From: Bacteroidales bacterium
Lineage (GTDB): Bacteria; Bacteroidota; Bacteroidia; Bacteroidales; P3
Length of the DNA: 52,594 nt
Assembly (NCBI GenBank): GCA_017480785.1
Contig: JAFURZ010000001.1
Span: 1-52,594 of the forward strand
Direction of reading: 5' to 3'
In this document: one piece after another, positions 1 to 52,594 of the stretch
How the letters are laid out: every line of letters starts with the position of its first letter
Position numbering within the stretch: position 1 is the stretch's first letter
The notes under the pieces: generated by a model
What the model was told of the DNA's origin: nothing
Database searches by the model: none
The model's input: the letters and a program-made list of their open reading frames with translations, nothing else
Program-made: the position numbers and the translations under genes

Positions 1-1989
1 GTCGTCGGCGACGAGGACGAGGATGTATGTACCGTCGGGGCGCGCGGAGAGGTCGGCGGCATAGCGCCCGCCGCCCAGCGGGGTGACCGGCAGGGGCTCG
101 GCGATGCCGTCCATGGCGGCGACCCAGGCCTCACGCAGCGGCCGGTCCTTCATGTCGATGGTGAGCCTTCCGGTCGTGGGGTTGGGATAGCGCACCACCG
201 TCAGCTCCTCTTCCTCCACCGTCACACACACCGTCGTGTCCCTTGGCCGCACATAGGTTCTCGAAAAAGCAGGGTCGTTGTACTTGGCGATGCAGGCAAA
301 ATAGGAACCGCGGGAAGGCGTGAGAATGGAGCCAAAGGCGGCATCGGAAGATAGGCGGTTGATTAAATATAACGAACTATCATAAATATTGATTGGGCCA
401 GGTTGATTTGTTGAAGAACAGGATTGATAATCTATACCTTCTATAAGGTTGCAGTTGTAATCAAACACTCCAAGACATATTCCCGGAGACGGGTTGTGGG
501 AGGTGGTGTAAGACTGGTCTGGGAAAACAATGCTGTCACGATAAAGAGACTGTACAAATATCCTGTTTTTGCTACATGCGATGTTGCCACTTGCCCTTCC
601 CAGAAGAAAAGAGCAACCGGATGTTGTCACCAACTGCCCATAGTTTTTTAATTTCATGTTATTTCTGTCAAAGACAACTATACATGTATTACCATGGAGA
701 TTTGTTGGCGTTCCATTAATTTTGAAGTATGAATTATCTGTGTTAATATCAGGGTATCCAATAATATTTTTTCTTGGGGAGCATGCCATAATAACGTAAT
801 TGCTGTCATAATCAAAAGTTATCGCTTCAATTATGCTGAATATCTTTGCCTGAAAAGAAAGTGTATCAGTTATTGTGTCCTCAATCATTATTACTGATTC
901 TGGTACAAGTTGTGGGGTATATCTAATAGTAAAATATTTCTCTGCGTGCCATTTGTCATTTACTTTAAAGAAGATACCGTTTACGGTATCCAAACCGACT
1001 GTGGCTGTATGATTCAAAATCGGATCATTCTGAATAATGGCATAAATGTTGTTGTCTTTGTCTATTTCAAGATGAGTTCTGGCACAGTTTATACCCGATG
1101 CAGCAGTCTGAAACACATATTTACTATCAAGGAGCGTATCAAAATGAGGTGCAAATTTTAGCAATTGCGGGGTGGTACTTCTTGAACTGTCAGCACTTAC
1201 ACATCCTACTTCACGTTGGTCACACCAGAATTTTATAGCTCTAATAGAACCATTTTCCACAGAATAGTCCGGTATTGCATAGTCGAATGCCCAGCGACTG
1301 ATGAATATATTCCCCTCGTTGTCAAATGCAAATGACGGATGGGTTATTTCCATGTTGACATAACAAGGGAGAGTATCGTTTTGTAAACTATTATGACTCA
1401 CAATATCATTAAATTCCGAGTCAAGAAAAGTTTTTTGCAAAAAATGCTGTTCTATAGCATTTCCTGAAAAATCGAAGGTAACCAAGGCGAGACATGTACT
1501 ATAATTCATATGTTTATTACACATTGGATAGTTGGGCCAGGGATTATCATTATTAAGACCGGAAGGCAGTACCAAGGTATCAAGGTAAAAAAGATAGTGA
1601 TAGTTTGTTGCCAGCGGCATAGTAATAAGACATGCAAAAGAACTATCTCCAACTAATTTGATATCATGAGGGGTGTTGATTCCTCCATTGCCATAGACGA
1701 TTTTGTGCCACAGCATATTTCCTTCAGGTGAAATCTTCGCAACAATAACTCCGTGGTCGGCCTGTTTTGATTGATTAACTATACTCAAAAAAGGAACTTC
1801 ATTCTCCCAGCAGGTGTTGAAGTTGATGGAGCCCAGGATGTAGAGGTTGCCCAGGCTGTCGGTCACCGACCCCACGATGGAGGCCTGCTCGCCCGGGGCA
1901 TAGCCGCGGACCCACTCAAATTGCTGCGCCACGGCATTTCCAGCCGTCAGCACAAAGATGACAACAATAGTCAGAAAACTGTTTTTCAT
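1..1989 (-). CDS. T9SS-secreted beta-propeller-like (SBBP) protein, partial (3' end outside window)
   Basis: An open frame of 663 codons runs from the ATG at 1989 to the left edge with no stop. The N-terminus (MKNSFLTIVVIFVLTAGNAVAQ) is a signal peptide. Short segments such as TDSLGNLYILGS, ISPEGNMLW, FDNEGNIFIS and IDKDNNIYAI resemble SBBP/beta-propeller blades of secreted Bacteroidota proteins. The last visible residues (VVRYPNPTTGRLTIDM ... DGTYILVLVAD) match the type A T9SS C-terminal sorting domain, so only a few codons are missing. Such proteins cross the outer membrane by T9SS and are anchored or released. Base composition is odd: the ends are GC-rich like the rest of the window, while about 330-1780 is clearly AT-rich. 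The substrate or ligand cannot be told. Confidence 0.85.
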   Translation of the reverse strand, partial: MKNSFLTIVVIFVLTAGNAVAQQFEWVRGYAPGEQASIVGSVTDSLGNLYILGSINFNTCWENEVPFLSIVNQSKQADHGVIVAKISPEGNMLWHKIVYGNGGINTPHDIKLVGDSSFACLITMPLATNYHYLFYLDTLVLPSGLNNDNPWPNYPMCNKHMNYSTCLALVTFDFSGNAIEQHFLQKTFLDSEFNDIVSHNSLQNDTLPCYVNMEITHPSFAFDNEGNIFISRWAFDYAIPDYSVENGSIRAIKFWCDQREVGCVSADSSRSTTPQLLKFAPHFDTLLDSKYVFQTAASGINCARTHLEIDKDNNIYAIIQNDPILNHTATVGLDTVNGIFFKVNDKWHAEKYFTIRYTPQLVPESVIMIEDTITDTLSFQAKIFSIIEAITFDYDSNYVIMACSPRKNIIGYPDINTDNSYFKINGTPTNLHGNTCIVVFDRNNMKLKNYGQLVTTSGCSFLLGRASGNIACSKNRIFVQSLYRDSIVFPDQSYTTSHNPSPGICLGVFDYNCNLIEGIDYQSCSSTNQPGPINIYDSSLYLINRLSSDAAFGSILTPSRGSYFACIAKYNDPAFSRTYVRPRDTTVCVTVEEEELTVVRYPNPTTGRLTIDMKDRPLREAWVAAMDGIAEPLPVTPLGGGRYAADLSARPDGTYILVLVADD

Positions 1990-2190
1990 ATCGTTACACG
2001 GTTTTTTAAGGTTAATAATGCATGTTCTTTTCTCACCGCAAAATAACAAATAATATTTGAATAATGCAAGTTTTTGTTTTTTTACACGAATGGCCATAAA
2101 TATCCATGAATTGGCATAAATCCATTTTTGAACATTCGCGGCCATTGGCGGCAATTCGTGTTGTACGAATCCTCCTGCGGACAGTGCGCC

Positions 2191-2416
2191 CGCTCGCCGG
2201 GCGAGCGAAATCCTGTAAATCCTGTAGATTGTTCCGCTGCGCGGCAGCACACACATATCCATAGGAGCATGTATTTACAGGATTTACGGATTACGCCCGC
2301 AGGGCGGGAAAGAGGTCGCGTCTCTTCGAGACGCAGAGGCTCTGCCTGCTGGCTGTCACCACATTGCGCCTTCGGCTTATGTGGTGTTACTGAGAGTATC
2401 ACCTCTCCGAGGTGAT
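2191..2416. repeat. Cluster of back-to-back hairpins
   Basis: Successive inverted repeats: CGCTCGCC/GGCGAGCG (2191-2207); AAATCCTGTAAAT (2208-2220) with its reverse complement near 2274-2286, enclosing GCTGC-GCG-GCAGC; CCCGC-AGG-GCGGG (about 2296-2308); GCGTCTC/GAGACGC (2318-2334); CACCACAT/ATGTGGTG (2357-2386); ATCACCTC-TCC-GAGGTGAT (2398-2416). None is followed by a U-tract in either direction, so simple terminators are unlikely. Confidence 0.8.
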
Positions 2417-2461
2417 TATAGGTTTTTGGAGGCTTGGGGGAAAAGTGGGCGGAGTGGGAAA

Positions 2462-2503
2462 GTTAGGTACTTTTGTGGGCAAGTTGGGTACTTTCGTGGG
2501 TCG
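2462..2503 (+). repeat. Two tandem copies of a 21-nt repeat
   Basis: The units share the pattern AAGTTRGGTACTTTYGTGGG and stand head to tail. Each contains TACTTTTG or TACTTTCG, which look like the -7 promoter box (TAnnTTTG) of this phylum, but no -33 TTTG is suitably placed. Confidence 0.75.
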
Positions 2504-2576
2504 ATTTTGGGGTTTCCGGCAAAAGGGCCTTATATTGGGGGCCGTCGACCTCCCCCGAGGGGCGATAACAAAATTG

Positions 2577-2607
2577 TTTGGTGAATGGAATATTTTTTGT
2601 ACTTTTG
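2577..2607 (+). promoter_or_regulatory. Bacteroidota-type promoter of the T9SS plug gene
   Basis: TTTG at 2577-2580, a 19-nt spacer, then TACTTTTG at 2600-2607. The -7 box ends only 4 nt before the ATG at 2612, so transcription should begin at or next to the start codon. Confidence 0.8.
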
Positions 2608-2611
2608 CAAC

Positions 2612-3904
2612 ATGAAAAGGATGATACTCGCAACAGTTTGCCTGCTGGCGCTGAGCCTGCAGGGCCAAACGGAGACCGGAGAACGCAGGGCGGGAAACGG
2701 CGTGGTCGTCGACTCGGCGTGGCGCGCCGACGTGAAGACGGTGCAGCTGTACCGCCGCGGGGCTGAGCTGGACTTCCCCCTGCTCGTACTGGACCAAGGC
2801 GGGGAGCTGGTGCTGGAGTTCGACGTGCTGAATGCCGAAGCCGAAGAGCTGCTGTGGCGCCTCAGCCACTGCGACCGCCACTGGGTGCGCGACGGGCTGG
2901 AGCCCGACGAGTTCCTGACGGGCTTTGCCGAAGGGCCGGTAGAGGAACACGACTTCTCGTTCACAACCCTGAAGGACTATGTGCACTACCGCACCGTGGT
3001 GCCGGGTGGGCCGTTTGCGAAGTTCACCCACTCGGGCAACTATGTGGTCGAGGTGGTGGCTCCGGCGGCAAGAGGCGACGGCACCGAGACGGTGCTGCTG
3101 ACGCGGCGCTTCTGCGTGAGCGAGCAGTCGGTGCCGGTGCGGGCCGAGGTGGGGCGCCCCTACGACGGGGTGGCCACGGAGCGCCGGCAGGAGGTGGACG
3201 TGACGGTGGGTGGCGGACAATGGGGGACGGTCAACGAGCAGTGGACCCACGTGGTGGCACAGCAGAACGGCCGGCTCGACAACCGCCGCGAGCTGGTGCT
3301 GAGCGGGCACGACCGGGGGGCCTTGGCCTACCGCCAGCGGCCGCAGAACATATTCGACGGAGGCAACACGTTCAGGTACTTCGACTGCAGCAACCTGCGG
3401 ACTCCGATGTACAACGTGGCACGCGTGGAGGAATACGGCGGCGAACAGTTTGTGCTGCTGAGGCCGGAGGAGGACCGCTCGCGCAAGCACTACACGACCG
3501 AGACCACCCTGGCCGGCGGCATGAAGGTGAACATCTGGGACCGCGACAATCCGACGCTGGAGGCCGACTATGTGTGGGTGAACTTCAGCCTGCCCATGGC
3601 ACAGCCGATGCTGGACGGGAGCGTGTATGTGGTGGGGGCGTTGACCGACTGGCAGATGGACTCGGCGAGCCGGATGGACTACAACCCCACCCACCGGGCC
3701 TACACGAAACGCCTGCTGCTGAAGCAGGGCTACTATGCCTACCAGCTGCTGGTGGCAGGGCCCGCAAAGAAGGGGCTCTCGGCGACGGCCTCGATAGAAG
3801 GCGACCACTTCGAGACGCCCAACCGATATACCATATACGTGTACCAGTACAGTCCGTCGGACAGGGCCGAGCGGCTGCTGGCGGTGCAGAGCGTCACCCC
3901 CTGA
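2612..3904 (+). CDS. Type IX secretion system plug protein (DUF5103 family)
   Basis: A 430-residue protein with signal peptide MKRMILATVCLLALSLQG. Sequence and length fit the DUF5103 family, known as the plug protein that closes the SprA translocon channel of T9SS on the periplasmic side. Typical elements are FEFD/LEFDVL near the N-terminus, the HCDRHW segment, the NTFRYFDCSNLR stretch and a late DYVWVNF...VYVVGALTDW region. I chose the ATG at 2612, not the in-frame ATG at 2585, because the -7 box lies between them and the signal peptide starts at 2612. The 3' end overlaps tilS by 11 bp in convergent orientation. Its presence agrees with the T9SS cargo genes nearby. Confidence 0.85.
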   Translation: MKRMILATVCLLALSLQGQTETGERRAGNGVVVDSAWRADVKTVQLYRRGAELDFPLLVLDQGGELVLEFDVLNAEAEELLWRLSHCDRHWVRDGLEPDEFLTGFAEGPVEEHDFSFTTLKDYVHYRTVVPGGPFAKFTHSGNYVVEVVAPAARGDGTETVLLTRRFCVSEQSVPVRAEVGRPYDGVATERRQEVDVTVGGGQWGTVNEQWTHVVAQQNGRLDNRRELVLSGHDRGALAYRQRPQNIFDGGNTFRYFDCSNLRTPMYNVARVEEYGGEQFVLLRPEEDRSRKHYTTETTLAGGMKVNIWDRDNPTLEADYVWVNFSLPMAQPMLDGSVYVVGALTDWQMDSASRMDYNPTHRAYTKRLLLKQGYYAYQLLVAGPAKKGLSATASIEGDHFETPNRYTIYVYQYSPSDRAERLLAVQSVTP

Positions 3905-5216
3905 GGGAGAGGCGCAGGACGGAGCGGGTGGTGTCGGTGATACGGTAGCGGTGGTCGATGCGGAGGCCGACGACCCACACGATACGGTCGTCGGGGGTGA
4001 CCAGCACGTGCACATGCCGCTTTTCGACGGCATTGAGCTTACAATCCTTCAGGAAATCGCTGACCAGGCGCAGGTGCTCCATGCCGAGCGGCATGAAGCG
4101 GTCGCCGTCGCGCCAAGGGCGAAGGGTGAGCGGCTGGTGCACGGAGCCGGCATCGACATACTCGATGGAGCGCGTCTCACGGCCTTGGACGGGGGAAGGC
4201 ATCCCGCCACGCGGGATGGCACTCACCTCGACCTCTGGGGCCACAGGCTCCATACGCCGGACGACCAGCAGCCGGTCGCGGTCGACGACAGCCTCGTGGG
4301 TGGCGGAGAAGAAACGGCTGCCTGTGGTGGGGGCGGGCAGCTGCGCCATCAGGTCGGCCACGGTGGCGGCATTGAAACCATAAGGACGCAACAGCTCAAA
4401 GAGCAACGTGGAGCGCGGCGAGAGCGCGGCCAGGTCGGCAAGGTTGTAATGGAGGTAGTCGAAGCCGAAGGGGGAGTGTCCGCTGTGGCGCAGGGCTGAC
4501 CGCAAGCTATCGACGTATGCGTTGAAGACCAGCTCCGTGTCGGCCAGGCGTTGCATGTTGGCCTCCATGGTGCTGTCGACCGAGGGATAAAGCTCGCGGA
4601 GCAGCGGCATCAGCTGGTGGCGGATGCGGTTGCGGCGCGCGGCGAGCTCGCTGTTGGTGCTGTCTTCGACATAGGCCAGCCGGTGCTTGATGACGTAAGC
4701 GTCGATGTCGGCCCGCGAGAAGCAGAGCATGGGACGGACCAGGGAGACGCCGCAGAAGGGCGAGGAGGGCCGGATGCCGTGCAGGCCTGCTATGCCTGTG
4801 CCACGGAAGAGGTTCAGGAAGAAGGTCTCGATGGAGTCGTCGCGATGATGGGCGGTGGCGAGCACGGGGTAGCCGTGTTCGTGGCACTGCCCGGCCAGCC
4901 ACTCGTAGCGCAGGTGGCGGGCGGCTTCCTCTATGCCCATGCCGGAAGAACGGGCATAGGCGTGGGTGTCGAAACCGATGGTGTGGAACGGCACTCCATA
5001 GTCGGCGGCCAGCTGGCGTGCGAACGCCTGGTCGCGGTCGCAGTCGACGGGGCGCAGGTGGAAGTTGCAGTGGGCGACGGCAAAGGGGATGCCGGCACGG
5101 GAGAAAAGGTGTGCCATGCACACCGAATCACGGCCGCCACTTACGGCCAGCAGCACCTTCGCGCCGGAGGGGAGAAGGTGCTGCTGGGTAAGATACTCTT
5201 GAAAGCGGTCGAGCAT
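3894..5216 (-). CDS. tilS: tRNA(Ile)-lysidine synthase TilS
   Basis: A 440-residue cytoplasmic enzyme that attaches lysine to C34 of tRNA-Ile(CAU), using ATP, so that it reads AUA. The PP-loop ATPase motif SGGRDS lies near residue 28, followed by HCNFHLRP and the TAHHRDDSIETFFLNLFRG segment, all typical of TilS; the C-terminal part resembles the TilS substrate-binding domain (LRPWRDGDRFMPLGM). ATG at 5216 overlaps the TGA of the giant upstream gene as TGATG; a GTG just upstream at 5219 is an alternative. No promoter is visible between them, so expression probably depends on the 11.8-kb upstream gene or on an internal promoter. Confidence 0.95.
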   Translation of the reverse strand: MLDRFQEYLTQQHLLPSGAKVLLAVSGGRDSVCMAHLFSRAGIPFAVAHCNFHLRPVDCDRDQAFARQLAADYGVPFHTIGFDTHAYARSSGMGIEEAARHLRYEWLAGQCHEHGYPVLATAHHRDDSIETFFLNLFRGTGIAGLHGIRPSSPFCGVSLVRPMLCFSRADIDAYVIKHRLAYVEDSTNSELAARRNRIRHQLMPLLRELYPSVDSTMEANMQRLADTELVFNAYVDSLRSALRHSGHSPFGFDYLHYNLADLAALSPRSTLLFELLRPYGFNAATVADLMAQLPAPTTGSRFFSATHEAVVDRDRLLVVRRMEPVAPEVEVSAIPRGGMPSPVQGRETRSIEYVDAGSVHQPLTLRPWRDGDRFMPLGMEHLRLVSDFLKDCKLNAVEKRHVHVLVTPDDRIVWVVGLRIDHRYRITDTTRSVLRLSLRG

Positions 5217-8200
5217 CACTTCAGAATCATCTTGCGCATCTGCCGCTGTCCGTCGACTTCGATGCCGTAGTAGTAGACACCGGCGGCATAGGCTTCCATG
5301 TCGACCGTGATGAGGTGGCTACCGGCCGAATAGACGCGTTCGGCGCTATGGACTATGTGGCCCATGGCATCCATGACGAAGAAGCGCACGCGGGCGGCAT
5401 TAGGCAGGGTGAAGGGGATGGTGGTCTGCTGCGAGAAGGGATTGGGGTAGTTCTGCTCCAGAACCAGGCTCTCGCCATTGACAGAAGGCACACCCTCGAA
5501 ATAGTTGATGACGTCGACGATGGAGGTCTGGTCGTTGACCTGGTTGTGGTCGCCGGAGACCTCTCTAATGTAACCCGTGCCGATATACGTGCGGGTGGGC
5601 GACTTGGGGATGCGGCGGTCGAGCTCGAGGCGGAGTATTTCGCCCGGGACGACCTGACGCGTGACGGTGGTCTTGTTGGAGTCGCTTCCGTTGATGACGG
5701 CACGCATACGCAACTGTGCACGGTCGCCGGTGGCGATGTTGCCGATATTGCGTAACTCGAGGAAGACGCGGCAGTCGTTGTTGGCATTCTCCTCGACCAG
5801 GACACGCATCACCTCGATGTCGACAAACTGGTCGGCAAAGACTCCTGTGGTATCGTTCGACGAGTCGTTATCGCCATCGACATGCACGAAGGCATTGACA
5901 ATTCTGTAGCCCGAAGAACGCCAAGGCAGGCTGGTGGAGAAGCGATAGTAGCCGGTCTGAAGTGCCGCCAACGGGAGATAACGGCTGTAGGTCTCGCGGA
6001 CCATATTGGTGGTGTCGTTATCAATCCAGTAACCCACCTCGAAGTTATTGACACCACGGGCGCCGACATTGTCGATGACCAGTCCGATAAACGTCTCGGT
6101 ATGGTCGGAGGTGTCGACAATAATCGCCGAGGCCGCTATATCGGTAATCGACATGATGCCTTCGACATGCTTGCTGACAGTGTCGTTATAGATATAGTTA
6201 TTCGTGGGGCTCTTGATGATGCCCGTGATGTTCATCATACCCATCGGGGCAGTGATACGGCGATGGAACGTGTAGTTGTAGTATTCCAGCGACTCCAACG
6301 GCCGTCCGAGGAGTTCCTCGAAGTCCAGCGTCTCATCAACGCGGGTGATGCCGTTGACAATGTAGCTGGCCGTGGCGGTATAGATGGGGTCGACACCGAA
6401 ATTGCGGATACGCAGGGTGACCCTCACAGACGTGTCGCCTGCCACCACATGGTCGAGCGGAGAGAGAATCTCCTCGGCACTAATATCCTTGTCGAGCGGC
6501 ATGAGGGTGAACATCTGAGTCAACGTGTCGTTGTCGCGGTAGTTGTCGTCGGAGCGGGTGGTGAATGCCGTGATGTGGAATTCCTCGGGATAGTCGCTGG
6601 TGATGATGAAGGGAGAAGTGCACAGGAACGTGTCGGTGGCGCCAGGGGCGATGTAGCAGGTCACGTCGGTGTATTTGGCCAGATAGGTTCCGTGATGGGT
6701 ATAGCCGATACGGACACTCTTCAGCGTATCCCAGCCGTAGTTCATCACTACCACTTCGGGATAGATTGTCTGACCATACTTGGGAGCTTCGGGCTTGGTG
6801 AATCCCACCACACCAGCGTCAATCTTGGCCTGTGCACGACCAACGTTGAAGTCGTCCACGGCACATCCTTCACCGAACGACGAGGTGGTACTGGCGCCCA
6901 TCGGGGTGGTATAGACGATACGGAACTGCGTGTTTTCATTGAGGTCGTTCGTCATGCGCAACGAGGTGAAGCTGATGTCGTAGAGGCCATAAGTCTCACT
7001 GTTGGGCGAGGTGCCAGAGAAGACAGCATTCTCCATATCGGTGTACCAGTTGGTCGTCGAGTCGTGGTACAGTTTGACCCATTTCCGCTCGAAGTTGTAG
7101 TACTCGACATGCACGGTGCTGTTGTTTGTCAAGTTGCGGCGCAGACGGAGGGATATTGTGTCGGGTCGCACCACAGAGATGTTAATGATGGGGCTGTAGA
7201 GATAGCTCACACTGCCGCGTTTGCCGGTCACAATAGTACTGTTCAAGTCGGTGACCCAGGCATTCTCCCCAGAATAAGTGGTGTCGAGGCGAGACTTGTT
7301 GGGCATGCCACGACGCCAGAAGTTCTGGGTGTAGGACGAGTAGCTTCGCGGCGCGTACCAGTTGTCTATGCCTTCAAAGTCGTCAAACATAATTGGACGC
7401 ATGACAACCGGCCGGTGATACTCATATTCCAACCTATTGTTTGTGGAGTCGACGTCACCGGGCATGTTGTGCCAGATGGCGAGCGACGACGTTCTGAGGG
7501 GGAATACGTGGGCAGGCAGATCGACCACCGTACTTGTGCCAGCATCGAGAACTCCAGTCCACTGGATGACGCCTGACGCCGAGGTATCAATGGTGTCGCC
7601 GACAAAACGATAGTGAATGTCAACATTGTTGATGGCTGTTCTGCCACGGTTAGCCATGCGGAACTTAACCACTCTGGGAGCCTCGTCGCGGATGATATAG
7701 TCGCGCGGTGAGACAATCTGGGTGATAGCCAAATCACTTTCAGGAGCTTCATCGTCGACAAAGAGAAGGAAGTCGATGATATGGCCCTCTGTCGATTCGG
7801 ATTCATAACCCATCACCTTGACTCGCATCCTCATGTAGCCTAACGAAGCGGTGGAAGGAATAGTAACCAGACCTGAGAGGACCGAATCACTATAGAACAC
7901 TACATTATTCAGGACAGCCTCCGCACTTCCGGTACCAGGGGTAAACGACCCACTTCGGTCGAAGTCGATGTGCACATTGCCACGGCAACGGAACGGCAAC
8001 TCGGTAGCATCAAGAGGAGTCACCTGAATAAGGATGGAGTCGGAGGTGCCACGCGTCACATGAAGCACAGGGTAGTCGGGGTTGGAATAGTCTGCCAGAT
8101 TGGTGTAGGAGCGGTTCAACGGCGGTATATCCAAGTCAATGCCATTGAAGGAAACTCGCGTGATATCAAATCTGGTGTTCTCAGAGCTGGGGATATTTCC

Positions 8201-11200
8201 ATTGAAGGTGTTATAGGCATCCTGTGCCACCGTGCTAAAGGTATGGGCGAAACGCAGAGTGTCATTACGACGAGTGGCATCGTTGGTCAAATCAGTCCAC
8301 ACCATCAAGGAGTAGTTTTGTGCCGTCAACGGTGTCGGAATATTGAGTAGCGTATCGAATGTGTAGATATAGGTCTGGTCGGCGGCGATGGTCTCTCTCA
8401 CGGTATCCGTAACGGTTTGGATAATGTTATTACCACGCTTGAGCTGATAGGTAATGGGGAAGTTGGATTGTGCAGTCGTGCCATAGTTGGCAATCTGTAC
8501 ACGGACCGTATCATTCTCCATATAGACTCGGCTTCCCAACGGCGCCAACATGTGTTCGACTGCCACGTCGCGAGTCTTGCGCGGCATCACCGAGACATCC
8601 ACTTGTGAATAATAGCTCGGGCACTGTTTGTCGCTCAAGGCATTCAGATAGTAAGTCGAGTCGTGGAAATACTGCGGCGTGTTACTCCACTTCTTCGATG
8701 CATTGTACTGGGTGGGATTATAGAATGGAGCAATCGTTGAGTCGCGGTACCAACGGATTGCACGGCTGTTTTCCTGCTCGGCAGTCACCTCTCCCCACGT
8801 ACCATAGGCAAGCGTTGTGTCATGTCCTACCGGTGCCGCCGGCGTGTAATACGAATCCTTGATGGGCGAGCTAGTATTGTTCAGTGCGGTCGTATCATTT
8901 GCCTGAGTGATGTCGTATTGGAAGCTCACCCAACCCCTCACGCGAACCTTAATATTGGTAAATGTTCCGGTGGGATAAAGGTTGGCCAGGCTGTCAAAGG
9001 TGAACCAAATATCAGATTGCATGGGGAGAACGTTCTCGAGGACAACCGTTTGCTCCACCACATCGGGCAGCGTTGGAATAGTGACAGTATTGGGATTATA
9101 CAACTCGGTATGATAGCCTATCGTAAATGCAGTACCAGCCGGGAAGTCCTTGCTGCCTTCGTTCTTGACATTGATTTTGATTTCGGTATTATGCATACGG
9201 CAACCATCAGGTGTGTACGGGCTGGTAGCCGTCACCTTCAATGCAGACAGATTGAATGCAGGTGCCAGGTAGAACGGTTCGCTCATCTCATTATTATCCA
9301 GTGACTGGTCGTTATTGGCCACCACCACCACATGGATACGTTGAGTGTCAATGATGCCGAGGGTTGTCGGCACCATCACCGAGTCAACCTTCAGCTGAGC
9401 CGGCACGAATGTACCCAGATTCTTGGTAACCGAACGGGTAATTCCCTCATAACCTTCAATGTAGGCATACCACGTAACGTTAGATTCATTGGAAAGGCCA
9501 TTGTTATGGAACGCGGCCACCACCTTGACAGAGTCGGTCTCGACATTGTTCGGATTAGCCAGGCTTACCGGCAGCTCCGGCTTGCTGATGTACACCACAG
9601 CCATGTCGTGATTCAGTCTGTACTTCTCGTCAGCACCAATTGTCGGTCCAGGAATCTGAGGACGATTCTCTCCGTCAATATCGTCGACCACCTCGGTGCT
9701 GTACTGGGCTTTGGCTGCGAAGTTGGTCATTCTCAGATGCAGGTTGTCATTGGCCACAAAATAGGGTTCCTCGAACACGGAGTTACCATCCAGGGAAAGT
9801 GCATACTGCCAATCTGACAGGTTGTCTATGTTAGCACCTGCAAAGAACTTAGCAGAAGCATGCGTGAAGAAAGCGTTATAGTTGGATGTCGTCACCGTGT
9901 TGGCCTGCGTAATGTAGTACGCGTAACCATATCCGAAGTTGGATAGGATATTGTTCATCACCGTGAGCTGGGTCGCCGAAGCCCCGCAGTAGAAAGAATA
10001 AGTCAGGTTGTTGGCGCTGTTCAACTGATTGGCCGTACTGGAAGCAGTGACGTTACTGCCCTTCACACGGACTGTGTTGTACAACACTTTGACGTTTGTA
10101 CTCATGGAGTCAATCCAGATACCTGCCGACTTGGCCGGCGTGAGGCCGGCCGAACCTGTGCCATGGGTGCTAATCATATTGTTGACCACCACAGCAGGTG
10201 CGGTAAGCGTACCGACAACATTTTCCAACTGGATGCCACGTTTGGCGCCCTGACGCTCGTCCACCAGATAGATGGCATTCCTCTGAATAACCATGCTGTC
10301 TGTTGTGGCTGCCATGTAGATACCTATCAGCCCTCGGTTATTGGCCGAATTGCTCGAACGAATCTCGTTTTGGCTGATAATCACACGCTCAACATCACGC
10401 AAATTGATACCGCCACTGGCAAATTCACGGAACGTATTGTTGTAGATATGGAAGTTAGAATAATTGTTCTCCGCACCAACAGACTTGATGGCGTAATAGC
10501 CGCTGTCTGTCACCGTACCTGTAATAGTGAGGTTGGCGACGTTACCCTGGAGGACAATACATGAGGCGTTGGCATTGGTAATGGTACCCTTTACCTTAAT
10601 GTGGCAACTATCGACAAGGATATTGCTACCGTTCATCAACACCAATGCATGAGCATAGTTCACATTATTCGCCGTCGGGCGAGCCACTATCGTAAGGTTA
10701 TCAATACCCACATTGGAGGCACCGTCAAGCTTCAGCACATAGTTGGCAGCCTGGCTGGTCGATGCCGTCAACTGCACGTTCTCTCCCTGGCCGACAAAGC
10801 GGATAGTATTGACGGCCGAAGAGCCATATACATCATTCAACACCACCTGCTCCGTATAAGTACCCGGTGATACCAGGAACGTCACAGGACCTGCAATACC
10901 CACCTGGTTCAACGTGTCTACTGCCGCATTGAAGGATGAGAAGTCGGCCGTAGCATCGTTGAGCGCAATGGTGTAGTTTCCTCCACAAAGGCGCACCAGG
11001 AACGTGGTACGGATGGTGTCGTTGTTGGTGATGGTGTCGCCGGATACACTGACTATCGCCGTCACAGTATGACGTCCGGGGGACAGCGTCCTGTTCAGCA
11101 AAGTGAAGTTATAGGTATTACCCGCGGCAAACGAGTCAATGACGACAACCGAATCAAGAGCCATGTCGTCCAGGTAGTAGTAGAGGGTCATGGTGTCAAA

Positions 11201-14200
11201 TGGGTCACTACCCTGATTACGCACTTTGACAGGCAAAGACACAGTGTCACATGAGTTGAACCCGAACGAGCCGGTTCCAATGCCCCAATTCATATTCCAA
11301 GACAAAGCAGCGTCACGCTGAGGCATACCCGCAAGCGTAATGTTGAAGGTAGTCATCGGACCGGAGCATCCCAGCACTTGAGCAGAAAACTTAATGTTGG
11401 GTCTGTTGTTACCCTTCACCAATGAACCGTCAGATGCAGTGATGGCTGTGTTTTTATTCTTATGCAGAGTGGTATTATCCTTTGCAGTATAACGCGTTCT
11501 TACTCCCGTCGACACAGCGGCCGACAGGTTGTACGACACCTCTACCACAATGGTAGATACTCCATCCCACTCAAAAGGAGTGGTCAGCGGATGCGATATC
11601 CATGCCTTGTCTCCATCCTGATAGATGGTGAGGTTGTCACGGTTGTAAACGGTCGTCGGAGCTTCTTTCCATCCCGCAGCCGTAGTGAGGGTGAAGATAG
11701 TATCGGTAGTTGTTCCCAGCTTGATGGTATAGTTCAGCAGGTTGATAGAGTCTCTTGTTCCCACGATAGAATCGAGGAAGAAAGAAATACCATTCAGCGT
11801 GCAGGCCTCCATCCCGGCAGCTCTCAAGTCGGCAGCCGAATAAAGATACTGCTGCTTGACAAACTTGCTGGTCGACTGATAAGGCGACGGCCAAGCCGTA
11901 TTGGCATTGGTAGTGACATCGGCACCCACCTGGAAGTTCCTCTGTGACAACGCGAGGTAAGACATACCTCTGGTGCCATTGCTATAGAGGAGCTCCGTGG
12001 TGTGAGTGTATCCAGTATCGACAGGGTTGAGATTGTAGTCATACCACACCGGCATAACGGAGAGCGTCGGTGTGTGGGTAATAGTGGCGCTGGTGGCGTA
12101 GTGGACCACCGTGTCAGCTATCGGGCTGGGCATTCCGGGTGTAAAGAGAGAGGTAACTGTCGTCTCGGTGGTGTCGTTGGTCCTAATGGGGTCACCCGAT
12201 ACCGAGTCGGCCCATACGCGCACCGTGACAACCGAGTCGTTTGCAAACGCCAGATTCAACTGGGTGCTGAATGTATAGGTTGTCTCCCCGTGAGGCAGGA
12301 GGGCTTCCATCAGTGTGTCGGTCACCGTGTCGGCACCGGCGCAGTAGTTCAGCACCAAGTTGGTGATAGTATCGGAACCGAAATTGGATACCGTGACAGT
12401 CACGTTCTCGTTACCCAATCCACAGCTCTCTTCGGGCAACGTTATGCCGGCAACATTTACATCCACTGGTGGCGGGGCAATGATGCCCACACGCACGGTG
12501 GCCAGGTCACCGTCGCAACCGTTATCTTCATACATCACCCAGTTCTCGTTCGTGGAGCCCAGGAACATGGGGAGGGCTGCCGACGAGAGCTCCCAGTCGC
12601 CCACACCACCGTTGAAGGAGGTGCGGATCAGACCGGCCGTGTTGTTCGGGAAGGACATAGCCGTACCACTCCACACGTAGGACGGCACTCCCAGGGTTGC
12701 CCACTTGACTGCCTGCGTCGACGTTGTCGTTATGACAGCGTTCAACGGCAGGGCGTCTTCTATCACACCATTGCGCTTGTACACAAAGGCGATATTTGAA
12801 TTGTAGGCCACGTTGGTGCTTCCCAGGGAATTGTTGACAATGGTCAGATTGGTGTCGGTCACCACATTATTCGGCGAGTACTGAACCACCAACGATTGTC
12901 CGGGCTCTATCTTGACATTGCCGAACCTGTAGTATTTGGCATTCAAGCTTGCCGTCGGCGATACCGTCATCAGCGTGTCGCCTTCCAGGTATGCCGTGGC
13001 GTCACCGATGTTGGTCAGCTGTACGGCAGCCTTACGGGCAGAAAGCATCCAGTAGGGCATCGGCGACGTCAGACCCACCGCCGTATTGGCCTGCAGTATC
13101 TCGACCTGCGTGAAGCGCACTATCGGCATCGAACGGCGCTGACGGATATAGTATGTTGTATCGTTCTGCAACGGACCTGTGATAAAGGTGGGACCCACGT
13201 AGATGGGCTCTGCCGACAGCGAATCGGCATACCAGTAGATTGTCGATGGGCGACGGGGGGCACCGGATTGCCCATACACCTGCCAGGTGTTGATTCCTGC
13301 GGTCGGCGTAATCGTGTCGCTCTCCGAATACTCAATAGAATCCAGTATGTTCGCCGGAGCAGACGGATGGTAGTGGCTCACAATCGTGAACACATTCGTA
13401 TCGTTCGTCTGGTTGGGGTCGTCAAGACTGCTTACCCACATACGCAGCGTGTAACTTGCGTCGGAATAGGTGCCCGACGGCATGCTGAGCATATATCCCG
13501 TATGCACCGACACAGTATCGTCGGCCGGAATGGTCTGGTTTACGGTTATCGTGTGCACCGGACCGTTGTTCACCCTGCTCGACAGATGCAGACGGTTGGT
13601 GTTCGTGCTGTCGTACACACCGATACCACTGTTGCGCAGGCGCACCACCAACTCGACCGACGCAGGCATGTTGCAGGTCTCTTCCTCCGGGCTCACCACT
13701 GCCTCGGGCTCGAAGTCGTATGGCAACGAAGAGAATTCAAACGCACCCGGGCAGGAGACACTGTCACCACGCACATTGCCGAAGATATCATTCGGCACAG
13801 ATGCAATCGGAGCACCGACCCCCTTCAGGTTGCGGTTGTAGGTGCGAAGGTCGACAAGCGTAGTGTTGAGGAAGTAGGGATTGACCGATACCGACGTAGT
13901 ATCTTCTGTCACCACAGAGCTCCAGTCATCTATCGAGACAAAGGATGCGCTCCCGCGGCGGTTCATCACCACACCGTTGGAGTAGTAGTCGTTGTGGGAG
14001 AGGCTGTTGGTGGTACTGCTGAGCGGCAAGTAGCTGAGGGCGAAATTCATATTGTCAATCGAAGCGACAATATTGTTCATAAAACGGCTGTTGTTGAGCG
14101 TGCCGCCACCGAAGCTGGCGGCTGCCACATTGTTGCGCGAGGGGGCATTCATCTGCACCGAATTGTACACCACGTCAATCCAGTCGCCCTGAATGACGTT

Positions 14201-17059
14201 GAGCGGCGAGGTCAACTGGTTGGCCGTACCGTCGTCATTGCTCACCAGCATATTGTTGGCCACCAAGGCATGCTTGCTGGGCGTACCCACAACATCGCTC
14301 AGGGCCAGTGCACCAGCGCCGCGCGAGGTGTAGATTTTATTACGCTCCAAATTGATGGCACCCGAACAACCGTTCAGCAGGAGCACATAGCTCGAGTTGC
14401 TGAGCACATCAATCATCTCGTTGTCAACCACCGTGATGCTGTCCTCATACTCCACCTTCACGGCATTGGAGTACTGCCCGGAGAACGAGCTCTTGCGCAC
14501 CACGACACCCTCAGAGTAGTCGTCGGGGGCCGCACCGCGCACGTTCACACCGATATTACCGCCCGTGAACGTACAGCTGTCGACCGTCAACCTGTCGGCG
14601 TTTCCGCTGTTCACCATTGCATTGACGCGCAGCGAAGCAACCGGGTTGAGCAGCATATCCGTGAAGGTGCAACCCTCAAACCGGCAGTTCTCGCTGTTCG
14701 GACCCAGGGTGACCATATCGGTCAGCGCGCCATGGATACGCTTGAAGTCCACATTCCGGAAGCGGATATTACTGGTGTTCTCAAGGTTCACTATTGAAAC
14801 CGCGCCACAGGTGCTGTCCGAATACAGCACAGCACGCGACGAGGCCGGCTGCAGCGTGCGCGACTCGAAGACGATGTAGTGGGCCTCCGACACACCCGGC
14901 ACCTCAGGCATCGTGAACGGCGCGTACTGGCCGGGGGCCAACCGCACTATCAGACTGTCGTCAATACCGCAGCGGCTGAGGGAGAAGAGGAACTCCTCGA
15001 TGGTGTTGAAGTGGGCTCCCGTCCCTCCGATATTGCGTATGCCGCTCATCGGGCCGTAGCACACCACAAACGCCGAACTGCTGGTGTCGTTATAAGGCTC
15101 GTGGTCTCTATACCGCTGGCCGTTCGACGTCACCGAATCCTCCACCCATACCGTCAGCTGATGGAATCCGGACGACAAAGTGACGTTGGTTGCAATCAGC
15201 ACCGTGGTATCCGCTCCACCGGCCAAGCTGCCGGTCCAGTCGTAGTGGCCCGAGATATTGTCGTCGATTTCATACGAGATACGCACGGCATTCAGCTCCC
15301 GCTCACCGAAGTTCTTCAACCTCACCGTGATGCTGTCAGGCTGGTCGGTCATGGGCACGTCGTAACTGGGATCCACCAGCGCGCTGATACCGGCATCGTA
15401 CAGCAGGGGCTGCAGGCTCGACTCGTAGAAGACGAATGCCGGACGCTTCAGTTCCACCATCACCGTACTCTCAAAGTTTTGCGACGTGAATGGATTGTAT
15501 CCGTATTCGGCGCGACCGTTCGGCGAAAAGATAGTCTGCTTGCTCTCCGGCGCGCTGATAGTCTTCACCACCATCGGGTTGGGATTGTTCTGCGTCCCGT
15601 GGTCGGAGGTGCCGTCATAGGTGAACTGGATGATAATGTCGTTACCGGTGTAGAAGAAAGTATCCTGAAGGGTGATTGTGTAGTCAAGGTTTGCCGGCAG
15701 TGCGGGGATGGAAATCGCCGAGTCGTACACAATCTGCATGGCGTCGGTGGTAAAGGGGTACTCGGCGTTGTTTTCGTTCAGCGTCACCTGGTAGCTGGCC
15801 GGCACATTCTTCATCTTGATTTGCAGTCGCGGTTCCGTACGTGCCTGATTCATACCCGACGCCAACGTGAACCGCAGGGCCGTGATGGCCCCTGGGCCAT
15901 AGCCCGCTTCCCGCAGCAGGGCCGAGTCATAGACCATCTCGCTCCTGTGGTCGGCAAACCATGCGAACGGGACGTTTTCACTCGACGAAGTGCCCACAAA
16001 CCCGGGTGTCAACAGGCCGGGTTGCTCCGTCGTGCCTCGCACACTGCGGTACTCTATCCATTGGTCCGACGACACCGGATACCTCACCTTGCTGGAGTTG
16101 CCCGTCGCGTCGCATGCCACACAGTAGAAGCGCATCAGTGTGTCGTAGCCGTAGAACGGAATGCGGCACTCGTAGTGGTTGGCCACACCGGCCACCGGAG
16201 TCATGAAGAGCTTGTGCTGCGTCGGGTCGCTCCCGCCAGTGTATATCAGGTACACAGAGTCGGGGTTGATACCCGCCGACACCGTCGTAGTGGCCATGAG
16301 CTCGATATGGGCACCACGGCTGTTGGGGTAGCGCGAGACAGTGGGATACTCGAACATCGTGATTTTGGGCGTCACCATGCGCTCGGAGCTGGCCTTGACG
16401 CTGATATTGTCAATCCACCAGGCCGAATTCACAGTGTCCAGATTGCCGGTCAGCGTGCGGAAGTGCAGCACGAACTTGATGAGCAGCTTGCGCTCGCTGG
16501 CAGGCACGCCCGAGGTCATCACGTTGTCGAGGTCGAAACGCTCCGAATGCCACTGGCTGTTCGACACCATCGGTGCATTCACACTCATCCAGTCGCTGTA
16601 AGACTCGCTCTTGAACGAACTCATAGACTGGAAGTCGGAGCTGAACGTGCCAACGCCGCCCGAGATGTTGTACTCCTGCGACGTGATGGCCGTCCAGTTG
16701 GTCTGGTTGGCTCGCTTGTAGTAAATCATACCCATAGCGGCATCGGCCGACGTGTTCGGTGCAACACGGCAGATATGGTCAAACCGCAGGGCTATGTAGC
16801 GCAGCGTCGTGTTCTGCGTGAAGTCGATGGTGTCGAGGATAACCTCCACATCCTGCGACGAGGTCTGCACGAGCTTCAGCGACCGGTTCCCGATAGAGTG
16901 GATGGTCGAGGAGTACCTGACTCCCGATGCCGGTGAGCCACTGTAGTTGACCGTTTCGCCCGACTCGAAGTTCTGCGTGTACATATCCGAAACCTGTGCA
17001 CGTGCCGAGAGGCCGAAAACAGCAAAAACTGCACCTAAAAGCAAATACTTTGTTTTCAT
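5216..17059 (-). CDS. Giant T9SS-sorted multidomain surface protein
   Basis: A 3947-residue secreted protein. Signal peptide MKTKYLLLGAVFAVFGLSARA. About residues 22-220 resemble a jelly-roll adhesion/choice-of-anchor domain ending WWIDNISV; a second such segment (FDDFEGIDNW) starts near 3225. Two right-handed parallel beta-helix regions lie at about 700-1070 and 2045-2400 (NNxF/NxI turns). At least twelve CARDB-like repeats (pattern D-A/I ... P ... V.V.V.N.G) are spread from about 555 to 3740, and a GEVED-like segment with IDFDRSGSF lies near 3030. The last 80 residues (LEQNYPNPFS ... GVYYYGIEVDGQ) are a type A T9SS sorting domain. Probable roles are adhesion or glycan binding; the ligand is unknown. 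Promoter box at 17152-17159; tilS follows with 1-nt overlap. Confidence 0.9.
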   Translation of the reverse strand: MKTKYLLLGAVFAVFGLSARAQVSDMYTQNFESGETVNYSGSPASGVRYSSTIHSIGNRSLKLVQTSSQDVEVILDTIDFTQNTTLRYIALRFDHICRVAPNTSADAAMGMIYYKRANQTNWTAITSQEYNISGGVGTFSSDFQSMSSFKSESYSDWMSVNAPMVSNSQWHSERFDLDNVMTSGVPASERKLLIKFVLHFRTLTGNLDTVNSAWWIDNISVKASSERMVTPKITMFEYPTVSRYPNSRGAHIELMATTTVSAGINPDSVYLIYTGGSDPTQHKLFMTPVAGVANHYECRIPFYGYDTLMRFYCVACDATGNSSKVRYPVSSDQWIEYRSVRGTTEQPGLLTPGFVGTSSSENVPFAWFADHRSEMVYDSALLREAGYGPGAITALRFTLASGMNQARTEPRLQIKMKNVPASYQVTLNENNAEYPFTTDAMQIVYDSAISIPALPANLDYTITLQDTFFYTGNDIIIQFTYDGTSDHGTQNNPNPMVVKTISAPESKQTIFSPNGRAEYGYNPFTSQNFESTVMVELKRPAFVFYESSLQPLLYDAGISALVDPSYDVPMTDQPDSITVRLKNFGERELNAVRISYEIDDNISGHYDWTGSLAGGADTTVLIATNVTLSSGFHQLTVWVEDSVTSNGQRYRDHEPYNDTSSSAFVVCYGPMSGIRNIGGTGAHFNTIEEFLFSLSRCGIDDSLIVRLAPGQYAPFTMPEVPGVSEAHYIVFESRTLQPASSRAVLYSDSTCGAVSIVNLENTSNIRFRNVDFKRIHGALTDMVTLGPNSENCRFEGCTFTDMLLNPVASLRVNAMVNSGNADRLTVDSCTFTGGNIGVNVRGAAPDDYSEGVVVRKSSFSGQYSNAVKVEYEDSITVVDNEMIDVLSNSSYVLLLNGCSGAINLERNKIYTSRGAGALALSDVVGTPSKHALVANNMLVSNDDGTANQLTSPLNVIQGDWIDVVYNSVQMNAPSRNNVAAASFGGGTLNNSRFMNNIVASIDNMNFALSYLPLSSTTNSLSHNDYYSNGVVMNRRGSASFVSIDDWSSVVTEDTTSVSVNPYFLNTTLVDLRTYNRNLKGVGAPIASVPNDIFGNVRGDSVSCPGAFEFSSLPYDFEPEAVVSPEEETCNMPASVELVVRLRNSGIGVYDSTNTNRLHLSSRVNNGPVHTITVNQTIPADDTVSVHTGYMLSMPSGTYSDASYTLRMWVSSLDDPNQTNDTNVFTIVSHYHPSAPANILDSIEYSESDTITPTAGINTWQVYGQSGAPRRPSTIYWYADSLSAEPIYVGPTFITGPLQNDTTYYIRQRRSMPIVRFTQVEILQANTAVGLTSPMPYWMLSARKAAVQLTNIGDATAYLEGDTLMTVSPTASLNAKYYRFGNVKIEPGQSLVVQYSPNNVVTDTNLTIVNNSLGSTNVAYNSNIAFVYKRNGVIEDALPLNAVITTTSTQAVKWATLGVPSYVWSGTAMSFPNNTAGLIRTSFNGGVGDWELSSAALPMFLGSTNENWVMYEDNGCDGDLATVRVGIIAPPPVDVNVAGITLPEESCGLGNENVTVTVSNFGSDTITNLVLNYCAGADTVTDTLMEALLPHGETTYTFSTQLNLAFANDSVVTVRVWADSVSGDPIRTNDTTETTVTSLFTPGMPSPIADTVVHYATSATITHTPTLSVMPVWYDYNLNPVDTGYTHTTELLYSNGTRGMSYLALSQRNFQVGADVTTNANTAWPSPYQSTSKFVKQQYLYSAADLRAAGMEACTLNGISFFLDSIVGTRDSINLLNYTIKLGTTTDTIFTLTTAAGWKEAPTTVYNRDNLTIYQDGDKAWISHPLTTPFEWDGVSTIVVEVSYNLSAAVSTGVRTRYTAKDNTTLHKNKNTAITASDGSLVKGNNRPNIKFSAQVLGCSGPMTTFNITLAGMPQRDAALSWNMNWGIGTGSFGFNSCDTVSLPVKVRNQGSDPFDTMTLYYYLDDMALDSVVVIDSFAAGNTYNFTLLNRTLSPGRHTVTAIVSVSGDTITNNDTIRTTFLVRLCGGNYTIALNDATADFSSFNAAVDTLNQVGIAGPVTFLVSPGTYTEQVVLNDVYGSSAVNTIRFVGQGENVQLTASTSQAANYVLKLDGASNVGIDNLTIVARPTANNVNYAHALVLMNGSNILVDSCHIKVKGTITNANASCIVLQGNVANLTITGTVTDSGYYAIKSVGAENNYSNFHIYNNTFREFASGGINLRDVERVIISQNEIRSSNSANNRGLIGIYMAATTDSMVIQRNAIYLVDERQGAKRGIQLENVVGTLTAPAVVVNNMISTHGTGSAGLTPAKSAGIWIDSMSTNVKVLYNTVRVKGSNVTASSTANQLNSANNLTYSFYCGASATQLTVMNNILSNFGYGYAYYITQANTVTTSNYNAFFTHASAKFFAGANIDNLSDWQYALSLDGNSVFEEPYFVANDNLHLRMTNFAAKAQYSTEVVDDIDGENRPQIPGPTIGADEKYRLNHDMAVVYISKPELPVSLANPNNVETDSVKVVAAFHNNGLSNESNVTWYAYIEGYEGITRSVTKNLGTFVPAQLKVDSVMVPTTLGIIDTQRIHVVVVANNDQSLDNNEMSEPFYLAPAFNLSALKVTATSPYTPDGCRMHNTEIKINVKNEGSKDFPAGTAFTIGYHTELYNPNTVTIPTLPDVVEQTVVLENVLPMQSDIWFTFDSLANLYPTGTFTNIKVRVRGWVSFQYDITQANDTTALNNTSSPIKDSYYTPAAPVGHDTTLAYGTWGEVTAEQENSRAIRWYRDSTIAPFYNPTQYNASKKWSNTPQYFHDSTYYLNALSDKQCPSYYSQVDVSVMPRKTRDVAVEHMLAPLGSRVYMENDTVRVQIANYGTTAQSNFPITYQLKRGNNIIQTVTDTVRETIAADQTYIYTFDTLLNIPTPLTAQNYSLMVWTDLTNDATRRNDTLRFAHTFSTVAQDAYNTFNGNIPSSENTRFDITRVSFNGIDLDIPPLNRSYTNLADYSNPDYPVLHVTRGTSDSILIQVTPLDATELPFRCRGNVHIDFDRSGSFTPGTGSAEAVLNNVVFYSDSVLSGLVTIPSTASLGYMRMRVKVMGYESESTEGHIIDFLLFVDDEAPESDLAITQIVSPRDYIIRDEAPRVVKFRMANRGRTAINNVDIHYRFVGDTIDTSASGVIQWTGVLDAGTSTVVDLPAHVFPLRTSSLAIWHNMPGDVDSTNNRLEYEYHRPVVMRPIMFDDFEGIDNWYAPRSYSSYTQNFWRRGMPNKSRLDTTYSGENAWVTDLNSTIVTGKRGSVSYLYSPIINISVVRPDTISLRLRRNLTNNSTVHVEYYNFERKWVKLYHDSTTNWYTDMENAVFSGTSPNSETYGLYDISFTSLRMTNDLNENTQFRIVYTTPMGASTTSSFGEGCAVDDFNVGRAQAKIDAGVVGFTKPEAPKYGQTIYPEVVVMNYGWDTLKSVRIGYTHHGTYLAKYTDVTCYIAPGATDTFLCTSPFIITSDYPEEFHITAFTTRSDDNYRDNDTLTQMFTLMPLDKDISAEEILSPLDHVVAGDTSVRVTLRIRNFGVDPIYTATASYIVNGITRVDETLDFEELLGRPLESLEYYNYTFHRRITAPMGMMNITGIIKSPTNNYIYNDTVSKHVEGIMSITDIAASAIIVDTSDHTETFIGLVIDNVGARGVNNFEVGYWIDNDTTNMVRETYSRYLPLAALQTGYYRFSTSLPWRSSGYRIVNAFVHVDGDNDSSNDTTGVFADQFVDIEVMRVLVEENANNDCRVFLELRNIGNIATGDRAQLRMRAVINGSDSNKTTVTRQVVPGEILRLELDRRIPKSPTRTYIGTGYIREVSGDHNQVNDQTSIVDVINYFEGVPSVNGESLVLEQNYPNPFSQQTTIPFTLPNAARVRFFVMDAMGHIVHSAERVYSAGSHLITVDMEAYAAGVYYYGIEVDGQRQMRKMILK

Positions 17060-17151
17060 ATTATTACTTCTATTTATTTTCTGTCATTCAATGCGTTACA
17101 TTATCAATTCACGGGTATCACACACCCCTTTCGGGCACAAGAAACCCAGTA

Positions 17152-17159
17152 CAAAGATA
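17152..17159 (-). promoter_or_regulatory. -7 promoter box of the giant surface protein gene
   Basis: On the minus strand this reads TATCTTTG (TAnnTTTG), about 92 nt before the ATG. A clear -33 TTTG at the usual distance is not seen. The AT-rich leader 17060-17150 has no obvious riboswitch. Confidence 0.6.
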
Positions 17160-17254
17160 CACATTTTTTTTGAATTGGCATAAATAAATATATAATTTTA
17201 AAAAATTAACCCTTTTTAACACCCAAAAACGACCACCCCTCCCCTGCTCCCGCA

Positions 17255-17394
17255 TTCCCGTTTCCTCCCCTTCACCTCCCCCATTTTAACGGTAGTATTA
17301 CGGTAGTATTACGGTAGTATTACGCTTTAAAAGCGTAATACTACCGTAATACTACCGTAATACTACCGTTAAAATGGCAGAGGATGTAGGGGGG
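17255..17394. repeat. Palindromic 11-nt-unit element, copy 1 (perfect 97-nt palindrome)
   Basis: The core 17281-17377 is a perfect inverted repeat: 48-nt arms around a single A at 17329. Each arm carries three tandem copies of GGTAGTATTAC (17291-17323 on the left), flanked outside by CCATTTTAAC and inside by GCTTT. The right flank GAGGATGTAGGGGGG (17380-17394) recurs beside copy 2. It sits 7 nt past the rlmB stop and upstream of the next minus-strand promoter. No U-tract follows, so it is not a standard terminator. Confidence 0.9.
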
Positions 17395-17400
17395 AAGAGG

Positions 17401-18162
17401 TTACCGCGGGCGACGCTGCTCTAGGGCCTCGTACATCATCACGCCGGCCGCGACCGAAACATTGAGCGAGGCCACCTCGCCCACGATGGGAAGCTGGGCC
17501 CGCACATCGCTCAGTTTCAACAGCTCGGGACTGATGCCGGTCTCTTCGTTGCCGAGGATGAGGAGGGTGGGACGGGTGAAGTCGACGTCGCGGTAGTGGA
17601 CGGCCCCTTTCTCGGTCGAAGCCACCACCTGGTAGCCGCACTGACGGGCCAGGTTGACAACGGTCTTGAGGTTCTGCTCGCGGCACACCGGCAGGCGCAG
17701 CAGGGCGCCGCTGCTGGTCTTGATGGCGTCTTCGTTGAGGGCGGCGCTGCCCGAGCCGGGCACCACCAGCGCTCCCACGCCCGTGCACTCGGCCGTGCGC
17801 GCTATGGCTCCCATGTTGCGCACGTCGGTGATGTGGTCCAGCAGCACCACCAGCCGTGGGGCGTCGTCGCGCTCCACCAACTCCATGAAACTATGGTACT
17901 TCACAGCACCTATGGTGGCCACCACACCCTGGTGGTTGCCTGTGGTCATCTTGTTGAGTTTCTCCACCGGCACATATTGGTAGGGGATGTCGCGCTCGTG
18001 CATGCGGGAGCGCAACTCGCCCAGGAGGGAGCTGTTGAGGCCGTTCTGCAGCAACACCTTCTCTATCTGCTGGCCGCTGGCGATGGCCTCAAGGACGGGC
18101 CTCAGGCCGTAGACTATCTGTTTGTTCTCGCGGGGTTTCGTTGTCTTATTGGTTCTTTCCAT
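17401..18162 (-). CDS. rlmB: 23S rRNA (guanosine-2'-O-)-methyltransferase RlmB
   Basis: A 253-residue SpoU/TrmH-family enzyme expected to methylate the 2'-O of G2251 in the 23S P-loop with S-adenosylmethionine. The N-terminal substrate-binding domain ([11 protein letters not shown]...) precedes the knotted SPOUT domain with motif 1 [13 protein letters not shown], motif 2 [12 protein letters not shown] and motif 3 [16 protein letters not shown]. The gene overlaps the ABC ATPase gene by 17 nt and is the last of the minus-strand group; the 97-nt palindrome begins 7 nt after its stop. Confidence 0.93.
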
Positions 18163-18796
18163 CTTTGATAGTTATTTTTCGGTCGGCCATATCGGCCAGT
18201 TCCTCGTTGTGGGTGACGATGACAAAGGTCTGTCCCAGCTCCTTCCGCAGCTGGAAGAAGAGGTCGTGCAGCTGGCGCGCATGCTGGCTGTCGAGGTTGC
18301 CGCTGGGCTCGTCGGCGAGTACCACCATGGGGTTGTTCATCAGGGCGCGTGCCACCGCCACACGCTGGCATTCGCCACCGCTGAGGGCGGCCGGCTTGTG
18401 GCTGGCGCGGTCGGCCAGGTGCAGCATCGCCAGCAGCTCCCCGGCCCGCCGGCGGGCGGCCTCCTGATGGTCGCCGCGGATGAGGGCCGGTATCATCACG
18501 TTCTCCTCGGCCGTGAACTCGGGCAGCAGGTGGTGGGCCTGGAAGACGAAGCCTATCCGTTCGTTGCGGAAACGGGCCAGTTCCCTCTCTTTCAGGTGGG
18601 TGACGTCCACATCGCCATACACGATGCTGCCGCTGTCGGCTCGGTCGAGGGTGCCGAGGATTTGCAGCAAGGTGGTCTTCCCCGCCCCGCTGGCACCCAC
18701 GATGCTGACCACCTCGCCGGGGTTGATTTCCAACGATATGTCGCGAAGCACATGCAGTGCCCCGTAGCTCTTGTTGATATTGCTTGCAGTAATCAC
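18146..18796 (-). CDS. ABC transporter ATP-binding protein, LolD/MacB-like
   Basis: A 216-residue ATPase with Walker [11 protein letters not shown]-loop [18 protein letters not shown], signature LSGGECQR, Walker [13 protein letters not shown] and switch His in IVTHNEE. The FQxHHLLPEF segment and length are typical of LolD, which powers lipoprotein release from the inner membrane. No permease gene (LolC/E type) is adjacent, so it must pair with one encoded elsewhere. Located between hutI (22-nt gap) and rlmB (17-nt overlap). Confidence 0.85.
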
Positions 18797-18829
18797 TTTA
18801 AACCTTATACTTTAAACCTTAAACCTCTT
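18795..18829. repeat. 7-nt-period repeat (CTTTAAA/CCTTAWA) at the hutI stop
   Basis: CTTTAAA, CCTTATA, CTTTAAA, CCTTAAA follow one another. The tract covers the end of hutI, including its stop codon, and reaches the ATPase gene start. Confidence 0.7.
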
Positions 18830-20069
18830 TGCCGTTCAAAAACACCCGCTCCACTTTGTTCTCGCCATAAGCGTAGGGCATGTACTCGTAGCTCTGGATA
18901 GGTTTGGTGATGAAGAAGTTGGCCCGCTTGCCGACGGCGATGGTGCCCACCGCGTCGCTCACCCCCATGGCATAGGCCGTGTTGAGGGTGGTGGCGTTGA
19001 TGGCCTCTTCGGGCGTGAGGCGGTAGCGGATGCAGGCCATCGAGAGGATGAGCTGCATGTTGCCCGAGGGCGAAGTGCCGGGGTTGTAGTCCGACGCCAT
19101 GGCCACGGGCAGCCCCGCCTCTATCATCCTGCGGGCCGGCGACAGGGGCAGGTTGAGGAAGAAGGCGCAGCCGGGCAGCACCGTGGGCATCGTGTCGGAG
19201 CCCTTCAGGCACTCTATCTCGGCGTCGCCCATCTGCTCTAGGTGGTCGACCGAGATGGCACCGTATTTCACCCCCACCTGCACGCCGCCCGACACGGCCA
19301 TCTCGTTGGCGTGTATCTTCGGCCGCATGCCGTGTTTGATGCCGGCTTCCAGTATGCGCTCGGTATCCTCGACGGTGAAGAAGCCCTGGTCGCAGAAGAC
19401 GTCGATAAAGTCGGCCAGCCCTTCGGCCGCCACGCGCGGTATCATCTCGTTGATTACCAAGTCGACATAGTCCTCCTGATGGCCGCGGTATTCCATCGGG
19501 ATGCCGTGGGCGCCGAGGAAGTTGGCCTTGAGGGTCAGGGGCGAGGTCTCCTTCAGGCGGCGGATGACGCGCAGCAGCTTCAGCTCGCTCTCGGTCGAGA
19601 GGCCGTAGCCGCTCTTGATTTCGATGGCGCCGGTGCCCAGGCGCATCACCTCGTCGAGGCGACGGCGGGCCATGTCGTAGAGCTCGTCCTCCGAGGCCGC
19701 CGCCGTGGCCTTGGCCGAGTTGAGGATGCCGCCGCCGCGCTTCGCTATCTCTTCATACGAGAGGCCCCGTATCTTGTCGACGAACTCATGCTCGCGCGAG
19801 TTTGCATAGACGATGTGCGTGTGCGAGTCGCAGAACGTCGGGAACACCAGCCGCCCCGTGGCGTCGACCTCTCTCTCCACTCTCCGCTCTCCACTCGCCG
19901 CTCTCCACTCGCTCATCGTCCCGAATTCCTTAATCAATCCGTCCTCCACGAGCAGGTAGGCGTCCTTTATGGTCTCCATCTGCGCCATCTCTTTGCCCTG
20001 TGCTCTTAACTTCTGCTGGCCAGTCTCCACCTGCACCAGCTCCTTGATATTTTTGATTAGTGTCAGCAT
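18819..20069 (-). CDS. hutI: Imidazolonepropionase HutI
   Basis: A 416-residue amidohydrolase that opens imidazolone-5-propionate to N-formimino-L-glutamate in histidine breakdown. The metal-binding motif DSHTHIVYANSREHEF, the KSGYGLSTESELKLLRVI stretch, the HANEMA segment and SDYNPGTSPSGNMQ are characteristic. No other hut gene (hutH, hutU, ftcD) lies in the window. Residues about 52-67 (SEWRAASGERRVERE) come from a 7-nt-period repeat at 19868-19914 in the variable N-terminal region just before the strand leading to the HTH motif. It has its own promoter at 20094-20124. Confidence 0.93.
   Translation of the reverse strand: MLTLIKNIKELVQVETGQQKLRAQGKEMAQMETIKDAYLLVEDGLIKEFGTMSEWRAASGERRVEREVDATGRLVFPTFCDSHTHIVYANSREHEFVDKIRGLSYEEIAKRGGGILNSAKATAAASEDELYDMARRRLDEVMRLGTGAIEIKSGYGLSTESELKLLRVIRRLKETSPLTLKANFLGAHGIPMEYRGHQEDYVDLVINEMIPRVAAEGLADFIDVFCDQGFFTVEDTERILEAGIKHGMRPKIHANEMAVSGGVQVGVKYGAISVDHLEQMGDAEIECLKGSDTMPTVLPGCAFFLNLPLSPARRMIEAGLPVAMASDYNPGTSPSGNMQLILSMACIRYRLTPEEAINATTLNTAYAMGVSDAVGTIAVGKRANFFITKPIQSYEYMPYAYGENKVERVFLNGKEV
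19868..19914. repeat. 7-nt-period repeat inside hutI
   Basis: On the minus strand the units read TGGAGAG/CGGMGAG, repeated about six times with period 7. The reading frame of hutI passes through without interruption. Confidence 0.8.
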
Positions 20070-20093
20070 ACCTTTTGGTCTTTATATCGGGTG

Positions 20094-20124
20094 CAAAATT
20101 ACAACATTTATTTCACATAGCAAA
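20094..20124 (-). promoter_or_regulatory. Promoter of hutI
   Basis: On the minus strand TTTG (20124-20121), 19-nt spacer, TAATTTTG (20101-20094), 24 nt before the ATG. An exact fit to the Bacteroidota consensus. Confidence 0.8.
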
Positions 20125-20146
20125 AAAAAAGAGCCGACCGTATCGG

Positions 20147-20530
20147 TCAGCCCTTGTCTTTCAGCTTGGCCATGAAGCGTTCGGTGTCGATGACGAAGCG
20201 CTCGTGGGTGCCTTCGCCGATGGGGCCGGCCTCGTCGTAGGCCGTCACCTTGAAGACCAGCCGGCGGCGGTCGATTTCAACGACTTCGCTGTCGCACCAC
20301 ACGCGCTTGCCAATGGGCGTGGCCGAGGTGTGGCTGATGTTGACCAGCGTACCCACCGTGCCCTGCCCCTCGGCCAGGTACGGCAGCACGCTCTCGTAGC
20401 AGGTCTGCTCCACCAGTGCCACCAGCATCGGCGTGGCGAAGACATCCACCAGTCCGCTCCCCACCCGCGCGGCGCTCATCTCGGGGGTAACGGTCTGTTC
20501 CTTGTGTCCTTTGAGTCCTGTCTGTAGCAT
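20147..20530 (-). CDS. Thioesterase, hotdog fold (FlK-like)
   Basis: A 127-residue protein resembling small fluoroacetyl-CoA-thioesterase-like hotdog proteins: the pattern FATPMLVALVEQTCYE for the central helix with the acid, VGTLVNISHTSATPIG for the substrate edge, and THERFVID in the last strand. It probably hydrolyses an acyl-CoA; substrate unknown. It lies 9 nt downstream of a small secreted-protein gene in the ruvB group. Confidence 0.8.
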   Translation of the reverse strand: MLQTGLKGHKEQTVTPEMSAARVGSGLVDVFATPMLVALVEQTCYESVLPYLAEGQGTVGTLVNISHTSATPIGKRVWCDSEVVEIDRRRLVFKVTAYDEAGPIGEGTHERFVIDTERFMAKLKDKG

Positions 20531-20539
20531 GATGGTATT

Positions 20540-21037
20540 CTATTGTTGAATGATAATTGTAGGGGGCTGGTTCTGCTGGCGCTCGCGGTCGCTGAAGCGG
20601 GTGCCGTTGGCTGTGATAAACTGGCGCACGGCCTCGGGGTCGAGCTGCCGACCCTTAATCAGGCGGTGGCGGGCCACCAGCTTGGCGATGGACTCCTCTT
20701 TGGGCGAGAAGGGCGAGTCGACCTCGGCCACCTCGTCGCTTCCGCGGAACGAGAAGACAAGGTAGGCCGTCGGGGTACCGTTGGGAAACTCGTTGCTGCG
20801 CCGTTCCTTGTCGGTGAAGCCTTCCTGCCGCACGGTGATGAGCAGTTCATCGTTCTCGTCCACTATGGTGAACACACATTCAGAACTGAGCAGCTTGCAG
20901 CCCTCCTTCTCGATGTAGGCCACCGTGTCGCCGTTCACTATCATCTCGCCGTCCTTGCCGACGGTTACCTTCTGCCGCTGTGCCATGGCCGTCATCCCGA
21001 CCGCCAGCAGCAATCCTGTTAGCAACGTCTTTTTCAT
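20540..21037 (-). CDS. Small secreted protein of unknown function
   Basis: 165 residues with signal peptide MKKTLLTGLLLAVGMTAMA. I do not recognise a domain. The mature part is charged, begins with QRQKVTVGKDGEMIVNGDTV, and ends in a Q/P-rich tail (QQNQPPTIIIQQ). The start lies 3 nt after the ruvB stop, so it is co-transcribed. Probably periplasmic, as there is no lipobox. Confidence 0.75.
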   Translation of the reverse strand: MKKTLLTGLLLAVGMTAMAQRQKVTVGKDGEMIVNGDTVAYIEKEGCKLLSSECVFTIVDENDELLITVRQEGFTDKERRSNEFPNGTPTAYLVFSFRGSDEVAEVDSPFSPKEESIAKLVARHRLIKGRQLDPEAVRQFITANGTRFSDRERQQNQPPTIIIQQ

Positions 21038-21040
21038 ATC

Positions 21041-22060
21041 TCAAAACAGTTCTTGTTGGTTTCTATTCTGCTTCAACTTGCCGAGGTGCTGGTAGGCGAG
21101 CATGGTGGCTTCGCGGCCGCGGGGGGTGCGCATGAGGTAGCCCTCCTGGATGAGGTAGGGCTCATAGACCTCCTCCACGGTGCCAGCCTCCTCGCCCACA
21201 GCGGTGGCGATGGTGCCGATGCCCACGGGGCCGCCCTTGAACTTGTCGATGATGGTGGTGAGGATACGGATATCCATGTCGTCCAGTCCGTTGCGGTCCA
21301 CATTGAGGGCTTGGAGGGCATAGCGGGCAATGTCTAACGTGATGGTGCCGTCGCCCTTCACCTGGGCAAAGTCGCGCACACGGCGCAGCAGGCGGTTGGC
21401 GATACGGGGGGTGCCGCGCGAGCGACGCGCTATCTCGATGGCGCTCTCGCTGGTAATCTTCACCTGCAGCAGGCCTGCCGAACGGTTGACAATCTTGGTA
21501 AGCGTCTCGGCATCATAGTATTCCAGACGACTGTTGATGCCAAAGCGGGCACGCAAAGGCGCGGTGAGCATGCCGCTGCGGGTGGTGGCCCCGATGAGGG
21601 TGAAAGGCTTGAGGTTGAGCTGCACAGAGCGGGCCGCAGGACCGCTCTCAATCATAATGTCGATGCGGAAGTCCTCCATCGCCGAGTAGAGATACTCTTC
21701 CACGATGGGCGAGAGGCGGTGTATCTCATCGATGAAAAGCACGTCGTTGGGCTGAAGCGAGGTGAGCAAGCCGGCCAGGTCGCCCGGCTTGTCGAGCACC
21801 GGTCCACTGGTAGTCTTTATACTGACCCCCAGCTCGTTGGCAATGATATTGGAGAGGGTTGTCTTGCCGAGGCCCGGGGGGCCGTAGAGCAGCACGTGGT
21901 CCAGGGGCTCGTGGCGCTCCTTGGCGGCACGGACAAAGACCTTCAGGTTTTCCACCACCTGCTTCTGTCCGGCAAAACTGTCGAATGCCGAGGGACGCAA
22001 AGCGCGCTCTATGTCTTTCTCCTGCGCGGAGATGCTGCGACTGTCAAGATTGTCATTCAT
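21041..22060 (-). CDS. ruvB: Holliday junction branch migration helicase RuvB
   Basis: A 339-residue AAA+ motor that, with RuvA, drives branch migration of Holliday junctions. Seen: Walker [11 protein letters not shown], Walker [10 protein letters not shown], sensor 1 [19 protein letters not shown] and the C-terminal winged helix ending [15 protein letters not shown]. The open frame continues far upstream, but the ATG at 22060 (MNDNLDSRS) gives the normal length and lies 4 nt after a promoter box. Confidence 0.96.
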
Positions 22061-22064
22061 GGTG

Positions 22065-22072
22065 CAAAGATA
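22065..22072 (-). promoter_or_regulatory. -7 promoter box of ruvB
   Basis: Minus strand TATCTTTG followed by CACC and the ATG; a TTTG (22098-22095) stands 22 nt upstream, slightly beyond the usual distance. The transcript is expected to be leaderless or nearly so. Confidence 0.7.
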
Positions 22073-22270
22073 CATCTTTTTTCGGACATGGCGACAAATA
22101 ATAATACAACGGCTGATTTTCAGCCTTGTACCATCGCGCTCCCGCCCACCTACCCGCTCCGTGGATACACCGTGCCGGCACAATGCTGACACGAAGCACA
22201 CACGAGGCAGACACGAAGGAGATAAAAGTTTTTTTATTTTATATACAATAATATCCCGTTTCTTTCCGTT

Positions 22271-23137
22271 ATGGAAATTGAACTTAATATGAAGCCCATG
22301 AAGTCTATCATAGTAGGAACTGACTTTTCCGAGGGTTCGTATGTGGCCCTCGAACTGGCTGTCGACATAGCCAACCGTATGCAATGCGACATCTTGCTCG
22401 TGTGGGTGCGCCGCGAAAAAATGCTCTTCTCCGGCGACCAGATGGATATGCTCACCAGCCTGGCTAAGGAGAAACTGCACTCCCTCTGCGAGAAGTACCA
22501 GCCGGCCATGCACCATGGCACCATACACCACCAAATCCTCAACGGGAAGGTGTCGTCTGCCATTGCCGAGGCCGCCAAGCGCGAGCTGTCGCCCATGATT
22601 GTCATCGGCACTAACGGTGCCTCGGGGTTCGAGAAGTTCTTCATCGGCAGCCAGGCCGCGCGCATCGTGCAGGACTCGCCTTGTCCTGTGCTGACCATGC
22701 GCCAGGGGTACGACTTCCACAAGCGGCTGGAGCGCATCGTGGTGCCGTTGCGGGTCAACGCCAACTCGCGCCAGAAAGTGCCGCCCGCTGCCACCATGGC
22801 CAAGATATTCGGCTCCGAGGTACACATCCTCGGCCTGCTCGACCTGAAGGAGGAGGAGTCGGCCCTGCGCACCTACATAGGCCAGAGCATCGACTTCCTC
22901 GAGCGCGAAAACGTACCCTACCACTTTGAGATACGCTCCTACTCCACCTACAGCGACACCGTGCTCAAGTATGCCGATGACATCAAGGCCGACCTGGTGA
23001 TTATCAACACCGAGCAGGACCGCGTCATCTCACAAATATTTCTGGGTACCAACGCGCAGCAGGTGGTTCACAAGTCACAGATACCTGTGCTCTGCATCCA
23101 TCCCGAGGACTACATCAACATAGCCGCAAAGATTTAA
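22271..23137 (+). CDS. Universal stress protein with two Usp domains
   Basis: A 288-residue cytoplasmic protein made of two UspA folds. The first (about 9-150) starts [16 protein letters not shown] and has the nucleotide-binding signature [15 protein letters not shown]; the second (about 155-280) starts RIVVPLRV and ends PVLCIHPED with a weaker motif. Such tandem proteins bind ATP or act in stress survival; target unknown. Starts at 22271, 22289 (MKPMK) or 22298 are all possible. No TAnnTTTG box is obvious upstream. The next gene begins 6 nt after the stop. Confidence 0.88.
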
Positions 23138-23143
23138 CCTGCA

Positions 23144-24430
23144 ATGGACTACGACGTCGTCATCGTCGGGGCAGGCGCCGCAGGGCTGATGGCTGCCGTG
23201 ACGGCAGCCGAGCGCGGACGCCGTGTGCTGCTGCTCGAGAAGATGGACCAAGCCGGGCGCAAGCTGCGCATCACCGGCAAAGGTCGTTGCAACCTCACCA
23301 ATACCAACAGCCTGCGCGACACCCTGCCCCATATCGGCAGCGACAGCCGCTGGATACGCAACGCCTACGGCCGGTTCTTCAACCGCGAGCTGATGGAATT
23401 CTTCGAGAGCCGCGGCGTGCCCCTCACTGTCGAGCGCGGCAACCGCGTCTATCCCGCCAGCGGCAAGGCTCTCGACATCTTTTTGGCCCTCATCGGCGAG
23501 TTGGAAGGGCGCGACAACGTCACCATCCGCAAGAACGCCACCGTCATCAAAGTGGAGAACGGTGAACGGAGCGCGGAGAACGGAGAGACTGAGCGCTTTG
23601 TCACGGCGGTGCTGCTGCAAGGGGGTGAGCGCATCACCTGCCGACACATTGTGCTAGCCACAGGCGGCCTTTCCTACCCCACCACTGGCTCGACCGGCGC
23701 CGGCTACCGCATGGCCCAAGAGTTGGGCCACACCATTGTGGAACCCGTACCGGCCCTAGTGCCGCTGAAATGCGAGGAGAGAATCCCCAACGAACTCATA
23801 GGCTTCCAGCTAAAGAATGTCCAACTCTCGCTGTATGATGGCACGAAGGCGCTGTTCCGTTCCACCGTGGGCGAGATGGCCTTCGTCGACGACGGTCTAT
23901 CCGGCCCCATCGTACTCAGTGCCAGCCGCGTCGCCAGTCGCCTGCTCAACGCTGGCAATCATGTAGACAGGCAATCGCACAATCTCACCGCCGTCCTTGA
24001 CCTCAAACCAGGGCTCACCCCCGAGCATCTCGACCGGCGTCTTATTGCCGACCTCGATGCCAACGGCACCCGCATCTTCAACGACGCCCTGCGCCTGTGG
24101 CTCCCTGCCGAACTGATACCGTTGGCTCTGAAGCAATTGCATATAGAGTATTACAAACGCCTCAACCAGATTAACGGCGACGAGCGCCGCCGGCTGGGGC
24201 GCTGGCTCAAGGGGGTGGTCTTCACCCTCAGGGGCACCCACGACTGGAACGAAGCCATTGTCACCCAAGGCGGTATAGCTCTAGGCGAGGTGAACCCCAA
24301 GACCATGGAGTCGCGTCTGGTCGAAGGCCTCTACCTGGTGGGCGAGTTGCTCGACCTCGACGCCGACACAGGCGGCTACAACCTGCAGTTGGCCTTCTCC
24401 ACCGGCCATGCCGCCGGTATGGCGGTATAA
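23144..24430 (+). CDS. HI0933-family FAD-dependent oxidoreductase (BaiN/RdsA-like)
   Basis: 428 residues. The dinucleotide-binding start DVVIVGAGAAGLMAAVTAA, the family block GRKLRITGKGRCNLTNTN, the LATGGLSYPTTGSTGAGY motif and the C-terminal GGYNLQLAFSTGHAAG are typical of this flavoprotein family; named members include BaiN, but most are uncharacterised. A 7-nt-period repeat (23551-23594) encodes residues 136-151 (KVENGERSAENGETER), a linker before the RHIVLATGG strand. A strong terminator follows. Confidence 0.85.
   Translation: MDYDVVIVGAGAAGLMAAVTAAERGRRVLLLEKMDQAGRKLRITGKGRCNLTNTNSLRDTLPHIGSDSRWIRNAYGRFFNRELMEFFESRGVPLTVERGNRVYPASGKALDIFLALIGELEGRDNVTIRKNATVIKVENGERSAENGETERFVTAVLLQGGERITCRHIVLATGGLSYPTTGSTGAGYRMAQELGHTIVEPVPALVPLKCEERIPNELIGFQLKNVQLSLYDGTKALFRSTVGEMAFVDDGLSGPIVLSASRVASRLLNAGNHVDRQSHNLTAVLDLKPGLTPEHLDRRLIADLDANGTRIFNDALRLWLPAELIPLALKQLHIEYYKRLNQINGDERRRLGRWLKGVVFTLRGTHDWNEAIVTQGGIALGEVNPKTMESRLVEGLYLVGELLDLDADTGGYNLQLAFSTGHAAGMAV
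23551..23594. repeat. 7-nt-period repeat inside the HI0933-family gene
   Basis: Units GTGGAGA, ACGGTGA, ACGGAGC, GCGGAGA, ACGGAGA follow with period 7. The open frame is kept. Confidence 0.8.
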
Positions 24431-24431
24431 G

Positions 24432-24468
24432 CAAAGGAGGGCTCTTCTATTTGAAGCGCCCTCCTTTG
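24432..24468. terminator. Bidirectional terminator between flavoprotein gene and rpmF
   Basis: Arms CAAAGGAGGGC (24432-24442) and GCCCTCCTTTG (24458-24468) form 11 bp, with an inner CTTC/GAAG pair. It lies between two convergent genes. Confidence 0.8.
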
Positions 24469-24486
24469 TTCTTTAGCTCTCAGCGG

Positions 24487-24672
24487 TTATTCCTCGGCAC
24501 CTTTTTCGATAGCGAGTTTACCACGGTAGTAGCCGCACTCGGGGCATACGTGGTGATACATAACCTGGGCTCCGCAGTTGCTGCAAGTAGTCAACTGCGC
24601 TTTCTCCAACGCATCGTGCGTTCTTCTCTTGGCCGTACGGGTCTGCGAGAATCTGTGTTTTGGATGTGGCAT
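24487..24672 (-). CDS. rpmF: 50S ribosomal protein L32
   Basis: 61 residues; begins MPHPKHRFSQTRTAKRRTHDAL and carries two zinc-ligand pairs, CSNC and CPEC. It follows the DUF177 gene by 21 nt, the standard arrangement. Confidence 0.96.
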   Translation of the reverse strand: MPHPKHRFSQTRTAKRRTHDALEKAQLTTCSNCGAQVMYHHVCPECGYYRGKLAIEKGAEE

Positions 24673-24693
24673 ATTATTACTTTTTTTTGTTTA

Positions 24694-25200
24694 TTATTTC
24701 AACTCTTTCAGCGCTTCCCATCGCGGGTCCATATAGTCCTCGGCGTGCATTTGCTCTTCGTCAACGAGGTATTTCACCATCTCCGGGTCGCATTCTCCTT
24801 CGGGGTGTGAGTGTTGCAGAGGCAGCCGCACGGCGACAAACTCATACAACCACGGGGTCAGCTCCAACTCGCGTGCATCCTCCGGCAGGATTACCACCTG
24901 CTCGTCATCGGTCACTTCCGAGTCGCTGAAGCGCACATTCAACTGTTCCTCGCCGCTCACCCTCACCGTCATCTCGCCCAAGCATCGGTCGCACTCGGTC
25001 CTCACCTCGCCGTCGAAGACAAAAGTGAGCATCGTCACTCTCTCGCTGCGCTCCATTTTGACATCAAAATGCACTTTTCCACCCTTGATTTCTTCATTTT
25101 CAAACCCATCGAAGAAGGTGTCATCAAGCAACATCTCATAGGTGTAAGCACCTGGTTTAATGCCGCTAAAGCGCACTGTTCTGTCATCATTCTGTCCCAT
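24694..25200 (-). CDS. DUF177 (YceD-family) protein
   Basis: A 168-residue protein encoded just upstream of rpmF, as in most bacteria; the family is linked to 23S rRNA accumulation. The paired cysteines in ECDRCLGEM, an early FFDGFENEEIKGG block and an acidic C-terminus fit the Bacteroidota form. The ATG at 25200 (MGQNDD) was preferred; a GTG at 25206 is in frame. Confidence 0.88.
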   Translation of the reverse strand: MGQNDDRTVRFSGIKPGAYTYEMLLDDTFFDGFENEEIKGGKVHFDVKMERSERVTMLTFVFDGEVRTECDRCLGEMTVRVSGEEQLNVRFSDSEVTDDEQVVILPEDARELELTPWLYEFVAVRLPLQHSHPEGECDPEMVKYLVDEEQMHAEDYMDPRWEALKELK

Positions 25201-25222
25201 TTTCACACTCCTATTGAGGGTG

Positions 25223-25253
25223 CAAAGATACGAAGAAAAAACAAACTGGCAAA
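25223..25253 (-). promoter_or_regulatory. Promoter of DUF177-rpmF
   Basis: Minus strand TTTG (25253-25250), 19-nt spacer, TATCTTTG (25230-25223), 22 nt before the ATG. Confidence 0.8.
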
Positions 25254-25283
25254 AAAATTTATTGTCATATTGAAAAAAGTTCG

Positions 25284-25291
25284 TACTTTTG
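25284..25291 (+). promoter_or_regulatory. -7 promoter box of the LysE-family gene
   Basis: TACTTTTG with ATTG (three of four bases of the -33 box) at 25261-25264, 19 nt upstream. Divergent from the DUF177 promoter. Confidence 0.7.
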
Positions 25292-25310
25292 CATCCTCAA
25301 AACAGTCATT

Positions 25311-26063
25311 GTGGAAATACTGATTGGCATACTCTGCGGCCTCGTACTGTCGCTATTTTTCAGTTTCGGTCCTGCATTTTTCGGACTGATACAGAACAGC
25401 ATAACCTATGGTTTCCGTAAAGGTGTGGCCTTCGAGGTGGGAGTCAATGCAAGCGACATTTTCATGGTAGTGTTGATGCTCACTTTGCTGAAAAACGTCG
25501 AGCTGGGTCCCATCCTGCACAATCCCTGGGTGGCCAGCATCGGTGGTACGGCCATGATTGTGCTGGGCATCATTATGTTGAGGCGCAAACCCACCATCAA
25601 GCGGGAGGGCGGCCGCATCAAGTTCGTCGGCATTCCGCGCGGCCGCGAGTTGGTGGTGCAGGGGTTCGCACTGAACACCGTCAACCCGTCGGTATGGCTC
25701 TACTGGATATCGCTCATCACCCTCATCTCGGGCGAGTTGGACCTTACCATCGGCGAGCGCTACACCTTCTTCATCAGTCTCCTGCTGGCCGAGCTGGCTG
25801 GCGGCATCCTGAAGTGCCGGCTGGCGTCAATGCTGCAGAACATGGTATCCATTCGTCTGATGACCGTTATCAACCGCATCATGGGATGCTTCCTGATGGG
25901 TGTAGGTATCTTCCTGATTGCCTCGATGATAGTACACCAGCGGCACCCCGAGATGGAGAGCAAGGAACCTGCCGAGAATGCGGCTCAGCTCATCCACCGC
26001 ATCCACACCATGGGCAAAGACACCACCAGCAAAGGTGGCACCGACACCCTTTATTTGGAATAG
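25311..26063 (+). CDS. LysE-family translocator
   Basis: A 250-residue inner-membrane protein with about six hydrophobic segments, an FGPAFFGLIQNSITYGFRKG start region and an NTVNPSVWLYWISLITLIS block typical of LysE/RhtB exporters of amino acids and related compounds. Substrate unknown. The start is GTG at 25311, about 20 nt after the -7 box; no ATG fits the first transmembrane helix. The hydrophilic tail (about 210-250) overlaps the convergent LRR gene by 13 bp. Confidence 0.82.
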   Translation: MEILIGILCGLVLSLFFSFGPAFFGLIQNSITYGFRKGVAFEVGVNASDIFMVVLMLTLLKNVELGPILHNPWVASIGGTAMIVLGIIMLRRKPTIKREGGRIKFVGIPRGRELVVQGFALNTVNPSVWLYWISLITLISGELDLTIGERYTFFISLLLAELAGGILKCRLASMLQNMVSIRLMTVINRIMGCFLMGVGIFLIASMIVHQRHPEMESKEPAENAAQLIHRIHTMGKDTTSKGGTDTLYLE

Positions 26064-27142
26064 CTAATCTTTATTGCTTCACTGCCCGAGCGCAGCACAT
26101 AGACGCCTGCTGCCGGCAGCGGCAGGAACTGCTCGGCACCTGCATGTGCCACGTGATGCACCGTGCGACCCAGCATATCGCTCACCGTCAAAGTCATGCC
26201 ATCGGCACCACGCACCACGATGCCACCTGCTGACACCGCCACCGATAGAGGCTCGGCAGACTCGACCTCGCCGATGGCGACGGGACAGGGAACCTCGACA
26301 ATGGAGAAAGCATTCCAATACTGCGCCGCACCATAGGCTGTCGCCGTGCTGCAAGGCACCACGAGGACCGGCAGGGGCTCCACGCCGTCGAACGAGTCGT
26401 CCGACAACGACGGAGGCTCTTCGCAGAGCAGCTGCAAGGTGTCGAGGGCATAGCACTCCTTGAAAGCACCGTCACCGATGATGCGCATCGTCACCGGAAG
26501 CAGTACCTTGTCGACATAACGGCAATAGAGGAGCGCATTGTTGGCCAAGCCCACAAGCCCTTCCTCTATCTGCACCGTGCCTTCTGCCAGGTTACCCACC
26601 TTCAGCACCCACTGCCCCAGCGTCAGCACCTTGTCCTCGTTCCAGTTCTCCGAGTTGTTGTAGTAGGCCGTGTTCTCGAAAGCCGACACGGCGATGCGGG
26701 TCAGCGTGGAGGGCAGTTCGATGGTGTCAAGCCGCGTGCAGGAGATGAAGGCCATCATGTCGATGCGCTGCACCCCCTCCTGCAACGTAACCGACGCGAG
26801 GAGGGTGTCCTCCGCGAAGGCACGCTGGCCGATGCTGACCACCGAGCCGGGGATAACAACCCCGGTAAGGCCGTAGCAGTACTGGAAGGCCATTCGGTCG
26901 ACAGCCGTCACGCTGTAGGAGTTGCCCTCGTTCACCACCGTGGCGGGGATGGTCAACACCCCTGTGGGGGCGGTGTAGCCGTTCCAACTGGTCGTGGCCG
27001 GAGCCACCACCTTGACCGAGGAGCCGTCGGTGACGGTGAAATAGAGCGTCTGCCCCGACGGGGCCTGTGCGCTGAAACTGAAAGCGTGGGCCATCGGCAC
27101 ACCGAGGACCCACACAATCAGGAATGGCAGTATCTTTTTCAT
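26051..27142 (-). CDS. BspA-like leucine-rich repeat surface protein
   Basis: 363 residues with signal peptide MKKILPFLIVWVLGVPMAHA. Residues about 75-270 hold LRR_5/BspA-type repeats (VTAVDRMAFQYCYGLTGVVIP, SIGQRAFAEDTLLASVTL, IGDGAFKECYALDTLQL). The C-terminus (GMTLTVSDMLGRTV ... AAGVYVLRSG) resembles a T9SS type A sorting domain. Probably exported and surface-attached. It begins 1 nt after the mutB stop, so it seems to share the mutB transcript, an odd pairing. Confidence 0.85.
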   Translation of the reverse strand: MKKILPFLIVWVLGVPMAHAFSFSAQAPSGQTLYFTVTDGSSVKVVAPATTSWNGYTAPTGVLTIPATVVNEGNSYSVTAVDRMAFQYCYGLTGVVIPGSVVSIGQRAFAEDTLLASVTLQEGVQRIDMMAFISCTRLDTIELPSTLTRIAVSAFENTAYYNNSENWNEDKVLTLGQWVLKVGNLAEGTVQIEEGLVGLANNALLYCRYVDKVLLPVTMRIIGDGAFKECYALDTLQLLCEEPPSLSDDSFDGVEPLPVLVVPCSTATAYGAAQYWNAFSIVEVPCPVAIGEVESAEPLSVAVSAGGIVVRGADGMTLTVSDMLGRTVHHVAHAGAEQFLPLPAAGVYVLRSGSEAIKISYSK

Positions 27143-27143
27143 A

Positions 27144-29306
<2,163 letters not shown>

Positions 29307-29348
29307 TATCAAATGTTTATATTGTTATCGTATCGTATATTCAAACTG

Positions 29349-29379
29349 CAAATATAATAAAAAAATATAAACCGGCAAA
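29349..29379 (-). promoter_or_regulatory. Promoter of mutB
   Basis: Minus strand TTTG (29379-29376), 19-nt spacer, TATATTTG (29356-29349), 42 nt before the ATG. Confidence 0.8.
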
Positions 29380-29432
29380 AAATAACTTCCACAACCACAG
29401 GTAAACGTCTCAGACATAACATATCGCAGTAT

Positions 29433-29483
29433 CGGCAGGAGCCCCGGAGGGGCCTTTCCGAGGCCGCCTTGTCGCACCTGCCG
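29433..29483. repeat. Branched inverted repeat (three-way junction shape)
   Basis: CGGCAGG (29433-29439) pairs with CCTGCCG (29477-29483), enclosing GCCCC-GGA-GGGGC (29441-29453) and a GGCC...GGCC hairpin (29451-29465; the two share a few bases). It lies upstream of both promoters, so it is in neither leader. Confidence 0.6.
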
Positions 29484-29564
29484 GGAAACCGACGGAGGAG
29501 TGCCGAAGAAAACACTGAAAACCAACCAACAAAAGGCAGGCGGAGGCAGACACATGCATTTTTA

Positions 29565-29596
29565 TTTGCTCATGTCGGAAAGTATTCGTATCTTTG
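29565..29596 (+). promoter_or_regulatory. Promoter of the low-molecular-weight phosphatase gene
   Basis: TTTG (29565-29568), 20-nt spacer, TATCTTTG (29589-29596); the -7 box ends 4 nt before the ATG at 29601, predicting a leaderless mRNA. Confidence 0.8.
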
Positions 29597-29600
29597 CACC

Positions 29601-30059
29601 ATGAAAAAAATACTATTCGTCTGTCACGGAAACATCTGCCGGAGCCCGATGGCCGAGTTCATACTGAAGAAGATGGTGCGCCAGGCAGGCCTGGAGGAAC
29701 TGGTCGAGGTGGCCTCGGCCGCCACCAGCACCGAGGAGCTGGGCAACCCCGTCTATCCCATGGCGCGGCAGGAGCTGGCCATGCACGGCATCGGCTGCGC
29801 CGGCCACCAGGCTCGCCAGCTGACGACCGCCGACTATGACCGCTACGACCTCATCATAGGCATGGACCGGGCCAACATCGACAACATACTGCAGATTGTC
29901 GGCAGCGACCCCGACGGGAAGGTGCGCCTGATGCTCGACGACAGGGAGATTGCCGACCCCTGGTACACCCGCAACTTCCGCGCCGCCTGGAACGACATCC
30001 ACACCGGCTGCACCACCCTCTTCAACGCCATCAAGTCCGATGTCGGAGCTGCCGGTTGA
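29601..30059 (+). CDS. Low-molecular-weight protein-tyrosine phosphatase
   Basis: 152 residues. The P-loop CHGNICRSPMAE starts at residue 9 (catalytic Cys9 and Arg15), and the DPW loop with the general acid (IADPWYTRNF) lies near residue 117. The family removes phosphate from protein tyrosines or related substrates, in some bacteria regulating capsule kinases. The start at 29601 is fixed by the promoter 4 nt upstream and the P-loop position. Its end overlaps the next gene by 20 nt. Confidence 0.93.
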   Translation: MKKILFVCHGNICRSPMAEFILKKMVRQAGLEELVEVASAATSTEELGNPVYPMARQELAMHGIGCAGHQARQLTTADYDRYDLIIGMDRANIDNILQIVGSDPDGKVRLMLDDREIADPWYTRNFRAAWNDIHTGCTTLFNAIKSDVGAAG

Positions 30060-30834
30060 CTTTGAACAGGTCGAAGCCCTCGGCATCTCGCGCGAGGCCT
30101 ACGACGAGGTGCTCGACATCGTGGGGCGCATCCCCACCATGGAGGAGCTCTCCACCCTGCTGGCCATGTGGGAGAGCAACGGGCGCCAGCAGAGCCTCTA
30201 CGGCTGGCTCCGCGGCCAGCGCCACACCGTGGAACGCGACGACTACCTCTACACCGGCAGTGCCGACCACCGCGCCATCCGCGAACCCCGCATCAAGGAT
30301 TGCCTCGCCATCGCCAAAGAACTGTGTGACAACCTTCCTCTTTCCACTTCCCGCTTCCCGCTTTCCACCGGGCTCCTGCTCTACCTCGTGGGCAACATCA
30401 GCACCGAATTCGCCGACTCGGAATACGCCCGCCGCTGCCTCCACCTGGTCGACCAGCCCATGACCACCGGCAGCCACGAGGAAGACTGCGCCTACATCGA
30501 CCTCATCGTCGGAGCCTTGATGGACAGCGGCATGCTGCTTGCACGCCACGACGTAGGCCACGGAGGCCTCTTCTGCTCACTGCTGCAGTGGGTGGGCCCG
30601 CTGGGGTTCGACATACTCACACCGCGCGAAGTGCGACTCGACGCCTTCCTCTTCGGCGAGGAAGACGGCCGTCGGCTCGTAGCCCTCGACGAAGCCCACG
30701 AGAGCGACTACCTGCTCAAGATGGACGACGCCCGCCTCAACTGCTGTTTCCTGGGCCGCACCACCAAAGGCCGCATCCTCGTCGACGGCTACGACTTCGG
30801 CCCCGCCGACCGCTACACCGGCCACACCCCCTGA
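30040..30834 (+). CDS. AIR-synthase/PurL C-terminal-like protein
   Basis: 264 residues. The segment LLARHDVGHGGLFCSLLQW closely resembles the HD(V/I)S(D/A)GGL block of the PurM/PurL C-terminal domain, preceded by a helix like the PurL IDLIVGALMDSG segment. The full PurL glutaminase and ATP-grasp-like halves are missing, so it is a stand-alone domain of uncertain function. I chose the ATG at 30040 (MSELPVDF), inside the end of the phosphatase gene; the longer frame from 29950 is only a shadow of that gene. A 7-nt-period repeat (30334-30370) encodes LPLSTSRFPLSTG. Confidence 0.6.
   Translation: MSELPVDFEQVEALGISREAYDEVLDIVGRIPTMEELSTLLAMWESNGRQQSLYGWLRGQRHTVERDDYLYTGSADHRAIREPRIKDCLAIAKELCDNLPLSTSRFPLSTGLLLYLVGNISTEFADSEYARRCLHLVDQPMTTGSHEEDCAYIDLIVGALMDSGMLLARHDVGHGGLFCSLLQWVGPLGFDILTPREVRLDAFLFGEEDGRRLVALDEAHESDYLLKMDDARLNCCFLGRTTKGRILVDGYDFGPADRYTGHTP
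30334..30370. repeat. 7-nt-period repeat inside the PurL-like gene
   Basis: On the minus strand the units read CGGTGGA, AAGCGGG, AAGCGGG, AAGTGGA, AAGAGGA, in period 7; the coding strand therefore has the pyrimidine version. Confidence 0.75.
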
Positions 30835-30884
30835 TTTCCCCAGCCCGCCCCCTCGGGCGGCACCCGCCGCCGCACCGCCCTCCA

Positions 30885-31013
30885 CCCCCCACATCCTCTG
30901 GGACTTTTACGGTAGTATTACGCTAGTATTACGGTAGTATTACGGTTTAAAAGCGTAATACTACCGTAATACTACCGTAATACTACCGTTAAAATGGCGG
31001 AGGATGTGGGGGG
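30885..31013. repeat. Palindromic 11-nt-unit element, copy 2
   Basis: Outer arms CCCCCCACATCCTC (30885-30898) and GAGGATGTGGGGGG (31000-31013) enclose tandem GGTAGTATTAC-type units (one left unit reads GCTAGTATTAC) and their inverted copies, around ...GGTTTAAAAGC... The left arm has several mismatches; the right arm equals that of copy 1 over the palindrome core. It lies between two convergent genes. Confidence 0.9.
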
Positions 31014-31027
31014 CTGACATAAAAGAA

Positions 31028-31054
31028 GGGCGGCGTGCCGCTGGCACGCCGCCC
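31028..31054 (-). terminator. Rho-independent terminator of the thrS-rplS operon
   Basis: A perfect 12-bp stem (GGGCGGCGTGCC / GGCACGCCGCCC) with a 3-nt loop, followed on the minus strand by TTCTTTT. It stands 36 nt past the rplS stop. Confidence 0.9.
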
Positions 31055-31090
31055 GAAGGGTCCGGAACCGTATCGCCAAAGCGTAAGCGA

Positions 31091-31444
31091 CTAGTGTCTC
31101 TTCTCTTTGATACGGGCTTTCTTACCGGTGAGGTCGCGCAGGTAGAAGATGCGGGCGCGGCGCACGGCACCGTGCTTGTTGACATCAATCTGCTCGATGA
31201 ACGGGCTGGCGATGGGGAAAATACGCTCCACGCCGACGCCGTTCGTGACCTTGCGGACAGTAAAGGTCTCGGTGGCTCCGCTTCCACTGCGCTGCAGGAC
31301 AACGCCCTGGAAGTTCTGGATTCTTTCTTTGTTACCTTCTTTGATTTTGTAGTGAACCGTGATGGTATCGCCAGCCTTGAACTCGGGGAACTCCTTGCGC
31401 TCGACAAGGGTCTCGACAAACTGCATTATTTCATTCTTTCCCAT
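31091..31444 (-). CDS. rplS: 50S ribosomal protein L19
   Basis: 117 residues with the L19 blocks [30 protein letters not shown] and [20 protein letters not shown]. It begins 27 nt after rplT and is last in the thrS operon, whereas rplS often sits with trmD or alone. Confidence 0.97.
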
Positions 31445-31471
31445 GACTATTAGTTTCTTTAGAGGTTAGAC

Positions 31472-31819
31472 TTATTTCTTTACCATCTTGACAACGGCGG
31501 TGAAGGCCTCGGGATTGTTCATGGCGAGGTCGGCAAGCACCTTGCGGTTGAGTTCGATGTTGTTCTTGTGAAGTTCGCCCATAAAGACGGAGTACGAGAT
31601 GCCGTTGATGCGGCAACCGGCGTTGATACGGTTGATCCACAGCGAGCGGAATTCGCGCTTCTTGTTCTTACGGTCACGGTAAGCGTAGGTCTGACCTTTC
31701 TCCCATTTGTTCTTGGCGACGGTCCATACGTTTTTACCTCTGCCCCAATAACCTTTGGTGCGGTTGAGGATTTTCTTTCTGCGAGCCCTGGAGGCTACAG
31801 CATTGACTGATCTTGGCAT
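31472..31819 (-). CDS. rplT: 50S ribosomal protein L20
   Basis: 115 residues, starting [18 protein letters not shown] and containing [20 protein letters not shown], typical of L20. In other bacteria L20 represses its own operon through an mRNA site. A 102-nt gap separates it from rpmI, long for this operon. Confidence 0.97.
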
Positions 31820-31921
31820 AGTTTAATTGTTTTTTCATTTAGGCGGCAGCACGGTGACTGTTGTTCTTACCTGCTGCACTTGTCGGCACTAAATAATGGT
31901 TAATAACTCCTGTTTCTTGTT
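31820..31921 (-). promoter_or_regulatory. rpmI-rplT spacer, possible L20 control site
   Basis: The only sizeable gap in the operon. A short pairing GCAGCA/TGCTGC (31846-31851 with 31872-31877) is visible. No promoter box. Assignment to an L20 leader rests on position alone. Confidence 0.25.
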
Positions 31922-32116
31922 TTACGCTAAAAGCATACGTTTGACGCGTGCCTCGTCGTCGCGGCTCACGAGGGTCGTGTGGTCGAGGTTGCGCTTCTGG
32001 GTCGTCTCCTTCTTGGTGAGGATGTGACTGTGGTAAGCATGCTTACGCTTGATTTTACCGGTGCCGGTGAAAGTGAAACGCTTCTTGGCAGCGGCTTTGG
32101 TTTTCATTCTAGGCAT
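31922..32116 (-). CDS. rpmI: 50S ribosomal protein L35
   Basis: 64 residues: [21 protein letters not shown] start, [14 protein letters not shown] middle, [13 protein letters not shown] end. Starts 49 nt after infC. Confidence 0.97.
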
Positions 32117-32165
32117 TACTTTACTGTTTTTTAAGTTAGACTGTTATTGATACGGTTTGGACTTT

Positions 32166-32726
32166 TCAGTTTTTCTTGGGGGCGATGACCATGAGCATGC
32201 GCTTGCCTTCGAGGCGCGGCATCTGCTCGGGCTTGCCGTACTCCAGCAGTGCTTCGGCGAACTTCAGCAGCTGCTGCTCGCCCTGTTCCTTGTAGACGAT
32301 GGAACGGCCGCGGAAGAAGACGTCGACCTTCACCTTGTTGCCCTCTTTGAGGAAGCGGATGGCGTGGTTGAGTTTGAACTCGAAGTCGTGGTCGTCGGTC
32401 TGCGGGCTGAGGCGTATCTCCTTGATGACGATTTTCTGCGAGTTGGCCTTGCGCTCCTTCTCGCGTTTCTTCTGCTCGTAGAGGAACTTCTGGTACTCGA
32501 TGATTTTGCACACCGGCGGGTTGGCCTGGGGCGAAATCATGACGAGGTCGAGGCCCTCGTCATAGGCGCGGCGCAGGGCTTCGCGGGTGTTCAGGATGAC
32601 GGGCTCCATGCCCTCACCCACCACGCGCACCATGGGGGCGTCAATGCGCTCGTTGATCAAGTGCTCCGCCTCTTTACGGACGGGACCGCGGTTGCGGTTC
32701 TGGCTGGGGTTGTACGGGGTTGCTAT
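32166..32726 (-). CDS. infC: Translation initiation factor IF-3, predicted AUA start
   Basis: IF-3 binds the 30S subunit, checks the start codon and prevents early subunit joining. The N-domain (INERIDAPMVRVVGEGMEPV, VMISPQANPPVCKIIEYQKF) and C-domain (KEIRLSPQTDDHDFEFKLNH, VDVFFRGRS) are clear. No ATG precedes INERI. In frame are TTG at 32660, which would start directly at the conserved block, and ATA at 32726, preceded by TAGGAG 9 nt away and 20 nt past the thrS stop. The ATA start gives 186 residues with the usual basic N-terminal tail (ATPYNPSQNRNRGPVRKEAE). infC is known for rare start codons that serve autoregulation, so I prefer ATA. Confidence 0.88.
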   Translation of the reverse strand: MATPYNPSQNRNRGPVRKEAEHLINERIDAPMVRVVGEGMEPVILNTREALRRAYDEGLDLVMISPQANPPVCKIIEYQKFLYEQKKREKERKANSQKIVIKEIRLSPQTDDHDFEFKLNHAIRFLKEGNKVKVDVFFRGRSIVYKEQGEQQLLKFAEALLEYGKPEQMPRLEGKRMLMVIAPKKN

Positions 32727-32746
32727 AACTTGGGTCTCCTATATTA

Positions 32747-34681
32747 TTATTTCATTACTTCAGCTATCTCGTCCTCTATCACTTTGGCGAAGGCCTCGGG
32801 GCTCATGCTGCCGAGGTCGCCGGCTCCCTGACGGCGCACGCTGAGGGTGCCGTCGGCTATCTCCTTCTCGCCCAGGATGAGCATGAAGGGCACCTTGGCC
32901 AGCTCGGCGTCGCGTATCTTGCGGCCTATCTTCTCGCTGCGTTCGTCGATGGTGCCGCGCAGGTTGAGGTCCTCGAGCCGTGCCTTCATGGCGCGGGCTT
33001 CGTCGAGGTACTTCTCGCTGACGGGCAGGATGATGAACTGGTCGGGCGTGAGCCACAGCGGGAACTTGCCGCCGGTGTGCTCTATCAGCACGGCGCAGAA
33101 GCGCTCCATCGAGCCGAAGGGGGCGCGGTGTATCATCACCGGGCGGTGCTTCTGTCCGTCGCTGCCGATGTACTCGAGGCCGAAGCGCTCGGGCAGGTTG
33201 TAGTCCACCTGGATGGTGCCCAGCTGCCAGCGGCGGCCGATGGCGTCCTTGACCATGAAGTCGAGCTTGGGACCATAGAAGGCGGCCTCGCCCAACTCCA
33301 CGCGGGCCTTCAACCCCTTCTCCTGGCACGCCTCGACAATGGCCTGTTCGGCCTTGGCCCAGTTCTCGTCGGTGCCGACATACTTGGTCGTGTTGTTGGG
33401 GTCGCGCAGCGATATCTGTGCCTCAAAGGTGTCGAAACTCAGAGCTTTGAAGATAATCTCGATAATCTCCATCACCTTGATGAACTCGTCCTTCACCTGG
33501 TCGGGACGGCAGAAGATGTGGGCGTCGTCCTGAGTAAAGGAACGGACGCGCGTGAGGCCGTGCAGCTCACCGCTCTGCTCGTAGCGGTAGACGGTGCCGA
33601 ACTCGGCGATGCGCAGCGGCAGGTCTTTGTAGCTCACGGGCTCGTTCTTGAATATCATGCAGTGGTGCGGGCAGTTCATGGGCTTCAGCAGGTACTCCTC
33701 GCCCTCCTCGGGGGTGGTGATGGGGCGGAAGGAGTCGGCGCCGTAGTGGTCCCAGTGGCCGCTGGTGACGTAGAGTTGCTTGCCACCGATGTGCGGGGTG
33801 ATGACCTGCTTGTAGCCGTAGCGCTTCTGTATCTTGCTCAGGAAGTCCTGCAGACGCAGGCGCAGGTCGGTGCCCTTGGGCAGCCAGATGGGCAGGCCTT
33901 TGCCCACCATATCGCTGAACATGAAGAGACCCATTTCCTTGCCTATCTTGCGATGGTCGCGTTTCTTGGCCTCTTCGAGCAGGGTCAGGTATTCGTCGAG
34001 TTCTTTCTTCTTGGGGAAGCTGATGGCGTAGACGCGCGTCAGCTGCTTGCGGTGCTCGTCGCCGCGCCAGTAGGCGCCGGCCAGGCTGAGTATTTTCACC
34101 GCCTTGATGGCGCCGAAGTCGACCAGGTGCGGTCCGCGGCAGAGGTCGGTGAAGGCGCCGCTCTCGTAGAAGCTGATTTCGCCGTCGTTGAGTTCACCGA
34201 TGCGTTCCAGCTTGTACTCGTCACCCTTCTTGGTGAAGAAGTCGAGCGCCTCGGCCTTGCTCACCTCACGGCGCACGATGGGGGTCTTGGCCTGCACCAG
34301 CTCCATCATCTTCTTCTCAATCTTCGGGAAGTCCTCGCTGGAGACCTGGTAGTCCATGAAGTCGATGTCGTAGTAGAAGCCGTTCTCGATGGCGGGGCCG
34401 AAGCCGAACTTCACGCCCGGATAGAGCAGCTCGATGGCCGAGGCCAGCAGGTGGGCGCTGGTGTGCCAGAAGGTGTCCTTGCCTTCCTCGTCGTTCCACG
34501 TGAGCAGCTGCACGGTGGCATCCTCGTTGATGGGGCGGTACAGCTCCACCACTTTATCGTTCACTTTGGCGGCCAACACATTGCGTGCAAGCCCCTCAGA
34601 GATGCTTTTTGCTATATCCAAAGGGGTGACACCAGCCTCATGCTGATGCACAGAACCATCTGGTAATGTTATATTTATCAT
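32747..34681 (-). CDS. thrS: Threonyl-tRNA synthetase
   Basis: A 644-residue class II enzyme charging tRNA-Thr. In order: TGS domain ([14 protein letters not shown]), editing domain with [10 protein letters not shown], the catalytic core with [10 protein letters not shown] (zinc Cys), motif 2 [12 protein letters not shown] and motif 3 [11 protein letters not shown], and the anticodon-binding domain. ATG at 34681 preferred; a GTG directly before it is in frame. First gene of the operon with infC, rpmI, rplT and rplS. Confidence 0.97.
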
Positions 34682-34718
34682 CACAATTGTGCTCTATGTT
34701 TAGTCATAAATCGAACTG

Positions 34719-34726
34719 CAAAAATA
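34719..34726 (-). promoter_or_regulatory. -7 promoter box of the thrS operon
   Basis: Minus strand TATTTTTG, 37 nt before the ATG; no exact -33 TTTG at the usual distance. Confidence 0.6.
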
Positions 34727-34785
34727 CAACTTTTTTTACAATCCGAAGAAAAAAATTCGTTGGGTTTTCTCCGATTGTTTTTTTG

Positions 34786-34824
34786 CTGTTCTTTTACTGT
34801 TCTTTTACTTTTCTAAAAGAACAG
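34786..34824. repeat. Hairpin of 11-nt units CTGTTCTTTTA, copy A
   Basis: Two tandem units (34786-34796, 34797-34807), loop CTTTTC, then one inverted unit TAAAAGAACAG (34814-34824). It lies between the Sel1 gene and the thrS promoter. Confidence 0.85.
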
Positions 34825-34853
34825 CGGTTAATCAATTGAAAACCAACGGGCAT

Positions 34854-36665
34854 TCAGAGCGTCTTGAGCATGTCCGATGCCTCCTCGATGCCGGCTTCGG
34901 CGGCGATGGAGAGCCAGCGTTTGGCCTCTTTCCTGTTCTTCTTCACCCCGTCGCCCGCGGCATACAACTGGCCGAGGATGAAGGCGCTGTGCACATCGCC
35001 TGCTTCGGCGGCACGGGTGAACCAGTCGACGGCCTGCTTCATGTCCTGGTCGACATAGATGCCCTGGGCATAGCAGTAGGCAAGCAGCCGCATGCCGTAG
35101 GCCGAGCCGCGTTCGGCGGCCTGAAGGTAGAGGTTGTAGGCGCGGCGTGAGTTGAGCGTCACCCCCTCACCCTGCTCGTAGCAGTAGCCCAGACGGCAGA
35201 GGGCTTCGACGCTGCCGCGGTCGGCGGCCTGCTGGTAGAGTTCGGCGGCCCGCTGCGGGTTGCGGGGGACAGCCACTCCGGTGATGTAGCTTCCGGCCAG
35301 TTGCAGCATGGCGTCGACCGAACCGGCGGCCACGGCGCGCTCAAACCAGTACTGCACCTTGACGGTGTCGCGGTCGAAGCCCTCGCTGCCGTTGTAGAGC
35401 TGCCCGATGGTCAGCATGGCTCTGGCGCTGCCGCGCGAAGCTGCCGAGTCGAGCAGGCGCATGGCCCGCTCGTTGTCGGCCGGCATCCCGTTGCCGGTGT
35501 AGCAGGCGAGGCCGAGGAGCCAATGGGCATGGCCCGAGGCGTCGGCATCGGCCAGCTGCTCCAGGAGGCTGACGGCCATCGTGGCGTCCTGGTCCACGCC
35601 GCTGCCGGTGAGCAGGGCCTGGGCAAACAGCACCGCAGCATCGGTGGAGCCGTGCGACATGGCCGACTGGATATAGCCCATCGCATTGTCGTAGGCGCCT
35701 TGGTTGTAGAGGTAGGCGCCCATCATGTAGTCGCCCCGCGGGTCGTCGCCCTGCGAGGCCAGGTGGTAGAGCATCAAGGCTGTGTCGCCGTTGGCTTCTA
35801 TCCCGCCACGTCCATAGTTGTACATGTCGGCCAGCAGCGCAGCGGCCTTGTAGGACCCTGCCTCGACGGCGTCGCGCAGGTAATAGATGGCCTTCGACGT
35901 ATCCACGCGGGTGCCGATGCCTTCAAGGTAGCATTCCGCCACGTCGGTCATGCCGTTGGCCATCGCCACGTCGGCTCCGGCGGCAAGCATGTATGTGTTG
36001 AATGCCTGGAGCGAGTCGGGGGCGATGCCATTCAATCCACGGCGGTAATAGTCGCCCAGGAAAGAGTAGCCGTCGCCATACCCTGCCTCGCCCGCACGGC
36101 GGTAGTGCTCCATGGCCTGCAGGCTGTCCCGTTCGACGCCGGTGCCGGCCTCATAGTACTGCGCCAGCATGAAGAGGGCCGGCCCATCGGCAGGCAGGCG
36201 GCGCAGCATGGTGACGGCACTGTCGTAGTTCTGGTCCAGGGCAACCCCCGCGTCAAACATGCGGGCTGTCATGTAGATGGCGTCGCGGTAGTCGGCACGC
36301 TCCGAGCGGCGCAGCAGCGGCAGACCGTGTCCGGGGTCCGAGTCGCCATGCTTGCTCAGCGCACCACTCAGGTAGAGGTAGCCCAGCTCGTAGTCGCCCC
36401 GCGGGTCGGCAGCCTGGGCATACCACTTGGCGGCCTTTTTGTAGTCCTCGTTGGCACTGTAGTAGTCACCCAGCTCGTTCATGCACACTTTTTGACCTGC
36501 CTTGGCTCCTTTTTTGAGCCACTGCTCCACCCCTTTCCAGTCCTCACGCTGGCGACAGAGGTCGGCCGAATCGAGGTACGACACCTCCTGCTGGCCTTGC
36601 GCCACCACAGGCAAGAAGGCAAGCAACGCAATCATTATCAAATGGTTCTTCATCTTTTTCAACAT
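34854..36665 (-). CDS. Secreted Sel1-repeat (SLR) protein
   Basis: 603 residues with signal peptide ([14 protein letters not shown]) and about a dozen Sel1-like repeats, helix pairs of the form A..LY..A..G...A...LG..Y..G.GV, for example [30 protein letters not shown]. Sel1 proteins are adaptor scaffolds in the envelope or cytoplasm; the signal peptide places this one in the periplasm or beyond. Partner unknown. Start at 36665 (MLKKMKNH) or 36653 (MKNHLI). Promoter box at 36679-36686. Confidence 0.88.
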
Positions 36666-36678
36666 TCTTTTTCAGGGA

Positions 36679-36686
36679 CAAAAATA
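36679..36686 (-). promoter_or_regulatory. -7 promoter box of the Sel1-repeat gene
   Basis: Minus strand TATTTTTG, 13 nt before the ATG at 36665. Confidence 0.6.
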
Positions 36687-36716
36687 CGCTTTTTTTTCGA
36701 TTCACCATAATTAGGT

Positions 36717-36748
36717 ATTGTGGGGTCGCGGAAACGGTCGTACTTTTG
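36717..36748 (+). promoter_or_regulatory. Promoter of a candidate small RNA
   Basis: ATTG (36717-36720; TTTG consensus), 20-nt spacer, TACTTTTG (36741-36748). No plus-strand protein gene follows. Confidence 0.7.
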
Positions 36749-36752
36749 CACT

Positions 36753-36848
36753 CGGAAATAGGAACTAGAAACATGCATAAATAGTCCATTTCTTGTTTTA
36801 GGATTAATAGCACTGAGGCCGCCCAACGAGGAGGCCTCTTTGTTTTAT
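36753..36848 (+). ncRNA. Candidate small RNA, about 95 nt
   Basis: The transcript predicted from the promoter at 36717-36748 ends at a terminator 95 nt on. Its 5' half folds into a bulged hairpin: GAAAT (36755-36759) with ATTTC (36788-36792) and GGAaCTA (36761-36767) with TAGTCC (36782-36787), 11 bp in all, loop GAAACATGCATAAA. An A/U-rich single-stranded part follows. The only reading frame is three codons (ATG CAT AAA). It lies between the starts and ends of minus-strand genes and matches no family I know. Confidence 0.6.
36815..36848 (+). terminator. Rho-independent terminator of the candidate small RNA
   Basis: GAGGCC (36815-36820) and GGCCTC (36833-36838) followed by TTTGTTTTAT. The minus strand lacks a U-tract, so it serves the plus strand. 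Confidence 0.75.
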
Positions 36849-36849
36849 A

Positions 36850-37506
36850 TCAATCTTTTACGGCGACGTACTCTCGGCAGACCCCGAATGTCATCTTGCG
36901 CTCGGAGGCCCTGACTCCCACATGCTCCAAAACGGCGAGGAAATCCTTCCCCTTGGGGAACCGCTCGATGCTCCGGGGGAGGTAGGTGTAGGCCTCGCGG
37001 CTGCCGGCCAGCCACTTGCCCAATAACGGGATGAGGCGGCGGGTGTAGAGGTTGTAGAAGGGGCGGACGACGACACTGTCGGGCGTGGCCAGTTCCAAAA
37101 TCACCATGCGGCCGCCGGGCTTCAGCACCCGCAGCATCTCGCCCAGTCCCTGCTCCAAGTGCACGAAGTTGCGCACACCGAAGGCGCAGGTGACGACGTC
37201 GAAGGAGTTGTCCTCGAACGGCAGGTGCTCGGCATCGGCAATCATATAGGTAGCCGTGGGGGCTTTCTGCCTGGCAATGGCCATCATCTCCTCGCTGAGG
37301 TCTACACCGATTACCGTGCAGCCGTGCTTCATCAGTTCCACCACCATGTCGCCCGTGCCGCAGGCCACGTCCAAAGTAGAAAGTGGAAAGTGGAAAGTGG
37401 AAAGCTCTCGCACCGCACGCTTACGCCAACGGCAATCCAGCCCGAGGGTCATCAGGCGGTTCATGCGGTCGTAGTCGCGCGCTATGGTGTCGAAATCATA
37501 GGCCAT
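36850..37506 (-). CDS. menG: Demethylmenaquinone methyltransferase (UbiE/MenG)
   Basis: 218 residues; the final menaquinone step, methylating demethylmenaquinone with S-adenosylmethionine. Seen: FDTIARDYDRMNRLMTLGLD start, SAM motif LDVACGTGDM, motif II VTCAFGVRNF and RVLKPGGRMVILELATP. Residues about 33-44 (STFHFPLST) derive from a 7-nt-period repeat (37373-37407) that replaces the usual linker just before the SAM-binding strand. It follows menA by 3 nt. Confidence 0.94.
   Translation of the reverse strand: MAYDFDTIARDYDRMNRLMTLGLDCRWRKRAVRELSTFHFPLSTLDVACGTGDMVVELMKHGCTVIGVDLSEEMMAIARQKAPTATYMIADAEHLPFEDNSFDVVTCAFGVRNFVHLEQGLGEMLRVLKPGGRMVILELATPDSVVVRPFYNLYTRRLIPLLGKWLAGSREAYTYLPRSIERFPKGKDFLAVLEHVGVRASERKMTFGVCREYVAVKD
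37373..37407. repeat. 7-nt-period repeat inside menG
   Basis: On the plus strand GAAAGTA then three GAAAGTG units and GAAAGCT, period 7. It lies directly before the SAM-binding motif codons without breaking the frame. Confidence 0.85.
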
Positions 37507-37509
37507 GGG

Positions 37510-38451
37510 CTACCAAATGGGATAGGGACAGGTACTTTCGATATAGAAGGTCTCGCCGTAGAGGAATGCCTGCACGAAGGTAGTGATGACCAGCAGGGGC
37601 AGCATCTTGTCGAGGCGTCTACCCTCACGCCGCCACACGCCGATGATGTGCCACAGGAAGAAGGGGGCGGTGGGGAGCACACAGAGGGCCACGTTCTCCC
37701 CGCACCAGCCGAAGCAGGCCACGCCGAGCACCACCAGCAGGGTCTGGTACACCTTGGCACCGCGCTCGCCGATGCGCAGGGGCAGAGTCTTGCGGATGCC
37801 ACGGTCGCTCTGCATGTCGCGAATGTTGTTCACGTTGAGCACCCCGACGCTCAGCAGGCCGATGCCCACAGCGGGGACTAAGAGCCATACCTTGAAGTCG
37901 ATGGTATGTGCGATGACGAAGTAGCTGCCCAGCACACTCACCACGCCGAAGAAGATGAAGACGAAGAGGTCACCAAGGCCGATATATCCGTAGGGATTCT
38001 TGCCGAGGGTGTAGTGCGTGGCGGCCCAGATGGCGGCGGCGCCCAGTGCCAGCAGGCTGGCAAATTGAAAATTGAAAATTGAAAATTGAAACGAGAGGAG
38101 CAACATCAGCAGGCCACTGACGGCGCAGACCACCACCATAGCGTTGATGGCGCGCCATAGTTGTTTTTCCGTCAGGCCATTGGCCATGCCGTAGGCTGGG
38201 CCTTCCCTACCCTCGCCGTCGACGCCGCTGCGGTAGTCTCCCATCTCGTTGCTAAGGTTGGAGAGTATTTGAAGCAAACATGCTGTGAGGCATGTCAGCG
38301 CAAAGGCCCACCAGCTGCCGTTATGCGCGCCCATAGCCAAAAGACCTCCGCACACCACCCCCGCCAAAGACAGGGGCAGCGTGCGGAGACGCATGGACTT
38401 AATCAAGTTGAAAGTTGAAAATTGAAAGTTGAAAGTTGGCTTGCGCGTCAT
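37510..38451 (-). CDS. menA: 1,4-dihydroxy-2-naphthoate polyprenyltransferase MenA
   Basis: About 313 residues, a multi-pass inner-membrane UbiA-family enzyme that prenylates 1,4-dihydroxy-2-naphthoate. MRLRTLPLSLAGVVCGGLL opens the first helix, and LSNEMGDYRSGVDGE is the Asp-rich prenyl-diphosphate/Mg site. A 7-nt-period repeat at 38062-38092 encodes FQFSIFNFQF in a membrane helix, and another (38405-38439) encodes the N-terminal TFNFQFSTFN. The start is uncertain: ATG at 38451 (MTRKP), GTG at 38463, or the ATG at MRLRT (about 38394). Confidence 0.9.
   Translation of the reverse strand: MTRKPTFNFQFSTFNLIKSMRLRTLPLSLAGVVCGGLLAMGAHNGSWWAFALTCLTACLLQILSNLSNEMGDYRSGVDGEGREGPAYGMANGLTEKQLWRAINAMVVVCAVSGLLMLLLSFQFSIFNFQFASLLALGAAAIWAATHYTLGKNPYGYIGLGDLFVFIFFGVVSVLGSYFVIAHTIDFKVWLLVPAVGIGLLSVGVLNVNNIRDMQSDRGIRKTLPLRIGERGAKVYQTLLVVLGVACFGWCGENVALCVLPTAPFFLWHIIGVWRREGRRLDKMLPLLVITTFVQAFLYGETFYIESTCPYPIW
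38062..38092. repeat. 7-nt repeat (TTGAAAA) inside menA
   Basis: Four head-to-tail units on the plus strand; coding strand TTTTCAA. It forms part of a predicted membrane helix. Confidence 0.85.
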
Positions 38452-38485
38452 AAATCTTTCCACTTTCAGTTTTCCACTTTCACCT
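38405..38485. repeat. 7-nt-period repeats at the aspS-menA junction
   Basis: Two tracts: TTGAAAR units (38405-38439) at the menA N-terminus, and an AGTGGAA/AACTGAA-type tract on the minus strand (38457-38485) forming the last codons of aspS (IKVKVEN). Confidence 0.8.
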
Positions 38486-40223
38486 TAATGCAGAGCTCAT
38501 CCAGCTGTTCCTGGCTGATGGGCGAGGGCGACTGGCTCATCACGTCGCGGCCCGAGTTGTTCTTCGGGAAGGCGATGAAGTCGCGAATGCTGTCGGCGCC
38601 GGCGAAGATGGAGCACAGGCGGTCGAAGCCGAAGGCCAGACCGGCATGTGGCGGCGCACCGTAGGTGAAGGCGTCCATGAGGAAGCCGAACTGCGCGGCA
38701 GCGCTCTCGTCGGTGAAGCCCAGGGTGTGGAACATCTTGTTCTGCAGCACGCGGTCGTGGATACGGATGGAACCGCCACCCACCTCGGTGCCGTTCATCA
38801 CGATGTCGTAGGCGTTGGCGCGGATGTCGCCCCAGCGGCTGGGGTCGTCCAGCAGGGCCTCGTCCTCGGGCTTGGGGGCCGTGAAGGGGTGGTGCATGGC
38901 GTAGTAGCGCTGCGTCTCGTCGTCCCACTCCAGCAGCGGGAAGTCGATGACCCAGAGGGGTGCGAACTTCTGCGGGTCGCGCAGACCGAGCTGCTGGCCC
39001 ATCTCGAGGCGCAGGGCACAGAGCTGGGTGCGCGTCTTCATGGCAGGGCCGCAGAGCAGGAGCATCAGGTCGCCGGGATTGGCACCCATCTTGTCGGCAA
39101 CGGCCTTCAGCGCCTCGGCGTCGTAGAACTTATCCACCGAGCTCTTGAACGTACCGTCGGCGTTGTATTTGATATAGACCATGCCGCCGGCACCCACCTG
39201 CGGCCGCTTGACGAAGTCGGTCAGCGCGTCGAGCTGCTTGCGGGTGTACTCGGCACAGCCGGGGGCCACGATGCCCACTACCAGCTCGCTGCCGTCGAAG
39301 AGGCCGAAACCGTGGCCTTTCACCACGTCGGTCACCTCCTTGAACTCCATGCCGAAGCGGATATCGGGCTTATCGGAGCCGTAGAGGCGCATGGCGTCGT
39401 GCCAGGTCATGCGGGGGAACTTGTCGAACTCGATGCCCTTCATCTCCTTGAAGAGATGCTTGGCCAGGCCCTCGAACATATTGAGTACGTCCTCCTGATG
39501 CACGAACGACATCTCGCAGTCAATCTGCGTGAACTCCGGCTGACGGTCGGCGCGCAGGTCCTCGTCGCGGAAGCAACGCACAATCTGGAAGTAGCGGTCC
39601 ATGCCGGCCACCATCAGCAGCTGCTTGTACTGCTGCGGACTCTGCGGCAGGGCGTAGAACTCGCCGGGATTCATGCGGCTGGGCACCACGAAGTCGCGCG
39701 CTCCCTCGGGGGTGCTCTTGATGAGCATGGGGGTCTCTATCTCGAGGAAATCGCGGTCGGAGAGGTAGTTGCGCACCAGCATGGCCATACGGTGGCGCAT
39801 CTCGAGGTTGCGGCGCACCGGGTTGCGGCGGATGTCAAGGTAGCGGTAGCGCATGCGCAGGTCGTCGCCGCCATCGCTCTGGTCCTCGATGGTGAAGGGG
39901 GGCGTCTTGGCCTCGTTGAGGACGGTCAGCTCAGCCACCTCAATCTCAATCTCTCCCGTAGGTATCTTGGTGTTCTTCGAGCTGCGCTCGATGACCGAGC
40001 CGGTCACCTGGATGACGTATTCGCGGCCCAGCCGGCGGGCCTGCTCACAGAGGGGGGCATTGGTTTCCATGTTGAAAGCCAACTGCGTGATGCCGTAGCG
40101 GTCGCGAAGGTCGACGAAGGTCATGCCGCCCAGGTCGCGCGAACGTTGCACCCATCCGGCGAGGGTCACTGTCTGTCCCACATTGGCAAGCCTCAGCTCG
40201 CCACAAGTATTTGTCCTATACAT
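38466..40223 (-). CDS. aspS: Aspartyl-tRNA synthetase
   Basis: A 585-residue class II synthetase of bacterial type. OB-fold anticodon domain ([23 protein letters not shown]), motif 2 [21 protein letters not shown] insertion domain and motif 3 [15 protein letters not shown]. The last residues come from a 7-nt-period repeat. menA follows directly; aspS-menA-menG look like one transcript from 40258-40265. Confidence 0.97.
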
Positions 40224-40257
40224 AATTAATAATATTATCTCATAATAATACAGCCTG

Positions 40258-40265
40258 CAAAGTTA
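40258..40265 (-). promoter_or_regulatory. -7 promoter box of aspS-menA-menG
   Basis: Minus strand TAACTTTG, 34 nt before the ATG; no exact -33 TTTG found. Confidence 0.6.
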
Positions 40266-40350
40266 CAAAAAATGTTTCACTTGACCGCACACTTGGTGAA
40301 AACAAACCGAAAAAAAGTGCTCCGAGACGCCAACCAAAGGCCAGATTCGG

Positions 40351-40418
40351 ACCATCGACTTACCAAGAACTTACCATCGACTTACCAAGGACTTACCACC
40401 GACTACCACGGTGGTAGT
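40351..40418. repeat. Array of 11-nt units ending in a palindrome
   Basis: Units ACCATCGACTT, ACCAAGAACTT, ACCATCGACTT, ACCAAGGACTT, ACCACCGACTA stand head to tail from 40351 to 40405, followed by the palindrome ACTACCAC-G-GTGGTAGT (about 40402-40418). The units alternate in positions 5-8. It lies between the SirTM gene end and the aspS promoter. Confidence 0.85.
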
Positions 40419-40495
40419 ACAAAAGGTGCATAAAGACCTAATGGTCAACGATATGCAAATGATGAGCAATCGAGCATTATGGAACAACCCCTATA

Positions 40496-41344
40496 TTACA
40501 GTCGCTCAAGGAGTTCCCCGACGTCCTCGGTGAAGGCCATGAAGCGGCCGTCGAGGCCTTCGAGCGACGCGTCGGGATGGTCGCGGTTGAAGCGCACCAA
40601 AGCGGTCTGCGGGAAATTGAGCGCCATGTGCTCGAAGGGGAAGCGGATGATGCCGGGCGTGTTGAAGCCGATGCCGAACTCCAGCAACAGCAGACGGTCC
40701 TCGTGGTGGTCGCGCACAAACCGGTGGTAGCGGTCGGCCTGCTGGTGCCAGTGCTCGTCCTCGACGAAGGTGTCGTCACAGCGCAGGTTGGGCGCCAGCA
40801 GTTCGTGGGTCTTGGGGTGCAGGGGGATGAGGCGGCTGGGGATTCGGCAGTCCTTGGTCTCGGCCATGGCCTCGTGCACCCACTCCTCGCAATAATACAG
40901 CTCCTTGTTGTCACCGCTGCGGCTCTGCAGGTAAGCGTAGTCGCCCTGCGTGGCGAAGATGCGGTCGCGGTCGAAGCCCGAGAGCTCGAACTGTCCGTCG
41001 GTGTTGGTGGTGACGACGAACCACTCCTTGCCCTCGACCACCCGCAGCAGGCGGCGGTAGAGCGCGGTGCCACCCGTGCGGAAGCGCGAGAACCAGATGT
41101 GGCGCGCCCAGTAGGCCCACTTCTCCTCCTCGGTGGCGAAGGGATAGAAGCTGGAGGTGTAGAGGTCGGTGATGCCGTAGCGCTCAATCCACGGGGCAAA
41201 CTCGCGGCGGAAGTCCTCGCCGGCATAGTCCAAGCCTGCGGCGGTACTCAGACCGCTACCGGCACCGATGAGGATGGCGTCGGCGTCGGCAATCAGCTTG
41301 CGCAGGGCGTCAATCCTTGCCGAGAAGTTCTCTGTAGATGTCAT
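40496..41344 (-). CDS. Class M sirtuin (SirTM), protein ADP-ribosyltransferase
   Basis: 282 residues with NAD-binding GAGSGLSTAAGLDYAGEDF, the family block YTSSFYPFATEEEKWAYWARHI, the TTNTDGQF motif and ATQGDYAY, in which Gln stands where deacetylating sirtuins have the catalytic His, and RCDDTFVEDEHWHQQADRY. These are SirTM hallmarks; characterised members ADP-ribosylate a lipoylated GcvH-like carrier. The usual zinc-ribbon cysteines are missing (IPLHPKTHELLAPNLR). Start ATG 41344, overlapping the macrodomain gene by 35 nt. No GcvH-L or lipoate ligase gene is near. Last gene of the operon. Confidence 0.88.
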   Translation of the reverse strand: MTSTENFSARIDALRKLIADADAILIGAGSGLSTAAGLDYAGEDFRREFAPWIERYGITDLYTSSFYPFATEEEKWAYWARHIWFSRFRTGGTALYRRLLRVVEGKEWFVVTTNTDGQFELSGFDRDRIFATQGDYAYLQSRSGDNKELYYCEEWVHEAMAETKDCRIPSRLIPLHPKTHELLAPNLRCDDTFVEDEHWHQQADRYHRFVRDHHEDRLLLLEFGIGFNTPGIIRFPFEHMALNFPQTALVRFNRDHPDASLEGLDGRFMAFTEDVGELLERL

Positions 41345-42095
41345 AGTCGATGTCTTTGAATACATTGAACACCACGCGTATCCTGGCCTCTCTACACACC
41401 TCGACTGCCACCTTGGCCGCTTCGCGGTTGGGGTAGCCGAAGACGCCGGTAGAGATGCAGCAGAAGGCAATGCTCCGGCAGCCGCCAGCTTCGGCCAGGC
41501 CGAGACAGTTGCGGTAGCAGTCGGCCAGCTGTTCGCGCTGCTTGGGTGTGGGGCGCCCGTCCTGCACGATGGGCCCGACGGTGTGGATGACGTAGCGGCA
41601 CGGCAGGTTGTAGGCCTTGGTGATGAGGGCTTCGCTGGTGAATGCCTCGCGGTAAGTCACGCCGTCCATCGTGTATTCGGGATGTACGGGCGGACACTCG
41701 GCACCGCTCATGGCCTCAGCACATTCGGCTCTCAGCTGTATGCCGGCGGCACTGTGGATGCAGTTGTCGATGCAGGCGTGCAGCGGGTGCCAGCACCCCA
41801 TCATCTGGCTGTTGGCGGCGTTGACGATGGCGTCGACCTTGAGTCGGGTGATGTCGCCCTGCCAGAGCATGACGTCGGGGTCAAGCTCCACTATGCCCTT
41901 TTCCTGCAGTTGCAGCTGCAGTTCGCGGTCCTGCGCGGCGAGGAACTCGTCGCTGGCAGGCCATGGCGGCCGTGTGTTCATCAGGGCGCGCATCAGGCGC
42001 TGCTTCTCCTTGAGGGTGCCTGGCATGGCGGTGTGCACCTCCTGCTCGCGCATCAGCACGCCGAGTATGTAGTCCAGGTTTTCTATACGGTTCAT
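41310..42095 (-). CDS. Zinc-dependent macrodomain protein (ADP-ribosyl hydrolase)
   Basis: 261 residues. After an N-terminal helical part the macrodomain begins at VMLWQGDITRLKVDAIVNAANSQM. GCWHPLHACIDN gives the Cys-His-Cys zinc ligands of the Zn-macro class, HSAAGIQLRAEC follows, and YNLPCRYVIHTVGPI and CCISTGVFGYPNREAA complete the fold. Family members paired with SirTM remove its ADP-ribose mark. ATG at 42095 overlaps the upstream TGA as ATGA; longer frames are spurious. The sequence encodes the likely eraser to the SirTM writer. Confidence 0.92.
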   Translation of the reverse strand: MNRIENLDYILGVLMREQEVHTAMPGTLKEKQRLMRALMNTRPPWPASDEFLAAQDRELQLQLQEKGIVELDPDVMLWQGDITRLKVDAIVNAANSQMMGCWHPLHACIDNCIHSAAGIQLRAECAEAMSGAECPPVHPEYTMDGVTYREAFTSEALITKAYNLPCRYVIHTVGPIVQDGRPTPKQREQLADCYRNCLGLAEAGGCRSIAFCCISTGVFGYPNREAAKVAVEVCREARIRVVFNVFKDIDYDIYRELLGKD

Positions 42096-43108
42096 TGCGG
42101 TCGGGATGTTTTTCCGGTGTCGGAATCCGCCCCGGTGCCGTGCTGCAGGCGCAGCAGCAGCGGCAGGTGGTCGCTCAGGCCACCCTCGTAGCGGGGGCCC
42201 TGATAGGTGCGCCGGGGGCGCTGACCCGGCTGGGTGGCTTCGTCGGTGAGCAGGTGGTCGAACTTCAGCAGTTTGAGTTTCCGCACCTGCCAGCGGTCGT
42301 CGGCCAGGAGGAACACCTGGTCGATGTAGCTCCAAAGGCCTTGGTACTTGTGGCTGCCCCAGTCGCGCGGCAGACGCTGGGTGAGCAGGCGTATGCCGTC
42401 AGGGCTGACGCTGTCGGTGCCGAAGCCCATGCCGTCGGTGAGGGCTGCCTCGTCGGCGGTGCTGTTCATGTCGCCCATGGCGATGACGGCGGCTTCGGGA
42501 TGGCGCGCATGGAGGTCGAGCATGAGACGCCGCAGGGTGCGGGCTATCTCCAGCCGGCGGGCGTCGGCCTCGTCGCCTCCCCTCTTCGAGGGCCAGTGGT
42601 TGAGCAGCAGGCACACGCTGTCGCCCGCCGCGGTGAGCCCTTCGACGACAAGGATGTCGCGCGTGAAAAAGTCGTTGGCGCTGTCGCTGACACACACACG
42701 ACGCGAGGTGGTGACGGTGAAGCGGTCGGTGCGGTAGATGAGGGCCACGTCGATGCCACGCCGGTCGGGCGAGTCGTAGTGCACATAGCGGTAAGGCACC
42801 TGTGCCAAGGGGGTACCCTGGCAGAGGCTGCGCAGCACGTAGTTGTTCTCCACCTCGGCCAAGCCCACCACATCGGGCAGGTCCATCATGGTGAGGGTCT
42901 TGTGTATGCCCTCCAGCTTGGCCCACATCTTGCGCTGCGTCCAGTGCAGGCCACCCTGCGGGGTGAACTCGTCATCGTTGGTCTTCGGGTCGTCGCGGGT
43001 GTCAAAGAGGTTCTCCACGTTCCACCAGGCGGCGGTGAACGTGGAGGACTCTTGCGATTGCGACGGGATGGTTACCATCATCATCAGTATGACGGCCAGC
43101 CGTCTCAC
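42092..43108 (-). CDS. Secreted endonuclease/exonuclease/phosphatase (EEP) family protein
   Basis: 338 residues with signal peptide MRRLAVILMMMVTIPSQSQ. EEP-fold motifs: WWNVENLFDTRDDP, VVGLAEVENNYVL, YDSPDRRGIDVALIYR, NHWPSKRGG, AVIAMGDMNSTADEAAL and LSDHLPLLLRL, covering the metal and His-Asp residues. Family members cut nucleic acids or phosphoesters. Start GTG at 43108 overlaps the previous stop as GTGA and gives a good signal peptide; an upstream extension is a shadow. It stands between the EF-hand membrane protein and the macrodomain. Being exported, it probably does not act on the same substrate as the ADP-ribosylation pair. Confidence 0.85.
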   Translation of the reverse strand: MRRLAVILMMMVTIPSQSQESSTFTAAWWNVENLFDTRDDPKTNDDEFTPQGGLHWTQRKMWAKLEGIHKTLTMMDLPDVVGLAEVENNYVLRSLCQGTPLAQVPYRYVHYDSPDRRGIDVALIYRTDRFTVTTSRRVCVSDSANDFFTRDILVVEGLTAAGDSVCLLLNHWPSKRGGDEADARRLEIARTLRRLMLDLHARHPEAAVIAMGDMNSTADEAALTDGMGFGTDSVSPDGIRLLTQRLPRDWGSHKYQGLWSYIDQVFLLADDRWQVRKLKLLKFDHLLTDEATQPGQRPRRTYQGPRYEGGLSDHLPLLLRLQHGTGADSDTGKTSRPQ

Positions 43109-45156
43109 TCGGCGGCAGGCGTTTCTTCGGCCACGGCCTCGACGGCAGCGGGGGCCTCTTCGACAACTACGGGCTCCTCGACCACCTCGGCCACCGGTTG
43201 TTTGACGGGCTTGGGCTGCCACACCCAGCGGTGGGCGGCCAACCTGAATATCAGAACGAAGGCCACGGCCAGTATGAGCAGCCAGCAGAGAATGCGGCGC
43301 CAGAGGGGCGTCTTCTTGTCGGCAAAGGGGTCGGCGGCCACCACCTTGGGATACTTGGCCATCGAGGTGAGGGTCTTGCCGAAGGTGGTGTTCACCTTCA
43401 CATCGCTGTTGATGGCCCATCCGTTGGCGTTGAGTACGGGCCCGAGGTTGCGCTTGCGCAGCTTGAGCCATGCCAGCAGCATCGAGGGGCCACTGATGAG
43501 GATGACGACGGCTGCCACCAGGAGGATGACGTTGTACCACTTGGCCGTGATGAATCCGCCCAGCATGCCCAAGGCGGCACCGATGGCGCCGAAGGCCAGG
43601 CCGATGGCGGCGAAGATACCGGCGAACTTGGCTATGTCGAACGGGGCGGCCTTCTTGTCGGCGGCGGCCGGAGCGGCGCCTTCGGCCGGGGCGGCGGTCA
43701 GGTTGGTGCTGGCCGTGTCGGCCTTGGCGGTCATCTCGTCGAACTGTTTGCTCTCCTTCTCGCTGGCACTCTTGGTTATCTTGTCGGTCACCCAGTTGCC
43801 GAACTTGCGGTAGGGGCTCCAGAAGGCCTGGCGCACGCTGATGGGGTTGTCGACAATCTTGGTGACGGTAGCGTCCCAGTCCTGCCCGCTGCGGTCATAG
43901 AAGATGGCGTTCTTGCCTTCATGCAGGCCGCCGACCTCGCCGTCGGTGAGGGCGGCCACGATGTCCATCTGGGCTCCGCCGCTCTTGGCCACGCAATGGC
44001 AGTAGATGAGGTACATGCCGCTCTTGCCGGCCGTGGCGGTGCTCTTGCCCATGTCGCTCACCTTGACGCAGAGGTCGCAGCAGCGCTGGTCGATATACAG
44101 CTTGCCGGCCTGGAAGACAGCCATCGACTTGTCGTCGCGGCGGTAGAAATCCTTGAACACAACATAGTTGTGCAGCAGGCGCACATAGTCGCGGCAGTAG
44201 CGCACGAGGCGTTCCACCGGCTCGAAGGCGGCGGCATGCTCGGCCACCTGCGCAGCGATAGCCTCGTTCATGGCGGTCACGCCGGCGGCTTTCCAAGCGG
44301 TGTAGGCGTCGACCTTGCCCACCACCTCGTTCCACTCCTCCTCACTCAGCGACTCCTTGCCCTGCCATTCGGGCACGGCGGCCACGAGGGTACCCATGGC
44401 ACCCTGCCAGGCGGGGTTGATGCCCGAGGCGAGGGGCAGCAGGCCCTCCTTGCTGGGACGCGCCAGGGGGTAGGTGCCAATCTCGTCGGCACTGGCCGAG
44501 AGGTCGTTGCCACTGATGGCGGCAATCTTGTCGACCTGCACGTCGAGCACCGGCGCGGCATCCTCGTCAAACTGCACCAGTCGGCAGCGCATGAACCAGT
44601 CGGCCACTTTGGCGCGCACGGCACCCACGGCGGCCTCGACGGCATCGCTGGTGTCGCCGTAGGGCGGCTCGTAGGGCTCGTCGGCGGCCTGGTAGCCTTC
44701 CTTGCACTTCTCCTCGTAGGTGGCCATATAGTCCATCACGTCTTTCAGCGCTATCGACTGCCTGTCGAGACCCAGGCTGCCGAGGATGAGACGGGCGGCG
44801 GCGAGCACCTCCTGCCCTTCAGGCGTGGTGTCGCAGATTTCGCTGAAGTCGACCGTGTCGGAACCGTCGAAGAGGTAGTCCATGTGGACCAGCACCTGCT
44901 TGAGCCACTGCGAGGCAGCCACAATCTCGTGCACCCGCAGCTTGCCGTCCTTGTCGGCGTCGAGGAGCGACAGCGTGCGCTCGTCGAACTCCAACCCCGT
45001 CACGGGGCAGCTGAGCACCGTCCAGAGCTTCTGGTCCAGCTCGTCCAGATGGGCGATGTCGTCGCCGTTTTCGATGTTCACGCGGGTGACGCCACCCACC
45101 GTGCTGAATTTCCACTCGTAACCATGCTTCGAGAGCAGTTTGTCAATCTTTGCCAT
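43105..45156 (-). CDS. EF-hand-containing membrane protein of unknown function
   Basis: 683 residues without signal peptide. A canonical EF-hand loop DADKDGKLRVHE at residues 66-77 (Asp 1,3,5 and Glu 12). A long, mostly helical middle follows, with CCDLC and YCHC cysteine clusters near residues 362 and 390. Hydrophobic segments lie at about 520-590 (AGIFAAIGLAFGAIGAALGM, WYNVILLVAAVVILISGP) and near 650-665 (LCWLLILAVAFVLIFRLAA), and a Glu/Val/Ala-rich tail ends the protein. I do not recognise the family. First gene of the four-gene operon. Confidence 0.8.
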   Translation of the reverse strand: MAKIDKLLSKHGYEWKFSTVGGVTRVNIENGDDIAHLDELDQKLWTVLSCPVTGLEFDERTLSLLDADKDGKLRVHEIVAASQWLKQVLVHMDYLFDGSDTVDFSEICDTTPEGQEVLAAARLILGSLGLDRQSIALKDVMDYMATYEEKCKEGYQAADEPYEPPYGDTSDAVEAAVGAVRAKVADWFMRCRLVQFDEDAAPVLDVQVDKIAAISGNDLSASADEIGTYPLARPSKEGLLPLASGINPAWQGAMGTLVAAVPEWQGKESLSEEEWNEVVGKVDAYTAWKAAGVTAMNEAIAAQVAEHAAAFEPVERLVRYCRDYVRLLHNYVVFKDFYRRDDKSMAVFQAGKLYIDQRCCDLCVKVSDMGKSTATAGKSGMYLIYCHCVAKSGGAQMDIVAALTDGEVGGLHEGKNAIFYDRSGQDWDATVTKIVDNPISVRQAFWSPYRKFGNWVTDKITKSASEKESKQFDEMTAKADTASTNLTAAPAEGAAPAAADKKAAPFDIAKFAGIFAAIGLAFGAIGAALGMLGGFITAKWYNVILLVAAVVILISGPSMLLAWLKLRKRNLGPVLNANGWAINSDVKVNTTFGKTLTSMAKYPKVVAADPFADKKTPLWRRILCWLLILAVAFVLIFRLAAHRWVWQPKPVKQPVAEVVEEPVVVEEAPAAVEAVAEETPAAE

Positions 45157-45236
45157 ATCGTTATGTTTTTTTAATTATCCTGTATCGTCTATCAATCAGC
45201 CACTTGAAGAGAAACTCCCTTTTAATGACAATTCTG

Positions 45237-45268
45237 CAAATATAAGAAACTATTTCGAGAGTACCAAA
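45237..45268 (-). promoter_or_regulatory. Promoter of the EF-hand/EEP/macrodomain/SirTM operon
   Basis: Minus strand TTTG (45268-45265), 20-nt spacer, TATATTTG (45244-45237), about 80 nt before the first ATG. Confidence 0.8.
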
Positions 45269-45308
45269 TAAAATTATTTCCATACTGGTTTACAATCAGT
45301 TAATCTCC

Positions 45309-45345
45309 GTTCTTTTACTTTTCTAAAAGAACAGTAAAAGAACAG
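45309..45345. repeat. Hairpin of 11-nt units CTGTTCTTTTA, copy B
   Basis: One partial forward unit GTTCTTTTA (45309-45317), loop CTTTTC, then two inverted units TAAAAGAACAG (45324-45334, 45335-45345). Copy A has the extra unit on the other arm. It lies 35 nt past the CapA-like gene stop. Confidence 0.85.
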
Positions 45346-45380
45346 CAATGGAACAATAATAAAATAAAGGAGATAAAGCC

Positions 45381-46508
45381 TTATCTTTCCACTTCCATCG
45401 CCTGGTAGAAACGGCGCTCGGGGATGAGCGGTTCCGAGGCCAGGCGGGCGCGTGTGTTGTCGCTGAAGCGGCGCAGGGCGGGCAGCAAGGCGGGCTCTAT
45501 CTGGTAGAGGTCGGGGTGCTCGACGGCGTCGGTCGAAGGGACGACATAGTATTGGTAGAGCGAGTCGACGGTGCCGCGGTGCACCCAGTAGGGCATGTAG
45601 GCCATGCGCTGGGCGGTGATGCGGCCGTCGTGCTTTTCAAGCTCGAGCTCAACCATGATGCCGCCGTCGCAGTTCACATCGCGCTGGTTGCTGACCAAGT
45701 TACCCATCGAGTAGACCACCGGCTCGGGGTAGTGGCCGTTGCCGGGGATGGCGTCATAGGTGAAGTCCTGCACCACGTGGGGATGGCCGCCGATGACGGC
45801 GCTGCAGCCGTGGTCGAGGAGCCAGCGGGCCGTCTGCCGCTGGTCGGCATTGGCGGTGGTCTGGTACTCGATACCCCAGTGGATGAGGGTAACGACGTAG
45901 TCGGCTCCGCGGGAGCGGGCTTCCTGCAGGTCGCGCAGCATGGCGACAGTGTCAATCATGTTCACCACCTGGGGCGGGTGCACCTCGATGCCGTTGGTGC
46001 CATAGGTATAGCAGAGCAGTGCCAGGCGGATGCCGCAACGGTCGACCATCAGGGGATGCTCCGCGCGTCGACCGGCACTGTCGCGATAGGTGCCCAGGTG
46101 GGGTATACCGAGGGCGTCGAGCGAGTCGAGGGTGCGCTGCAGCCCCGCGGGGCCGCGGTCCATGCAGTGGTTGTTGGCGGTGGTGAGGATGTCGAAGCCT
46201 GCCTCGCTGGCGGCAGCGGCCAGGGCGGCGGGCGACGAGAACTGGGGGTAGCCGGTGTAGGGCGGGCCGGCCAGGGTCACCTCGAGGTTGGCGATGGCCA
46301 GGTCGGCGCTCTGTATGTAGTCGCGCACATAGCGGAACGAGGGTTCGTAGTCGTAGCCTCCACCGGGCAGTCGCGCCGCGTTGATTTGCGGGCCGTGGCC
46401 CATGATGTCGCCGGCAAAGACGATGCGCAGGCTGCCGCTGTCGGTCTGGCCGCGGCCGACGGCAGGTGCCAGCATCAACAGGAGCAGCAATGGCAGCAGT
46501 CGGTTCAT
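45381..46508 (-). CDS. CapA-family (poly-gamma-glutamate synthesis-like) protein
   Basis: 375 residues with signal peptide MNRLLPLLLLLMLAPAVGRG. The metallophosphatase-like PGA_cap domain shows FAGDIMGHGPQINAA, LAIANLEVTLAG, GFDILTTANNHCMDRG, VVTLIHWGIEYQ and VIGGHPHVVQDF with the metal-binding Asp, Asn and His. Members are linked to polyglutamate capsules, but many have other roles; no pgsB/C gene is present. ATG at 46508 overlaps the upstream stop as ATGA. Confidence 0.88.
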   Translation of the reverse strand: MNRLLPLLLLLMLAPAVGRGQTDSGSLRIVFAGDIMGHGPQINAARLPGGGYDYEPSFRYVRDYIQSADLAIANLEVTLAGPPYTGYPQFSSPAALAAAASEAGFDILTTANNHCMDRGPAGLQRTLDSLDALGIPHLGTYRDSAGRRAEHPLMVDRCGIRLALLCYTYGTNGIEVHPPQVVNMIDTVAMLRDLQEARSRGADYVVTLIHWGIEYQTTANADQRQTARWLLDHGCSAVIGGHPHVVQDFTYDAIPGNGHYPEPVVYSMGNLVSNQRDVNCDGGIMVELELEKHDGRITAQRMAYMPYWVHRGTVDSLYQYYVVPSTDAVEHPDLYQIEPALLPALRRFSDNTRARLASEPLIPERRFYQAMEVER

Positions 46509-46852
46509 TCCGGGCAGAGGAGGAAAAGCTCGTAATGATGGTCGTAGCGGCCGCCACCAAGGCTGTGGCCCCACTTCCAATTCTCAGGACTGAGCGTCAC
46601 CTCGCGGGTTTCCGACAGACGGTCGACGGGGTTGAAGTAGTTGGTGTACTTCAGCGTGATGCAGTCCTCGCCGATAGTCTTGCAGTAGATGGCCGGGTAG
46701 CCGTTACGGGAGCGGTCCCACTGCACCTCTTCGCCCTCGCGCAGGTTGGCCACAGGGCAGAAGAACTCGCTGTAGCCGCTCACGTCGTTGCAGAGCGAGT
46801 CCTCGCCTTCGTACGATTCTTTGTACTTCAATACGTATTTGCTCCAGTCCAT
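46505..46852 (-). CDS. Small protein of unknown function
   Basis: 115 residues, no signal peptide, rich in Tyr and acidic residues (MDWSKYVLKYKESYEGEDSL start, WKWGHSLGGGRYDHHYELFL near the end). Not recognised. It is placed 6 nt after ackA and overlaps the CapA-like gene start by 4 nt, so it is co-translated with it. Confidence 0.75.
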   Translation of the reverse strand: MDWSKYVLKYKESYEGEDSLCNDVSGYSEFFCPVANLREGEEVQWDRSRNGYPAIYCKTIGEDCITLKYTNYFNPVDRLSETREVTLSPENWKWGHSLGGGRYDHHYELFLLCPE

Positions 46853-46858
46853 GGCTTC

Positions 46859-48061
46859 CTATTGTTGGTTGGTGACTATCTTGTAGGTGTCGACGGCGAT
46901 GGCCAGCTCTTCGTCGGTCTGCACCACAGCGGTGGTGACCCGTGCGCCGGGCTTGCTGATGACGGCATCGGTGCCGGCCGTGCGGTCGTTGAGCTCCATG
47001 TCTATCTCGACGCCCAGCCACTCCATATCCTTCAGTATCTCGTGGCGCATGAACCAGGCGTTCTCGCCGATGCCGCCGGTGAAGATGAGCAGGTCGCAGC
47101 CGTTCATCTGTGCCATGAAGGCGCCGATGTACTTCTTGCAGCGCTGGGCGAAGACCTCGAAGGCAAGGGTGTTGCGCTTATCGCCACGCTGCACGCCGGC
47201 CCAGATGTCACGCATGTCGGGCGAGCCGCCGGTGAGGCCCACCAAGCCGCTCTTCTTGTAGAGTATGTCGTTGATTTCCTTCACGCCGAGGTCGGCCTTC
47301 TCCATGAGGTAGAGCAGGGCGCCCACATCGATGTCGCCGCAGCGCGAGCCCATGGTGAGGCCTTCGAGCGAGGTCATGCCCATCGAGTTGTTGACACTGC
47401 GGCCGTGGTCGATGGCACAAATGGAGGCGCCGCTGCCGAGATGGCAGGTGATTATCTTCAGGTCTTTCCAGTACTTGTCTATCATCTTGGCACCACGCTT
47501 GGCCACAAAGCGGTGGCTCGTGCCGTGGAAGCCGTAGCGGCGTATGCCGTACTGCTCGTAGTACTCATAGGGGATGCCGTAGAGGTAGTTCTTGGGCTCG
47601 ATGGTGAGGTTGAAAGCGGTGTCGAAGACGGCCACCTGCGGCACATCGGGCATCACGTTGTTGATGGCCTCGGCACCCATGATGTTGCCCGGGATGTGCA
47701 GCGGCGCCAGGTCGACGAGCGACTCCTCCTTGTTGATGACGTCGCGGGTAATCTGCACGCTGTGAGTGAAGTACTCGCCGCCGTGGGCAAAGCGGTGGCC
47801 TACGGCTGAGACATCCTTGATGCTGGAGATGACACCCGTCTGCGGGTCGGTCAGCGCCTGCATCACCATGCGCAACCCCTCGGTGTGGTTGGGGATGGGG
47901 CACTCGGTGGTGTGCTTCTCGCCATGGCTGGTGTAACTGAAGATGCCGCTCGGAAGACCGATGCGCTCCAGCAGGCCCTTGGTCAGAACGGTGCGGGTAT
48001 CGACGTCGATGAGTTGGTACTTCAGCGACGAACTGCCACAATTGAGGACAAGTATTTTCAT
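46859..48061 (-). CDS. ackA: Acetate kinase
   Basis: 400 residues: makes ATP and acetate from acetyl phosphate. Start MKILVLNCGSSSLKYQLI (phosphate 1 loop), AVGHRFAHGG, AVFDTAFNLTI, FHGTSHRFVA, CHLGSGASICAI and LIFTGGIGENAWFMR are diagnostic. The frame opens upstream, but ATG at 48061 gives the family start. The phosphotransacetylase gene, often next to ackA, is not in the window. Confidence 0.97.
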   Translation of the reverse strand: MKILVLNCGSSSLKYQLIDVDTRTVLTKGLLERIGLPSGIFSYTSHGEKHTTECPIPNHTEGLRMVMQALTDPQTGVISSIKDVSAVGHRFAHGGEYFTHSVQITRDVINKEESLVDLAPLHIPGNIMGAEAINNVMPDVPQVAVFDTAFNLTIEPKNYLYGIPYEYYEQYGIRRYGFHGTSHRFVAKRGAKMIDKYWKDLKIITCHLGSGASICAIDHGRSVNNSMGMTSLEGLTMGSRCGDIDVGALLYLMEKADLGVKEINDILYKKSGLVGLTGGSPDMRDIWAGVQRGDKRNTLAFEVFAQRCKKYIGAFMAQMNGCDLLIFTGGIGENAWFMRHEILKDMEWLGVEIDMELNDRTAGTDAVISKPGARVTTAVVQTDEELAIAVDTYKIVTNQQ

Positions 48062-48157
48062 AATGGTCACTAAGTTAAATATGCATAATAACGACATCGG
48101 TGTCTGTTTATTGTGCAACCCCGTGAAACATTTTTCAGACACGTTGTATTTTTTTTG

Positions 48158-48165
48158 TATTTTTG
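48158..48165 (+). promoter_or_regulatory. -7 promoter box of the small membrane protein gene
   Basis: TATTTTTG, 31 nt before the ATG at 48197; no clear -33 box. Confidence 0.6.
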
Positions 48166-48196
48166 CACACGCAAAACAACAATAATATTTTGTATT

Positions 48197-48583
48197 ATGG
48201 CCATTTCACGCAAAGCGAAAATCATCACCATCATCACAACAGTCCTCGTGCTGGCGCTGGGCCTGTTCATCTTTTTCCGTTTCTTCTTCGTCTACAGCCG
48301 CGGAGTGAACGCAGGCGACATCAACTACTTCCAGCAGCAGGGCATCGTCTTCAAAACCTACGAGGGCAAGATGATACAGAGCGGATTCAAGTCGGCCAGT
48401 ACGCAGAACAACGCTATCCGCAGCAATGAATTCAAGTTCTCGGTGACCGACAAAGCCGTGGCAGACACGCTGATGCGCTGCTCGGGCAAGCATGTCGAAC
48501 TACGCTGGAAACGCTACATGGGGACCCTCCCCTGGCGCGGCGCAAGCCAGTATATCGCCACCGAGGTGTTGTCGGTGGAGTAG
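48197..48583 (+). CDS. Small membrane-anchored protein of unknown function
   Basis: 128 residues. One N-terminal membrane helix (IITIITTVLVLALGLFIFF) followed by a soluble domain containing NYFQQQGIVFKTYEGKMIQSG and ELRWKRYMGTLPWRG; similar short proteins occur in Bacteroidota, function unknown. The ATG at 48197 follows the promoter box; upstream codons are not part of the gene. Confidence 0.75.
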   Translation: MAISRKAKIITIITTVLVLALGLFIFFRFFFVYSRGVNAGDINYFQQQGIVFKTYEGKMIQSGFKSASTQNNAIRSNEFKFSVTDKAVADTLMRCSGKHVELRWKRYMGTLPWRGASQYIATEVLSVE

Positions 48584-48703
48584 GGTTCCAAAACCGGTCA
48601 ACGTTACCCTCAGGAAGACCACTCAAGTACCGTCTTCCCATCTCGTCGTAATATTTTTTCACACTGAGATACAACACAGTATGTATTTCGGAATGTTAAA
48701 AAT

Positions 48704-48734
48704 TTTGCCATGTCGAAAATAGTTCGTACTTTTG
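48704..48734 (+). promoter_or_regulatory. Promoter of the DUF1846 gene
   Basis: TTTG (48704-48707), 19-nt spacer, TACTTTTG (48727-48734), 48 nt before the ATG. Confidence 0.85.
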
Positions 48735-48782
48735 TATCCCGTATTTTTTGATTTTAAACACACATATATCAATTATCATCTT

Positions 48783-50246
48783 ATGAAATACGGGTTTGAC
48801 AACGAGAAGTATCTGCGGATACAGTCCGAACACATCAAGGAACGCATTGGAAAGTTCGGCAACAAACTTTATCTGGAATTTGGCGGCAAGCTATTCGACG
48901 ACTACCACGCCAGTCGCGTGCTGCCCGGCTTTGAGCCCGACAGCAAGCTGAAGATGCTCACCCAGCTGAAGGACGATGCCGAGATTGTCATCGTCATCAG
49001 TGCCGTCGACATCGAGAAGAACAAGGTGCGCGGCGACCTGGGCATCACCTACGACGAGGATGTGCTGCGCCTGCGCGAGGCATTCATCGGGCGAGGCTTC
49101 CTGGTGAACAGCGTTGTCATCACCCACTACAGCGGCCAGCCCAGCGCCACGGCCTACCGCGAGCGGCTCGAGCGTATGGGAATCAACGTCTATTACCATT
49201 ATATTATAGAGGGCTACCCCACCAATGTGGAACTCATCGCCTCCGACGAGGGCTTCGGCAAGAACGAGTATGTGGAGACCTCTCGCCCGCTGGTGGTCAT
49301 CACCGCCCCGGGTCCCGGCAGCGGCAAGATGGCCGTGTGCCTCAGCCAGCTCTATCAGGAGAACCGCCGCGGCATCAAGGCCGGCTACGCCAAGTTCGAG
49401 ACCTTCCCCATCTGGAGCATCCCCCTGAAGCACCCCGTCAACATCGCCTACGAGGCCGCCACCGCCGACCTCAACGACGTCAACATGATCGACCCCTTCC
49501 ACCTCGAAGCCTACGGCAAAACGGCCGTCAACTACAACCGCGACATCGAGATATTCCCCGTGCTCAACGCCCTCTTCGAAGGCATCTACGGCGAGAACCC
49601 CTACAAGTCGCCCACCGACATGGGAGTCAACATGGCGGGCTTCTGCATCTGCGACGACGAGGTGTGCTGCCAGGCCTCGAAGGACGAGATAATCCGCCGC
49701 TACTACACGGCCCTCTGCGGCTTTGCCGAAGGCAAGTCGAGCGAGGCCGAAATCAACAAGATAGCCCTGCTCATGAAGCAGGCCAAGATTTCGACCGACG
49801 ACCGCCGCACCACCCTCGCCGCCAAGGAGCGCCGCGACAAGGAGGGCGCCCCCGCCGCCGCCATCGAGCTGGCCGACGGCACCATCATCACCGCCAAGAC
49901 CAGCGACCTCCTCGGCTGCTGCGCCGCCCTGCTGCTCAACGCCCTGAAGCACCTAGCAGGCATCGACCATAGCGTCAAGCTCATCTCGCAGAAGATGATA
50001 GAGCCCATCCAGCACACCAAGGTCTCCATGCTCCACGGCAGCAACCCACGCCTGCACACCGACGAGGTGCTCGTAACCCTTTCCATCCTCAGCCTGCTCG
50101 ACGACAACTGCCGCCGCGCCCTCGACTGCCTGCCGCTCCTCGACGGCTGCCAGGCCCACACCACCGTGATGACCAGCGAGGTGGACCGCAAGATCTTCAA
50201 AAAGCTCGGCGTTGGCCTCACTTCCGAGCCCATCCGCAAAGCCTGA
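48783..50246 (+). CDS. DUF1846 (UPF0371) family protein
   Basis: 487 residues, matching the conserved DUF1846 family in length and order: KYGFDNEKYLRIQSEHIKER start, LEFGGKLFDDYHASRVLPGF, EIVIVISAVDIEKNKVRGDL, then VVITAPGPGSGKMAVCLSQL, which looks like a phosphate-binding loop, and LKHPVNIAYEAATADLNDVN. Structures exist for the family but its reaction is not established. Single gene with its own promoter and terminator. Confidence 0.88.
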   Translation: MKYGFDNEKYLRIQSEHIKERIGKFGNKLYLEFGGKLFDDYHASRVLPGFEPDSKLKMLTQLKDDAEIVIVISAVDIEKNKVRGDLGITYDEDVLRLREAFIGRGFLVNSVVITHYSGQPSATAYRERLERMGINVYYHYIIEGYPTNVELIASDEGFGKNEYVETSRPLVVITAPGPGSGKMAVCLSQLYQENRRGIKAGYAKFETFPIWSIPLKHPVNIAYEAATADLNDVNMIDPFHLEAYGKTAVNYNRDIEIFPVLNALFEGIYGENPYKSPTDMGVNMAGFCICDDEVCCQASKDEIIRRYYTALCGFAEGKSSEAEINKIALLMKQAKISTDDRRTTLAAKERRDKEGAPAAAIELADGTIITAKTSDLLGCCAALLLNALKHLAGIDHSVKLISQKMIEPIQHTKVSMLHGSNPRLHTDEVLVTLSILSLLDDNCRRALDCLPLLDGCQAHTTVMTSEVDRKIFKKLGVGLTSEPIRKA

Positions 50247-50271
50247 ACTTTACACACCATCCAACAACATA

Positions 50272-50307
50272 CACGGGAGCCCCATCCGGAGCTCCCGTGC
50301 CTTATTT
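50272..50307 (+). terminator. Terminator of the DUF1846 gene
   Basis: CACGGGAGC (50272-50280) and GCTCCCGTG (50291-50299), 9 bp, followed by CCTTATTTTG. Confidence 0.8.
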
Positions 50308-50329
50308 TGCCCCCAAACAAAAGATTTAT

Positions 50330-50360
50330 TTTGCCATATCGCCATTTATTCGTACTTTTG
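50330..50360 (+). promoter_or_regulatory. Promoter of the structured RNA
   Basis: TTTG (50330-50333), 19-nt spacer, TACTTTTG (50353-50360): an exact consensus match. Confidence 0.85.
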
Positions 50361-50364
50361 CAGT

Positions 50365-50548
50365 CGATTTCGGAAGGAAATCGTCGAAGCGTTATGCTGC
50401 TCTTGTGATAGGAACGTGAGATATTTCTAGTATGAGCAAGACTGTGTAATGGTTCGCGTGTATGCGTGGACTTTATATCACATCTTCTCATCGGGTTATT
50501 CTCACGACCTCTATCAAGGACAGTGGTGTAGAGCGCCACGCTTTTTTG
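50365..50548 (+). ncRNA. Structured RNA, about 185 nt, 6S-RNA-like rod or attenuator leader
   Basis: A 5' hairpin CGATTTC/GAAATCG (50365-50383) is followed by nested helices: AAGCGT (50387-50392) with ACGCTT (50538-50543); CTTG-tg-ATAG (50402-50411) with CTATCAAG (50511-50518); CGTGAGA (50415-50421) with TCTCACG (50500-50506); ATGAG (50432-50436) with CTCAT (50487-50491); TGTG (50443-50446) with CACA (50479-50482); CGC with GCG (50455-50466). Together they make a long interrupted rod, as in 6S RNA, of matching size. The 3' end is a terminator. Because AAGCGT competes with the terminator, an attenuator for the gene at 50575 is also possible. Confidence 0.7.
50523..50547 (+). terminator. Terminator of the structured RNA
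   Basis: GTGGTG (50523-50528) pairs with CGCCAC (50534-50539), then GCTTTTTT. It ends 27 nt before the ATG at 50575. Confidence 0.8.
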
Positions 50549-50574
50549 AAATGGGTAACATAAAAACAACAAAA

Positions 50575-51258
50575 ATGAAACAGATTTTAACGCTCAGTTT
50601 GACAATGCTTCTTGCCTTTGCAGCAGCGGCACAAGACACAATCATCACACGCACCGGGAAAGTCCAGCTGGCCACAATAAAAATGGTTGACAGAACCAGT
50701 GTCCAGTATCAGGATTATCCACAATCGGATGGATATACATATCTGATGGATATTGATAAGATAAAGGAACTCCGATACCATGATGGCAGATATATCAACT
50801 ATATGCCTGTTCAAAAAGCGGAACCCACTTCGTCAACTATAACGCCGTTCTCAGTCAACCCACCGTATAAGAATCCCGCTGCCGCATTCGCTTTCTCAAC
50901 GGTTCCTGGTTTGGGGCAGTTCTACAACGATGAAGTTGGGAAAGGGTTGTGGTTTATGGGAGTTGGTGCAGTTTCTGCAATTGCTTTCAACATTTCCTAT
51001 GCAAATGTTGTAGATGCAGAGTCTAAGCGAAATAGTACAAGCGAAAGCAATTCGGCTACTATAATGGTTCTGTCTGGATTGACATTGATTGTGGATTACG
51101 TTTGGGCAACAATAGACGCTGTAAAGACTGCAAACAAAAAGAATAAGGCCAACGGCTACGTAGTGTCGCTTAGTCCTAGTATGCAGTATAATGCCATGGC
51201 CATGAACAATGGCGGCTTGGGATTTACGCCATCACTATCAATGAGTATTTCATTCTAA
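50575..51258 (+). CDS. Membrane protein of unknown function, AT-rich gene
   Basis: 227 residues with signal peptide MKQILTLSLTMLLAFAAAAQ. The first half (about 20-95) has a strand-rich TIITRTGKVQLATIKMVD / YLMDIDKIKELRY region; then FSTVPGLGQFYNDEVGKGLW, typical of Bacteroidota proteins with a small membrane domain, and two hydrophobic segments (GVGAVSAIAFNISYA, VLSGLTLIVDYVWATI). Not assigned further. Base composition is well below that of neighbouring genes. It has no promoter of its own after the RNA terminator, so expression may need read-through. An ATG at 50551 is also in frame. Confidence 0.8.
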   Translation: MKQILTLSLTMLLAFAAAAQDTIITRTGKVQLATIKMVDRTSVQYQDYPQSDGYTYLMDIDKIKELRYHDGRYINYMPVQKAEPTSSTITPFSVNPPYKNPAAAFAFSTVPGLGQFYNDEVGKGLWFMGVGAVSAIAFNISYANVVDAESKRNSTSESNSATIMVLSGLTLIVDYVWATIDAVKTANKKNKANGYVVSLSPSMQYNAMAMNNGGLGFTPSLSMSISF

Positions 51259-51292
51259 CGATGTAAACAATGTGATGAAAAATACATGAAAC

Positions 51293-51502
51293 GTCATATT
51301 GTAGCGGTGTAAAATGACGGATTGTCAGAGAAAGTTCGGTGCGCATTTGTACGCACTGAACTTTTTGTATTGATATGTCGTATTGCATTGGTGCGAGGTG
51401 AATTTTCTGCAGTGATTAGTCATATTGCACGGATGCGTGGCGACTTTTCGCTGCTGGATTGTCATATTTTTTTGGTGCGGGGCTTGGCGGTTTGGGGAAA
51501 AG
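51293..51502 (+). repeat. Degenerate tandem repeat, 42-nt period
   Basis: Copies opening GTCATATTG or GTCGTATTG start at 51293, 51377, 51419 and 51461 (84, 42 and 42 nt apart); a diverged copy with GTCAG...GGTGCG starts at 51324. A typical unit continues with GGTGCG about 13 nt in, then a GGYGA-TTTTC segment. The array ends 5 nt before the -7 box of the AraC-type gene. Confidence 0.75.
51334..51366 (+). terminator. Terminator of the AT-rich hypothetical gene
   Basis: GTTCGGTGCG (51334-51343) and CGCACTGAAC (51352-51361), 10 bp with one G-T pair, loop of 8, then TTTTT. Confidence 0.85.
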
Positions 51503-51506
51503 GTTG

Positions 51507-51514
51507 TATCTTTG
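51507..51514 (+). promoter_or_regulatory. -7 promoter box of the AraC-type regulator
   Basis: TATCTTTG; CTTG (51483-51486) 20 nt upstream matches three of four bases of the -33 box. It lies at the end of the 42-nt repeat array. Confidence 0.65.
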
Positions 51515-51529
51515 CAAAAATTTTCGACG

Positions 51530-52036
51530 ATGATGGACAACGATTTTTCTCGGCAGGAGGGCGCGGCGGGGCGCGAGGCGCAGTTCGCCGTCGACAAGGT
51601 GTATAGGATGCCGTTCAGGGAGCGGCGCGTGTTCGACGAGCAGACGGGGCGGCCGCGGTATGTGCCGCTGGAGACGGAGCCGGTGGCCACGGGGGTGGCG
51701 CTGGTCGACGGGTGGCTGCGATGGCTCGGCGCGGGCGCGGAGGGCGGCGTGGAGGCGTTCTGCAAGGCCAATGGGGTGCGGCGCGAGGACTGGGACGGGC
51801 TGGTGAGGGTGCTGTCGGGCGTGTCGTGCCAGGAGTTCATGACCCTTTACGCGCTGCGGCTGGCGGACGACCTGCTGCGCTTCACGCGGATGCGTGTGGC
51901 GGAGGTGGCGAGGCGGAGCGGCTTCGGCAGCGAGCGGAACGTGTACCGCGTGTTCCTGTCGCGCTACGGCATGACGCCGCGCGAGCGCCGCCTGCAGCTA
52001 CAGCAGCCGGGCGACGCGGGGCGGTACAAGCCGTAG
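51530..52036 (+). CDS. AraC-family transcriptional regulator (HTH domain)
   Basis: 168 residues. The C-terminal half carries the AraC DNA-binding pattern: LRLADDLLRFTRMRVAEVARRSGFGSERNVYRVFLSRYGMTPRER gives the second helix-turn-helix and the closing G(M)TP motif; only in part does the preceding region look like the first helix-turn-helix. The N-terminus (about 1-75) is short and has no cupin or sensor domain I recognise. The ATG at 51530 follows the promoter by 15 nt; upstream codons are excluded. The 42-nt array upstream may be its own binding site. Convergent with the rRNA operon. Confidence 0.82.
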   Translation: MMDNDFSRQEGAAGREAQFAVDKVYRMPFRERRVFDEQTGRPRYVPLETEPVATGVALVDGWLRWLGAGAEGGVEAFCKANGVRREDWDGLVRVLSGVSCQEFMTLYALRLADDLLRFTRMRVAEVARRSGFGSERNVYRVFLSRYGMTPRERRLQLQQPGDAGRYKP

Positions 52037-52083
52037 TGGGCGGCAGGCCAGAAGACCTGCTCACAAGAATAAAGCATGACAAC

Positions 52084-52115
52084 AAAAAAAGAGCACCTCA
52101 ATTGAGATGCTCTTT
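52084..52115 (-). terminator. Terminator of the rRNA operon
   Basis: AAAGAGCA/TGCTCTTT plus CTC/GAG around an AATT loop (52088-52115), followed on the minus strand by a run of seven T (52090-52084). Confidence 0.9.
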
Positions 52116-52121
52116 ATAAAG

Positions 52122-52231
<110 letters not shown>

Positions 52232-52304
52232 AAGTAATGGTTTTGGCATATCGGAACAAAACATATAAGAGAAAGATTGAACACCGTTGAGGTGTTCTAT
52301 CAAC

Positions 52305-52594
52305 GGAAAGTCTTCGGGTAATTAGTACCGCTCGGCTTTGACATCGCTGCCTTTACACCTGCGGCCTATCGAGGTCGTAGTCTTCGACCACCCTGTAACG
52401 AAGTCTCATCTTGGGGCCGGCTTCGCACTTAGATGCTTTCAGCGCTTATCCGATCCAGACATAGCTACCCGGCGGTGCCACTGGCGTTACAACCGGTACA
52501 CTAGAGGTCTGTCCAACTCGGTCCTCTCGTACTAGAGTCAGAGCCCCTCAAACTTCAAACGCCCACAACAGATAGGGACCGAACTGTCTCGCGA
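52305..52594 (-). rRNA. rrl: 23S ribosomal RNA, 3' end, partial
   Basis: About 290 nt of the 3' end on the minus strand, including the sarcin-ricin loop (AGTACGAGAGGACCG), GGGATAACAG/CGCGAGACAGTTCGG-type domain V/VI sequences and GGTACTAATTACCCGAAGAC near the 3' end. It continues beyond the right edge. The 3' boundary is approximate. Confidence 0.95.

Follow-up and report, generated by a model that had tools for sequence, protein, structure and literature searches.

A SirTM/zinc-macrodomain pair with accidental-looking neighbors in a Bacteroidales genome and redox-linked neighborhoods in its relatives

The SirTM and zinc-macrodomain genes of the window (the whole stretch of Bacteroidales DNA analyzed, 52,594 nt) probably form a self-contained writer/eraser pair, redox-linked in relatives, with the adjoining EF-hand and EEP genes as bystanders and the target encoded elsewhere.

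Results

Four genes overlap in series on the minus strand, as a sequence-only reading of the window had described: a gene for a 683-aa protein (43105..45156), an EEP-family gene with a GTG start (42092..43108), the zinc-macrodomain gene (41310..42095), and the SirTM gene (40496..41344). The overlaps between the 683-aa and EEP genes and between the EEP and macrodomain genes were 4 nt long, and that between the macrodomain and SirTM genes was 35 nt long, the chosen SirTM ATG being matched in most relatives. Downstream, an intergenic stretch with short GGTAAGTC-like repeats, seen by eye (40224..40495), would form the downstream edge of the insertion and is followed by aspS (38466..40223, minus strand), a recurrent downstream neighbor of the EF-hand and EEP genes in relatives. 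The same reading had placed a single consensus promoter before the four genes. A match does lie upstream of the EF-hand gene (45239..45267, minus strand), but it is only sigma-70-like (9/12), and 13 kb contain 14 matches of this quality, against 3.4 expected; that 45267..45239 drives all four genes is presumed. G+C content was even across 40500 to 45000, and no transposase family was found among the eight neighboring proteins scanned. The genome is a draft (92% complete), which may contain a chimeric join or have genes missed. The host is a gut bacterium.

No Pfam model matched the SirTM at E 0.01. Its best match among solved structures was 5a3a, "SIR2 family protein" (E 1.7e-41), which we take to be the S. 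pyogenes enzyme. The protein carries TTNTD, TQGDY, and GIGFNTP, and TQGDY has the class M hallmark, the QG motif, in which Gln replaces the catalytic His. QGDY was present in all 80 SirTMs compared (the window and 79 loci from the best 80 of 292), 77 of which had [TA]QGDY, and the class motif GVGx[NT]TP was found as G[IV]Gx[NT]TP in all 80 of the same set. The equivalents of Asn118 and Arg192, window residues N114 and R188 in the alignment with 5a3a, were invariant in 17 sequences, and the gene is linked to a zinc-macrodomain gene, as is typical of the class. The window SirTM is predicted from these intact motifs to be a class M ADP-ribosyltransferase (the writer). Zinc-ribbon cysteines in the small domain are a general feature of sirtuins and do not define the class. 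C-x(2-4)-C was absent within 60 residues after QGDY in all 80 SirTMs (the window and 79 loci from the best 80 of 292), and pairs of this type were present in the SirTMs of Treponema, Enterococcus, and Roseburia and in 5a3a. If the ribbon-free writers are active, the ribbon would be dispensable for the SirTM class.

The macrodomain matched PF01661 and NF003163, "protein-ADP-ribose hydrolase" (276.7 bits, cut-off 272), with 8rsi as best solved structure (E 1e-60); the alignment to 8rsi begins at residue 1 and includes the N-terminal extension of Zn-Macro (MacroD-type) proteins. C-x4-H-x-C and NAAN were both read in the window protein, and the Cx(4)HxC loop with N[AS][AS]N occurred in all 75 macrodomains (the window and 74 loci from the best 80 of 292). 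Earlier statements that the writer keeps its NAD motif and the Gln of TQGDY, and the eraser its Cys-His-Cys, agree with these motifs, and the macrodomain is a predicted (ADP-ribosyl)hydrolase. A macrodomain lay within 3 kb of SirTM in 76/80 loci (best 80 of 292). Four loci (L096, L143, L146, and L161) had no adjoining macrodomain; each of the four genomes encodes one at another site, so that no eraser-free writer was seen. A 17-aa insert of the window macrodomain recurred in six others among 74 loci (drawn from the best 80 of 292), and these six came from two SirTM clades. Quick trees of 40 rows (39 of the 74 loci), in which branches were long and forks unresolved, only suggested an exchange of genes within the pair, whose members would then have different histories.

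No Pfam or NCBIfam model matched the 683-aa protein, which has C-terminal hydrophobic stretches (by eye) and one EF-hand-like loop (DADKDGKLRVHE), recognizable in all 20 relatives read. The EEP protein belongs to PF19580 (E 3.8e-72) and has a signal-like N-terminus (by eye). The EF-hand gene was present in 29 of 37 same-genus genomes, the window's own included, and in none of 24 others of the order. In the neighborhoods of 20 of the 28 relatives with the gene, EEP adjoined within 3 kb in 15 and aspS lay within 3 kb in 10; neither SirTM nor macrodomain occurred in any of the 20. The order EF-hand, EEP, aspS recurs without the pair, which in the window sits between EEP and aspS. Conversely, none of the three genes was found in 16 same-genus SirTM loci, and across the whole SirTM loci (best 80 of 292) there were no EF-hand or aspS genes and one EEP gene (36% identity, 5.6 kb away). 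Eleven same-genus genomes held both SirTM and EF-hand genes, on different contigs in the 10 other than the window genome, and presence of the two was not positively associated among the 37 genomes (11/6/18/2; odds ratio 0.2, Fisher p 0.11). The separate contigs, the 0/20 loci, and the lack of positive association led us to reject EF-hand or EEP as functional partners, and both proteins are presumed to be bystanders. The sequence-only reading had made them part of the ADP-ribosylation system and had named a chance four-gene order in related genomes as evidence against itself; the related genomes did show this, and that part of the reading is not supported. The present-day neighbors of the pair look accidental.

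Elsewhere, the neighbors of SirTM were of another kind. The 80 named Bacteroidales SirTM loci are the best 80 of 292, hence biased to near relatives; within 3 kb of SirTM they contained HxlR regulators in 61, cupins in 42, an MBL-like lipoprotein (named by eye; no Pfam or PDB match) in 28, and a PPOX-like flavoprotein in 35, or 39 with wider queries. Matches were concentrated near SirTM (best 80 of 292): within 2 kb compared with 6-8 kb, there were 53 and 4 for HxlR, 39 and 0 for PPOX, 37 and 0 for cupin, and 29 and 0 for MBL-like. Partner order was variable, with 38 distinct strings in 80 loci (best 80 of 292), partly owing to contig ends, and 7/80 loci (best 80 of 292) lacked both PPOX and HxlR within 3 kb. 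CPIRN was present in 44/59 members of the HxlR cluster. Among same-genus genomes, SirTM was associated with a close HxlR (15/2/2/18, p 1.7e-6) and with cupin (13/4/2/18, p 5e-5), at identity cut-offs of 66% and 80% set after the lists had been seen and with p-values inflated by the non-independence of relatives; when any HxlR match was counted, the table was 17/0/6/14. Two same-genus genomes (G014 and G022) had cupin and HxlR without SirTM. PPOX with HxlR or Rrf2 also flanked the pair in Treponema, Enterococcus, and Roseburia and, more weakly, in Subdoligranulum (Bacillota and Spirochaetota). Seven of 26 plasmid records were examined (H1 to H7 by rank); PPOX was found in 4/6 plasmid loci with SirTM and macrodomain, two of these by weak matches (27% and 29%, the second Pfam-confirmed). 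Excluded from counts were H7 (a Paenibacillus plasmid with no macrodomain annotated alongside), the matches in G046 and G052, which at 27% and 26% identity looked like a different type of Sir2, and a second, partial SirTM match in G027; stretches G008:C47 and G000:C19 were left out of the analysis. The SirTM family is patchy across the phylum, because a phylum-wide draw found it in 1/395 genomes, the window's own.

The window pair itself is adjoined by EF-hand, EEP, and aspS genes and by none of the HxlR, cupin, PPOX, and MBL-like genes. No cupin match was found in the window genome (92% complete), nor any PNPOx_N match, a search positive in 10/14 genomes as a control; since the genome keeps the pair without either being detectable, cupin and PPOX partners are not needed for it. 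The HxlR of this genome was only 55% identical and lay on contig C1 next to a gene that by eye resembles a quinone reductase. In the window genome dusB and the exonuclease gene have nothing between them; another genome (G001) has the module at that site. The pair of the window is related to that of the module, but the window locus does not itself belong to the module.

Discussion

Lone SirTM/Zn-Macro pairs with unknown targets have been published, for example in Enterococcus faecalis and Treponema pedis (Ariza et al. 2024, PMC11490716, in the part covered here). In those pairs, as far as that part describes them, the writer adjoins the eraser without GcvH-L or LplA, as in the window. The window SirTM and its 79 Bacteroidales relatives have no zinc-ribbon cysteines, which may set them apart from the E. 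faecalis and T. pedis writers, and the window pair differs in sitting behind unrelated genes. The extended SirTM operon comprises GcvH-L, LplA2, SirTM, Zn-Macro, OYE, and LLM (Rack et al. 2015, PMC4518038, in the part covered). It shares with the present case a homologous writer and eraser and, in relatives, a redox gene context, but GcvH-L and LplA2 are absent from the operon; their place in relatives is taken by HxlR, cupin, PPOX, and MBL-like genes, and none of those lies beside the window pair. HxlR/DUF24 thiol-sensor regulators also accompany oxidoreductases, much as an N-terminal-Cys HxlR adjoins redox genes in relatives; there, in contrast, HxlR is tied to an ADP-ribosylation pair, and the HxlR of the window genome is on another contig. 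No redox neighborhood of SirTM pairs was found in the literature searched.

We therefore weighed several targets for the pair. Serial overlaps on one strand and the absence of GcvH-L nearby had suggested that the four genes form a functional operon, with the EF-hand membrane protein, or a nucleotide or RNA linked to EEP, as the substrate of SirTM, but this arrangement exists in the window genome only, the pair is missing from all 20 EF-hand loci of relatives, and the genes are not positively associated, which makes that proposal highly improbable. Modification of the genome's GcvH, or of another lipoylated protein, is improbable as well. The characterized system is lipoyl-dependent (PMC4518038, part covered), and the window genome does have one GcvH gene (contig C13) and one LplA-family gene (C1). 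Both are off the pair's contig, however, which agrees with the earlier statement that neither adjoins the pair; with the genome's own proteins as queries, GcvH and LplA gave no match at E 0.1 in the 80 SirTM loci (best 80 of 292), and the published Zn-Macros, whether from pairs or from fusions, failed to remove the modification from GcvH-L (PMC11490716, part covered). A GcvH-L context for the pair was accordingly rejected.

The PPOX-like flavoprotein, as an operon analogue of GcvH-L, is a somewhat better candidate for the lone-pair target, although still an unlikely one. It adjoins the pair in three phyla, in 39/80 Bacteroidales loci (best 80 of 292) and in the four plasmid loci, and in 9/15 adjoining cases the first base of its gene is the final one of the SirTM match; against this, it is absent within 3 kb in 41/80 loci (best 80 of 292), some on short contigs. 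With no PPOX gene detected in the window genome, PPOX is not the target there, and it was kept as a rival and not adopted as the general target. Two further labels were dropped: anti-phage defense (0/4 window proteins matched PADLOC-DB at E 0.01) and phage carriage (one unannotated record among 50,697, a 29.5% match).

The reading that we prefer, a self-contained pair with its target in trans, would work as follows. SirTM and the zinc-macrodomain would constitute a reversible protein ADP-ribosylation pair of the lone-pair type already described, which in relatives would mostly belong to a redox- or electrophile-response cluster of an HxlR-type regulator with an N-terminal Cys, a cupin, a PPOX-like flavoprotein, an MBL-like lipoprotein, and sometimes NAD(P)H-binding reductases. 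Behind the EF-hand and EEP genes, the window pair would presumably be translated by coupling to EEP, and it may have been relocated to this site rather than acquired anew. Under oxidative or electrophile stress, the writer/eraser balance would shift how far a redox-related protein, encoded elsewhere in the genome, is ADP-ribosylated. We infer the activity, stress link, and target class of the pair from sequence and gene neighborhood; an oxidative-stress link of SirTM systems and an electrophile-sensing Cys of HxlR/DUF24 regulators are described in the parts covered of PMC11490716, PMC4518038, and PMC7835342.

More tentatively, the lone pairs of Bacteroidota, Bacillota, and Spirochaetota could represent a second, undescribed SirTM redox module. 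It would combine HxlR/Rrf2 sensors with PPOX-like flavoproteins and NAD(P)H-binding reductases, and reversible ADP-ribosylation would switch a detoxification protein that depends on flavin or thiol. On this view, Bacteroidales writers would have lost the zinc ribbon, and pair members would move singly or together and still serve a target encoded in trans; this is possible, with the balance leaning against it. The window locus illustrates that current neighbors can mislead. Redox and stress-sensing genes would be better places to seek the target of the pair, and a redox neighborhood recurring in three phyla narrows the candidate targets and inducers of lone pairs to a few.

The four overlapping genes

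The sequence-only reading had proposed a writer/eraser pair within four overlapping genes, and this arrangement was confirmed by the ORFs and by family and structure matches. On the minus strand, the 683-aa protein with one EF-hand-like loop (EF-hand protein; 45156..43105) was followed by an endonuclease/exonuclease/phosphatase-family protein (EEP; 43108..42092; PF19580, E 3.8e-72), a macrodomain (42095..41310), and a sirtuin (SirTM; 41344..40496); consecutive genes overlapped by 4, 4, and 35 nt. The macrodomain exceeded the NCBIfam threshold for protein-ADP-ribose hydrolase (NF003163), and its top solved-structure match was 8rsi (E 1e-60). No Pfam model matched the sirtuin. It matched 5a3a, the streptococcal SirTM (E 1.7e-41), and, at E 2e-24, the second half of 8rsn, a chain that also contains a macrodomain. 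Catalytic features of SirTM and Zn-Macro proteins are named in passages of Rack et al. 2015 (PMC4518038) and Ariza et al. 2024 (PMC11490716). The window SirTM contained TTNTD, TQGDY, GIGFNTP, and an Arg aligning with Arg192, and the macrodomain contained C-x4-H-x-C and NAAN, consistent with the earlier claim that writer and eraser keep their motifs.

Neighborhood of the EF-hand gene

The genome sample (n = 61) comprised the window's own genome and 60 relatives, with 37 genomes in one genus. SirTM matches were found in 19/61 genomes (two were distant sirtuins), and a true SirTM was found in 17/37 genus members. The EF-hand protein occurred in 29/37 genus members and in 0/24 genomes outside the genus. 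Both genes were present in 11 genomes, and in the 10 co-carriers other than the window genome they were on separate contigs. Their presence within the genus was not positively associated (both/SirTM only/EF-hand only/neither, 11/6/18/2; P = 0.11). Among 20 EF-hand loci fetched from relatives, EEP was ≤3 kb away in 15 and aspS in 10, and SirTM or macrodomain was present in 0/20. The four-gene order was therefore local, contrary to the proposal that the EF-hand and EEP genes form part of a SirTM operon, and the two proteins are probably bystanders.

EEP and aspS were both in view in 9/20 EF-hand loci, and aspS directly followed the EF-hand gene without EEP in three more of the 20. The order EF-hand, EEP, aspS was recurrent in these 20 loci, not universal, and we infer that it is older than the window arrangement, in which the pair is situated between EEP and aspS. 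The EEP-aspS interval is a variable site, with gaps between aligned parts of 82 to 5530 bp in nine genus members. Different genes or short repeats were seen inside it (window 40224-42092; loci L073, L078, L080, L081, and L087).

Usual company of the pair in Bacteroidales

The macrodomain adjoined SirTM in 15/16 same-genus SirTM loci; in L036, it was 2.1 kb away, with PPOX, MBL-like, and cupin genes in between. Scanning named GTDB genomes yielded 292 relatives, and the best 80 of 292 were used (chiefly ruminant-gut Bacteroidales, with Segatella albensis, Prevotella micans, and Prevotella illustrans among the rest). In these best 80, genes ≤3 kb from SirTM were macrodomain (76/80), HxlR (PF01638; 61/80), cupin (PF07883; 42/80), PPOX-like (PF01243; 35/80, or 39/80 with extra queries), and an MBL-like lipoprotein with no Pfam match (28/80); 7/80 had neither PPOX nor HxlR. 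Matches ≤2 kb from SirTM in the same 80 numbered 53 for HxlR, 39 for PPOX, 37 for cupin, and 29 for MBL-like, and those at 6-8 kb numbered 4, 0, 0, and 0, respectively. As a control, the 20 EF-hand loci had no module partner within 5 kb. Unbiased clustering of neighbor ORFs ≤5 kb away top-ranked the families of the targeted search; less frequent neighbors were flavodoxin (eight loci), NAD(P)H-binding protein (seven), aldo/keto reductase (seven), and zinc-type dehydrogenase (four).

Gene order varied (38 distinct strings, some owing to contig ends). Same-strand HxlR genes ending ≤140 bp from the macrodomain start overlapped it in 24/24 cases, and the PPOX start was the last base of the SirTM match in 9/15 adjacent cases. 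Within the genus, SirTM was associated with close HxlR (15/2/2/18, P = 1.7e-6) and cupin (13/4/2/18, P = 5e-5), with cut-offs chosen post hoc and genomes that are related, not independent; for any HxlR match among these related genomes, the counts were 17/0/6/14.

In L096, L143, L146, and L161, SirTM directly followed HxlR and the macrodomain was not alongside. The macrodomains of those four genomes were elsewhere (L181-L184), with no SirTM within ~4 kb; the eraser gene moves, yet stays in the genome. In L142 (6711-7461), the macrodomain match by SirTM was split in two pieces, and this eraser is perhaps frameshifted.

Gain and loss of the module

The window genome had no cupin match, and no PPOX was found in it by protein or PF01243 family search (the PF01243 control was positive in 10/14 genomes). 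Its only related HxlR gene (55% identity, contig C1, locus L173) adjoined a quinone-reductase-like gene and an apparent NADH/ferredoxin-type hydrogenase subunit cluster (both named by eye). In G001, a relative, the module is between dusB and an exonuclease gene (named by eye, as in the window genome). G022 kept dusB, cupin, HxlR, and the exonuclease and lacked macrodomain, SirTM, and PPOX; dusB-exonuclease spacing in the window genome was 16 bp; and G014 had a 38-aa macrodomain remnant beside cupin and HxlR (L171 6221-6334), apparently a decayed module copy. From these differences, module parts are gained and lost piecemeal. Relocation of the pair within the window genome fits these data; alternatively, it may have been acquired from a relative. 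The nearest relatives of the window macrodomain and SirTM differed. A 17-aa insert within the window macrodomain (41310-42095) also occurred in 6/74 loci (L092, L099, L126, L145, L148, and L151), which were spread over different SirTM clades, a distribution that hints at exchange between pairs.

The pair in other phyla

A tblastn plasmid search with the window SirTM gave 26 records, and a macrodomain was alongside SirTM in six of the first seven, which were examined. Gene orders were NAD(P)H-binding protein, PPOX, Rrf2, SirTM, macrodomain, then aldo/keto reductase and flavodoxin (Treponema saccharophilum); Rrf2, NmrA-like reductase, macrodomain, SirTM, PPOX, then HxlR (Enterococcus casseliflavus); PPOX-Fe-S protein, macrodomain, SirTM, with HxlR and aldo/keto reductase at greater distance (Roseburia); HxlR, weak PPOX match (27%), SirTM, macrodomain (Subdoligranulum); and Rrf2, NAD(P)H-binding protein, SirTM, macrodomain, without PPOX (Niallia). 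In Streptomyces, the pair was alone among the genes searched for. The seventh record, from Paenibacillus, was another sirtuin type.

Two Cys pairs followed the QG motif in 5a3a and in the Treponema, Enterococcus, and Roseburia SirTMs; C-x(2-4)-C followed it in 0/80 Bacteroidales sequences (79 loci and the window). Because catalytic motifs are retained, absence of this zinc ribbon would not imply loss of activity.

Candidate targets and function

GcvH is unlikely to be the target of the pair. The one GcvH and one LplA-family gene of the window genome are on contigs other than that of the pair, GcvH or LplA matches occurred in 0/80 SirTM loci (best 80 of 292), and, according to passages of PMC11490716, the Zn-Macros from pairs and from fusions had no action on GcvH-L. 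PPOX is widespread as a partner gene, but since it was not found in the window genome it can be no more than one of several targets.

Lone SirTM/Zn-Macro pairs are already in print (in passages of PMC11490716). No paper placing a sirtuin and macrodomain with HxlR or PPOX was found among open-licence main texts, which is weak evidence; in main texts, "Pyridoxamine" was absent from PMC4518038 and PMC11490716 and "HxlR" from PMC11490716. Passages of these two papers link oxidative stress to SirTM systems, and part of PMC7835342 reports electrophile or oxidant sensing by the conserved Cys of HxlR/DUF24 regulators. In the best reading, the writer and eraser would act as a reversible ADP-ribosylation switch, as part of a thiol/electrophile response.
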